A DNA stretch of 37,024 bases from the IMG/VR virus record IMGVR_UViG_3300009285_004575, positions 1-37,024 of that record; one strand, given 5' to 3'. How positions within the stretch are numbered: the stretch's first letter is position 1; every line of letters starts with the position of its first letter. The notes under the pieces were generated by a model that ran no database searches, had not been told where the DNA came from, and worked only from the letters and a program-made list of their open reading frames with translations. Both the position numbers and the translations under genes were made by a program. Positions 1 through 37,024 of the stretch are shown piece by piece. This stretch comes from a virus.

Positions 1-174
1 CAATTATTTACAGAAGACTCAAGTAATCCTTTATTAAAAGATCATTCTTTAAAAGGTTCCTTACTTGGATTTAGATCATTTTCGATAACAGGTGATGTCA
101 GAATAATTTACAAAAAGGAAGGTGAAACTGTCAATCTTTTTGACATTGGTAGCCATAATCAAGTCTATAAATAA
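1..174 (+). CDS. RelE/YafQ-like toxin, C-terminal part (5' end outside window)
   Basis: An open frame runs in from the left edge and stops at TAA 172-174, giving 57 residues. The sequence contains LKGSLLGFRSFSITGDVRIIY and ends FDIGSHNQVYK. This matches the end of the RelE/ParE superfamily YafQ-type toxins: the LKG...G.RSF core, the D-RIIY strand carrying an Arg important in this family, and the terminal DIG-H-xVY motif. Such proteins are ribosome-dependent mRNA endonucleases paired with an antitoxin, usually encoded just upstream, which here would be off the window. The family call is from motif recognition. Whether this copy is an active toxin cannot be judged without the N-terminus. Confidence 0.75.
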   Translation, partial: QLFTEDSSNPLLKDHSLKGSLLGFRSFSITGDVRIIYKKEGETVNLFDIGSHNQVYK

Positions 175-323
175 TCTCAATTTTCTTTTATCAATAAAAG
201 ATATAAGAATGCACCTGCAAGCAACCCAAACCCCAAAAACTCCAAATATTGCGGCCAATAAAGAATAGTAATTGATGATTGACCGCTTATTTGCCATCCA
301 TTCGCCCAATTATTGATTAAAAC

Positions 324-761
324 ATGATTAAAAACTATACATCAACCGTACCAATAGAAAGATCAATTAGCCATATAGAATCTAAACTAGTCGCTCACGG
401 TGCTAAAGATATTATGAAAAGATACGATTCTGTGGGCATACTCGAAAGTATCTGTTTCATTATCTTTGTCTCTGGTAGTAATCTTTCGTTTAAATTACCA
501 GCCAAGATAGACGCCTGTTGCGAAATATTAAAATCAAAAATCAAAAGACCCAGAGATGGTACTTACGAAAAAGTCGAGAAACAAGCGGAAAGAACAGCAT
601 GGAAATTGGTATCTGACTGGGTAGATATTCAAATATCAATGATTGAATTGGAACAAGCCGAATTTTTAGAAGTATTTCTACCCTATGCCTATAATCCACA
701 AAAACAACAAACATTTTACGAACAGATACGGGAATCAAAATTTTTGGCATTGACAAAATGA
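324..761 (+). CDS. Conserved phage protein of unknown function
   Basis: The product has 145 residues. It resembles a protein common in environmental phage genomes: an N-terminal VPIERSISHIE segment, a short beta-rich middle (IDACCEILK preceded by FKLPAKI), then a helical AERTAWKLVSDWVDIQI block and VFLPYAYN near the end. I know of no established function for this family, and no catalytic motif or membrane segment is visible. There is no clear Shine-Dalgarno site before ATG 324. Its stop overlaps the next start (ATGA at 758-761), so the two are probably translationally coupled. Confidence 0.7.
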   Translation: MIKNYTSTVPIERSISHIESKLVAHGAKDIMKRYDSVGILESICFIIFVSGSNLSFKLPAKIDACCEILKSKIKRPRDGTYEKVEKQAERTAWKLVSDWVDIQISMIELEQAEFLEVFLPYAYNPQKQQTFYEQIRESKFLALTK

Positions 762-1024
762 AAGATATTTATGAATGGGGACTTATTCCTAGCCATAGAG
801 TCGGGTTATTACATAGATGGACTGTTGGTAGTGGAAAAACATTTCTTCATACTTTGGTATGGGTTTCGTCTTGCGGATTACACTATTGTAATGAACATAA
901 TCGTCCAGAGCCTGGTTTTACAACTGAAGGAATAAAATGTGAAAAATGTCGAAAAGAGCAAAAAAGAGTTAATAAGATTTTAAACATTAACAAAATAAAA
1001 AAGACAATAAATGGGAATGATTAA
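758..1024 (+). CDS. Small hypothetical protein with Cys/His pairs
   Basis: The product has 88 residues and starts inside the stop of the preceding gene (ATGA). The middle contains CGLHYCNEH and later CEKCRKEQ, which together could bind a metal ion. The C-terminus is Lys/Asn-rich and probably disordered. The string VGSGKT resembles a P-loop, but the protein is too short for a nucleotide-binding fold and I do not read it as a Walker A motif. I do not recognise the family. Confidence 0.55.
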   Translation: MKDIYEWGLIPSHRVGLLHRWTVGSGKTFLHTLVWVSSCGLHYCNEHNRPEPGFTTEGIKCEKCRKEQKRVNKILNINKIKKTINGND

Positions 1025-1295
1025 AAAAATAAACTTTCATAAAATCTTTGGAAGCGTAGTCCGTACAATTTTTATCTTTTCTGTCTTCACATTACTTTTT
1101 ATAATATTTCATCACACAATAAAGATTAAAAAATTAGAAAAAGACATAACAGTTTTAAAAGAAGAAATGTCTAATATCTGTGATGCCGGAATGAAAACTG
1201 TTGAAGGATTAATGAATAATCAGGACGGACTTATCGAAGCATTTAATGAAATTCAGAAATTAAAACAGACACAAAAGGGAATGATATACCACTGA
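1011..1295 (+). CDS. Small membrane-anchored coiled-coil protein
   Basis: The product has 94 residues (92 if ATG 1017 is used). One hydrophobic segment lies at about residues 15-33 (IFIFSVFTLLFIIF), preceded by basic residues. The rest is a heptad-like helix (IKKLEKDITVLKEEM...LIEAFNEIQKLKQT). This layout suggests an inner-membrane anchor with a soluble coiled coil. The stop TGA at 1293-1295 overlaps the next start (TGATG). Function is unknown; a spanin or holin-associated role is possible, but no specific signature supports it. Confidence 0.55.
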   Translation: MGMIKKINFHKIFGSVVRTIFIFSVFTLLFIIFHHTIKIKKLEKDITVLKEEMSNICDAGMKTVEGLMNNQDGLIEAFNEIQKLKQTQKGMIYH

Positions 1296-1441
1296 TGCTA
1301 TTAATAAAACAAATACTTGTTACCGTTTCGATTCTTTCGTATTCTGGAATAATATATTCTGAAACGAACGACAATAAACGTGTTAGAGTTCTAATGGCTT
1401 TGATTCCATTAATTGTTTTGCCTGTTATTTGGTTTTTATAA
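1295..1441 (+). CDS. Very small membrane protein (48 aa)
   Basis: ATG 1295 overlaps the stop of the upstream coiled-coil gene and the frame runs to TAA 1439-1441. The product has two hydrophobic stretches, ILVTVSILSYSGIIY and VLMALIPLIVLPVIWFL, separated by a charged turn SETNDNKRVR, so a two-helix hairpin is likely. It fits exactly between its neighbours and is translationally coupled, which favours a real gene. A holin-like role is possible from size and topology only. Confidence 0.45.
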   Translation: MLLIKQILVTVSILSYSGIIYSETNDNKRVRVLMALIPLIVLPVIWFL

Positions 1442-1446
1442 ACAAG

Positions 1447-1650
1447 ATGGAATTTGATAAATACTTACAATCCCAAGCCGTAATTCATTGGAATAACATA
1501 GTAAAAAAGTTAAGAGAAGAAGCGAGAAAATTAAAAGAACAAGAAATGAAACGATTAAGATTGTTGCAAGAAACTACTGATTTTATAAATGAATGCAATA
1601 GAGATTTAGACAATATCGAAAGAATATTTTTCGTAGAAAGGGAAAACTAA
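1447..1650 (+). CDS. Small charged helical protein
   Basis: I start the gene at ATG 1447 (67 residues, MEFDKYLQ...). An in-frame TTG at 1429 would add six residues overlapping the previous gene. The sequence is almost wholly helical and Lys/Glu-rich (KKLREEARKLKEQEMKRLRLL), so a coiled coil is likely. There are no catalytic motifs, and no family was recognised. Four bases separate it from the DUF3310 gene. Confidence 0.5.
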   Translation: MEFDKYLQSQAVIHWNNIVKKLREEARKLKEQEMKRLRLLQETTDFINECNRDLDNIERIFFVEREN

Positions 1651-1653
1651 ACA

Positions 1654-1860
1654 ATGACAACAGACAATATAAATCATCCGCCACATTACAAATCAAACGG
1701 TATGGAAGCTATTGACGTGATAGAGGCGTTTGGTCTTGGATTTCATCTTGGTAATGCCATGAAATACATTCTTAGAGCTGGCAGAAAAACAGAAGACGAT
1801 ACGGAAGATACAAAAAAGGCTATTTGGTATTTAAATCGTTATTTAGGAGAAAAACAGTGA
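1654..1860 (+). CDS. DUF3310 phage protein
   Basis: The product has 68 residues. It carries the DUF3310 pattern seen in many phages: an N-terminal NHPPHYKSNGMEAIDVIEAF block, the G--GNAMKYILRAG core, and a KKAIWYLNRYL helix near the end. Members are short phage proteins sometimes annotated as nucleotide kinase-like, but that activity is not established for most. It lies directly upstream of thyX, whose GTG start overlaps its stop (1857-1860), so an association with nucleotide metabolism is a reasonable inference. Confidence 0.85.
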   Translation: MTTDNINHPPHYKSNGMEAIDVIEAFGLGFHLGNAMKYILRAGRKTEDDTEDTKKAIWYLNRYLGEKQ

Positions 1861-3395
1861 AAATAATTAAACCGTCAATTGAAATTTTAGACGTATTAGA
1901 CCAAACCACTATTTTGAAAAGATTGGAATTAGTTGGAAGGACTTGCTATAAATCAGAAGATAAAATAACCGATAATTCTTGTGTTGAGTTTATCAGAAAG
2001 ATTATTAAGTCTGGACACCATTCCATAATTGAACATTACGATATTTCGGTTAGAGTAATATGTGATAGGGGCGTTACCCACGAAATAGTTAGACATAGAA
2101 TAGCCAGCTATGCTCAGGAATCTACACGATATTGTATATCGGGAGACATGGGTTTATCTTTTAAAAATCCTCATCAAAAATTTACTGTGAGCCAACTTTA
2201 TAACAATCGAATTAACTCAAAAAATAATTCGTGGAAAAGAATGTTTATTAAACAACTTAACGAAGACACCGGATATATCACTTTTGACAAAATAAAAAAT
2301 ATTGTTTATACAGGATTTAAAGAGGTAGTAAAAATTACTACTTCTCTTGGGTATTCTCTTATTGTTACGCCAGATCATAGAATAAAAACCAGTTATGGAT
2401 ATGCAAGGGCAGACAGTTTAGCGGGAAGGGAGATAGCTGTAAATGGAATTGGAATTTGTACAACAAAACATGCCTACCAAGATAAAGATTGGCTTAAATA
2501 TCACTATATTGTGTTAAACAAAACAGCAGTACAAATTGCCAATGATTTAAAAGCTAGTACCTCTGCCGTTAAGAAATGGATAAGATTGCATGGCTTTGCG
2601 AATACTAAACCAAAAAGCTATTGGAATAAGGGAAGAAAACCCTGGAATAAAGGACTTACCGAAAGCAATGATATAAGAATCAAAAAACAAGGAGATGCCC
2701 TACGAAAATTCGGATATAGAAAAGGAGAAAAAAAAAGACAGAAAACAATATCTATAAGAACTTATCATAAAACCGTAAAAGATAAATGTGTTTTGTGTGG
2801 AGGTTGTTTATCCCTTCATGTTCACCACAAAAACAGCAACAGGATGGATAATTGTACTGACAATTTGATAACCTTATGCCCCTCTTGTCATGGGGGTGTC
2901 CATAATAAAAATCTATCATTTGTATATTTTGATAAAGTAGTATCCATAGAAAAATTGCCTAATACTATTCCTGTTTATGATATTGAGATGGGAGGGCAAT
3001 ATCATAATTTTGTAGCAAACGGTGTGGTTGTGCATAACTGTAATTATGCAAGCGGTAAATTTGGAAATGAAATCACTGTTATTGAACCTTGTTTTTGGAA
3101 TATAGATAACGATGAAAAGATGTTAGTATGGGAATTAGTCATAAAAGCCTCAGAAGCCGCATATCTCAAACTTATAGAACTTGGAGCAACTCCACAAGAA
3201 GCGAGGAGTGTGCTTCCAAATTCTTTGAAAACAGAAATAATTGTTAAATTCAATCTTCGAGAATGGAGACATTTCTTAACTTTGAGAACTTCTAGGGCTG
3301 CTCATCCACAAATGAGAGAAGTGACAAACATGATACTAACAGAGTTTAAATCAAAATTACCAATTATTTTTGAGGATATATCCAATGAAAATTAA
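1857..3395 (+). CDS. thyX: Flavin-dependent thymidylate synthase ThyX, interrupted by an HNH intein
   Basis: The start is GTG 1857, preceded by AGGAGA at 1845-1850; the frame gives 512 residues. Removing residues 93-394 leaves 210, a normal ThyX length. The extein carries the ThyX signature RHRIASYAQESTR (residues 79-91) and the later WRHFLTLRTS...AHPQMREV block. ThyX makes dTMP from dUMP using FAD, NADPH and methylenetetrahydrofolate. The intein sits right after the signature: the extein reads ESTRY then, after splicing, CNYASGKFGNE. The gene follows DUF3310 and its stop overlaps the ATPase gene start. Phages often carry thyX to make dTMP independently of the host. Confidence 0.93.
   Translation: MKIIKPSIEILDVLDQTTILKRLELVGRTCYKSEDKITDNSCVEFIRKIIKSGHHSIIEHYDISVRVICDRGVTHEIVRHRIASYAQESTRYCISGDMGLSFKNPHQKFTVSQLYNNRINSKNNSWKRMFIKQLNEDTGYITFDKIKNIVYTGFKEVVKITTSLGYSLIVTPDHRIKTSYGYARADSLAGREIAVNGIGICTTKHAYQDKDWLKYHYIVLNKTAVQIANDLKASTSAVKKWIRLHGFANTKPKSYWNKGRKPWNKGLTESNDIRIKKQGDALRKFGYRKGEKKRQKTISIRTYHKTVKDKCVLCGGCLSLHVHHKNSNRMDNCTDNLITLCPSCHGGVHNKNLSFVYFDKVVSIEKLPNTIPVYDIEMGGQYHNFVANGVVVHNCNYASGKFGNEITVIEPCFWNIDNDEKMLVWELVIKASEAAYLKLIELGATPQEARSVLPNSLKTEIIVKFNLREWRHFLTLRTSRAAHPQMREVTNMILTEFKSKLPIIFEDISNEN
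2133..3038 (+). mobile_element. Intein with HNH homing endonuclease in ThyX (302 aa)
   Basis: The intein begins with Cys (TGT 2133) and ends with His-Asn (CAT AAC 3033-3038), followed by Cys as the +1 residue. A splicing block B is visible as IVTPDHRIKTSYG, and block F as VYDIEMGGQYHNFVANG then VVVHN. All residues for class 1 splicing are present: Cys1, the block B Thr/His, penultimate His, terminal Asn and Cys+1. The inserted nuclease domain has paired Cys and HVHHKNSNRMDN followed by CPSCHGG, an HNH motif with a zinc-binding pair. A helix-turn-helix and NUMOD-like stretch (IANDLKASTSAVKKWI, then NKGRKPWNKGL) probably recognises DNA. Both splicing and homing look intact. Confidence 0.93.
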
Positions 3396-4695
3396 AAGTA
3401 TTAAATTGGAAAATTTTGCAAAATATTCACATATTGAAGTATCTTTTGATAAAAATGTCACTTATTTAATAGGAAACAACGGTGCTGGTAAAACCACGCT
3501 GGGTCTTAACGCTATATGGTTTTTATTTTGTGGAATTGCTGAAAAAAGTAGCAAAGGCAATAATCCTTTAATTGCGGAGCGATTCAGGTTTATTGGTGAA
3601 AATGGTGCTTCGGCTAAAGGTGAAATGGTACTGATAGACGAGGTGCGAAAAGTAAAAATCAAAGTTATACGAAAATTGACCAAAGATGGCACTTCGTTAA
3701 GTTTTGAAGCTCCCGAAGGCTTAGTATTAAATCAGGAATGGCTCAATGATTTATTCAATGTATTTTTAATCTCTCCCCGATCCTTCCTTGCCTTAGATAG
3801 TAAAAAACAGACCGAAGCGTTAGGTATTGATACGAGTAAATTTGACGCTGAACTTGAAAATCTTAAATCGGAACACACCTATACCAATCGAGAATTAAAA
3901 AGCATCGGATCACTTGAAGCGGTTCTACCCACCGATGAAGTCGATATAGAATCTCTGATCGAAACCAAAAACAATATGGTAAGTTTCAATACGAAACAAA
4001 TAGCATTAGAACAAAACATTGTGAGGAATAAAGAAAAGTTAAAATTGTGCGAACAAGAACTGGACGGATTGATAAAACAAAAAATAGAAATAGAACAAAA
4101 AATTGAAAAATTAGACAACAAAATACAAGCTGGCGAAAAACATATATCGTCCATGCCTCGACCCGAAGAACTAAGAAGCATGGAACAAATAGACAACGAA
4201 ATTAAAGAAGCTACCCAAAACAATAATAAAAACATTGCTTATCGAAACTATCTGCAACAGAAGCAAAAACATGACCAGAAATTAACCGAGTTGAATAATA
4301 ATAAAGAGAAGCAATCCGAAGTAATAAAGAACCGCATAGATTATATCCGATCCAAAAAGCTACCATTTGACAATCTCGAAATAAACGAAAATGGTGAATT
4401 ATTATTATCCGGTAAACCTATCAAAGAGCAATATTTCGCTACGGGTGAGTTATTAAAGATAGTGCCTGTGTTGATTAGCTCGCTCAATCCTGAATTAAAA
4501 TATGTATTTATACAGCAATTTAACCTTCTCGATGAAAAACAACAAAAAATAGTTGAGGAATATTTGGTTGACAAGGGATTCCAGCTAGTAGCCGAGATCG
4601 TAGGCGAAAAAGAAATAGAGAGTAAGCACTGTATAGTTTTGAAGGATATGCACCTAGTAACTAAGAAAGAAAATGTTGCAGAGAATATATTATGA
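3385..4695 (+). CDS. SMC/RecF/Rad50-like ATPase with coiled coil
   Basis: ATG 3385 is chosen because it overlaps the thyX stop and follows TGAGGA. The product has 436 residues. The N-terminus IKSIKLENFAKYSHIEVSF followed by LIGNNGAGKTTLG (Walker A, about residues 30-38) is the classic head of AAA_23/SbcC-like proteins. Residues about 190-330 form a Lys/Glu/Asn-rich coiled coil. The C-terminal head is short. The expected Walker B appears as YVFIQQFNLLD with no clear Asp-Glu pair, so ATP hydrolysis may be weak or differ. Phage homologues are usually assigned to recombination or DNA-end processing; no nuclease partner (SbcD-like) is visible nearby. Confidence 0.75.
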   Translation: MKIKSIKLENFAKYSHIEVSFDKNVTYLIGNNGAGKTTLGLNAIWFLFCGIAEKSSKGNNPLIAERFRFIGENGASAKGEMVLIDEVRKVKIKVIRKLTKDGTSLSFEAPEGLVLNQEWLNDLFNVFLISPRSFLALDSKKQTEALGIDTSKFDAELENLKSEHTYTNRELKSIGSLEAVLPTDEVDIESLIETKNNMVSFNTKQIALEQNIVRNKEKLKLCEQELDGLIKQKIEIEQKIEKLDNKIQAGEKHISSMPRPEELRSMEQIDNEIKEATQNNNKNIAYRNYLQQKQKHDQKLTELNNNKEKQSEVIKNRIDYIRSKKLPFDNLEINENGELLLSGKPIKEQYFATGELLKIVPVLISSLNPELKYVFIQQFNLLDEKQQKIVEEYLVDKGFQLVAEIVGEKEIESKHCIVLKDMHLVTKKENVAENIL

Positions 4696-4934
4696 ATAAA
4701 CTTGAGGAAAAACATATAACCTTCAAGAGACCTGATAGATGTCAATTCTGTAAACAGCGAATGTATTACATTGACGATAAAAGACATATTTCTGAAAGAG
4801 AAATCAGAGTAATTAAAAAATCGAAAAAAGATTATGATAGTTTTTATGTTCATTGGAAATGCTGGAAGGCAGGACTGAAAATAATCAAAAACACGATAGG
4901 ATCATACGAGTTATGGTATGAGGATTTGAAATGA
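4692..4934 (+). CDS. Small putative zinc-binding protein
   Basis: The product has 80 residues and overlaps the ATPase stop by four bases (ATGA). Its motifs are CQFCKQRMYYID near residue 17 and HWKCWKAGL near residue 55, giving a CxxC...HxxC set that could hold one zinc ion. It is basic between the pairs (REIRVIKKSKK), compatible with nucleic-acid contact. I do not recognise the family. Confidence 0.6.
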   Translation: MNKLEEKHITFKRPDRCQFCKQRMYYIDDKRHISEREIRVIKKSKKDYDSFYVHWKCWKAGLKIIKNTIGSYELWYEDLK

Positions 4935-5134
4935 CCATAATCAAATCAAATAAATCTGGCAGTTCTAAAAAAGACTACGAATTTACCGAAAAGCAGAAAT
5001 TTGTAGCCAAGTTAATTTCCGATTATGGATTAGATCGGATAGAAGCAGTTAAATGGTGCTGGGTATTTAAAGCGTTTGGTGTTGAAACGTGCGAAGAAGC
5101 ATTTGAAAAATATGAAATGAAAGCAAATCAATGA
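4931..5134 (+). CDS. Small hypothetical protein
   Basis: The product has 67 residues and starts in the overlap ATGA with the upstream gene. It is predicted helical (FTEKQKFVAKLISDYGLDRIEAVKWCWVFKAFG, in two helices), with an acidic C-terminus. The pattern resembles a small helical bundle. No family recognised. Confidence 0.5.
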   Translation: MTIIKSNKSGSSKKDYEFTEKQKFVAKLISDYGLDRIEAVKWCWVFKAFGVETCEEAFEKYEMKANQ

Positions 5135-5157
5135 AAATACAGAAAAGGAATTAAATC

Positions 5158-5634
5158 GTGGTAGAAGCTGCTTTCGGTAATATATGGGACTTCCATTCGC
5201 AAGGCAAATGGATTGTTATAACTACCAACGGTACTGTTAAGTCTGATGGGTCGTGTGTAATGGGACGTGGCGTAGCGAAACAGGCAAAAGAAAAACATCC
5301 ATCGTTACCGTTTTGTGTTGGCGATATGATTAAACGAAACGGAAACCATGTTTATATGTTTCCTCAATATAAAATTATTACATTTCCAGTCAAACATAAT
5401 TGGTATGAAAAAGCCGATATTAATTTAATCGAACAAAGCACAAAAGAACTCAAAGAGATGATATTGCAATTAGACCAGAATGTTTCGTTACCAAGCGATA
5501 CATTCTTTTATATGGTTCGTCCAGGCTGTGGTAATGGACAGTTGAATTGGAAAGACGTGAAGCCTATTCTTGAAAAATATTTAGACAATCATTTCATTGT
5601 TGTGGAAATAAATACGAAACAAGGAGAGAGATAA
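5158..5634 (+). CDS. Macro domain protein (ADP-ribose binding/processing)
   Basis: The start is GTG 5158 with AAAAGGA upstream; the product has 158 residues. Macro-domain features are visible in order: WIVITTNGTVKSDGSCVMGRGVA (first strand and the ligand-binding Asn/Gly loop), the helix KQAKEKHPSLP, and RPGCGNGQLNWKDVKPILEKY (the glycine-rich phosphate loop and final helix). Family members bind ADP-ribose or hydrolyse ADP-ribose-1''-phosphate and related conjugates. In a phage with an RNA ligase (17635), a role in clearing 2'-phosphate/cyclic-phosphate products or in reversing host ADP-ribosylation defence is plausible, but this is inference. Confidence 0.8.
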   Translation: MVEAAFGNIWDFHSQGKWIVITTNGTVKSDGSCVMGRGVAKQAKEKHPSLPFCVGDMIKRNGNHVYMFPQYKIITFPVKHNWYEKADINLIEQSTKELKEMILQLDQNVSLPSDTFFYMVRPGCGNGQLNWKDVKPILEKYLDNHFIVVEINTKQGER

Positions 5635-5640
5635 CGAAAA

Positions 5641-6264
5641 ATGATAGACCTTGAAAAATTTTGTAGAAAAAGTCATTATACAGGAACATTAAATGAACCG
5701 TTTAGCGATAATGACTATACTTATGCTTCTGATGGTTCTATAATAATCAGGGTTGATAAAATTCAAGAAATGACAGAGAAAGATACTCATTCTAATAAAG
5801 CAAAAGAACTGTTTGAAAAAAATAAAATTAATGGAAATGAAATATGGACTGATCTGCCTAAATTTGAAGTAATAGAAAAAAATTGTACCGAATGTGTTGG
5901 CACTGGCAAAATTATTATATGCAAAGAATGTAATAGCACTGGAAGTTTAGAATTTAGTAGCAATTATAACGATTATGATGTTGAGTGTAAGTCTTGTTTT
6001 GGTAAAGATATTAAAGATGAAAAATGCGAAGATTGTGACGGTACTGGCAAATATAAAGAATATTCAAATCCTGTTATAGAAGTTCCTATAAGAAAAGATG
6101 GAAATTTAGAACAAATCGAAATAATAATAAATGGTAAATATCTGGAAATGATACAAGACTTGCCGAACATCAAAATAGCATTGCAAGGTGAAAAAGAACT
6201 TATAAAATTAAAATTTGATGGCGGTATCGGATTGCCGATGCCGATAGAACGAGGAAAGCCTTAA
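5641..6264 (+). CDS. Phage protein with DnaJ-type zinc-finger repeats
   Basis: The product has 207 residues, with AAGGAGAGA about 12 bases upstream. The N-terminal part (PFSDNDYTYASDGSIIIRV) matches a recurring phage protein that then carries a DnaJ-like cysteine-rich region. Four CxxCxGxG-type repeats are visible: CTECVGTGK, CKECNSTGS, CKSCFGKDI (degenerate) and CEDCDGTGK. That is enough to bind two zinc ions. There is no J domain, so it is not a DnaJ co-chaperone. The C-terminal part is beta-rich. Function is unknown. The stop overlaps the radical SAM start. Confidence 0.7.
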   Translation: MIDLEKFCRKSHYTGTLNEPFSDNDYTYASDGSIIIRVDKIQEMTEKDTHSNKAKELFEKNKINGNEIWTDLPKFEVIEKNCTECVGTGKIIICKECNSTGSLEFSSNYNDYDVECKSCFGKDIKDEKCEDCDGTGKYKEYSNPVIEVPIRKDGNLEQIEIIINGKYLEMIQDLPNIKIALQGEKELIKLKFDGGIGLPMPIERGKP

Positions 6265-7256
6265 TGCTTCCAAACAAAAATAACTTTTGTGGTGGTAATT
6301 TCTTCGATTGGATCGAAGTAATGCTCATTGATAAATGTAATGGGACTTGTTCGTGGTGTATAGAAAACGAAGGATATAAACCGAAAAAAGTAGCAACGTG
6401 GCAGAAATTACTCGAAAAATTAATACAATCAAATAAAAAAAATATCATATTTCTTGGCGGAGAACCAACACTTTATAAAGACCTTCGGCTCTTGATTACA
6501 AATTTATATTTAGTAAATAAAAATACATACATTACTACAAATGGTAGTTTGTTATGTGCAGAATATATAGAAAATAATCTGCCTGGATTGACTGGAATTA
6601 ACATATCTATTCATCATTATCATTTAGGTATGAACAAACAAATAACTGGCATAAAATTAGAAGAATATCTGTTTCGTAGTGCAATTAGCAAAGCAAAAGA
6701 ATTAAATATAAAAGTACGATTAAATTGTAATGTCATTAAAAAATATATAGACAACGAAAATGAAGTTAATAAGTATATAGAATTTGCCAAAAATATTGGC
6801 GCAAATAATGTGCGATTCGCAGAATTAAAACACGATGATAAAAATTTTATAGATATGGCTGAAATATTAAATTATAAATACGGATTAAACGATGATCCTT
6901 TTTCCAATGGATGTATCAGAGATGTTGTAATAAATAACATGCCAATAAATTTTAGACAAATGTGTGGTCTACAAACAACGAAAAGAATTGTTCCAGAAAA
7001 TCCTGAGCAAATTAGTAAAAAAGTATTATATTATGATGGTAACTTTTACAATGGTTGGCAAGCCGAAAAAGAGGAAGATATGAAAAAAACAAAAAAAGAA
7101 ACAAAAGCGGTTAAAGATTTTACTGAAACTGACAAATTATTAAGAGAATTGAAAAATGGGAAAATTACATTAAAAGAAGCAAAAATAAAGATGAATGTCA
7201 TTCTTGAAGAAACAGAGAAAATTGCTGTGGCTGCTTCCGGTGGATGTAATTACTAA
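6264..7256 (+). CDS. Radical SAM protein with unusual C-terminal tail
   Basis: The product has 330 residues. The [4Fe-4S] motif is CNGTCSWC (CxxxCxxC, residues about 25-32), followed by FLGGEPTL for SAM contact, ITTNGS and a TIM-barrel-like pattern of strands. Towards the end come FRQMCGLQTTKR and KVLYYDGNFYNGW, which look like the usual end of phage members. About 65 residues follow that I do not expect in the family: a charged helical region starting at an internal Met (ATG 7081) and ending AVAASGGCNY. The substrate cannot be named. It is not QueE-like, because the cysteine spacing is standard rather than the QueE CX14CX2C form. Confidence 0.8.
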   Translation: MLPNKNNFCGGNFFDWIEVMLIDKCNGTCSWCIENEGYKPKKVATWQKLLEKLIQSNKKNIIFLGGEPTLYKDLRLLITNLYLVNKNTYITTNGSLLCAEYIENNLPGLTGINISIHHYHLGMNKQITGIKLEEYLFRSAISKAKELNIKVRLNCNVIKKYIDNENEVNKYIEFAKNIGANNVRFAELKHDDKNFIDMAEILNYKYGLNDDPFSNGCIRDVVINNMPINFRQMCGLQTTKRIVPENPEQISKKVLYYDGNFYNGWQAEKEEDMKKTKKETKAVKDFTETDKLLRELKNGKITLKEAKIKMNVILEETEKIAVAASGGCNY

Positions 7257-7266
7257 AAAAACAAAC

Positions 7267-7335
7267 AAGGCTATGACAATACTGATTAAATATCTTGTTG
7301 GGAGATGTGGTATTTATGGTATTGTTCATAGCCTT
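7267..7335 (+). ncRNA. Long hairpin between radical SAM gene and next gene
   Basis: The arms AAGGCTATGACAATAC (7267-7282) and GTATTGTTCATAGCCTT (7319-7335) pair over 16 bp with one bulged T. The loop contains a second short pairing (AAATA/TATTT and TCT/AGA), making one extended hairpin. No U-tract follows, so it is not a standard terminator. It may protect the 3' end of the mRNA, be a processing site or be a small RNA. It is not tRNA-like: there is no T-loop and no seven-base acceptor. Confidence 0.4.
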
Positions 7336-7355
7336 ATGTTCAGAAAGGATGAATC

Positions 7356-7541
7356 GTGAAAAACAAAGAAGTGTTGATTACCCTGACTTACAAATATGAA
7401 ATTAATCCTGAAAATTATCCCGAAGGACTTACGACAAAACAAATGATAGAAATGGATATAAAATCCTTTCGAGAAGATCCAGACGCATTGTTTGAATTGG
7501 TAGGCGATTCTCCGTTGACAATTTCTGGTAAAATAATCTAA
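7356..7541 (+). CDS. Small conserved phage protein
   Basis: The product has 61 residues with GTG start 7356, preceded by AGAAAGGA. The sequence VLITLTYKYEINPENYPEGL followed by TKQMIEMDIKSFREDP resembles a short beta-then-helix protein found next to similar small genes in other phages. Function is unknown. No metal-binding or catalytic residues stand out. Confidence 0.6.
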   Translation: MKNKEVLITLTYKYEINPENYPEGLTTKQMIEMDIKSFREDPDALFELVGDSPLTISGKII

Positions 7542-7564
7542 AAAATAATGAAAGGAGCGGTGGC

Positions 7565-7816
7565 GTGGCTACAACAAAAAACGAAATCGATGATTATTTC
7601 AAAGAACGTGGCAATTATGGGTTAATCCAGGTATCTTGTTGTGGAAAATGTAAATATTGTATAAATAATGAGTTGAAAACAATGACTACCAACAGGGTCT
7701 TTGCTACTTATCGTTATGTTTCTTTTTGTAAATATTGGAGTGATAAAAAGCCACCACCTTCTGGATATTTTGTTATTGATCGTTCGGGGCTTTGCGATAA
7801 ATTTAAAAAAATATAA
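7565..7816 (+). CDS. Small Cys-rich protein
   Basis: The product has 83 residues, GTG start, with a strong AAAGGAG site. Its cysteine pattern is CCGKCKYC near residue 25, then FCKYW near residue 55 and a final GLCDKF, typical of short phage metal-binding proteins. The leader and first codons are nearly the same as those of the next gene (see findings). Function is unknown. Confidence 0.6.
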   Translation: MATTKNEIDDYFKERGNYGLIQVSCCGKCKYCINNELKTMTTNRVFATYRYVSFCKYWSDKKPPPSGYFVIDRSGLCDKFKKI

Positions 7817-7834
7817 AAAGAAAGGAACGGTGAT

Positions 7835-8641
7835 GTGGCTACAGTAAAATCTGAGAAAAGAGTTTCAACATATCATGGGATTGAAAACTTATTCACCCCT
7901 GATGTTTTTTTCAACTTGATGGGCTGGACAGACAGAGAATGTCATACGGAAAGAATAAGATATGCAATTAGTAATTTTCATTATGCAGCAGGAGAAAAAT
8001 TATCTTTTATTTTTGGAACTGAAAAGTTTGGAAATATTACAAGGGCAATAACAAGTTTGGGTGTTTTGTCTTTGGCTAGGTTTCACAATATTACCAATGA
8101 ACAGATAGAAAAAATCATAGAAGATAGTAAGGGGAAAGGTTTTGAATTATTGAAAAAAGAAATTGAGTATATTTGTTCATGTAGAAATATACATGCAGAT
8201 AAAATAAAAGAAAAATTAACCGATATTACAAGTTTGTATGGTGGTAATAAATATAATAATATTTTGCGTACAATGCTGAACATGAATGCAAATGATAGTG
8301 ATATGGAAAACAGAAAAACAATAAATATCAACGCATTCCAGTTTAATACTATTTGCGAAAAAGAATTGAATGAAAATATGTATAAATTGCAAAGAAATAG
8401 CGAAAATTGCGTTGTGAATATTTATATATCTAAAATCGTAAGCCATATCAATAATAAAATAAGAACTAACTATAGGCGAAACGATACAAAATCTGAAATA
8501 TGTCGTGGAGCGCACGTTGCAGGTTTGTATATTGTTTCAAAATGGATAATAAATGGTACATTGCCAAAGTACGATGAATATTATTCGGCAAGTTTATTGT
8601 CTGATATTAAAGATGTTGTCTATTCTAATATTAAAGGATGA
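7835..8641 (+). CDS. Hypothetical protein (268 aa)
   Basis: GTG start 7835 with AAAGGAA upstream. The protein is mostly helical by composition. It has a short Cys pair (CSCRN) and a C-terminal run RGAHVAGLYIVSKWIINGTLPKYDEYY. There are no recognisable domain motifs, signal peptide or membrane span. Its first residues (MATVKSE) echo the upstream gene (MATTKNE) through a duplicated leader. I do not recognise a family. Coding is supported by length, ribosome site and tight spacing. Confidence 0.6.
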   Translation: MATVKSEKRVSTYHGIENLFTPDVFFNLMGWTDRECHTERIRYAISNFHYAAGEKLSFIFGTEKFGNITRAITSLGVLSLARFHNITNEQIEKIIEDSKGKGFELLKKEIEYICSCRNIHADKIKEKLTDITSLYGGNKYNNILRTMLNMNANDSDMENRKTININAFQFNTICEKELNENMYKLQRNSENCVVNIYISKIVSHINNKIRTNYRRNDTKSEICRGAHVAGLYIVSKWIINGTLPKYDEYYSASLLSDIKDVVYSNIKG

Positions 8642-8646
8642 AAATG

Positions 8647-8956
8647 GCTAAACGTCTTTATGTCTTTATGACTTTATGTCTTTATGTCTTTATGGCTGTA
8701 CAAAGGGATGGAAATCAAAAATTTTCATCCGTTTATATGGCTAAACGTCTTTATGTCTTTATGACTTTATGTCTATATGACCGAATGGTCAAATGTCTTT
8801 ATGACTTTATGGCTAGTATAAAGGGATGCTAGAAACGTGTAACGTAGTAAGGAAAATTTTTTCCTGTGTTTTTGTTAAATAAGTTGATAATGGCTAAATG
8901 ACTGTATGGCTGTATGACTATGTGGCTAAATGACTAAATGGCTAAATGACTAAAAA
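8647..8956. repeat. Arrays of a degenerate 8-bp repeat, consensus DCTNNATG
   Basis: Three blocks share an 8-bp period. Block 1 is 8647-8702 with units such as GCTAAACG, TCTTTATG and ACTTTATG. Block 2 is 8740-8811 with the same units plus TCTATATG and ACCGAATG. Block 3 is 8893-8956 and alternates GCTNNATG with ACTNNATG. Blocks 1 and 2 share a perfect 38-bp direct repeat (8644-8681 and 8737-8774), 93 bp apart. A hairpin, GGATGGAAAT with ATTTTCATCC (8707-8730), lies between them. An open frame of 64 codons (8638-8832) runs through the first two blocks but looks like a by-product of the repeat. Possible roles: iterons, a protein-binding array, or slippage-generated filler. Confidence 0.85.
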
Positions 8957-8973
8957 GAACGAGGTACTTAAAA

Positions 8974-9144
8974 ATGATAAATCCAAGTACAATGAGTAAC
9001 GGTAAGCCAACATGCTGTCCCTTCTGTTTGAGACCTTACGTTGAGCTTGACGGCAAAATAGTACCGGAATGTCTTTGTGGATCGTACTTTACAGCTAAAG
9101 AATTATGCGGCAGGCATGGGGTGAAGAATTGTCCAAGATGTTAA
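8974..9144 (+). CDS. Small zinc-ribbon protein (56 aa)
   Basis: ATG 8974 is preceded by GAGGT at 8961-8965. The product contains CCPFCLRPY, then ECLCGSYF, then CGRHGVKNCPRC at the end. These CxxC pairs and the CxxHG..CPxC arrangement could hold two zinc ions. It follows the repeat arrays directly. The function is unknown. Confidence 0.6.
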   Translation: MINPSTMSNGKPTCCPFCLRPYVELDGKIVPECLCGSYFTAKELCGRHGVKNCPRC

Positions 9145-9305
9145 ATCAAAACCAATACCTAAGGAAACGCTATAATATTCGATTTAAGCCGTTTTTCTAT
9201 TTCGGCGTGTCTGGGTCGAGGGATGGTGTCCATGTGGCAAATTTCATTAAAAGCGATACGCTTGGCAGTGTTATTTTTGATTGTGGTGGATGTCGGCGAT
9301 CTTCG

Positions 9306-9402
9306 GCTGGCGATAGCCAGCAACATTTGTTGTGTCCCGCCCACGACGTTGACTACTTGTTTGTGTTGCAACGGCACATTACCCCGATAAACAAAACCCC
9401 CG
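9306..9402 (+). ncRNA. Putative structured RNA element, copy A
   Basis: This element shares a series of conserved blocks with 23071-23166: a hairpin with loop GAYA, the block TTGTTGTGTCC, then TTTGTG, TTACCCCG and an A-rich run ending in CCC. In this copy the first hairpin is GCTGGC/GCCAGC (9306-9311 with 9316-9321) and a second is CGTTG/CAACG (9347-9351 with 9369-9373). The first hairpin has two compensatory base-pair changes relative to copy B. The rest of 9145-9450 holds no gene I can support; a 119-codon frame (9105-9464) crosses it with no good start. The RNA family is unknown to me. Confidence 0.4.
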
Positions 9403-9450
9403 CCACAGGCGACATTTGGTTATTGTTTTTGAATTATTTAATTTTTGCTA

Positions 9451-9479
9451 TTGACAGTTTCTAGAAAACAAATTATATT
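9451..9479 (+). promoter_or_regulatory. Sigma70-type promoter for the regulator gene
   Basis: TTGACA (9451-9456) and TATATT (9474-9479) are separated by 17 bp, close to consensus. Transcription would start near 9486 and give a leader of about 45 nt before ATG 9531. It probably drives the run of genes from the ribbon-helix-helix regulator onward. Confidence 0.75.
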
Positions 9480-9530
9480 CTTGTTTGTTTGGAATATTTT
9501 ATGTTTATTTTATTAAAAGGAGAAATTTTT

Positions 9531-9713
9531 ATGGTACTGTCCGTCCTCGAGGAAGTGGAAAGTTTCAAAAATATTACTATTAGTGTTCCGGTGGATCAAT
9601 ACAAAAGATTGCAAGAAATAGCGAGAAGAAGCACTCTGTCGATTTCAAAGCTTGCAAAAAAAGGAATTGAGTTAGTGTTGAATGAATACGAATACGAATT
9701 CAAGAAATCTTAA
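9531..9713 (+). CDS. Ribbon-helix-helix DNA-binding protein
   Basis: I choose ATG 9531 (60 residues) because AAAAGGAG lies at the right distance (9515-9522); an in-frame upstream ATG at 9489 has none. The middle reads NITISVPVDQYKRLQEIAR then STLSISKLAKKGIELVLNEY: a beta strand, helix, turn, helix layout typical of Arc/MetJ/CopG-type proteins. These bind operators as dimers through the strand and often repress their own promoter. It sits right behind a strong promoter, consistent with autoregulation. An alternative role is antitoxin-like, but no partner toxin is adjacent. Confidence 0.75.
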   Translation: MVLSVLEEVESFKNITISVPVDQYKRLQEIARRSTLSISKLAKKGIELVLNEYEYEFKKS

Positions 9714-9727
9714 AAGGAATTAGTGTA

Positions 9728-10000
9728 ATGGCTAACAAAGGATTGGAAGAATATCATAAAAAATTAAAAGCCGGACTGATTAAAAAAACCAGAGACAAAA
9801 ATAGACCGAGTGCTATAAAAGCAATTAGGGAAAAGTGTCTGGATTGTATATGTGCTAAGAGCGAAGGACGAATTGACTGTCAGGTAGAAGATTGCAGCTT
9901 GTATTACTTCATGCCTTATGGAAGATTGAAAAATGAAAGAAAATCACAAAAAGCTAATCAAAAGAAAGAACAAGATGCCGTATCTCCCGCAAGACATTGA
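9728..10000 (+). CDS. Conserved phage Cys-rich protein
   Basis: The product has 90 residues. It carries the recurring phage pattern KAIREKCLDCICAKS then IDCQVEDCSLYYFMPYGR, i.e. CLxC...C....CxLY...GR. In other phages this is a short protein of unknown function, presumed to bind zinc. The tail is Lys/Gln-rich. It overlaps the start of the next small gene. Confidence 0.7.
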   Translation: MANKGLEEYHKKLKAGLIKKTRDKNRPSAIKAIREKCLDCICAKSEGRIDCQVEDCSLYYFMPYGRLKNERKSQKANQKKEQDAVSPARH

Positions 10001-10148
10001 AAATTTTAAAATAAAAGAAATCTGTTCGGGTTGTTTCGGCTTTATCGAAAAAGATTTATCTTGTAGCGAGAAAAAAGAATCATACCGAGACTATACAACA
10101 ACTTGCTGTAAGTTTTATTTTGTCATGGTCGTCTCGGTAAAAATCTGA
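9975..10148 (+). CDS. Small Cys-rich protein (57 aa)
   Basis: ATG 9975 lies inside the end of the previous gene; an earlier in-frame ATG (9933) would overlap more. The sequence has ICSGCFGFIEKDLSCSEKK and TTTCCKFYF, a CxxC...C...CC pattern. It resembles other small metal-binding proteins in this window. Function is unknown and the start is uncertain. Confidence 0.45.
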   Translation: MPYLPQDIENFKIKEICSGCFGFIEKDLSCSEKKESYRDYTTTCCKFYFVMVVSVKI

Positions 10149-10175
10149 ACAATTCCTAAAAAATTTGGAGAAATA

Positions 10176-10730
10176 ATGGAAAACAAAATAATTATGTTCG
10201 ATTCTGGTGAGGCAGCACAGACAAAAACTATAACGGGATGGGTTTCTGGTAATGGCTTTTTTTACGGTAACGATGAACAATCTGCAAGGTATATGGGATG
10301 CACTCATCAACGTTGCGAATGTGGAATGATTATGAAAAAAGGCTATACTATCTGTGAGTCGTGCCGACACAAAAAAGCATTGGAAAGATACAGAAATATG
10401 CCGTTTAAGGAATGGAACGGTGCTGATTTTTTATATTCAGAAGTAGCGGATAAATATTTTTACGATAGCGAAGAAATCTTTGATTATTGTGAAGACGAAG
10501 GTATCCTTGTAGAGTCTTTACGATTTATAATTTGCGAACCTGTATATCCAAAAGAAATCAATTTATCTGAGATTTATTCGGATTTATTACCGGAATATTC
10601 TGGTGGCGAATTGCCACAATATTTAATAGACGCTGAAAATGAATTAAACCAAATAATCAGAGAAGAAAAAGAACTACTGTCTTGGATACCTGGAAAATAT
10701 CGGACAGAAGTCGAGGGGAGGAAAGAATGA
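10176..10730 (+). CDS. Conserved phage protein with zinc-binding N-terminus
   Basis: The product has 184 residues with GGAGA upstream. It begins IIMFDSGEAAQTKTITGWVS and continues with DEQSARYMGCTHQRCECG and CESCRHKKALERY, a metal-binding cluster of Cys and His. A segment NMPFKEWNGA and an acidic region around YFYDSEEIFDYCEDEG follow. This matches a family I recall from tailed-phage genomes of enterobacteria and others, with no assigned function. The stop overlaps the start of the next gene (ATGA, 10727-10730). Confidence 0.7.
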   Translation: MENKIIMFDSGEAAQTKTITGWVSGNGFFYGNDEQSARYMGCTHQRCECGMIMKKGYTICESCRHKKALERYRNMPFKEWNGADFLYSEVADKYFYDSEEIFDYCEDEGILVESLRFIICEPVYPKEINLSEIYSDLLPEYSGGELPQYLIDAENELNQIIREEKELLSWIPGKYRTEVEGRKE

Positions 10731-11149
10731 TATTGAAAAAACTAAAAGGAAAAATAATAAAATTGGTGTTGGTTAGCTTTGTGTGTTTGAATACTTATTC
10801 CTCATTTGCTCTTAATGAAATTACAGAAAAAAAATATAAAACATTCGATGGAAAAATATTTAATAAGAAGGAAGACGCCCTGCTCCATGAAAAAATCCAG
10901 AAAAATGTCAACCTGCTTATGGAAATATTCAAAGAGGATACAGAAGCCGCTCTACAGCAAAAAGAACACGATATGGATCACGACTTGAGATTGTATCTCT
11001 GGGGACACCGTCCTTATCGCTTAGACGAATACGAAGAAGAATATAGAAGTCATTTCTATAAATATTTTAAAATATTAGAAGAAAAAGGAATCGAAATAGA
11101 AATCACACTTAAAAAAGATTATGGAACTTTTACAGTAAATAAAAAATAA
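10727..11149 (+). CDS. Small secreted or periplasmic protein
   Basis: ATG 10727 follows GGGGAGGA, giving 140 residues. The N-terminus MILKKLKGKIIKLVLVSFV then CLNTYSSFA is a Sec signal peptide, with likely cleavage after the last Ala. The mature part is charged (KTFDGKIFNKKEDALLHEK; DMDHDLRLYLWGHRPYR) with no cysteines and no enzyme motif. An export role during infection, such as superinfection exclusion, is possible but unsupported by homology. Confidence 0.6.
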   Translation: MILKKLKGKIIKLVLVSFVCLNTYSSFALNEITEKKYKTFDGKIFNKKEDALLHEKIQKNVNLLMEIFKEDTEAALQQKEHDMDHDLRLYLWGHRPYRLDEYEEEYRSHFYKYFKILEEKGIEIEITLKKDYGTFTVNKK

Positions 11150-11172
11150 AACAAGAAATAGGAGAAAATAAT

Positions 11173-11394
11173 ATGATATTAAACGAATCGAGTATGTTAA
11201 AAAACTTTAAAGGCAAAACGAGAAATATGAAAAATATATTGGATTGTCTTTATGTTGATATATGTACTGCAACACCGTCACCGAATGATATTCACGATCT
11301 AGACAAAGAAAAGAAAGAACTGTTAAGACGTATCAAAAAATTAGAAAAAGAAATTTTATCTTTAAAAAATAAAAAAATCAAACGAAACATCTAG
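11173..11394 (+). CDS. Small coiled-coil protein
   Basis: The product has 73 residues with AGGAGA upstream. The second half is a strong coiled coil (DLDKEKKELLRRIKKLEKEI). There are no other motifs. Its 3' end carries one arm of the hairpin described at 11381-11459. Confidence 0.55.
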   Translation: MILNESSMLKNFKGKTRNMKNILDCLYVDICTATPSPNDIHDLDKEKKELLRRIKKLEKEILSLKNKKIKRNI

Positions 11395-11459
11395 TCTAAG
11401 TGTTTCGTTATCGATCCGCAGCGTTTTTCCCGTATCGCAGGTTTTCTGCGGGTCGAAAC
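11381..11459 (+). promoter_or_regulatory. Candidate RNA switch: mutually exclusive hairpins
   Basis: AACGAAAC (11381-11388) can pair with GTTTCGTT (11402-11409). GTTTC (11402-11406) can instead pair with GAAAC (11455-11459), extending a stem GATCCGCAG/CTGCGGGTC (11413-11421 with 11446-11454, one G-U). The two folds exclude each other. No U-tract follows. The next gene (11502) lacks a Shine-Dalgarno site, so a translational effect is conceivable. Confidence 0.35.
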
Positions 11460-11501
11460 TTTAGAAATTTAATCTAAAAAAATTCACTACATCAATATAT
11501 T

Positions 11502-13439
11502 ATGAATTACGATAATTTTCTTACTCATAAAAAACAGCAAGGATCTAATCATGGATTTGATCCTACATTTGTTCCAGATTATTTGTTTGATTTTCAAAAA
11601 AGTTTGGTTGAATGGGCTGTAAATAAGGGTCGTAGTGCTATATTTTCTGATTGCGGCACAGGAAAAACTATTATGGAGCTTGTGTGGGCATACAACATAG
11701 TAAGAAAAACAAACAAAAATGTATTGATATTATCACCGCTGGCCGTCTCTTGGCAAACCGCAAAAGAAGCGGAAAAATTTGGAATTGAATGTAAGGTATC
11801 AAGGGATGGTAAAATTAACAGCAAAATAACAATTACCAATTATGAACAATTACATAAGTTTGAACCGTCTGATTTTGTCGGTATTGTATGTGATGAGAGT
11901 GGAATATTAAAATCGTTTAAAGGTGCATTAAGAAAAGAAATAACAATATTCATGCGTAAAATTGAATATAGATTATTAGCTACGGCAACGCCAGCTCCGA
12001 ACGATTATATTGAATTGGGAACTTCGTCTGAAGCCTTGGGATATCTAGGTGCAATGGATATGTTAAATAAATTTTTCAAAAACGATCAACACAATAGCAA
12101 AGTGGGAAGATATAGAGGACAAGAAGTTAAATGGAGATTGAAAGGTCATGCAGAATTACCTTTTTGGAGATGGATATGTTCTTGGGCTAAAGCAATGAGA
12201 AAACCATCTGATTTAGGTTTTGACGATAATGGATTTATATTGCCAGAATTAATAATTAATCAAACCGTTGTAAAATCTAATAGTCTTCCTAAGGGTAAAT
12301 TATTTTCTATGCCAGCGATAACACTACAAGAACAAAGAGAAGAAAGAAGAAGAACTATAATGGAAAGATGTGAGATGGTCGCCAGCAAGGTCAATACTGG
12401 TAAACAAGCATTGGTTTGGTGTCATTTAAACGACGAAGGAGACTTGTTAGAAGCACTTATTCCTAATTCAATACAAGTAAAAGGGTCTGATTCTGTTGAA
12501 TGGAAAGAAGCAGCGGCTGAATGGTTCGTTGGAAATAAATGTATTTGCAATGATAATATGTTTCGTGCTAAACTTTTAGCATGGAAAAGAGAAAAACAAA
12601 TCTTGAATACCATCGCCGATACTATCAAGAACATCGAGAGGAACGATTGCGTCAATCCATCGAATACCAGCGAGCACATAAAGTTGAACGAAAATCTTAT
12701 CTATCAGAATATTACAAACACAACAGGGGGAAATGGGTGCGGACACAAAAACAAAAGGATGAAAGAAATAGAAGACGACGAGAGCGATATGCAAATGACG
12801 AAAAATTTCGTCTCGCTAAAATTGAAGAATCAAAAGAAACAAGAAGAAAAAACCCAGACACTCGGCTCAAATATTGTCTTAAAAAATATGGTGTGTCCAT
12901 CGAAGAATATCGAAAACTTGAATCAAAAGGATGCGCAATCTGCGGAAGAAAAGAAAACGGAGATATTCGAGGACACCGATTCCACATCGATCACTCCCAC
13001 GATACTGGAAAATTCAGAGGGGTACTGTGTACAGGATGCAATCAAGGACTCGGAAAGTTTGGTGACGACCCTAAACGGCTCGAAAATGCCGCCATGTATC
13101 TGCGGGCATAAGACAGGACGTCGCATCCTCATAAGCAAGCCTGTCATGTTTGGGTATGGCTTAAATTTCCAATGCTGTAATTATATGGTTTTATTCCCTT
13201 CCCATAGTTACGAACAATATTATCAAGTAATCCGCCGGTGTTGGCGTTTCGGACAAAAAAATCCAGTAACAGTAGATATTATAACAACGGAAGGGGAGTC
13301 AAGAATTATAAACAATTTACAAAGAAAATCTAAACAAGCTGATGAAATGTTTGAAAGATTAATTAGCGAAATGAATCATGTGTTAAATATAAATCGAATG
13401 GAAGAATATTCACAAAAAATAATACTTCCTAATTTCTAA
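11502..13439 (+). CDS. SNF2-type DNA helicase (phage), with in-frame insertion
   Basis: The product has 645 residues. Helicase motifs are visible: Walker A SDCGTGKT (49-56), motif II DESG (131-134), motif III LLATATP (158-164), and the C-terminal block LISKPVMFGYGLNFQ followed by EQYYQVIRRCWRFGQ (motif VI, about 572-584). SNF2-like phage helicases translocate on DNA and are thought to act in replication or recombination. Residues about 347-531 are not helicase-like: they are the read-through of a 555-bp insertion that encodes an HNH endonuclease in another frame. The insertion keeps the helicase frame open and is bounded by TGTATTTGC (12540-12548) and TGTATCTGC (13095-13103). There is no Shine-Dalgarno site before ATG 11502. 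Activity with the 185-residue insert is uncertain. Confidence 0.82.
   Translation: MNYDNFLTHKKQQGSNHGFDPTFVPDYLFDFQKSLVEWAVNKGRSAIFSDCGTGKTIMELVWAYNIVRKTNKNVLILSPLAVSWQTAKEAEKFGIECKVSRDGKINSKITITNYEQLHKFEPSDFVGIVCDESGILKSFKGALRKEITIFMRKIEYRLLATATPAPNDYIELGTSSEALGYLGAMDMLNKFFKNDQHNSKVGRYRGQEVKWRLKGHAELPFWRWICSWAKAMRKPSDLGFDDNGFILPELIINQTVVKSNSLPKGKLFSMPAITLQEQREERRRTIMERCEMVASKVNTGKQALVWCHLNDEGDLLEALIPNSIQVKGSDSVEWKEAAAEWFVGNKCICNDNMFRAKLLAWKREKQILNTIADTIKNIERNDCVNPSNTSEHIKLNENLIYQNITNTTGGNGCGHKNKRMKEIEDDESDMQMTKNFVSLKLKNQKKQEEKTQTLGSNIVLKNMVCPSKNIENLNQKDAQSAEEKKTEIFEDTDSTSITPTILENSEGYCVQDAIKDSESLVTTLNGSKMPPCICGHKTGRRILISKPVMFGYGLNFQCCNYMVLFPSHSYEQYYQVIRRCWRFGQKNPVTVDIITTEGESRIINNLQRKSKQADEMFERLISEMNHVLNINRMEEYSQKIILPNF
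12581..13111 (+). CDS. HNH/endonuclease VII-like homing endonuclease nested in helicase gene
   Basis: The product has 176 residues, in a different frame from the helicase and wholly inside it. The N-terminal two thirds are very basic and helical (HREERLRQSIEY; KDERNRRRRERY). The C-terminal domain reads CAICGRKENGD (C118, C121), FHIDHSHDTGKFRGVLC (D137, H138, C150), then CNQGLGKFGDDPKRLENA, the endonuclease VII/HNH fold with its zinc ribbon. Free-standing members cut DNA and spread by homing. No ribosome site is obvious at ATG 12581, so expression level is unknown. The stop lies eight bases past the right boundary repeat, so the last codons overlap conserved helicase sequence. Confidence 0.85.
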   Translation: MEKRKTNLEYHRRYYQEHREERLRQSIEYQRAHKVERKSYLSEYYKHNRGKWVRTQKQKDERNRRRRERYANDEKFRLAKIEESKETRRKNPDTRLKYCLKKYGVSIEEYRKLESKGCAICGRKENGDIRGHRFHIDHSHDTGKFRGVLCTGCNQGLGKFGDDPKRLENAAMYLRA

Positions 13440-13460
13440 ACAATAGAGGAGGTCAGGATC

Positions 13461-14474
13461 GTGACAGTTAAAGATCAGGTAATAACAAGTAATTATGCAA
13501 TATACAATGGAGATGCTGTAGAAGTATTAAAAACACTACAAAGCAATTCTATTCACTTCTCTGTATACTCTCCTCCGTTTGCTACTGGCGGTGGCGGGCT
13601 TTATACTTATTCAAGCCACGAAAGAGACCTTTCTAATTGCGATAGTTACGAACAATTTTTTGAACATTACGCTTTTGTCGTAGAAGAAATAGCAAGATTA
13701 ACATTACCTGGAAGATGTTCTGTCGTGCATTGTATGGATGTGCCGAAAAGTAATTCCGGTAATGATCTATTGAGGGATTTTCCAGGAGATATAATCAGAT
13801 TACACGAAAAATATGGATTTGGATATGCGGCAAGACACTGTATTTGGAAAGAACCATTAGGGGTAAGATTGAGAACTATGCAAAAAAATTTAGCGCACAA
13901 AACATTAGTAGAAGATTCTATTGCATGTGGAGTGGCATCTGCTGACTACTTGTTAGTTTTTACGAAAAAAGGCAAGAATCAAATACCCATATCTCACCCA
14001 ACCGGATTAAGTAATTATGCTGGAGAAAAGCCAATACCTTCCAACATATTACAATACAAGGGATATACTGGTAAACAGACAGAAAATTCATACTCGCATT
14101 GGATGTGGCGACAATACGCTTCTTCTATGTGGGACGATATAAGACTTGAAAGAACATTGCCATATAAAGAAGCAAGAGACAGCGAAGACGAAAAACACGT
14201 ACATCCATTACAATTAGATGTTATTGAAAGATGCGTTGTTTTAAGGTCTAATATAGACGAAGTCGTGTTGACACCATTTATGGGAGTTGGAAGCGAATGT
14301 TATGGTGCTATTATTAATGGCAGAAAAGCCATAGGAATCGAATTGAAACCATCTTATTACAGACAAGCCGTTAAAAATATGGAATTAGCTAAAAACGAAA
14401 AAACATTACAGAAAAAACTATTCAACGAAAACAATACCTTACTATCATTGATGAGTGAGGAAAAATCGGAATAA
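13461..14474 (+). CDS. DNA N4-cytosine/N6-adenine methyltransferase
   Basis: GTG start 13461 with GAGGAGGT upstream; 337 residues. The catalytic motif is SPPF (37-40), just after a possible GDAVEVLKTL segment. The SAM-binding motif FMGVG (273-277) is near the end, followed by AIGIELKPSYYRQA. This order (catalytic motif first) is that of beta-class DNA methyltransferases. SPPF/Y is seen in both N4-cytosine and N6-adenine enzymes, so the target base is not settled. No restriction nuclease is adjacent; phage orphan methyltransferases usually protect the genome against host restriction. Confidence 0.85.
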   Translation: MTVKDQVITSNYAIYNGDAVEVLKTLQSNSIHFSVYSPPFATGGGGLYTYSSHERDLSNCDSYEQFFEHYAFVVEEIARLTLPGRCSVVHCMDVPKSNSGNDLLRDFPGDIIRLHEKYGFGYAARHCIWKEPLGVRLRTMQKNLAHKTLVEDSIACGVASADYLLVFTKKGKNQIPISHPTGLSNYAGEKPIPSNILQYKGYTGKQTENSYSHWMWRQYASSMWDDIRLERTLPYKEARDSEDEKHVHPLQLDVIERCVVLRSNIDEVVLTPFMGVGSECYGAIINGRKAIGIELKPSYYRQAVKNMELAKNEKTLQKKLFNENNTLLSLMSEEKSE

Positions 14475-14476
14475 TA

Positions 14477-17182
14477 ATGGAAATCTCGAACAAAATCCCA
14501 TTTTCTAATCCTAAATTTAAAAAAGGATTAACACCGCTACAGCACAAAACCGTCACGGACGTGCTATCAAGCAGAAAAACAATAACGATGATTAATGCTC
14601 CCACCGGATTCGGGAAGACTCCGACAGCTATGACCCTTGCCCACCATATAAACTACCCGAACCAATCTCTATATCTTTGTAGTTCTAAAATTTTACAAGA
14701 TCAATTGGCTGGGGATTTTACAGAAGCGTATCAATTAAAAGGGCGGGGAAATTATCCGTGCACACTTCTACCCACCTATAATGCAGACCGATGCTTCCAA
14801 CAATGCGATGAATATAAGTGCGGTGAAATTTCATGCGCTTATGAAGATGCGAAAAAAGAAGCCTTATCATCAACTTTTACCATTCTCAACATGCACTATT
14901 ACGAGACCGAAACGAATTTTGTCGGTAGATTTTCAAAGCGTAAAACCGTAATAATTGACGAGGCAGATGTATTAGAAGATATTTTGATAGATTTTATCGC
15001 ACTAGACGTCCATCCGAAAACATTGGAAAAATTCAAGCTGGATCAGCCCAAATATGTGACTAAGTTAGATTCATGGAAGGAATGGGCGGATAAAACATTA
15101 AAAATATTAGAAGAAAAAGTTAAAAAGCTAAGAGCCGCCGAAGACCACTTGGATAGAGAATCAAAATTAGAACTAAGTAAATTGTTGAGAATGTGTCTGA
15201 AATTAAATATGCTAAAAAACGATATAACGGAAGAGTGGATATTCGACCATGCCGAAAAATTTCGCTTTCAACCTCTCTGGCTAGACACAAAACTTACCCA
15301 ACAATATTTACTCAAACATGCGGAAAGATTCGTTATGATGTCTGCGACCATGCTCCCGAAAGTTATAGCGTGTAAATTATTGGGATTAGATATTAACGAT
15401 GTGGATTATCACGAGATAGATTCACCTATACCCGTAGCGAATCGTCCCATTGTTTATAAGCCAATTAAAAAGCTAAAATACGGTGAATCAGAAGAAGATG
15501 TTTATAATGAAATTAAAAGATTGATAGAAGGGTACAAAGGAATTAAAGGGATTATTCATGCTGTGAGCTATACCCGTGCAAAGGCAATAGCAGGACTGGA
15601 CAAGCGTTGCATCACTCATAATACCTACGATAAAAACGAAAAAATAAAACAATTCATAGACTCAAAAGATGGGATATTGGTAAGCCCATCGTGTGATCGT
15701 GGACTTGACCTGCACGGCGATCTAGCAAGATTCTGTATAATTCCAAAAGTTCCGTTCCCGAACACAACGGACAAGGTGGTCTCCAAGCGTTTGTACAGCT
15801 CTCCCTTTGGTAGGGTATGGTACAGGGCTGTAACGGCGCAAACCATTGTTCAGATGGCGGGGCGTACTACTCGATGTTTTAGCACAGACACAGAAATCTT
15901 AACGATACATGGATGGAAAAAATACAACGAAGTAAATATGCACGATAAAACTTATTGTATTGATCAGAAATCTTTTAACAATAAAACTAAACGTCCAGTT
16001 ATGGAGGGTTCTTCGATATTAGTAGAAGGAGAAATAGAGGATGTCTATACATCAGATAAAGAAGAAAAAGTTATTAATATTAAAAATCAAAACATTGATG
16101 CTTTAGTTACTCAAGACCACGACATGATTGTTCAAATGAGAAAACAGAAAACTTATAGGGGGAAGTATAAAAAACCTTATGGAGTTTATGATTGGAAATA
16201 CTGTCATCGTACAAATAGTCATGGATTAGAAAAAATAAAAGCATCTAAATTACCAGACAGATTTAAAATACCACTAGCAGGAAAAATTATACGCAAAAAC
16301 AAATCTCGTGCTAAAAAAGAATGGTTCTGGCTGATAGGTTTCATAATAGGGGATGGACATATTCATAAAAACAAAAACGTCGTAACAATACATCAATCGG
16401 AAACCAACATAGACTTAATAGAAAAAATCAGAAAAGTTCTTGGTATACTTAAAATAGAATATTCAGAATACAGACGACAAGTAAAAGGAACAAAAATAAA
16501 TTTAAACGATAAGGAGTATTCAAGAAAAGAAGATATGATAAATTTTCAAATAACGGGTAAGTCTTCTTCGATGATTAGGGATATGTTTAATAATGGCAAA
16601 AGAAGAAGGTATTCAAAAACAGTAACATACGTACAAAGAACTCACTTTTCTTTTAGTAAAAAAATAGGGGGAAAGCATAAAATAGATGGGTGGAAAGAAG
16701 TGGAAAAAATCATACCAAGATGGTGTCTGGAGAAGGGGTCGAAATCCCAACTTATTAAATTAATTCATGGTTTGGTTGACAGCGACGGAAGCTGGAAAAA
16801 AACTAATGGTAAATATAATAAAAACGTTGGAGGTTTTTACAACAAAAATAAAATCATAATAGATGCTTTTCAGGAGTTGTGCGTATTGACAGGATATAGA
16901 AGTTTGATTCGTAACAGAAGGAATCAATACGAAGTTTCCTTTTGTTGTCCCTCCATGATTGACTGTACGAAAAATAATGATGTAAAAGACGGAGGGATGT
17001 CTAAGGTGTGGTGTGTTAAAACAAATCATGGAAATGTTATAATGAGGAGAAATGGTAAACCTTTTTTGTGTGGAAACAGTGCCAGCGACTTTTCCACTGT
17101 TCATATACTGGACGCTGCTTTTGATTCGGTCGTAGAATTTGTCCCGAAATGGTTTCGAGATGCAATCAAGGTTGAATTTTAG
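14477..17182 (+). CDS. XPD/DinG-like helicase interrupted by a LAGLIDADG intein
   Basis: The frame gives 901 residues; without the intein the helicase has 500. Walker A is APTGFGKT (41-48) and motif II is DEAD (161-164). Between them lie C95, C106, C110, C115 and C120, placed where XPD-family enzymes hold a [4Fe-4S] cluster. Motif III is MMSAT and motif VI is QMAGRTTR, where the intein is inserted. Such helicases unwind DNA 5' to 3' and are common in phages beside SNF2-like proteins. It starts two bases after the methyltransferase stop. Helicase activity requires splicing, because motif VI is separated from the C-terminal 34 residues. Confidence 0.88.
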   Translation: MEISNKIPFSNPKFKKGLTPLQHKTVTDVLSSRKTITMINAPTGFGKTPTAMTLAHHINYPNQSLYLCSSKILQDQLAGDFTEAYQLKGRGNYPCTLLPTYNADRCFQQCDEYKCGEISCAYEDAKKEALSSTFTILNMHYYETETNFVGRFSKRKTVIIDEADVLEDILIDFIALDVHPKTLEKFKLDQPKYVTKLDSWKEWADKTLKILEEKVKKLRAAEDHLDRESKLELSKLLRMCLKLNMLKNDITEEWIFDHAEKFRFQPLWLDTKLTQQYLLKHAERFVMMSATMLPKVIACKLLGLDINDVDYHEIDSPIPVANRPIVYKPIKKLKYGESEEDVYNEIKRLIEGYKGIKGIIHAVSYTRAKAIAGLDKRCITHNTYDKNEKIKQFIDSKDGILVSPSCDRGLDLHGDLARFCIIPKVPFPNTTDKVVSKRLYSSPFGRVWYRAVTAQTIVQMAGRTTRCFSTDTEILTIHGWKKYNEVNMHDKTYCIDQKSFNNKTKRPVMEGSSILVEGEIEDVYTSDKEEKVINIKNQNIDALVTQDHDMIVQMRKQKTYRGKYKKPYGVYDWKYCHRTNSHGLEKIKASKLPDRFKIPLAGKIIRKNKSRAKKEWFWLIGFIIGDGHIHKNKNVVTIHQSETNIDLIEKIRKVLGILKIEYSEYRRQVKGTKINLNDKEYSRKEDMINFQITGKSSSMIRDMFNNGKRRRYSKTVTYVQRTHFSFSKKIGGKHKIDGWKEVEKIIPRWCLEKGSKSQLIKLIHGLVDSDGSWKKTNGKYNKNVGGFYNKNKIIIDAFQELCVLTGYRSLIRNRRNQYEVSFCCPSMIDCTKNNDVKDGGMSKVWCVKTNHGNVIMRRNGKPFLCGNSASDFSTVHILDAAFDSVVEFVPKWFRDAIKVEF
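15875..17077 (+). mobile_element. Intein with LAGLIDADG homing endonuclease in the XPD-like helicase (401 aa)
   Basis: The intein starts with Cys (TGT 15875, residue 467: CFSTDTEILTIHGWKK) and ends GKPFLCGN, followed by Ser as the +1 residue. Block B is present as NIDALVTQDHDMIV. The endonuclease motifs are LIGFIIGDG and LIHGLVDSDG, the paired LAGLIDADG helices. The penultimate residue is Gly, not His, a known variant that can still splice. It interrupts the extein between QMAGRTTR and SASDFSTVHILDAAF, inside helicase motif VI, a conserved site typical for inteins. Confidence 0.93.
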
Positions 17183-17199
17183 AAAAAAAGGATAAGGAT

Positions 17200-17391
17200 A
17201 TGTGCAATAACAAATGTCCAAATTGTGGAAGCAATATGATAGAAAAACCACCAGTAATGATTTATTCAGCCAATCCACAACAATACGATTCTGTAATGTG
17301 GTGTGGTTGTGGCTATTCTGAAAATCGAGGCAGGGTTTTTAGCAAGGCAGAAGATGAACAATTATATGATTTGTGGAAAAAAGCAAATTAA
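17200..17391 (+). CDS. Small zinc-ribbon protein
   Basis: The product has 63 residues with AAGGATAAGG upstream. CPNCGSNM and WCGCGYSE form two CxxC/CxC knuckles, and the C-terminal part EDEQLYDLWKKAN is helical. Short zinc ribbons of this layout are common in phages and have no established role. Confidence 0.65.
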   Translation: MCNNKCPNCGSNMIEKPPVMIYSANPQQYDSVMWCGCGYSENRGRVFSKAEDEQLYDLWKKAN

Positions 17392-17399
17392 CAAAAAAC

Positions 17400-17627
17400 A
17401 TGGATAGCCTTGAGATAAAAAGAGGGGAGTGGTTGTTTCTTGATGCTGTTTATAACATAAATTCTCATTATATCGAGGGCGGCTGGGACAAAATTATGGA
17501 GAAATTTCCAGAAGAAATCAAATGCTTGGATGAAAGATTAAATCAGTATTGGAATCAGAAAGTTATTACAGAATGGAAGAATGGAATTAAAGAATATTTG
17601 ATCGAAGTTAATTACTGGAAGGAGTAG
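17400..17627 (+). CDS. Small hypothetical protein with duplicated 3' end
   Basis: I start at ATG 17400 (75 residues); a GTG at 17373 would overlap the previous gene, and neither has a clear ribosome site. The sequence is rich in Trp and Glu and probably helical. Its last 13 codons (17589-17627, KEYLIEVNYWKE and stop) recur after the RNA ligase at 18492-18530 as KEYLVEVDYWRE and stop. The family is not recognised. Confidence 0.5.
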   Translation: MDSLEIKRGEWLFLDAVYNINSHYIEGGWDKIMEKFPEEIKCLDERLNQYWNQKVITEWKNGIKEYLIEVNYWKE

Positions 17628-17634
17628 TCTGGAA

Positions 17635-18504
17635 ATGGGATATTTACATATAGAAAATTTATATAAAAACAAAGATATATTACTTTTTAAAGAATGTTAT
17701 GCTTTGGAAAAAATACATGGATGTTCCGCCCATATTCAATGGAAAGATAAATTAATTACTTATTTTCCTGGCGGTATCAAACTGGAATCTTTTGTCAAAA
17801 TTTTTAATAATGATTTTTTAAAAAGTAAATTTTCAGAATTAGCTATTAACGATATAATCATTTACGGAGAAGTTTATGGTGGTGCTTGCCAAAAAATGAG
17901 CGATGTTTATGGTAAAAATTTAAAATTTATAGCTTTTGATGTAAAAATAGAAGATGTTTGGCTGTGTGTTCCCGATGCTTTCGATATTTGTTCTCAATTT
18001 AATATAGAATTTGTTCATTACGAAAAAGTTAAAACTGAAATTGAAATATTAGATAAATTGGCAAATGATTATTCCATACAATCTATTCGTAACGGCATAA
18101 AAGAACCGAAAAAAAGAGAAGGTATTGTGCTGAGACCTCTTGTTGAACTTATCAAAAACAACGGAAGCCGTATAATTTCAAAACACAAAAATGATACATT
18201 TAAAGAAAGAGAACATTTACCGAAAATTAGTGAAGAATCTCTTAAAATTTACGAAGAAGCGCAATCCGCCGTTAATGAATTTGTTACAGAGATGAGACTT
18301 TCTCATATTTTGGGGAAATTAACTGAATGTAATATCGAAGATGCGGGAATGATAATAAAATTTATGATCGAAGATGTTTTCAGAGAAGCAAAGGGAGAAA
18401 TTATAGAAAATACTGAAATTAAAAAATTAATAGGCAAAAAAACTGCAATAATGTTTAAGCAAAGAATAGTTGATAAGTTAAAAACAGGATCAAAGAATAT
18501 TTAG
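17635..18504 (+). CDS. RNA ligase (Rnl2-like nucleotidyltransferase)
   Basis: The product has 289 residues with GGAAGGAG upstream. Motif I is EKIHG (Lys26 is the likely adenylated residue); motif III is IIYGEVYGG; motif IV is REGIVLRP; motif V is IISKHKNDTFKERE. This is the set of ATP-dependent RNA ligases of the Rnl2/DRB0094 type. Such enzymes reseal RNA, for example tRNA cut by host anticodon nucleases. The gene may act with the macro-domain protein (5158), but no polynucleotide kinase is visible in the window. The C-terminal helical domain is about 90 residues. The stop lies within a duplicated block. Confidence 0.85.
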   Translation: MGYLHIENLYKNKDILLFKECYALEKIHGCSAHIQWKDKLITYFPGGIKLESFVKIFNNDFLKSKFSELAINDIIIYGEVYGGACQKMSDVYGKNLKFIAFDVKIEDVWLCVPDAFDICSQFNIEFVHYEKVKTEIEILDKLANDYSIQSIRNGIKEPKKREGIVLRPLVELIKNNGSRIISKHKNDTFKEREHLPKISEESLKIYEEAQSAVNEFVTEMRLSHILGKLTECNIEDAGMIIKFMIEDVFREAKGEIIENTEIKKLIGKKTAIMFKQRIVDKLKTGSKNI

Positions 18505-18530
18505 TAGAAGTTGATTATTGGAGGGAATGA
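18492..18530 (+). repeat. Partial duplicate of the end of the 17400 gene
   Basis: These 39 bases match 17589-17627 at about 30 positions and keep the same reading (KEYL[IV]EV[ND]YW[KR]E then stop). The changes are mostly silent or conservative, so the copy was probably coding before decay. The RNA ligase lies between the copies, and its own stop is read from the second copy in another frame. Confidence 0.6.
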
Positions 18531-18533
18531 ATA

Positions 18534-18722
18534 ATGGGCATTGAAATTTTATCAATTATATTTTTGACTTGGGCTGGATTTTTTACTTGTCTCGGATTGA
18601 AATTGACAGGTAAAATTCAATGTGGCTAGTGGTTGGTTTGTTCCCCGATTTGGGGAATATTTATCATTTGTGTTTTTATTTTTTTGTTTATCATTTGGAT
18701 CGAGAAACAAGCAAAAAATTAA
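18534..18722 (+). pseudogene. Small membrane protein split by an in-frame amber codon
   Basis: ATG 18534 begins MGIEILSIIFLTWAGFF then TCLGLKLTGKIQCG and meets TAG at 18627-18629. The frame continues at once as WLVCSPIWGIFIICVFIF then LFIIWIEKQAKN to TAA 18720-18722, directly followed by the next ATG. Read as one piece it is a 62-residue two-helix membrane protein. TAG is one transition from TGG (Trp), which fits a nonsense mutation next to an existing Trp. Read-through is an alternative. TAG is a normal stop elsewhere in the window (17182, 17627, 18504). Similar to small holin-like proteins by size only. Confidence 0.5.
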
Positions 18723-18956
18723 ATGAATAAATATAAAGAAACCATTGCCGCCGCATCTCTATTATTTATTTTTATTATAATACTTATAATTTTGTTTTTT
18801 ACAAAAAAAGAAGATTTGGTGCAAGAAATTGTACTTATAAATCCAGAAATGGGTAGTCACGTAATAGAGATTTCACCAAACAAAAAATATGTTCAAGTAA
18901 AAATCATTAACAGTGGGATTGGAACATTTACTGTGTCGTTGGGAATTCAAAAATGA
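18723..18956 (+). CDS. Small single-span membrane protein
   Basis: The product has 77 residues. A hydrophobic segment LLFIFIIILIILFFT spans about residues 13-27 and is followed by a basic stretch, so the C-terminal part is probably outside or in the periplasm. The outer part is beta-rich (VIEISPNKKYVQVKIINSGI). The stop overlaps the next start (ATGA). No family recognised. Confidence 0.55.
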   Translation: MNKYKETIAAASLLFIFIIILIILFFTKKEDLVQEIVLINPEMGSHVIEISPNKKYVQVKIINSGIGTFTVSLGIQK

Positions 18957-19162
18957 CGCACGAATACGAAAACATAAAAAGAATTACCTACAAAACTGAT
19001 GGAGGACTGGCTATTTTTATCCCTATATGTGAAAAATGTGGAAGATTTGTAAGGGCTGATAAATTAATATGGGCAAACGAAAGTAAAGGATTGAAAGATT
19101 GTCCAAATGCAATCTGTAAAAAGTGCAAAAGAACAAAAATGTTATTTGAGGGGTTTTTCTAA
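18953..19162 (+). CDS. Small zinc-ribbon protein
   Basis: The product has 69 residues. It contains ICEKCGRFVRADK and DCPNAICKKCKRT, two cysteine pairs suited to one zinc ion. This layout (CxxC, about 30 residues, CxxxxCxxC) is common in short phage proteins. The function is unknown. Confidence 0.6.
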   Translation: MTHEYENIKRITYKTDGGLAIFIPICEKCGRFVRADKLIWANESKGLKDCPNAICKKCKRTKMLFEGFF

Positions 19163-19336
19163 ATGTTCAAGAGCAAGAGATTCGTCAAAGGTTTTAAAAA
19201 TTTTGACAAAGCAATAAACGAATTAAAAAAAACACACAAAAGAACCAATATTGATTTTATAAATACAATAACAAGTAGTGGACTATCTGGATATTTTTAC
19301 ATCGCAGAAAAAGACACAGGATTACTAAAAGAGTAA
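19163..19336 (+). CDS. Small hypothetical protein (57 aa)
   Basis: ATG 19163 directly follows the previous stop, with GAGGGG a few bases upstream. The product (MFKSKRFVKGFKNFDKAINEL...) is basic and helical at the N-terminus and beta-like at the end (GLSGYFYIAEKD). Not recognised. Confidence 0.5.
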   Translation: MFKSKRFVKGFKNFDKAINELKKTHKRTNIDFINTITSSGLSGYFYIAEKDTGLLKE

Positions 19337-19381
19337 AAGCATATACATTGTTTAAAGGATTTTTCAAAGGAGGAGATTATT

Positions 19382-19750
19382 ATGAGTAGAATTAGGAATT
19401 TTGTATTGGTGAATTTAATAGTAGGTTTAGCAGGATTGAATTTCTTATTTGCCGGAACGGACACGAGCCAATATGGTGGTGGAAACGATACGATTAAATT
19501 TGTAAATCCTGAAAACAAATTAGAAAATCTTATCGGAAAAACAATCCATCGTGACGTACCGGCCAAAAACAAAACAGAGTGCGATACCGCTTATCAAAAT
19601 ACACCATATACGATAGATTCTTATAATGAAAATATTGTAAGTTTAAGAGACGAAAAGGGAAATCTGATAATATTGAATAGAAGTTTATGGGTTGAATACA
19701 TAGGAATAAAAAATTTAACGAAAAGTAAGAAATGTTTTAAATATCCATGA
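19382..19750 (+). CDS. Small secreted protein
   Basis: The product has 122 residues with a strong AAAGGAGGAG site. The N-terminus MSRIRNFVLVNLIVGLAGLN then FLFAGTD is a Sec signal peptide, cleavage likely after FLFA. The mature part is mainly beta with two Cys (KTECDTAY; KKCFKYP) that could form a disulfide. Function is unknown; export to the periplasm or cell surface is inferred. Confidence 0.6.
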   Translation: MSRIRNFVLVNLIVGLAGLNFLFAGTDTSQYGGGNDTIKFVNPENKLENLIGKTIHRDVPAKNKTECDTAYQNTPYTIDSYNENIVSLRDEKGNLIILNRSLWVEYIGIKNLTKSKKCFKYP

Positions 19751-19775
19751 AAAATTAATTATTTAAAAATTTCCA

Positions 19776-19804
19776 TTGACAACTTTGAAAATTCTTGTTA
19801 TATA
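19776..19804 (+). promoter_or_regulatory. Sigma70-type promoter
   Basis: TTGACA (19776-19781) and TATATA (19799-19804) are 17 bp apart, nearly consensus. The start would be near 19811, giving a leader of about 118 nt before ATG 19929, which holds the hairpin at 19842-19891. Confidence 0.75.
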
Positions 19805-19841
19805 TCCTTACACACATGCATAACCTCTTTCTTTCTGTTTG

Positions 19842-19891
19842 GTGCTGTCGCCTTGTTATCCGCCCGTCAAAACTCCTCAAGGCGGCAGCAT
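19842..19891 (+). promoter_or_regulatory. Leader hairpin upstream of the second SNF2-type helicase
   Basis: GTGCTGTCGCCTTG (19842-19855) pairs with CAAGGCGGCAGCAT (19878-19891) over 14 bp, allowing G-U pairs. The loop is 22 nt. No U-tract follows, so this is not a simple terminator. The downstream start has no Shine-Dalgarno site, which suggests a translational or stability role. Confidence 0.5.
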
Positions 19892-19928
19892 CTCCTGAAT
19901 ATAACCAAAAAAATACCAATAAACAATA

Positions 19929-21491
19929 ATGACAAGAGCTAACAACTTATCACAACTATTAGAAAATCCTTTCAATCCTTTTCCTTCGGCTATTTTCCCT
20001 CCCACCGACAGGCTTCACGATACCGAAAAACTAGAAGTAAAAGACGTTCCAGAGATTACTTTTTTTAGCATGTTAAATGAAGCAGGAACAGAAAGTATAA
20101 AAAAAGAGTATCCATTTCTTCGTGATTATCAGATACCGTCGGTCGCACTGAGCCAATCAATGAATAAATATGCCTTCTTCTGGCAAAAGGGACTGGGGAA
20201 AACCCTTCTTGGTACTATCATAGCAAAGGAAAAATCTACACAGGGAAAAGTTTTAATCGTTGTGAGGAAAATTACGATTCGCTCTTCTGGTGGTTGGATC
20301 GAACATTTTCACTGGATAGCTCCAAAACTTCTATATACTGACTTATGCGTTAACAAAAGCGGTAAAAAAGAAGAATTAATAGCAAGAAGAAATTTAATAG
20401 ATGTTCCGGTATATTTCATCAACCATGAGAAATTCAGATTGTATTGGGATGTTATTTGCAAAGGAATAGATACAGTTATTATAGACGAATCAAGTCTATT
20501 AAGAAATAACAAGTCTGGGCTTACTAGGGCTTTTATTAAGGCTGACCAAAAATACAATTTCAAAAATATTTATCCTCTTAGTGGTCTCCCCGCTCCTAAT
20601 AATCCACACGAATATTTCAACCAGATCAGATTAGTCGATAAAAATTTGCTCGGTACAAGTTTCGAACATTTCCTCTCTACTTATTTTAGGCATGCCAACA
20701 AGAAAAAGGGAGAAATCGGAACTTATATTCTGAAAAATCCTGAGCAATTCATGGAAAAGCTAAAGTCTGTCTCGATTTATGTTGACGGCAAAAAAGAAGA
20801 CCTTCCGAAAGAAATAGTTTCACCCGAATATTTTGAATTGAATGAAAAACAAAGAAAATATTATGACATTGTTATGAGCGATATACAAGATTATGTTCAA
20901 ACTCACAAAGACATGGCGATCCAATCACTTCTACCAGAAATAGCAAAGACGATAAAGGCGTTGGAGATTATTTGTGGCTTCTACATTAATAATACCGAAA
21001 ACAAGGTTGTTCTTGTTAAGACTGAACTCTATAACACTGTTTATGAATTTCTCCGAACCGTTCCGAAAGAAAAAGTATTGATCGGGTGTAATTTCGACAT
21101 TGAACAAAACATAATGGTTAATTATCTTGTGAGGCGTGGGCACTCCGTTGCGTTTATTACAGGCTCACATAGTGATAAGGAACGACAAAGCGCATTAAAT
21201 GCTTTTCTAAACGGCAACGTTCAATATTTAGTAGCAAAGATGAAGGTATTAAAATATAGTATTAATTTACCAACGATAGATTATTGCATAACTACTTCTC
21301 TGACTCATTCGTTTGATGATTACGATCAATTTAAGGGTAGAATTAAAAGAGCGACAGGTAATCAGGAGCATAGAACTGTTTTCCAAATACCGATGATTGC
21401 CGAGAATACTGTAGCCGAACCAATATTTAAGGCACTAGAAAACAAGGAAGATGTTTCGCAGGCTGTTTTAAATTATTTACTAAGAAATTAA
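19929..21491 (+). CDS. SNF2-family helicase/ATPase (second copy)
   Basis: The product has 520 residues. Walker A is WQKGLGKT (85-92), motif II DESS (186-189), and motif VI QFKGRIKRATG near residue 465. LSGLPAPNNPHEYFNQIRLV corresponds to motif III and the region after it. It differs from the helicase at 11502 in length and lacks an insertion. This type occurs in many phages as a DNA translocase of unclear role. It is the first gene after the promoter at 19776. There is no obvious ribosome site. Confidence 0.82.
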   Translation: MTRANNLSQLLENPFNPFPSAIFPPTDRLHDTEKLEVKDVPEITFFSMLNEAGTESIKKEYPFLRDYQIPSVALSQSMNKYAFFWQKGLGKTLLGTIIAKEKSTQGKVLIVVRKITIRSSGGWIEHFHWIAPKLLYTDLCVNKSGKKEELIARRNLIDVPVYFINHEKFRLYWDVICKGIDTVIIDESSLLRNNKSGLTRAFIKADQKYNFKNIYPLSGLPAPNNPHEYFNQIRLVDKNLLGTSFEHFLSTYFRHANKKKGEIGTYILKNPEQFMEKLKSVSIYVDGKKEDLPKEIVSPEYFELNEKQRKYYDIVMSDIQDYVQTHKDMAIQSLLPEIAKTIKALEIICGFYINNTENKVVLVKTELYNTVYEFLRTVPKEKVLIGCNFDIEQNIMVNYLVRRGHSVAFITGSHSDKERQSALNAFLNGNVQYLVAKMKVLKYSINLPTIDYCITTSLTHSFDDYDQFKGRIKRATGNQEHRTVFQIPMIAENTVAEPIFKALENKEDVSQAVLNYLLRN

Positions 21492-21493
21492 TC

Positions 21494-22057
21494 ATGCTTG
21501 AAAAGTTCACAAAAAAAGAGCACAAAAAAGAATTAAGATATTTTAAGGAGTGGTATAACGAAGAAATACAATTTTATATTCTTTCTTATTTGTTGTCGAA
21601 TCCTAATTATCATGCAGTGCAAAAAATTACAACACATGCACACGACAAATGCAAAGGCAAACCATACTACGATGATTTTTGGATGGTATTATACAATACA
21701 GATTATTTAGAAATTAAGGGATCGATAGAATTGGAAACAAAGAATATACCAGACAAAGACAAAAAATATAGAATTACTTCAAAAGGCATTGATTCACTGA
21801 AAATGACTTCTGGCAATTTTATAGACTTGGTCAAACTTCTCGAAGAAAAAGAATCCAAAGAATTAACTGTTTTTAATTTTTTCGATCATTATAATATACA
21901 AAAAAATAGAAATAATACTTTTTCTATTTTTAAAAATGATGGTTCTGTGTTTTATTTAGTTCCCTACTGGCTGAATGATGTTTTTTGGAAATTGATAGAA
22001 CAGGGTAAAGACGAAATTAGAGAAGAAATAAAAGATACATTAAAAATTCAACAATGA
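21494..22057 (+). CDS. Hypothetical protein (187 aa)
   Basis: ATG 21494 follows the helicase stop by two bases, so it is probably co-translated. The N-terminus is basic and helical (KKEHKKELRYFKEWYNEEIQF). A middle part (KYRITSKGIDSLK) resembles the wing of a winged-helix domain, and the C-terminus is helical. A DNA-binding role is possible from this pattern but not established. Confidence 0.55.
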   Translation: MLEKFTKKEHKKELRYFKEWYNEEIQFYILSYLLSNPNYHAVQKITTHAHDKCKGKPYYDDFWMVLYNTDYLEIKGSIELETKNIPDKDKKYRITSKGIDSLKMTSGNFIDLVKLLEEKESKELTVFNFFDHYNIQKNRNNTFSIFKNDGSVFYLVPYWLNDVFWKLIEQGKDEIREEIKDTLKIQQ

Positions 22058-22102
22058 TATTGCTGGCACTGTAGGGGTACATCCAGCGTAGCGGGGTAGT
22101 GC

Positions 22103-22134
22103 GGGAGAGGTCGGAAATCGTTTCGATCTCTCCC
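22103..22134 (+). promoter_or_regulatory. Stable hairpin in the 97-bp intergenic gap
   Basis: GGGAGAGGTCG (22103-22113) pairs with CGATCTCTCCC (22124-22134) over 11 bp with one G-U. Upstream, GCTGG/CCAGC (22065-22069 with 22082-22086) adds a second hairpin. There is no U-tract. The following ATG (22155) lacks a Shine-Dalgarno site. Confidence 0.45.
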
Positions 22135-22154
22135 AATGCCTATTAATAAAGATT

Positions 22155-22547
22155 ATGAAAAAACATATATATATTTTATTTTTACTTATAATGGTTATAG
22201 GTTGTTTTTATTTTCTGGGAAAGGCTTTTCTATACAAAGATCGTACCGATTGTATTATTAGCGGAATATTTTCTTCTATGGGAATATGTGTAGCCTTGCT
22301 GAAAACAAATCTAAAAAATTTTACGTTTTATAAAAAAATCAAAACAAATAGAATTATTGCTGAATTTTTTAAAAATAATTATCTATCATTGACTAAAGAA
22401 GAAAAAGAATACATCACGGAAGAATGCTCCATTCCTACAGTTACACAAGACTCTGAGGTACTTTACAAAATAATTAAAAGGCTTGGGCTTTGGTATATAA
22501 AAAACAGACTTAGTGAATTTGAAAATAAAAATCCTAAATGCAGTTAA
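22155..22547 (+). CDS. Membrane protein with cytoplasmic helical tail
   Basis: The product has 130 residues. Two hydrophobic spans are visible, IYILFLLIMVIGCFYFL and CIISGIFSSMGICVALL, followed by a charged helical region with YLSLTKEEKEYITEECSI. There is no ribosome site of the usual type. The stop region overlaps the next gene by ten bases. No family recognised. Confidence 0.5.
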   Translation: MKKHIYILFLLIMVIGCFYFLGKAFLYKDRTDCIISGIFSSMGICVALLKTNLKNFTFYKKIKTNRIIAEFFKNNYLSLTKEEKEYITEECSIPTVTQDSEVLYKIIKRLGLWYIKNRLSEFENKNPKCS

Positions 22548-23032
22548 TAATCTGGAAAGAACAAATAGAAGATAGGAAAGGTTTGCAGTTTGTTGGCGAT
22601 ATTGGTGTATATCCTAACATAATCGCTCACGATATTGGTATTAATGACAAAGATCACTTATTTTTTATATATACAGAAATTAGCGCAAACAGTTTTTCTG
22701 AATGTAGCGATTTGTTCTATTCTTTATTTGCTCAGTTTTTAGAAGATGTTGGAGAAATCACAAACAACGACTTGATTAAAACACTCAGGAGGGAAATACG
22801 TTTAAGAACAAAAATCAGATTTAAAGACTCTAAGCTTTGTGGATACGTAGGCAGTGTTATGGTTTTTTGCTGTAATAAAAGTATTTACAATAATCGTACT
22901 TGGATATTAAGAATATTTCCAATATCTGTGGTGTCTCTATCTATTGAAAGCGGAAAAATCAAATTGGAGGAGGTGTTGAACCATGAACTTAATATTATAT
23001 TCCATGATTTGATTTGGAATTCTTTGAAATGA
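22538..23032 (+). CDS. Hypothetical protein (164 aa)
   Basis: The protein shows alternating strands and helices with two clusters of Cys but no clear metal motif. Segments such as SANSFSECSDLFYSLFAQFL and RTWILRIFPISVVSLS are hydrophobic but not membrane spans. I do not recognise it. Its stop overlaps ATGATG at 23029, the start of a 36-codon frame that runs into the structured element. Confidence 0.5.
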   Translation: MQLIIWKEQIEDRKGLQFVGDIGVYPNIIAHDIGINDKDHLFFIYTEISANSFSECSDLFYSLFAQFLEDVGEITNNDLIKTLRREIRLRTKIRFKDSKLCGYVGSVMVFCCNKSIYNNRTWILRIFPISVVSLSIESGKIKLEEVLNHELNIIFHDLIWNSLK

Positions 23033-23070
23033 TGACAGGACAATCCTTGTCGAGCGAAAAAAATTTACTT

Positions 23071-23166
23071 GTGGGCGACAGCCCACCACAGTTGTTGTGT
23101 CCTGTACATGGTGTTGCTTGCAAATTTGTGCAAGAATAACTTGATTACCCCGCAAAGAAAAACCCA
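23071..23166 (+). ncRNA. Putative structured RNA element, copy B
   Basis: This is the second copy of the element at 9306-9402. The first hairpin is GTGGGC/GCCCAC (23071-23076 with 23081-23086) around loop GACA. A second is CTTGCA/TGCAAG (23117-23122 with 23129-23134). TTGTTGTGTCC and TTACCCCG (23145-23152) are conserved. A 36-codon frame (23029-23139) overlaps it and resembles the frame in copy A (GDSPPQLLCPVHGV against GDSQQHLLCPAHDV). Conservation continues after a one-base length difference between the copies, which favours RNA over protein. Confidence 0.4.
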
Positions 23167-23184
23167 CAGCCGTAGGATGAAATT

Positions 23185-23355
23185 ATGAAAATTGTATTTA
23201 AAAATAAAAAGCAAATTGAAATAACAGAGGAAGAGGTTCAGTTAATTGCCAAAAGAATAATTGATGGTTGTGGAAATTTCCAAGTATTTTCAGATAAAAA
23301 AAGTGGTAGAGTGATTTCGATTATAAATTTAAGTGAAGTTGTTTATATAATTTAA
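23185..23355 (+). CDS. Small conserved phage-type protein (56 aa)
   Basis: ATG 23185 follows AGGATG. The product begins MKIVFKNKKQIEITEEEVQL and continues with AKRIIDGCGNFQVFS and VISIINLSEVVYII: two strands, a helix and a final strand. Small proteins of this pattern are frequent in phages of Gram-positive and related hosts. The function is unknown. Confidence 0.5.
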   Translation: MKIVFKNKKQIEITEEEVQLIAKRIIDGCGNFQVFSDKKSGRVISIINLSEVVYII

Positions 23356-23368
23356 TAGGAGAAAATTT

Positions 23369-23617
23369 TTGAATAATAAAATAATAAAAATTGTAGATGA
23401 GAATAAAAACGAAATTAAGTCAGATCAAAAAATATGTCATCGGTTTCAGCCAGTAGTGATTCCATATTCTGCTCAAACTTTAGCAGGTGTTGAAACCAGA
23501 ATTGATATGAAACAAATCAATTGTTATAAGGAAAAATGTGAACTTTGGTATGCGGAAATGGGAATGTGTGCGGAAAAGTACAATTATATTAAAAACAAAG
23601 AAGGAGAGGTAATGTGA
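23369..23617 (+). CDS. Cys-rich protein, paralogue of the next gene
   Basis: TTG start 23369 with AGGAGAAAA at the right distance; 82 residues. The pattern CHRFQPVVIPYS, then INCYKEKCELWYAEMGMCAEK, gives four conserved cysteines. The same pattern recurs in the next gene. It is likely metal-binding (zinc or Fe-S). The stop overlaps the next start (ATGTGA). Confidence 0.6.
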   Translation: MNNKIIKIVDENKNEIKSDQKICHRFQPVVIPYSAQTLAGVETRIDMKQINCYKEKCELWYAEMGMCAEKYNYIKNKEGEVM

Positions 23618-23913
23618 CCGATACTAATAACATAGGCAACGAAAATAAAGCAGCGGAAAAGATGGTTTTAGGATTTTGTAGTAAGTTTCAACCTCAAATA
23701 GTTCCGCACGCCGTGGGGCCTGGTAAGACATTAATAAATTATAAACCGTATTATTTTCCATGTACCGGCGACAAATGTACTGATTCTTGGTGTCACGAGC
23801 ATAAGATGTGTAGACATGCTTGTGAACATTTGGAGGCGTTTCATCCTTTAGAAGAAGGAGAAGATGAAGAATCTATAATGGAAAACGATGAAGAGGTTTT
23901 GCAAGTCCCATGA
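23614..23913 (+). CDS. Cys-rich protein, tandem paralogue
   Basis: GTG start 23614 with GGAGAGG upstream; 99 residues. CSKFQPQIVPHA and PCTGDKCTDSWCHEHKMCRHA align with the upstream gene (C..FQP..[IV]P...C...KC..W..E..MC), so the two are probably a tandem duplication. An acidic tail EEGEDEESIMENDEEV is added. Metal binding is likely; the role is unknown. Confidence 0.6.
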   Translation: MTDTNNIGNENKAAEKMVLGFCSKFQPQIVPHAVGPGKTLINYKPYYFPCTGDKCTDSWCHEHKMCRHACEHLEAFHPLEEGEDEESIMENDEEVLQVP

Positions 23914-24299
23914 GACCTGGCGATACTTCTTGGCGATACATATTGCGATGTTTAGGTGAGTTAAAAGAAGACGACTGGATAACGAGTAAGGAATTTGGCA
24001 ATTTATTTTCAGTGCCAGTACGTATCGTAACTAATCATTTTAAAAAATTAAGAAAATATTCACTTATTGTTAGACAGCCAGACATAGATGCGAGAAGTGT
24101 GAGAGGTGGCAATCATTACAAATACCAATTATCTGCATCTGGCAAAAAAAAGATGGAATATTGGAAGAAATATAAAGATAGTATAGATTTTGACAGGAAT
24201 AAAATAAAGTGTCCTCGCTGTGATTTCCAGATAAATATTGCAGAATTAAAATTTTTGTGCGGATTAAATATAAACGAAAAAGGAGGTGATAAATCATGA
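23910..24299 (+). CDS. Winged-helix DNA-binding protein with zinc knuckle
   Basis: The product has 129 residues. A helix-turn-helix is visible (DDWITSKEFGNLFSVPVRIV then NHFKKLRKYSLIVRQ), with a wing (GNHYKYQLSASGKKKM), followed by CPRCDFQINI, a partial zinc knuckle. This is the layout of a small phage transcription regulator. The overlaps ATGA upstream and downstream make it part of a translationally coupled block. A regulatory function is inferred from the fold. Confidence 0.65.
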   Translation: MRPGDTSWRYILRCLGELKEDDWITSKEFGNLFSVPVRIVTNHFKKLRKYSLIVRQPDIDARSVRGGNHYKYQLSASGKKKMEYWKKYKDSIDFDRNKIKCPRCDFQINIAELKFLCGLNINEKGGDKS

Positions 24300-24694
24300 G
24301 TATTGATGCAAAAGATATTAAAGTCGGTGATAGATATTTGTGTGAGTTTCCAAATAGTAATTTTGTAAGTGATTATCTTGTTGTTGAAATTGTTCTTGCG
24401 AATTTACAAGATAAAAAATATGTAAAAATCGTGAATGAATGTGAAATTGGTGGCAAATGGGTGACTTTGGATACATTATCAAGTTCAATAATAGGAAAAT
24501 TAGAAGATAAAGACGAATACGATTTAGGCGAAGTGTATGACGGAATATCTGTGGATGATGAAGAACAGTTGCAATTAGAACATGAAAAAAATAAAGAAAA
24601 AATGGATTATTTGCAAGAGTTTGTGGAGGTACAAACCGAATATTTAAAGATGTTAATAGGAGAGAAAAAAAATACTGATAATTGGAAAGGATAG
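24296..24694 (+). CDS. Hypothetical protein (132 aa)
   Basis: AGGAGGTGATAAATC before ATG 24296 is one of the strongest ribosome sites in the window. The N-terminal half is a small beta barrel-like domain (DIKVGDRYLCEF; YLVVEIVLANL; KYVKIVNECEIGGKWVTLD). The C-terminal half is a charged helix (EHEKNKEKMDYLQEFVEVQ). Not recognised. Confidence 0.55.
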   Translation: MSIDAKDIKVGDRYLCEFPNSNFVSDYLVVEIVLANLQDKKYVKIVNECEIGGKWVTLDTLSSSIIGKLEDKDEYDLGEVYDGISVDDEEQLQLEHEKNKEKMDYLQEFVEVQTEYLKMLIGEKKNTDNWKG

Positions 24695-24697
24695 AAT

Positions 24698-24847
24698 ATG
24701 AGCATAATATCAAGTATCTGTGCAGACAATGCAAACGAAGTAAAAGCTGAATGGGCATTAAGATTGGAAGTTGCCATAAAGCATAAGAGTTGGAAAGAAG
24801 TAGAAAAAATAAAATCAGACATGGAAGAATATTTGTTTTCGGAGTAA
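24698..24847 (+). CDS. Small helical protein (49 aa)
   Basis: ATG 24698 follows GGAAAGGA. The product begins MSIISSICADNANEVKAEWA and is one long amphipathic helix to its end. It lies in the same tight run as its neighbours. Function unknown. Confidence 0.5.
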   Translation: MSIISSICADNANEVKAEWALRLEVAIKHKSWKEVEKIKSDMEEYLFSE

Positions 24848-24851
24848 TATT

Positions 24852-26480
24852 GTGAGCGAAACAGTTGATAATCAAATTAAAGGCGAGGTTGGGTTAGAAG
24901 ATGTTCTCAGTTCTAAGCCGCCAGGCTCGGTCGTTAAAGTTAATACGGATGGTACGGTTGAAATTACATCCAAAGAGGGCAAGAAGAAAAAAAGAGAAGT
25001 AGAGGCCGAACAAGAATTTGATAATATATTAAAAGCATGGTCAAAAAATGTTGAACAAGTTGCAGAAATTTGGTTCTATCAGTGTTTGCGCAGTTCTTCC
25101 TTTGGTGTTCCTCAAACATTTGTGGGGACAGAACCGTTAGAAACTTTTTTTGATGAAGATGGTGAAGAAGTTGAAAATATGGAGCGGTGGTTGGGGCAGA
25201 GAGCAGAGGGTGGATTTGCATATACGTGTCAATTACGAATAAATGGAAAGCCTGTACCGAAGCAACCAGAACGAAAATATTATTATAAAGAGGATGGTGA
25301 AATATTTCGAGAGTTGGGTGGTTTTTGGGGAAATAACGAAATGGATGTGAGAGATAAGAAGGGCAAAAATAATGATACAGAAGCGATACTTAGTCATGTT
25401 GATAAAACGAATCGAATAATAATGGACATGGCAGAGAACAAGAAAGAGTCGGTTGATCCGAATGTTATTCAAAGCTTAGTTAGTGCTGTTATAGCAAAGG
25501 ATACGAAAAAAGATAATAATGATGGAATAGTTCCGGCTTTAATGTCGGGATTTACCGCAATTATTCAAGCCGTTGCGGCCAAACCAACCGAACAAAAAAA
25601 TGATAATGGCCTTTTTCTCGAAATGTTTCGTTCCGTATCGGAAGGAATGAAAGAGATGGGGCGGGGTACAAATGAATCTATTAACAAAATATCCCAGATG
25701 ATGCTTGATATGAATCGCATGATGTTAGAGATGCAGACGAAAAGCATGGAGATGAGAAATAACGATAAGATCGAAACGATGAAGACGATGAATGAAATGC
25801 AGGAGAAAATGTTATTATTAGTTAGGGAGATAAAAGAAAAAGGTAGCGATAATTCTGCTATTGGTGGATTAGATCATGTGAATAAATTTCTCGATCAAGC
25901 GTTGAAAACCCAAAGCTTAATGTCTGGATTTAACGCTCAGTTAATGGGTGGCATGATGAATAGTTTTAAGGATAGTGTCTCCGTAATGAAAGATTTGAAA
26001 GATTTGAGGGGCGATGGAGAATCTGAAGAAAAGGAGTCTGAAACCGTACTTGATAAAATAATCAATAAAGCTCCTGAGTATATGGAGGCTGGCGCAAAAT
26101 TTATCGGTTCGATGCGTGGTAGTAATCAATTTCCTATAAATAATAATATTCCTGATAATGATATAAGTGAAAAGGAGAACAGTGTGGTAAACGAAAATAT
26201 TCAAGACGTACCAAGAAATGATGAAATGACTGAGAAAGAATTATTAAATGATATTATAGAAGATATTATGGGTTATCTCGAAGATAAAAAGTCACACGAA
26301 GAAATAGCGGGTGAGGTCGTTGGTTTATACAGTGGTTATAAAGATAAATTAATAAGCATATTGAATAAGAATAAAGATGAATTGATGGCAATATTGAATA
26401 AAGAAAATCTTAACAGTATTGTTAGTAATTTCGGAGTAATGAAAAGTATATTGGGGTTAATTAAGAAGAAATTAATATAA
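24852..26480 (+). CDS. Large Met-rich coiled-coil protein (possible virion or scaffold protein)
   Basis: GTG start 24852; 542 residues. The N-terminal 170 residues form a mixed domain (ELGGFWGNNEM near its end). Residues about 180-340 are a long amphipathic helix very rich in Met (MMLDMNRMMLEMQTKSMEM). Glu- and Asn-rich linkers follow and a final helical block closes the protein. There are no enzyme motifs. Size, position near the structural genes and helical content suggest a scaffold, minor capsid or core protein, but this is inference. Confidence 0.55.
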   Translation: MSETVDNQIKGEVGLEDVLSSKPPGSVVKVNTDGTVEITSKEGKKKKREVEAEQEFDNILKAWSKNVEQVAEIWFYQCLRSSSFGVPQTFVGTEPLETFFDEDGEEVENMERWLGQRAEGGFAYTCQLRINGKPVPKQPERKYYYKEDGEIFRELGGFWGNNEMDVRDKKGKNNDTEAILSHVDKTNRIIMDMAENKKESVDPNVIQSLVSAVIAKDTKKDNNDGIVPALMSGFTAIIQAVAAKPTEQKNDNGLFLEMFRSVSEGMKEMGRGTNESINKISQMMLDMNRMMLEMQTKSMEMRNNDKIETMKTMNEMQEKMLLLVREIKEKGSDNSAIGGLDHVNKFLDQALKTQSLMSGFNAQLMGGMMNSFKDSVSVMKDLKDLRGDGESEEKESETVLDKIINKAPEYMEAGAKFIGSMRGSNQFPINNNIPDNDISEKENSVVNENIQDVPRNDEMTEKELLNDIIEDIMGYLEDKKSHEEIAGEVVGLYSGYKDKLISILNKNKDELMAILNKENLNSIVSNFGVMKSILGLIKKKLI

Positions 26481-26490
26481 GGAGTGTTTT

Positions 26491-26757
26491 GTGAGCGACG
26501 AATTGAAACCAGTAATAGCAGTAGAGGTTGTTGGTAGTGTAGGTTTTGAAGAAATGTGTAAAGAGTATTTCGATTCTGGTTATATTATGTCTTCTTCCAA
26601 TTGTTTCATTTTGCCAGAAATGATGCATTTCCAAACAAAATATGTTGCTGTTTTTGTATTGCCTGAAGTTTTGGGAGTTGATATGGATGATTGTTTTGAA
26701 TGTGATAAAGAGGATGAAGGCGATGAGTGGAAAAAAGGTAAAAAAGAAGAAAATTAA
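26491..26757 (+). CDS. Small hypothetical protein with acidic tail
   Basis: GTG start 26491 with AAGGAG upstream; 88 residues. The first 60 residues look like a compact alpha/beta domain (IAVEVVGSVGFEEMCKEYF; KYVAVFVLPEVL). The tail is DCFECDKEDEGDEWKKGK. Not recognised. It overlaps the next small gene by 35 bases. Confidence 0.5.
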   Translation: MSDELKPVIAVEVVGSVGFEEMCKEYFDSGYIMSSSNCFILPEMMHFQTKYVAVFVLPEVLGVDMDDCFECDKEDEGDEWKKGKKEEN

Positions 26758-26851
26758 TACGAAAAAATATAGTCACGAATATGATGATGATTGTATTTGT
26801 TCAAAGTGCAGAAACAGATTCAATAAAGTTTTGTTTGGTCTATTAAAATAA
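26723..26851 (+). CDS. Very small basic zinc-finger-like protein (42 aa)
   Basis: I start at ATG 26723; the longer in-frame start would overlap most of the preceding gene. The product is MSGKKVKKKKINTKKYSHEY then DDDCICSKCRNRFNKVL, with a CxCxxC-type cluster. A nucleic-acid-binding role is possible. The support is only its composition and position. Confidence 0.35.
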   Translation: MSGKKVKKKKINTKKYSHEYDDDCICSKCRNRFNKVLFGLLK

Positions 26852-26887
26852 CTAAGGTGTGGGATTTTATATATTTTAAAATTCTTA

Positions 26888-26916
26888 TTGACAAATGACA
26901 ACGAATATGATAGAGA
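26888..26916 (+). promoter_or_regulatory. Candidate promoter overlapping a start codon
   Basis: TTGACA (26888-26893) is a perfect -35 and TAGAGA (26911-26916) a weak -10 at 17 bp; TATGAT (26906-26911) is a better -10 but only 12 bp away. The element contains ATG 26895, so transcription would begin after that start. Either this is not a promoter or the gene uses another transcript. Confidence 0.35.
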
Positions 26917-27107
26917 ATAGCACAGATAATTTCTTATTTGATGACGAATATAAAAAATTCGAGAAAACCTTAAAGATTTGGTATTTAAGATTTGTAAAAA
27001 ACACAACAAATGTTTGCGATCCAAATACTAAAGTTTCAATAACATTAACGGCAAATCCGGCAGGTAAATACGTAGGAAAAGAAGTTAAGCTGAATGATAA
27101 TAATTAA
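26895..27107 (+). CDS. Small hypothetical protein (70 aa), start uncertain
   Basis: The product runs MTTNMIENSTDNFLFDDEYK then KIWYLRFVKNTTNVCDPNTK, with a beta-like end (VSITLTANPAGKYVGKEVKL). There is no Shine-Dalgarno site and a -35-like TTGACA sits at the start. It is the last open frame before the terminator at 27159. Weakly supported. Confidence 0.4.
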   Translation: MTTNMIENSTDNFLFDDEYKKFEKTLKIWYLRFVKNTTNVCDPNTKVSITLTANPAGKYVGKEVKLNDNN

Positions 27108-27158
27108 AAATAAATAATAGTTACCAGTTGTTCCGTTAACAGGGTACTCGCACGAACG

Positions 27159-27195
27159 AACCCCTGAAAGTTTGATAACTTTCAGGGGTTTTTTT
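27159..27195 (+). terminator. Strong intrinsic terminator
   Basis: AACCCCTGAAAGTT (27159-27172) pairs perfectly over 14 bp with AACTTTCAGGGGTT (27177-27190), with a TGAT loop and a following T run (27191-27195). It separates the early or middle genes from the structural module. Confidence 0.92.
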
Positions 27196-27196
27196 A

Positions 27197-27227
27197 TTGT
27201 CAAAAATTGGTCAAAAATTAATATTAA
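27197..27227 (+). promoter_or_regulatory. Candidate promoter/operator before the structural module
   Basis: GTCAAAAATT occurs twice (27199-27208 and 27210-27219), 11 bp apart, about one helical turn. TTGTCA at 27197-27202 could be a -35, with AATATT or TATTAA (27220-27227) as -10 at 17-19 bp. It lies just after the terminator and 43 bp before the next gene, a fitting place for a regulated late promoter. Confidence 0.4.
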
Positions 27228-27269
27228 AATCTGATTTATTCAAATTTATATGAAAAGGAGAGGTAAGGA

Positions 27270-27887
27270 ATGAAGATAGGTAAAAAAGCGAAAGAAATGT
27301 TTAAAATTTTGGGGATTATTGGACTGTCTGCTTGTTTATTCGTTGGTAATCCATGTAAGGCTGCCGATATTACCCGTGCTACAATTAATATGCAAGACCC
27401 TAACGATCCGATGCGAATTGCCGACACGGATGCTTTTTACGTAGTTGATGTGTCTACGACAGGAACGAATACTACAAATAGTCATGTCGTCAAATTAAAC
27501 AACATTGATGCGGTATTGCTACAACTTTCTGTAGCAGATATAACGGTTGGTTCGGTTAGTTTTAGTCTTGAACAATCACTCGATGGTGTTACGTATGGTT
27601 CGGTAACTGCTTCTCAGATGATAAAACTAACAGACACTCTCACGACTAGCACTGAATTTGGTTCTGATACTGTGGTATATTTTGCTGGTGATTATTTCGG
27701 TACTCATACAGTAACTTTTGGTACTACCACTGTTTACGGTTCTACAAGCGCAACAAATATTCATAGTTTTTACGCTGTCAGAACTATGGGTGATCGTTTA
27801 AGAATTGGTTGTAACCATGTATTGACCGGTACTGATACTGGTACTTACAAAGTTGTAATTAAGAAAAGTACAAAAGGTAAACTCTAA
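27270..27887 (+). CDS. Secreted beta-rich protein, probably virion-associated
   Basis: The product has 205 residues with GGAGAGG upstream. The N-terminus is basic, then ILGIIGLSACLFVGNPCKA forms a Sec signal peptide with likely cleavage after KAA. The mature chain is rich in Thr, Val, Gly and Ser with many predicted strands (VSFSLEQSLDGVTYGSVTA), and ends DTGTYKVVIKKS. This composition is typical of beta-sandwich surface proteins. It is the first gene of the structural module. Confidence 0.6.
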   Translation: MKIGKKAKEMFKILGIIGLSACLFVGNPCKAADITRATINMQDPNDPMRIADTDAFYVVDVSTTGTNTTNSHVVKLNNIDAVLLQLSVADITVGSVSFSLEQSLDGVTYGSVTASQMIKLTDTLTTSTEFGSDTVVYFAGDYFGTHTVTFGTTTVYGSTSATNIHSFYAVRTMGDRLRIGCNHVLTGTDTGTYKVVIKKSTKGKL

Positions 27888-27936
27888 TTAATATACTTAC
27901 ATACATTCCTTGATTAATTTTTGGAGATAAAACAAA

Positions 27937-28515
27937 ATGTTAAAAATCATTAGAAACAAAAATGTAAAATATATCCATACCGAAAATATTAAATATGTCA
28001 TAGAAAATGCTGAGGGATATTTGGTTTGTATCTCTACGGGCAAAGAGCAGGTAAAAAAGGATGAATTTGATCTTGAAAAATCAAAATTGAAAAAGTGCGG
28101 AGATACTCATTACAACACTGATTATGTTTGCGATGTAGAAGTAGTAAAGGATCGTACCGCATTTGTCGTTTCGACCAATAATGAAACTGGCAAAAGATTT
28201 ATCGCTACGGGCGATTTGAAAAATTTGATCGATGGTTTCTACGAAGTAAATCGTAACGATGGTACTTCCGTATACATAAATCCTGACAATGTTCATGTTG
28301 TGGAGAAGCCATACATTACAGTAACGGCAAAGATAATGAATAATGGCGTTATTACAGAAGTTCCAATCGAAGCCGGTGATCAAGTTACGAGTTGTACCGT
28401 AACGGCTGTTGGTGGCAAGAAGTTTAAATTCGATGCGCAAGAAGCGGTACAACTATTATCTTACTATAAAGAAGAAGCAGTTCCGGCTAAAAAGAAAACA
28501 CCGCCTCCTGCATAA
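27937..28515 (+). CDS. Hypothetical structural-module protein (192 aa)
   Basis: Start ATG 27937, with GGAG upstream. The N-terminal part is beta-rich (KYIHTENIKYVIENAEGYLV). A middle segment (VSTNNETGKRFIATGDLKNL) is followed by two strands (YITVTAKIMNNGVITEV) and a proline- and lysine-rich tail VPAKKKTPPPA. No enzyme motif. Its stop overlaps the next gene start by one base. Its place within the module suggests a minor virion protein. Confidence 0.5.
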   Translation: MLKIIRNKNVKYIHTENIKYVIENAEGYLVCISTGKEQVKKDEFDLEKSKLKKCGDTHYNTDYVCDVEVVKDRTAFVVSTNNETGKRFIATGDLKNLIDGFYEVNRNDGTSVYINPDNVHVVEKPYITVTAKIMNNGVITEVPIEAGDQVTSCTVTAVGGKKFKFDAQEAVQLLSYYKEEAVPAKKKTPPPA

Positions 28516-29591
28516 TGAATAATAAGCAACTGGTCGCCAAATTATTAGAGGAGCAAAGTTCAGGAAGCGACAGAGACAATGATGTTGTGATTGGAAAGAT
28601 GAGGGCTGTGACTGGTAATTTATTCAAGCGATATAATGTACCTGAATTTGATTATCAGTCTGAACTTGAAACTTTGAGCCATGCGCTTTCAGATGAAGAT
28701 AATTACATAAAGGCTAGAAATCTTGTCGGTAAGTCGGTTGATTTTACAGATGATGATAGGGTTGACAGACCAGTAATTATCGGTGCTTTTGCTCTTGCGC
28801 TTGGAAATAATATTCGGATCGGTGGTAATATTGATAATCCTTTTATTGTTCAATATATAGAAAAGGATTTCGCCGCTAAAAGCGGTATATCAAATTTTGA
28901 AATGGTTGATGGCTTGGGGTCTTGGGTAGTTGTTGGAAAATCAAGTAGTTATTGGGATGGATATGGTGGGATAGACGTAGAAAAACAGATTAATCTTAAT
29001 CGTACTTCTAACGCTAATCGAGAAGAAATACATAGCGGGTCAAAAGGCATAGAAACAACTGCTAAAAAAATGAAAAGTATTACTCAGCAGTATTTGAGTG
29101 ATGATTATTTTGCAAATGATAGAAAATTGTTACACGGTTGGGCAAGAAATGTATTAAGAGAAAAGGGTGTATCGAATCGGGGAAATTACATGAAAGTGTT
29201 TGCAGACAAATTAACTGATAAAAATGTTGTACGATACATGAAAGACCCTCTTTATCTAAAACATGAAAGGATTGATAGTCGTGAATGGTTGCAAGTTCCT
29301 GGAAGAATTCTCGATTATGGCATAGGAGATTGTGACGATCTCTCATTGTGTATTGGGCTATTGGCTGGACTGTCTGGATTGGGATTAACGTATAGAGTTG
29401 CGGGGTGTGCGCCGAAAAAACCAAAGGCGTATTCACACGTTTATGATATTATACATTACGGAAATAGTGGCGGCGTTGATGGGTTTACAGGCTCAAAAGA
29501 CGTAGTGATTGATATAGTTTATCAAAAAAGAGGTGGGACTTTTGGAAAAGAACCTAAAAAGTTTAAGTTTTTCGATACAAGAGTGTTATAA
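28515..29591 (+). CDS. Transglutaminase-like protein
   Basis: The product has 358 residues. The C-terminal domain contains GDCDDLSLCIGLLAGLSGLG (Cys273 as the likely nucleophile) and KAYSHVYDII (His308), followed by VVIDIVY; this is the Cys-His pattern of transglutaminase/cysteine-protease folds. Phage members with GDCDDL are often linked to virion maturation or peptide cross-linking. The N-terminal 230 residues are unknown and contain a helical region. The enzymatic role (protease or cross-linker) cannot be decided from sequence alone. Confidence 0.6.
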   Translation: MNNKQLVAKLLEEQSSGSDRDNDVVIGKMRAVTGNLFKRYNVPEFDYQSELETLSHALSDEDNYIKARNLVGKSVDFTDDDRVDRPVIIGAFALALGNNIRIGGNIDNPFIVQYIEKDFAAKSGISNFEMVDGLGSWVVVGKSSSYWDGYGGIDVEKQINLNRTSNANREEIHSGSKGIETTAKKMKSITQQYLSDDYFANDRKLLHGWARNVLREKGVSNRGNYMKVFADKLTDKNVVRYMKDPLYLKHERIDSREWLQVPGRILDYGIGDCDDLSLCIGLLAGLSGLGLTYRVAGCAPKKPKAYSHVYDIIHYGNSGGVDGFTGSKDVVIDIVYQKRGGTFGKEPKKFKFFDTRVL

Positions 29592-29606
29592 ATAAAAAAC
29601 TAGCAA

Positions 29607-29792
29607 ATGAAAACAAGAAAAAATTATTATCCAGACGAGTACAGGGAGGAATATGAAACAGGAAGCAATGTCGGTCATGATGTTTATTACTCTTCTTTAA
29701 TGTCTTATGATAATACACTGAAGTATTTGGATGGTTTTATTGCTGGATATAAGAACATTTTAAAGAAAAATAAACATCGGTGGGGTGTGTAA
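29607..29792 (+). CDS. Small hypothetical protein
   Basis: The product has 61 residues and is Tyr-rich (YYPDEYREEY; HDVYYSSLMSYDN). It may be a helical virion component. No ribosome site of the usual type. A terminator follows at 29845. Confidence 0.4.
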   Translation: MKTRKNYYPDEYREEYETGSNVGHDVYYSSLMSYDNTLKYLDGFIAGYKNILKKNKHRWGV

Positions 29793-29844
29793 GCAATAAG
29801 CAAAACGGTTGCGGGTAGCTCCCCTAACTGTCCAACAAGTAAAT

Positions 29845-29898
29845 AAAAGCCAGAATTATCTCTAACTGTCTGGCGGTTAGAGGTTTTCTGGCTTTTTT
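29845..29898 (+). terminator. Intrinsic terminator (nested hairpin)
   Basis: The outer stem AAAAGCCAGAA (29845-29855) pairs with TTCTGGCTTTT (29886-29896). The inner stem is CTCTAAC/GTTAGAG (29860-29866 with 29876-29882). A run of T (29893-29898) follows the stem. It separates the first part of the structural module from the charge-polarised proteins. Confidence 0.85.
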
Positions 29899-29946
29899 GT
29901 TGGCTTAAGAATTAAATTAAACGAATCAGAATCAGGAGAATAAATA

Positions 29947-30819
29947 ATGATTGGACAATTACTATCACTTGGCGCATTGGCGATTGGATTATCAGCACTT
30001 GGCAAAAAAGGAGGTGGAGGGGGTGGAGGTAGGGGTGGTAGTAGACCGTCAAGGCCTGCATCGAGACCTGCATCGAGACCATCAAGACCTGCAAGACCAT
30101 CAAAATCATCCAGCAGTTCTGCTAAAAAATCTGCGGCAAGACAGGCAAAGTCATCGGCTAAAACTGTAAAAGCTGCTAAAACAAGGGCTGTTAAGGCTGT
30201 TAAAGCTATCAAGGCTGCACAAAAGAAACAGGCAAAGAGTACGAAGAAACAATTAAAAACTACTCTGAAACAAAGAGGTAAATTACTTAAATCAACAGTA
30301 AGACAAAGGAAAAAATTAACTACTTCATTAGATAAGGAACAAAAGAAAAGAATTAAACAGGGGTTGGTCGTTGCTAAGAAAAAGAAAAGGATTGATACTC
30401 TGAAAGAAAAGATCAAAAAGGAGAAGCCTGAGAAAGTAAAAGATACGGCGGTAGACGAGAAGAAAGAAACGAAGGAAAAGGAAACGGAAGAAACGAAAGA
30501 ATTGGAATCTGGAACGGACACAGATACGAGTACTGATACGGATAGCGGGCAAGAAACGAGTTATGACGAAGGAACAGACTCCGGTAGCGAAGAAGAGACA
30601 AGTTATGACGAAAGGACTGATTCTGGTTCTGAATCGGAAGATAGTGGATATGAAGAGGAAGAATCGGAAGAGACAGAAGAAGAATATGAAGATGAAAGCG
30701 AAGATGAAGACATAGACGAAGAAGAAGAGGAGGAGGAGGAGGAGGAGGAAGAAAATGAAACGGAAGAAGAGGACAATTATAACTATACGGAAGAAGGCGA
30801 AGAAGACGAAACTGTTTAA
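29947..30819 (+). CDS. Charge-polarised protein: basic H1-like half, acidic tail
   Basis: The product has 290 residues. It starts with a hydrophobic stretch LLSLGALAIGLSALG, then a Gly-rich run, a block of Arg/Pro/Ser repeats (SRPASRPASRPSRPARPS), a Lys/Ala-rich region similar in composition to histone H1 (KAAKTRAVKAVKAIKAAQKK), and a long acidic C-terminus of Glu and Asp. This layout would suit binding DNA through the first half and shielding by the tail, or anchoring in a membrane. It is probably a core or minor virion protein. The composition, not homology, supports this. Confidence 0.6.
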   Translation: MIGQLLSLGALAIGLSALGKKGGGGGGGRGGSRPSRPASRPASRPSRPARPSKSSSSSAKKSAARQAKSSAKTVKAAKTRAVKAVKAIKAAQKKQAKSTKKQLKTTLKQRGKLLKSTVRQRKKLTTSLDKEQKKRIKQGLVVAKKKKRIDTLKEKIKKEKPEKVKDTAVDEKKETKEKETEETKELESGTDTDTSTDTDSGQETSYDEGTDSGSEEETSYDERTDSGSESEDSGYEEEESEETEEEYEDESEDEDIDEEEEEEEEEEEENETEEEDNYNYTEEGEEDETV

Positions 30820-30829
30820 GGAGTAGAAA

Positions 30830-31531
30830 ATGTTTGATTCGATTCTCGGAAGTCTTTTCGGTAATAAAAAAACAGAAACGAAAAAAGCTGTATCGAGCAA
30901 TGTTTTGAATCGAATCAAAAGAAGAAAATTAATCATTCAAAAATTTAAAAATATTAATCCGAATGATAATTCAAAAAGAGCAAAAACGGCAAAGGAATTA
31001 TTAAGTGTTTCGAAAACAGAGGGAGAACGAAAAGCTGCCCGCAAGTTTTATAAGGATGAAACAACACTTAGTAATCTAAAGAACAAGATTAAAAGTTCTG
31101 ATTCTATAAACGAGAAATTAAGTCTGGCCAGGCAAGGAAAAAGATTAGCGACCAAACAACAAAAGGAATTTTGGGAAAATCTTATAAACAAGTTGCAGAA
31201 ACGAAAACAAGCCAGAACTAGCGCAATAGAAAGTAGAAAAGAAGCATTGGTTATTACTGATACGAGTAAAGAACAAGACAAAGAAGAAGATAAAGATATG
31301 GAAATCGAAGAAAAACAGGAACAAAGCATTGAAGAAAACGAATCAGGAGAAGATACAGACAATGATTCTGATAATGATATAGAAGAGACGGAAGAAGAAG
31401 AGGAAGAGGAAGAAGAAGAGGAAGAAATAGAAGAACAAGAAGAAGATGATAACGAAGATATGGATGGAAAAGAAGAGGAAGAACGAGACGATACTTTAGG
31501 AAATGATATAAACGATAAAGATGAAAACTAA
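30830..31531 (+). CDS. Second basic-then-acidic protein
   Basis: The product has 233 residues. The first 150 are basic and helical (NRIKRRKLIIQKFKNI; ENLINKLQKRKQARTS); the last 80 are dominated by Glu and Asp. The first residues MFDSILGSLFG are hydrophobic. It resembles its upstream neighbour in charge layout and probably acts with it. No enzyme motif. Confidence 0.55.
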   Translation: MFDSILGSLFGNKKTETKKAVSSNVLNRIKRRKLIIQKFKNINPNDNSKRAKTAKELLSVSKTEGERKAARKFYKDETTLSNLKNKIKSSDSINEKLSLARQGKRLATKQQKEFWENLINKLQKRKQARTSAIESRKEALVITDTSKEQDKEEDKDMEIEEKQEQSIEENESGEDTDNDSDNDIEETEEEEEEEEEEEEIEEQEEDDNEDMDGKEEEERDDTLGNDINDKDEN

Positions 31532-31553
31532 AATTCAACATAAGGAATAATCA

Positions 31554-31835
31554 ATGGCAAGTATTGAAGCTGGCAGTAAACAAATAAGTGAAGGGTTGAA
31601 AAAAGGTACAGATATTTTAACGAATCTTTTCGATTCAGTAAAAAAAATAGTTCCTGACAGTGGCTATTCCGCTTCTAAACCTATAAAGAGTGGTGAGACG
31701 GTCGAGATACGAGCTGGCGAGAAAAGCACAAAAAGCTCTGGTGGTTTTTTGGAAAAAATTATGAATAAAAAAGTTCTCGTTCCGATATTGGTGATTGCTG
31801 GAATTTATTTTGGTCTTAAAAAATTAACAAGATAA
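31554..31835 (+). CDS. Small protein with C-terminal membrane anchor
   Basis: The product has 93 residues. A hydrophobic segment VLVPILVIAGIYFGL lies near the C-terminus, preceded by Lys and followed by KKLTR, so it is a single-span tail anchor. The N-terminal part is helical (GSKQISEGLKKGTDILTNLF). Membrane-anchored minor virion proteins are found in internal-membrane phages, but the assignment is inference. Confidence 0.5.
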   Translation: MASIEAGSKQISEGLKKGTDILTNLFDSVKKIVPDSGYSASKPIKSGETVEIRAGEKSTKSSGGFLEKIMNKKVLVPILVIAGIYFGLKKLTR

Positions 31836-31848
31836 AAAAGAAAAAAAT

Positions 31849-32088
31849 ATGAAATGGTATGTTGGAGTGCAAAAACCTTACAGTAGTCCCCGTGTTGGTA
31901 TTGTATTTCCATATAGTGGAAAAGTAACCGAAAAGAAATTTGGAGAATTAATAGGATATGTTTTTGGTGGATACGGTTCTAAAAAAGAAGCATGGAATGT
32001 TGCAATGTATCAAGGATTTATTCCAGTTTCAAAAACGTATAGACAGGTGAAAAGTGCAATTACAAATAAACAATATTTTTTAGCGTAA
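31849..32088 (+). CDS. Small hypothetical protein
   Basis: The product has 79 residues, rich in Tyr, Gly and Val (SSPRVGIVFPYSGKV; IGYVFGGYGSKKEAW). It may be a small alpha/beta virion protein. The family is not recognised. Confidence 0.45.
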   Translation: MKWYVGVQKPYSSPRVGIVFPYSGKVTEKKFGELIGYVFGGYGSKKEAWNVAMYQGFIPVSKTYRQVKSAITNKQYFLA

Positions 32089-32110
32089 TTATTTTTTAAG
32101 GAGATTTATT

Positions 32111-33421
32111 ATGCCTCAGTTAACGGTATTGAGCGGTGTTGGCTGCCCTCCGAGAAGAGGAACGATACGATTGAGAGAAAGATTGAGATCGAGATCGAAA
32201 CTAAGGACAAGATCAAAAAGATTATTATTAAGATCAAAAAGAAAAAAAAGAAGAAACAGTAGACTGGGTCTTGGTTTTTTCAAGTGTGCTACAAAAAGTA
32301 GAAATGTCGATCCTTCTTCTCATCGTCATTTAAGTAAGTCTATGATTAGTCGTCATCACAGAATCAATAGCATAATGAAACGGTTCAAGGTAAAGAAACT
32401 GAAATTTAAAGCTACTACGAAAAGAAAAAAAAGAGCAAAGAAGAGGAAAATTATTAGTCACGTAAGTTCTATTGGAAATCTTTATGGGGGTGTAATGAGT
32501 ATGCGGAAACGAAGGAAGACTAAAAGGTCGAAGGGGAGAACGTTGGCACGAAGGGCTGGTGTTCGCAGAGGGAAATGTAAAAAGGTTGGAAAAAGGAGAG
32601 TTTGTAGGACTCGAAGGGGGAAAGGACATATTCGTAAAGATACGAAAGGACGTAAACATAACTCAACTGGTAAATTTTCAATGAGAGGTATCGGGGGTGT
32701 CGGCGGGTTCGGATTAGCTAATGTTGGTGCGTTCAGGGCTGATTCTTGCGCTCACAGAGTTTCTAGGGCTGGTTACGGTGGTTGGAGAAAGAAAAGGAGA
32801 CATAGTAAAAGAAGGTCGAGAGGTCTTTTCGGATTAGGAAATATTGGAATATCAATGCCGAAGGTAAGCTCAATCACATCCATGCTACCATCGTTAAACA
32901 TTAACAGTTTGAAGAAATACGGTGCGGTTGTTTCCGGTATGACCACACCTTTGTTATTGCAACGCTTCCTGCCTAAGAATTTGACATTTGGCTGGAAAGG
33001 GCTTTTAACATATTTGGGTCTTGGCGGTGTAACGATAATGGTTAGCAAGAAAGTACCGTTTATGAAATCTAATTCTGACGAAATAGCGGTCGGTGTTGGT
33101 GCTGGATTTATCTTTAAGATTTTCCAAGACGTTATATTCAAGAGGTCGTTATTTCCGGCACAGAGTATCAAGGGTATAGCATATTTGGACGGTGTTGATG
33201 CTTGTACAAACTGTTCAAACGTTGGTGATTGCAGCGATGTTGGCAGGTGTTTGGGTTATTCCGATGATGAAATTGGTGAGATAGGCGATTATGACGATGT
33301 TGATGGCTTGGAAGATTATGATGACGTTGACGGAATAGGTGACGATGATAATGATGAGGTTGGTGCTTACGCTTCATATGATTATGACAGTCGTGGCGAA
33401 GAAGAAGGAGATGATGATTAA
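32111..33421 (+). CDS. Large Arg/Lys-rich protein with acidic C-terminus
   Basis: The product has 436 residues with AAGGAG upstream. The first 190 residues are extremely basic (RLRERLRSRSKLRTRSKRL). Residues about 240-355 hold a helical or membrane-like domain (LGLGGVTIMVSKKVPFM; VGVGAGFIFKIFQDVIF). The C-terminal 70 residues are acidic with a repeated DYDDVDG. The shape is that of a DNA-binding or internal virion protein with a membrane-associated part. The acidic tail may neutralise the basic arm during assembly. Not assigned to a family. Confidence 0.6.
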   Translation: MPQLTVLSGVGCPPRRGTIRLRERLRSRSKLRTRSKRLLLRSKRKKRRNSRLGLGFFKCATKSRNVDPSSHRHLSKSMISRHHRINSIMKRFKVKKLKFKATTKRKKRAKKRKIISHVSSIGNLYGGVMSMRKRRKTKRSKGRTLARRAGVRRGKCKKVGKRRVCRTRRGKGHIRKDTKGRKHNSTGKFSMRGIGGVGGFGLANVGAFRADSCAHRVSRAGYGGWRKKRRHSKRRSRGLFGLGNIGISMPKVSSITSMLPSLNINSLKKYGAVVSGMTTPLLLQRFLPKNLTFGWKGLLTYLGLGGVTIMVSKKVPFMKSNSDEIAVGVGAGFIFKIFQDVIFKRSLFPAQSIKGIAYLDGVDACTNCSNVGDCSDVGRCLGYSDDEIGEIGDYDDVDGLEDYDDVDGIGDDDNDEVGAYASYDYDSRGEEEGDDD

Positions 33422-33446
33422 GTAAAAATTGTAAAAAAATAATTCG

Positions 33447-33469
33447 TCTCCGATCTGATCAATCGGAGA
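33447..33469 (+). promoter_or_regulatory. Hairpin in the 200-bp gap before the capsid-like gene
   Basis: TCTCCGAT (33447-33454) pairs with ATCGGAGA (33462-33469), loop 7 nt. Further short pairings follow (CCAGA/TCTGG and AACC/GGTT near 33537-33573; AAAGTT/AACTTT near 33588-33600). There is no U-tract of note and no gene in 33422-33620. It may be a structured leader or processing site. Confidence 0.35.
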
Positions 33470-33620
33470 TTCGGTATGTCAGATGTCCGATGCGCACAAA
33501 CTCTGATATTGGTTTTCGGTAATCCAATTGTAATAAACCGATGGTTGTCCAGAGCCGATACGATCTGGTTGGTTACGAAAGTTATCCATTAAAACTTTTT
33601 ACAGAATAGGAGAAAATTGA

Positions 33621-34535
33621 ATGTTAGATGATTATGAAGAAATCAGTGATGATATGGAAGATTATGATGATTTGCTCGGTGATTTGAGCGATGATGAAGC
33701 AGAAGATGTCGGGGCGTTTATGGTGATGGACGGGTACGAACTTGATGGAATTATTGGCGATATTGGAGCTTCCCCTCGTAAGAAGAAGCTTGCCAGAGCA
33801 GCTAAGAGAATCAAGGTCAAGGCGAAGAGAAGGGGTGTACCTTCCAAAAAATTGTATCGAAAAGCGAAGCAAAGGAAAAGGGCTAAAAAGGCTGGGAAAA
33901 AGATGAAGTCGTTTGGTGGAAAGAGTATGGTTTGTGGTGTTCAAGCTCCTTGCGCCGGACTGTTGCCGAAGAACGAGCCTGTCTATGATACGGAAAGACT
34001 GAGTGCGACACAGGCCGCTGGCGACGTAACGTTCTTTGCAATACCGGAAGGACAGAGTTCGAGCGTATCCGGTTCAGCCATAACCAAATCGAAATATCAT
34101 ACCAACATGACTGCGGTCAAGATGTTGCCTGTGCCGCAAAGATTCGATGTGTTTGGTCTTTCTTGGTGTATGGATAGCGCTACCGTTGCAGCCGTAAATG
34201 ACATAAGAAATAAGTGTGCTGTTCAATTTTATATCGGCAATACTCCTTATGCAACATTAAGACTTTCGTTGATACCGTTTTATAGTTCTGTTAATGCCGC
34301 TTTTGACGGTACTAATGGTGCAGTTCCTAACGTTGCTTGGTGTACAGGCCCCAAAGAGATGTATGATCTGAGGACTTTCGATCTTGACAGTGGTGTTTTG
34401 ATTCCGCAAAGAATTGCATTGCAGGAAAATTTCAGCGTTATTCTGAAGATTGACTCTGCGCTTAATATGAGTGCGGCTAAAGATGTTTGTTTCACGTTGC
34501 ATGGTATTAAGTGGACAGAGATTCGTCAGGGTTAA
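33621..34535 (+). CDS. Putative capsid-type protein with acidic/basic N-terminal arm
   Basis: The product has 304 residues with AGGAG upstream. The N-terminus is first very acidic (DDYEEISDDMEDYDDLLGDL), then basic (KKKLARAAKRIKVKAKRRG), and from about residue 110 becomes a beta-rich domain. That domain has GDVTFFAIPEGQSS, TKSKYHTNMTAVKMLPVPQR, DVFGLSW, and ends DVCFTLHGIKWTEI. The pattern of N-terminal arm plus jelly-roll-like body, with the PxPQRFDVxG motif, recalls capsid proteins I have seen in uncultured tailless phages. The fold is inferred. It is the strongest candidate for a major virion protein in the window. Confidence 0.55.
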   Translation: MLDDYEEISDDMEDYDDLLGDLSDDEAEDVGAFMVMDGYELDGIIGDIGASPRKKKLARAAKRIKVKAKRRGVPSKKLYRKAKQRKRAKKAGKKMKSFGGKSMVCGVQAPCAGLLPKNEPVYDTERLSATQAAGDVTFFAIPEGQSSSVSGSAITKSKYHTNMTAVKMLPVPQRFDVFGLSWCMDSATVAAVNDIRNKCAVQFYIGNTPYATLRLSLIPFYSSVNAAFDGTNGAVPNVAWCTGPKEMYDLRTFDLDSGVLIPQRIALQENFSVILKIDSALNMSAAKDVCFTLHGIKWTEIRQG

Positions 34536-34583
34536 TCGTTGTAATTGTTGAGTTGTATCGTTCTTTTTATGTTTATTGTTATT

Positions 34584-34626
34584 AATAGGTGTGGGGTTAA
34601 GCAAAAAATCTCACACCTATTTTTTT
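34584..34626 (+). terminator. Intrinsic terminator after the capsid-like gene
   Basis: AATAGGTGTGGG (34584-34595) pairs with CTCACACCTATT (34610-34621), with one G-U, and T's continue to 34626. The loop is GTTAAGCAAAAAAT. A strong stem with U-tract, partly ending transcription after the most likely major virion gene. Confidence 0.85.
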
Positions 34627-34657
34627 AGAAATTTTCTCAAAAAGGTGGATAAAACCT

Positions 34658-35443
34658 ATGATGACAAGAGATAAAGTAAAGGAATATTTGTACAAAATCG
34701 GTGCAAATAGAAGCTGGAGCGTACTTCCGCATTCATCTATTTCGACCGTTGCCAACGGTGCTGGTTCAGTCGTTATTGTTACTCCGTCACGTTATGATTT
34801 TCTAGTAAAAGCCATATCGGGCAGAAGTACAGGATCATACCTGTTAAACTTTCTGGGCAGTGGGAAATCTGAACTACTCAGTAATAAACCACTTCACAAT
34901 TCTACCGTTATCGGCACTGGCAATCTTCCCTATCCGTTACCTTTTCCTATTATACTAAGAAGGAGCGGTAGCTTTGTAGTAGACGTTTCCGATCTTTCCG
35001 GTGCTGCTAATACTATTGAGATTCAGCTTCACGGAATAGCTCTTTATCAAGAAAAAGATACGGAATCGCTCATACAAAAATATTTAGGAATGATTCCTTA
35101 TTTTTATACTACGGATTCTACCTTTGCGCTTACCACTGCCGATGCTACTAAAAATATTTCGCTTGTTAATAGTCATGATTTTTTATGGACTCAGTGGACA
35201 TATACAGATACAAACGCAACCACAACTATTGATATTAAATTACAAGCTACGGACGGAAGGACGTTGCATCCACCAGACTTGTATATAGATTTACAAGCAG
35301 TTACAGGTGGCGCACAATATCCGAAGAAGTTGGAGCATCCAACACCACTATACGGAGGTAATACCTTTAGCGTTACGGCGAGAGATACGGCTGGTGCAAA
35401 TACGCTATATCTTACTTTTGGTGGAATAGCATTGTATAAATAG
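34658..35443 (+). CDS. Two-domain beta-sandwich protein (possible capsid/minor virion)
   Basis: The product has 261 residues. It has two similar halves. The first ends NTIEIQLHGIALYQ (about residue 130); the second begins FYTTDSTFALTTADATKNIS and ends NTLYLTFGGIALYK. Each half is a series of strands with a shared final G-I-A-L-Y motif, which points to an internal duplication of a beta-sandwich domain. The second half matches a recurrent phage protein with DFLWTQWTY and DGRTLHPPDL. Two tandem jelly-rolls would be expected for a double jelly-roll capsid protein, but each half is only about 120 residues. Confidence 0.55.
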   Translation: MMTRDKVKEYLYKIGANRSWSVLPHSSISTVANGAGSVVIVTPSRYDFLVKAISGRSTGSYLLNFLGSGKSELLSNKPLHNSTVIGTGNLPYPLPFPIILRRSGSFVVDVSDLSGAANTIEIQLHGIALYQEKDTESLIQKYLGMIPYFYTTDSTFALTTADATKNISLVNSHDFLWTQWTYTDTNATTTIDIKLQATDGRTLHPPDLYIDLQAVTGGAQYPKKLEHPTPLYGGNTFSVTARDTAGANTLYLTFGGIALYK

Positions 35444-35444
35444 T

Positions 35445-35561
35445 ATGGATAAAAATCTTCTTAAAAAATCAGGCACAGTAGCGGTAATAATTATTTTCTG
35501 TCTAGTCGTTGGATGGTTCGGTATCGAACTTTCAGAAATATTGTATTGGAGGGTAGATTGA
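35445..35561 (+). CDS. Small membrane protein (38 aa)
   Basis: ATG 35445 lies one base after the previous stop. The product MDKNLLKKSGTVAVIIIFCL then VVGWFGIELSEILYWRVD has one clear membrane span. A very small virion or membrane protein is plausible. The next gene begins three bases later, at ATG 35564. Confidence 0.4.
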   Translation: MDKNLLKKSGTVAVIIIFCLVVGWFGIELSEILYWRVD

Positions 35562-35563
35562 TC

Positions 35564-36145
35564 ATGAATAAATGTTTAAAACTTAAAAGCACACGGCATG
35601 ATTTTTTTAATTTACCGGAAAACAAAATTCCGATAAATGAGTATGAAAAAGAAGTAGCTCTATCTAAAACTGAATTGTATAAAGTTTTCGACATGGTGTT
35701 GAGAAAGAATGCGAAAACATTCACATCAAGAGAAAGCATATTTCTGGCGAATCAGCGTACATTTATTCAAACATCTGGCAAAATAACCGTTCCTATAGCT
35801 GTTGGCAGTGTTTATGGAACAGCAACAGTAATAGATTATACTTTGCCATTGAGGAGTGAAGGGTTTGTACATGAGTTCGGTATTGGATATGTGACTCCGA
35901 ACGGACAAGAAAAAATATTACTAAATTTCCTAGTCAATGATAAGATTGAACCAGGACTGTCCCAGCAAAGGTTTACTGAGTCTTTTGATACGCCACGACC
36001 TATAAAAATTCCACTGCCATCGAATAGTACCAATCTTAAAGTTATTGCATATAATATTGATGATGTAGCGCCATACGAAATCAAGGTTACAATGGTTGGA
36101 TACTGGCAATATTTAGAATCTGATAAAGACCAACTAATCAAATAA
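35564..36145 (+). CDS. Beta-rich structural protein
   Basis: ATG 35564 is preferred (193 residues), with GGAGGG upstream. The N-terminal 60 residues are helical and charged. The rest is a beta domain: KITVPIAVGSVYGTATVIDY, VHEFGIGYVTPNGQEKILLN, and an ending with YEIKVTMVGYWQYLES. The last strand repeats the G-x-x-x-Y signature of its neighbours. It is a likely member of the same beta-sandwich family. Confidence 0.5.
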   Translation: MNKCLKLKSTRHDFFNLPENKIPINEYEKEVALSKTELYKVFDMVLRKNAKTFTSRESIFLANQRTFIQTSGKITVPIAVGSVYGTATVIDYTLPLRSEGFVHEFGIGYVTPNGQEKILLNFLVNDKIEPGLSQQRFTESFDTPRPIKIPLPSNSTNLKVIAYNIDDVAPYEIKVTMVGYWQYLESDKDQLIK

Positions 36146-36146
36146 C

Positions 36147-36872
36147 ATGAAAAAATATAAATTCTTATCATATTTTTTTTTGTTTGTATCGTTCTTTGGG
36201 TTAATTCATGGTGTAAATGCTGAAATTGCTAAAACATTACTAGGCACAACCACGACCAATCCGACCGGAACATATACGTCCGCGCCAAAACCAACGACCG
36301 GTTATACCTGGTTTCGCGGACATATCATAACGGATGGTAGTAATGGGGCAGAAAATCAACCTACTGGATATATTGAACAATCGCTCAATCCATCAGCGCC
36401 ATTGAGTTATCACGGTACGAACACGATTACTTTTTCGAGGTCGGGACAGCTTTGGACAGGTTCGATAAATTCTGCAATTATTGGACAATATGCAAGGCTG
36501 GTAATTGGTAATTTTGGCGATGCCTCGTTATTGGCTATTAACTGGTTCGTAACACCAGAAACGTCTGTCAGCACTACGTTAAATCTTACTACGACCCCAA
36601 TTGCTTCGGGTACAGTGAAAACGGTAGGAATGTCAAGCATAACATTGATAGAAGCTAATACGAGTCGAAAGTATATACTAATAATTAATACGGGTAATCA
36701 AGATTTGTACGTAGACCCTGATAGTCCTGCTGATTCTAATACTGCACGCATATTCATTTCTGGTGGTAATGGTTCGTATGAAAAAGAAAGCATGGCATCT
36801 ATTTATACCGGTGCATTTTATTGCATAACGGCTACGGGAACAACAGAAGTGAGGGTATTTGAAAATAATTAA
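36147..36872 (+). CDS. Secreted beta-rich structural/receptor protein
   Basis: The product has 241 residues. MKKYKFLSYFFLFVSFFG then LIHGVNA is a Sec signal peptide. The mature protein is Thr/Ser/Asn-rich and beta-like. Its second half, ANTSRKYILIINTGNQDLYV then GGNGSYEKESMASIYTGAFY and GTTEVRVFENN, is a typical phage surface beta-sandwich. Possible spike, capsid or receptor-binding protein. The export signal is unusual for a virion protein of a tailed phage. Confidence 0.55.
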   Translation: MKKYKFLSYFFLFVSFFGLIHGVNAEIAKTLLGTTTTNPTGTYTSAPKPTTGYTWFRGHIITDGSNGAENQPTGYIEQSLNPSAPLSYHGTNTITFSRSGQLWTGSINSAIIGQYARLVIGNFGDASLLAINWFVTPETSVSTTLNLTTTPIASGTVKTVGMSSITLIEANTSRKYILIINTGNQDLYVDPDSPADSNTARIFISGGNGSYEKESMASIYTGAFYCITATGTTEVRVFENN

Positions 36873-37024
36873 AAAAATAATAAAAAAAGAAAACAAATTA
36901 TTGATTCTTCTGGTTTGTCTTTTCTTGTTTTTGATAAGTAATCAAAATTTTGCCGGATATAACGTACCAAACAAACACGGAAGTCAATTATTTACTGAAA
37001 CCGGCACTTTTATTGTACCTAGTG
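36859..37024 (+). CDS. Secreted fibre-like protein, N-terminal part (3' end outside window)
   Basis: A TTG start at 36859 overlaps the previous gene, with GAGGG just upstream. The product runs MKIIKKIIKKENKLLILLVC then LFLFLISNQNFAGYN, a Sec signal peptide, followed by HGSQLFTETGTFIVPS up to the edge. The last part resembles the FTxTGTFxVPxG start seen in phage fibre and surface proteins. The gene continues beyond the window. Confidence 0.5.
   Translation, partial: MKIIKKIIKKENKLLILLVCLFLFLISNQNFAGYNVPNKHGSQLFTETGTFIVPS

Follow-up and report, generated by a model that had tools for sequence, protein, structure and literature searches.

The viral DNA that we analyzed (IMG/VR record IMGVR_UViG_3300009285_004575; 37,024 bases, hereafter the window) carries an HNH endonuclease gene inside a helicase gene, in a different reading frame, and over 21 distinct loci with this arrangement chance is excluded as the cause of the open helicase frame. 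Most probably, the insertion is a homing cassette that does not splice, with the helicase translated straight through it and the HNH protein translated separately. A homing gene that is neither intron nor intein and is read through by its host had been proposed in an earlier note on this DNA, and after comparison of relatives it is the best-supported reading.

An HNH gene within a helicase gene

The SNF2/DEAD-like helicase frame spans positions 11502–13439 of the plus strand (645 amino acids [aa]) and stays open through an inserted cassette of about 579 bp (12540–13118, plus strand), whose ends, placed by alignment with homologs, are uncertain by about one codon. The HNH gene lies within the cassette on the same strand (12581–13111, 176 aa), at offset 2 from the helicase frame. 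Both frames are open where the earlier note had placed them, and its assignment of the helicase to the SNF2 type agrees with our AlphaFold model, for which the nearest solved folds are SNF2 remodelers. An N6/N4 DNA methylase gene, the usual neighbor or fusion partner of this helicase, follows on the plus strand (13461–14474); the order is the same in L002, L089, L090, L092, and L094. The window also contains a second SNF2-type helicase gene, apparently without an insertion (19929–21491); a ThyX thymidylate synthase gene with an Intein_splicing domain (1824–3395, E = 1e-15); and, two genes downstream of the hidden HNH, a DinG-like helicase gene (14477–17182, 901 aa) with a LAGLIDADG intein (CFSTDTEILT ... 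FLCGN/S). The phage therefore has two inteins besides the hidden HNH.

To place the insertion, we used 80 helicase loci from IMG/VR. One of these, L004 (3300025117_000058; 78,468 bases), is the same sequence as the window: 13,935 bp are identical, with the same insertion present, and the two may come from the same phage population. The window may thus belong to a larger genome. A blastn comparison against L004 also revealed two 43-bp stretches (8644–8686 and 8737–8779) that match each other at 97.7%. The insertion is missing from all 78 other homologs that span the site, confirming the proposal that it is real. The empty site falls between EWFVGNK and R(R)ILISKP (GNK/R(R)ILI, with the slash at the junction). 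The cassette lies in a helicase loop directly before the strand leading to motif V. At L005, what we first considered as a second insertion proved to be an uninserted helicase with a duplicated tail; here, part of the helicase gene end is repeated (2292–2751) beside a broken methylase start, possibly as an assembly chimera.

The boundaries had originally been drawn at two near-identical 9-mers, TGTATTTGC (12540–12548, plus strand) and TGTATCTGC (13095–13103, plus strand), with the prediction that homologs would join CIC directly to GH. The 9-mers exist and are 555 bp apart, but their match is at chance level, equaled in 41% of random 60-mer pairs, and the insertion measures about 579 bp rather than 555. 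The right copy is part of the codons for the HNH C-terminal MYLR, read in the helicase frame. The sequence CICGHKTG was absent from all uninserted homologs, and when we sought such homologs with the pattern CxCGHxSGRR, the matches were inserted loci only. Since no uninserted relative contains CICGHKTG, the predicted junction was not found.

These results also bear on a translational bypass of the T4 gene 60 type, which the earlier note had offered as an alternative. In such a bypass, the ribosome would hop between the 9-mers and skip the insert, and their in-phase spacing of 555 bp is in its favor. However, the match between the 9-mers is what chance provides, comparable repeats were not seen in nested relatives, joining the 9-mers would yield the CICGHKTG that no uninserted homolog contains, and hopping would exert no selection for an open host frame. 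We regard a bypass as extremely improbable.

The product of the nested gene matches the Endonuclease_7 profile (PF02945) with E = 3e-19 and 69 bits, above the cut-off of 23.6, and the structures PDB 3fc3 (5e-9) and 1e7d (6e-4). Residues with catalytic and zinc-binding roles (C118, C121, D137, H138, H140, C150, C153, and N154) are intact in the window, as expected of the complete HNH/endonuclease VII-like protein first described, and invariant in all 21 nested HNHs. Judging from these residues, the nested nucleases look functional. The window HNH has the nuclease core of PF02945 in common with T4 endonuclease VII and Hpy99I; the match is confined to its C-terminal residues 94–175, and its basic N-terminal half is unmatched.

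What the helicase frame encodes within the insert is unlike a helicase domain, in agreement with the first description. The 185 residues between the 9-mers matched no Pfam family, and hydrophobic residues (VILMFYW) make up 24% of the insert versus 34% of the helicase core. When AlphaFold was run on the helicase with 57 homologs, both helicase halves were modeled well and insert residues 409–427 and 451–528 fell below a pLDDT of 50. Residues from about 351 to 410 were predicted to form a helix at moderate confidence (pLDDT 64–90), and the insert may therefore not be a plain disordered loop. Together, the model and the low hydrophobicity fit a loop that the helicase could tolerate.

The helicase frame is kept open across nested loci

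A tblastn search with the HNH returned matches in two Gordonia phages, Malisha and Squiddly, in each case beneath a gene whose sole annotation is DNA helicase, and a profile search gave 80 HNH loci. From these, we chose nested loci by the presence of helicase homology on both sides of the HNH, ignoring reading frames. The helicase frame was open through the HNH in all 24 loci chosen in this way; with the window, there are 25 loci, 21 of them distinct. Two further candidates, L231 and L191, were set aside as their spanning frames, in high-GC DNA, are not helicases.

The insertions occupy two sites. Site A, which precedes the strand running into motif V, is used in the window, L127, L168–L173, and L176–L180. 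Site B, about 55 residues upstream of site A and before the PWLIWC strand, is used in Malisha, Squiddly, L174, L175, L181–L183, L186, L187, L189, L192, and L208. The phase also varies: the HNH is at offset 2 in 18 of the distinct loci and at offset 1 in three, and the host-frame peptides encoded at the offset-1 loci are entirely different. On a contig from a Myxococcota MAG (L127, 791–3709), a single helicase frame of 973 codons contains two insertions: an intein-like one near motif II and, at the same site as in the window, a hidden HNH. At L196 (3001–4822), a free-standing HNH of the same family is located directly upstream of an uninserted helicase.

An open second frame could simply be a by-product of composition: an HNH gene rich in K, R, and E codons might leave another frame open with no selection at all. 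We permuted synonymous codons within each HNH gene, preserving the protein and the codon counts. Across the 21 distinct loci, the host frame contained 0 stops versus 36.8 ± 4.5 expected, while the third frame of the same genes contained 179 stops versus 179.3 expected. Among 52 HNHs of this family that stand alone, the frame matching offset 2 had 361 stops versus 347 expected, and it was stop-free in only one of the 52. Taken singly, some loci are compatible with chance. The window has a p value of about 0.06, several high-GC loci have individual p values above 0.5, and L231 and L191 demonstrate that spanning frames do arise by chance outside helicases. In combination, the log10 of the product of p values is −22, although the loci are mutually related and hence not 21 fully independent trials, and the three offset-1 loci alone gave p values of 0.0003, <0.0003, and 0.01. 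Chance is excluded over the 21 distinct loci, and we give an unselected origin of the open frame next to no weight.

The peptide itself is another matter. Mean identity between loci was 0.284 for host-frame peptides and 0.294 for the third frame, indicating that the sequence of the loop is under no detectable selection. What is preserved is openness, not peptide content, and because the peptide is not conserved, it is the openness of the frame that argues for its retention in the helicase.

Embedded HNH genes have precedents in phages, among them Aeh1 mobE (PMC3014915), and by analogy the helicase might be broken into two separately translated pieces whose joint frame goes unused. A split gene would not avoid stops within its insert, and the helicase frame is without a stop across all 25 loci. 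We consider a split unlikely. The cassette consists of a whole number of codons and lacks host-frame stops, from which it follows that ribosomes translating the helicase would read through it. The helicase would then retain a flexible, low-complexity loop of about 190 residues and presumably remain functional.

The nested loci are also scattered among helicases. We built a tree of 88 helicases from which the insert had been removed beforehand. Inserted and empty helicases interleave on this tree, with 10 changes, at least eight of them forced by starred branches, versus a mean of 18 after shuffling. Given two phases and a patchy tree, a single event does not explain the nested loci. On the HNH tree, sequences from sites A and B are mostly apart, with the site-A loci L176 and L177 among the site-B sequences, at weak branch support. 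This pattern fits site-preferring nucleases that move horizontally, and repeated loss fits the distribution equally well. The patchy distribution suggests homing, in which the HNH would cut uninserted helicase alleles and the cassette would be copied in by repair.

Splicing and expression of the nested gene

HNH genes of phages are often located in group I introns. The insertion here is exact and patchy in distribution, as such an intron would be, and the earlier note had raised splicing of an intron as a further possibility; the mRNA would lose the insert, making the openness of the host frame incidental. However, an Rfam search of the window and 20 nested loci detected no family of any kind at threshold, the HNH gene takes up all but about 48 nt of the insert, and the insert RNA folds no better than shuffled sequences (z = −0.8). 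Moreover, splicing would not select against host-frame stops and so leaves unexplained why there are 0 rather than 36.8. A self-splicing intron is thus quite unlikely, slightly more so than a split gene. We also considered the GTGCTAAACT block 5′ of the HNH as an intron core, based on a likeness to T4 td, and rejected it, as it had no Rfam match and too little room.

Removal of the host-frame segment after translation, by an intein-like element that has gone unrecognized, would account for an open, in-frame insertion, and inteins do occur in this helicase (in L127) and elsewhere in the window. Yet no intein (Hint splicing) domain was matched by Pfam in the helicase frame. The host-frame peptides, with the identities given above and with entirely different sequences at the offset-1 loci, are unconserved between loci, such that no conserved splicing domain can form. 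Protein splicing is therefore very unlikely, still less probable than an intron.

In the reading that we favor, an endonuclease-VII-type HNH gene with short flanks occupies a loop of the phage helicase and does not splice, and the HNH would be expressed on its own. No Shine-Dalgarno-like sequence is evident before the HNH ATG in the window. There is a candidate extended −10 box, TGCTAAACT (12566–12574, plus strand), in which TAAACT ends 6 nt 5′ of the ATG, a spacing suited to a leaderless start. In leaderless bacterial genes, a TANNNT signal is found about 12 bp upstream (PMC3160421). TAAACT is present 6 nt before the HNH start in the window, Malisha, L168, L186, and L187, and TAAATT in L176 and L177. 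Overall, TANNNT lies 4–10 nt upstream of the start in seven of 21 loci versus 0.6 expected, for a motif chosen after being seen, and is missing from the other 14. Among 28 unrelated IMG/VR matches to GTGCTAAACTNNNNNCATGG, 16 have an ORF of at least 57 codons that begins at that ATG. The Rfam result, the lack of room and the frequency with which these IMG/VR matches start ORFs at that ATG make a −10 box likelier than an intron core. The HNH would probably be translated independently, and its start may be leaderless, with a −10 box of its own just upstream.

In long transcripts, an 11-bp RNA hairpin (12561–12586, plus strand; z = −3.8) is predicted to occlude the start codon of the HNH. It was seen in the window only and was not conserved in eight relatives. 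T4 I-TevI has a hairpin that keeps its early and middle transcripts from being translated (PMC3014915); the window hairpin resembles it in the predicted burial of the HNH start within the long helicase transcript.

Implications and relation to known systems

The usual view is that a homing gene can survive in a core gene only with the help of splicing or of an intergenic gap. On balance, and with less assurance than we attach to the non-splicing cassette itself, we think it probable that homing by read-through is a general way of life, the third after introns and inteins, in which widespread dual-coding endonuclease-VII cassettes have invaded one helicase repeatedly, using two sites and two phases, and may bring a promoter and leaderless start of their own. 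If this is true, one stretch of DNA expresses both host and parasite. Selection across the 21 distinct loci to hold the host frame open through an entire nuclease gene makes a testable class of a curiosity described in 2025 in phage methylases, and it offers a clear example from nature of overlapping frames under selection. For annotation, the warning is that such helicases conceal a second gene. Because Gordonia terrae served as the isolation host for Malisha and Squiddly, the question can be taken to the bench.

Like the HNH genes of group I introns and the LAGLIDADG inteins, the window cassette is a selfish nuclease gene that resides in a conserved host-phage gene. Those elements excise by RNA or protein splicing; in the window cassette, we found no splicing element. 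Homing genes that sit in phage genes without an intron include Aeh1 mobE in nrdA and T4 mobA with the gene 60 bypass. The mobE gene splits nrdA and the mobA arrangement relies on the bypass, whereas the host frame of the window runs through.

The closest counterpart is the ShiLan domain, in which a mycobacteriophage methylase gene with an open host frame harbors an HNH out of frame (Arsenault, Gosselin and Gogarten, Genes 2025, PMC11855218). The authors described it as being no intein and no intron, and they reported another instance in Pacc40 gp60 (PMC11855218); Applejack provides a further methylase case (PMC12613952). ShiLan and the window have in common an HNH in another frame of a phage gene for a DNA enzyme, an open host frame, no detected intron or intein, a patchy distribution, and a proposal of leaderless translation. 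By the features that define the ShiLan type, the window has uninserted homologs, a stop-free host frame, an HNH in an alternate frame, neither intein nor intron, and patchy occurrence; the nuclease lineage differs. The ShiLan host gene is a methylase unrelated to the window helicase, and gp65 has no similarity to the helicase. The window HNH had no match in the ShiLan or Pacc40 locus at E 1e-3, indicating the same kind of arrangement rather than the same element, and endonuclease VII is unmentioned in the main text of PMC11855218.

Pacc40 gp60 is nearer in its host gene. The published description is of a methylase that conceals an HNH; the protein is a helicase-methylase fusion (L246, 1102–5127) with the insertion in the helicase part. 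It has an out-of-frame nuclease and an open host frame in the same helicase family and is 64–70% identical to L182. It differs from the nested loci described here in its insertion site, a third one between RPSDI and GYDLPPL, and in its nuclease, which is 160 aa long with HNH/AP2-type matches (PMC11855218).

The kind of arrangement found in the window is therefore already published. In comparison with ShiLan, the nuclease here is of the endonuclease VII type and the host is a helicase. Our analysis adds this second nuclease family and two further insertion sites. It also extends the arrangement to two phases and to 21 distinct loci that cover a wide range of GC content, and with the test for stop avoidance it shows quantitatively that stops are kept out of the host frame.

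Follow-up and report, generated by a model that had tools for sequence, protein, structure and literature searches.

The paired barrels of double jelly-roll capsids are believed to have arisen when a single barrel was duplicated. Whether such a duplication can be read from sequence, and what the encoded proteins would do in a virion, are questions raised by three adjacent genes of an unclassified virus of microbes that is apparently tailless. The window analysed here is the 37,024 bases of virus record IMGVR_UViG_3300009285_004575. The same virus is also present as the 78,468-base IMG/VR contig IMGVR_UViG_3300025117_000058, with zero mismatches across the 18.5 kb compared at the window's right end. 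The contig stops within its last ORF, which encodes a signal peptide and leads into a 'FIVPSGITTVYV' segment; a Gly-rich frame, such as usually comes after a segment of this kind, is already open where the contig begins. A circular genome of ~78.5 kb is the simplest reading; no terminal overlap was found in the contig. Window positions 1–310 are absent from the 78-kb contig, and the sequence past 310 matches wherever compared. This segment looks like the terminal part of a RelE/YafQ-like toxin gene, so that it may mark an integration junction, a difference between strains or a chimera.

Genes are referred to by their start positions in the window. Genes 33621, 34658 and 35564 lie consecutively and head to tail, the middle one encoding 261 aa. 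The features of the cluster are as follows.

33621..34535, plus strand: gene 33621, 304 aa, with ribosome-binding site AGGAG and the C-terminal signature described below.
34584..34621, plus strand: terminator-like hairpin of the intrinsic type, strong, 15 bp, between 33621 and 34658.
34658..35053, plus strand: N-half of 34658, predicted by AlphaFold2 as a short helix and an eight-stranded sandwich with jelly-roll neighbours; repeats the C-half and ends in IQLHGIALY.
35051..35443, plus strand: C-half of 34658, 26–29% identical to the N-half (BLASTP E 6e-6), ending in LTFGGIALYK.
35564..36145, plus strand: gene 35564, 193 aa, an N-terminal part and ~130 aa predicted to be beta-rich, ending in VTMVGYWQY.

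The longest ORF of the third gene begins at 35513, but the Shine-Dalgarno-like GGAGGG precedes 35564 only, so that 35564 is preferred, which backs the start chosen earlier.

The original prediction drew attention to similar protein ends, and all four quoted are present: VCFTLHGIKW in 33621, IEIQLHGIALY and LYLTFGGIALY in the N- and C-halves of 34658, and IKVTMVGYWQY in 35564. We expressed this signature as h.h.h.Gh(0-2)[WYF], that is, three alternating hydrophobic residues, any residue, Gly, a hydrophobic residue, at most two further residues and an aromatic one, required within the last 30 residues. It occurs in 3 of the 143 plus-strand ORFs (≥60 aa) of the 78-kb contig, exactly the three genes above, and only in the same three among 252 proteins from 49 viral stretches (this virus among them), while 0.4% of shuffled tails match; the pattern was composed after the sequences had been viewed, and these figures bound its rarity rather than making a strict test. 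Gene 34658 carries the signature twice, at residues 120–130 and 250–260.

The two halves of 34658 (~131 and 130 aa) align at 26–29% identity along their entire length, including an N-terminal helix-like segment. Their local alignment score is 64, which none of 1000 shuffles reached (mean 26.8, sd 4.6), and BLASTP between them gives E = 6e-6. The internal duplication proposed at the outset is thus upheld, and 34658 is by its sequence a true tandem duplication, a well-supported conclusion. When the same split test was applied to known double jelly-roll capsid proteins, PM2 P2 gave p of about 0.035–0.04, so that the similarity of its V1 and V2 domains is at most marginal, and no half–half signal was found in FLiP, PRD1 P3 or STIV B345, in contrast to the clear signal in 34658. 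Because the known examples tested have little or no barrel–barrel sequence similarity, barrel duplication in them is inferred from structure.

The duplication does not extend visibly to the flanking genes. Pairwise alignment, profile–profile comparison and an HMM of the halves all gave non-significant results for 33621 and 35564 against the halves of 34658. Hence, of the earlier proposal that one fold family expanded by duplication, the part inside 34658 stands, while significant pairwise or profile similarity across the four domains, through which 33621 and 35564 would have joined the family, was not found. This result would agree with three beta-sandwiches of unrelated origin, in which the last strands converged on one pattern and duplication is confined to 34658. 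We consider such an origin improbable, as these three consecutive genes alone carry the signature among the 143, and none of about 250 other viral proteins does.

The fold of the repeat was modeled with AlphaFold2. With the C-half as the sole other row, the N-half yielded one helix and eight strands (pLDDT 72.3, pTM 0.65), and the C-half would share this fold by its homology to the N-half. Full-length 34658 without relatives gave a failed model (pLDDT 39.5), in which the N-half portion has mostly jelly-roll-type neighbours, with XepA at Z 7.4. In the PDB, Foldseek placed the repeat closest to the trimeric cement protein 7dou (E 1.8e-3, TM 0.50), the other top matches being tail-fibre and turret proteins and other sandwiches. 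VIA-align gave PHM as the best match (Z 8.0, 113 aligned, rmsd 5.3), then the HFTV1 turret (Z 7.9), the satellite virus coats of SPMV (Z 7.3, 107 aligned, 3.0 Å) and STMV (Z 7.3), the SPV1 capsid (Z 6.8, 125 aligned, rmsd 4.1 Å), the BMV and CCMV coats (Z about 6.8) and YomS (Z 6.4), and also matched nucleoplasmins, with all Z-scores at or below about 8, a level that the tool describes as frequent when a model has no clear match. Because the scores lie in this range, we restrict the claim to fold class, not family: with medium confidence, the repeat is predicted to be a jelly-roll-type sandwich. The beta-sandwich assignment made earlier is therefore borne out for the 34658 repeat at the level of an eight-stranded model that, among solved structures, comes closest mainly to jelly-rolls. 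Viral double jelly-roll capsid chains (PM2, FLiP, PhiCjT23, PRD1, STIV) are not among the top 50 fold matches, an absence that is no evidence.

How jelly-roll capsids originated has been discussed with reference to three of the matched proteins, PHM, SPV1 and XepA; PHM is listed there among cellular double jelly-rolls, and SPV1 among viruses with a single-jelly-roll capsid (Krupovic et al. 2022, PMC8812541). PHM, the best VIA match, shares with the proposed 34658 fold the double jelly-roll (PMC8812541), but it is an enzyme and its Z of 8.0 is not above the common level. The capsid protein of SPV1 (Portogloboviridae) aligns with the repeat model over 125 residues, but differs in having a single barrel, an archaeal host and no sequence similarity. 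The best Foldseek match, 7dou, is the cement protein of Helicobacter phage KHP40 and decorates a tailed-phage head, whereas such head genes are unrecognised here.

On the leading interpretation, 34658 consists of two tandem copies of one jelly-roll of ~130 residues, each after a short helix, and would form a compact double jelly-roll capsomer. Trimers of such a protein would bring six barrels together in a tile of pseudo-hexagonal outline, like those of PM2 and PhiCjT23, while 33621, with a basic arm and one domain, and 35564 would serve as single-domain shell, penton or inner-layer proteins. We put the probability that 34658 is a double jelly-roll capsomer at roughly 40%. The known capsid proteins of PhiCjT23 (239 aa, 126 + 113) and PM2 (269 aa) (PMC9719478) bracket 34658 in length, consist likewise of two domains of ~130 aa and belong to viruses with circular genomes. 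PM2 also has small membrane proteins encoded nearby, as with the hydrophobic-segment genes adjoining the cluster here. Furthermore, PM2 P2 ends in IIVEYMGVW, a strand, Gly and aromatic ending like that of 34658, and is the sole signature-bearing ORF among the reference viruses tested; this sharing is a lead from sequence, not proof. On the other hand, 34658 has no significant sequence match to the PM2 or FLiP capsid proteins.

Counted in favour of the capsomer are the duplication, the repeat model built from two sequences, the jelly-roll neighbours, the length, the PM2 P2 signature, the lack of recognised tailed-phage or ATPase genes, and neighbours with hydrophobic segments and basic or acidic tracts. 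Counted against it are Z-scores of at most about 8 with cement, turret, tail-fibre and XepA/YomS proteins scoring equally well, the full-length pLDDT of 39.5, the fact that 33621 rather than 34658 stands out in GC and GC3, the small size of known genomes (roughly 7–18 kb), and the lack of any homologue in the collections searched that would show conservation. The idea that a double jelly-roll could be born here from single ones is thus sustained as far as the duplication, the jelly-roll-like repeat and the size range of the smallest such capsids are concerned; a capsomer role for 34658 is suggested by the genome context.

A different division of labour, with 34658 as an accessory protein of XepA-like or cement/spike-like type and 33621 as the major capsid protein, is a tentative possibility to be taken seriously. 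The tandem jelly-rolls would then form stacked oligomeric discs or a vertex or surface knob. XepA is a 279-aa prophage protein of two jelly-roll sandwiches that assembles into a dumbbell pentamer (PMC6834076). Its tandem domains and the single domain of YomS are jelly-rolls of ~110–130 aa, like the repeat, and the match to both (Z 7.4 and 6.4) is at fold level only. The cement protein 7dou at the top of the Foldseek list points the same way. XepA differs, however, in its pentameric dumbbell, its ~30-residue interdomain linker, which 34658 lacks, and its place in a lysis cassette, and a PDB sequence search found no sequence match of 34658 to XepA or YomS.

The other side of this alternative concerns 33621. 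Its product has an acidic stretch at ~aa 1–50, a Lys/Arg-rich arm at ~52–100 and a predicted beta-rich part of ~195 aa ending in FTLHGIKW, and by analogy its basic arm and single domain resemble those of single jelly-roll coat proteins. Its GC (0.439) and GC3 (0.41) are the highest among the genes tested, and the hairpin terminator lies directly 3′ of it. Of 6 hairpin matches in 11 kb, a total that equals chance, only this one and one other have a 15-bp stem. Gene 34658 does not stand out by its preference for C-ending codons. The high GC and GC3 of 33621 together with the terminator would be in keeping with strong expression, as of a capsid gene, although both are weak proxies for expression. 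Gene 33621 is thus a candidate for a single jelly-roll shell or major capsid protein, and an equal rival to 34658 for the latter role. Acidic and Lys/Arg-rich tracts are strongly segregated in 33621 (acidic then basic N-terminus) and 32111 (acidic C-terminal tail), and also in 29947 and 30830; such tracts resemble scaffold or genome-condensing arms.

The neighbourhood of the cluster includes the following genes.

28515..29591, plus strand: 358 aa, with motif GDCDDLS...YSHVYD as in transglutaminase/cysteine-peptidase folds.
31554..31835, plus strand: 93 aa, with a hydrophobic segment at the C-terminus.
32111..33421, plus strand: 436 aa, Arg/Lys-rich, with one hydrophobic segment and an acidic tail; adjoins the cluster.
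36147..36872, plus strand: signal-peptide-bearing, beta-rich protein.

The product of 32111 is likely a DNA- or membrane-associated virion protein, and that of 31554 likely a membrane protein of the virion module. The 28515 protein has no Pfam or PHROG family match, and its GDCDD motif returned only this virus in a scan of IMG/VR; judging by the motif, it is a possible maturation or lysis enzyme. Gene 36147 and contig positions 1220–2083 are paralogues (BLASTP E 3e-20). Further signal-peptide-bearing beta-rich proteins are encoded at window 27270–27887 and at 2101–3237 of contig piece L005. Such proteins would be unusual in a virion and are perhaps exported spikes or cell-surface proteins.

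Pfam and PHROGs searches with the larger proteins of the 78-kb contig recognised no terminase, portal, tape measure, tail or HK97 genes, a result that highly divergent versions could escape. The terminase, portal, HK97 capsid and tail genes that mark Caudoviricetes are thus not seen on this contig. No candidate for an FtsK/HerA-like packaging ATPase was present among Walker-A ORFs or family matches, so that the usual partner gene of double jelly-roll viruses is not found either. Such an ATPase is absent in the FLiP and Odin groups and not required for FLiP-like viruses (PMC5894146). Helvetiavirae have two adjacent single jelly-roll major capsid genes and a packaging ATPase; adjacent signature genes are present here, and no ATPase was found.

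With all recognised capsid and packaging genes missing from the element, and with signal-peptide proteins encoded by the flanking 36147 and at contig 1220, the three proteins might have no place in a virion and instead be secreted or cell-surface-acting beta-sandwiches, for example in lysis or binding, of a plasmid-like element. This seems very unlikely, because no signal peptide was seen by inspection in 33621, 34658 or 35564, IMG/VR classes the record as viral, and recombination genes of phage type are present together with enzymes resembling those of lysis (3D domain, C92 peptidase). The products of the three genes are most likely jelly-roll-like proteins in the shell or on the surface of a tailless virus of prokaryotes; we infer the virion role, the oligomer and the choice between 33621 and 34658 as major capsid protein.

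Elsewhere on the element, a ThyX gene is split by an intein with an HNH-like motif at window 1824–3395 (Thy1 8e-44; intein splicing domain 1e-15), and a helicase gene at 14477–17182 is broken up by an insert that is intein-like and carries a LAGLIDADG homing-endonuclease domain. At 12581–13111, an ORF in another frame within the region of a 645-aa helicase gene looks like a complete HNH endonuclease, and is possibly an inserted homing gene disrupting the helicase frame. A radical SAM enzyme is encoded in the early region (6264–7256), a virus-borne AbiEii toxin with an adjoining AbiEi-like partner at L005 10064–11292, and an SPFH/Band-7 (HflC-like) membrane protein at L006 13762–14652 (E 5e-31). 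The closest relatives of TnpB come from Bacillota, Chloroflexota, Poribacteria and, in one case, a thaumarchaeon, and because of this scatter no host is claimed.

Relatives were sought in several collections. IMG/VR searched with 34658, 33621, 28515, 35513, the two-half alignment and the 36147 paralogues returned only this virus, a GTDB scan with 34658 gave no relative, and phage and plasmid collections gave no relatives of the cluster proteins. A degenerate C-terminal DNA motif scan picked out 49 stretches, none convincing except this virus itself; the best others encode Gly-rich 1,460-aa proteins, with scores inflated by motif selection.

Among the double jelly-roll viruses so far known from prokaryotes, genome size is roughly 7–18 kb (PMC5894146), that of PM2 being about 10 kb against about 78.5 kb here. 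That this is a double jelly-roll virus several times larger than the known prokaryotic ones, and that its double barrel arose late or independently from a single one, is on the unlikely side. As a protein of capsid size with jelly-roll-like halves at 26–29% identity, 34658 would offer a directly testable example of barrel duplication. If it is a capsid protein, the proposed birth of the double barrel would still be visible in sequence, the range of prokaryotic double jelly-roll viruses would extend from roughly 7–18 kb to about 78 kb, and the architecture would occur at that size apparently without a packaging ATPase.
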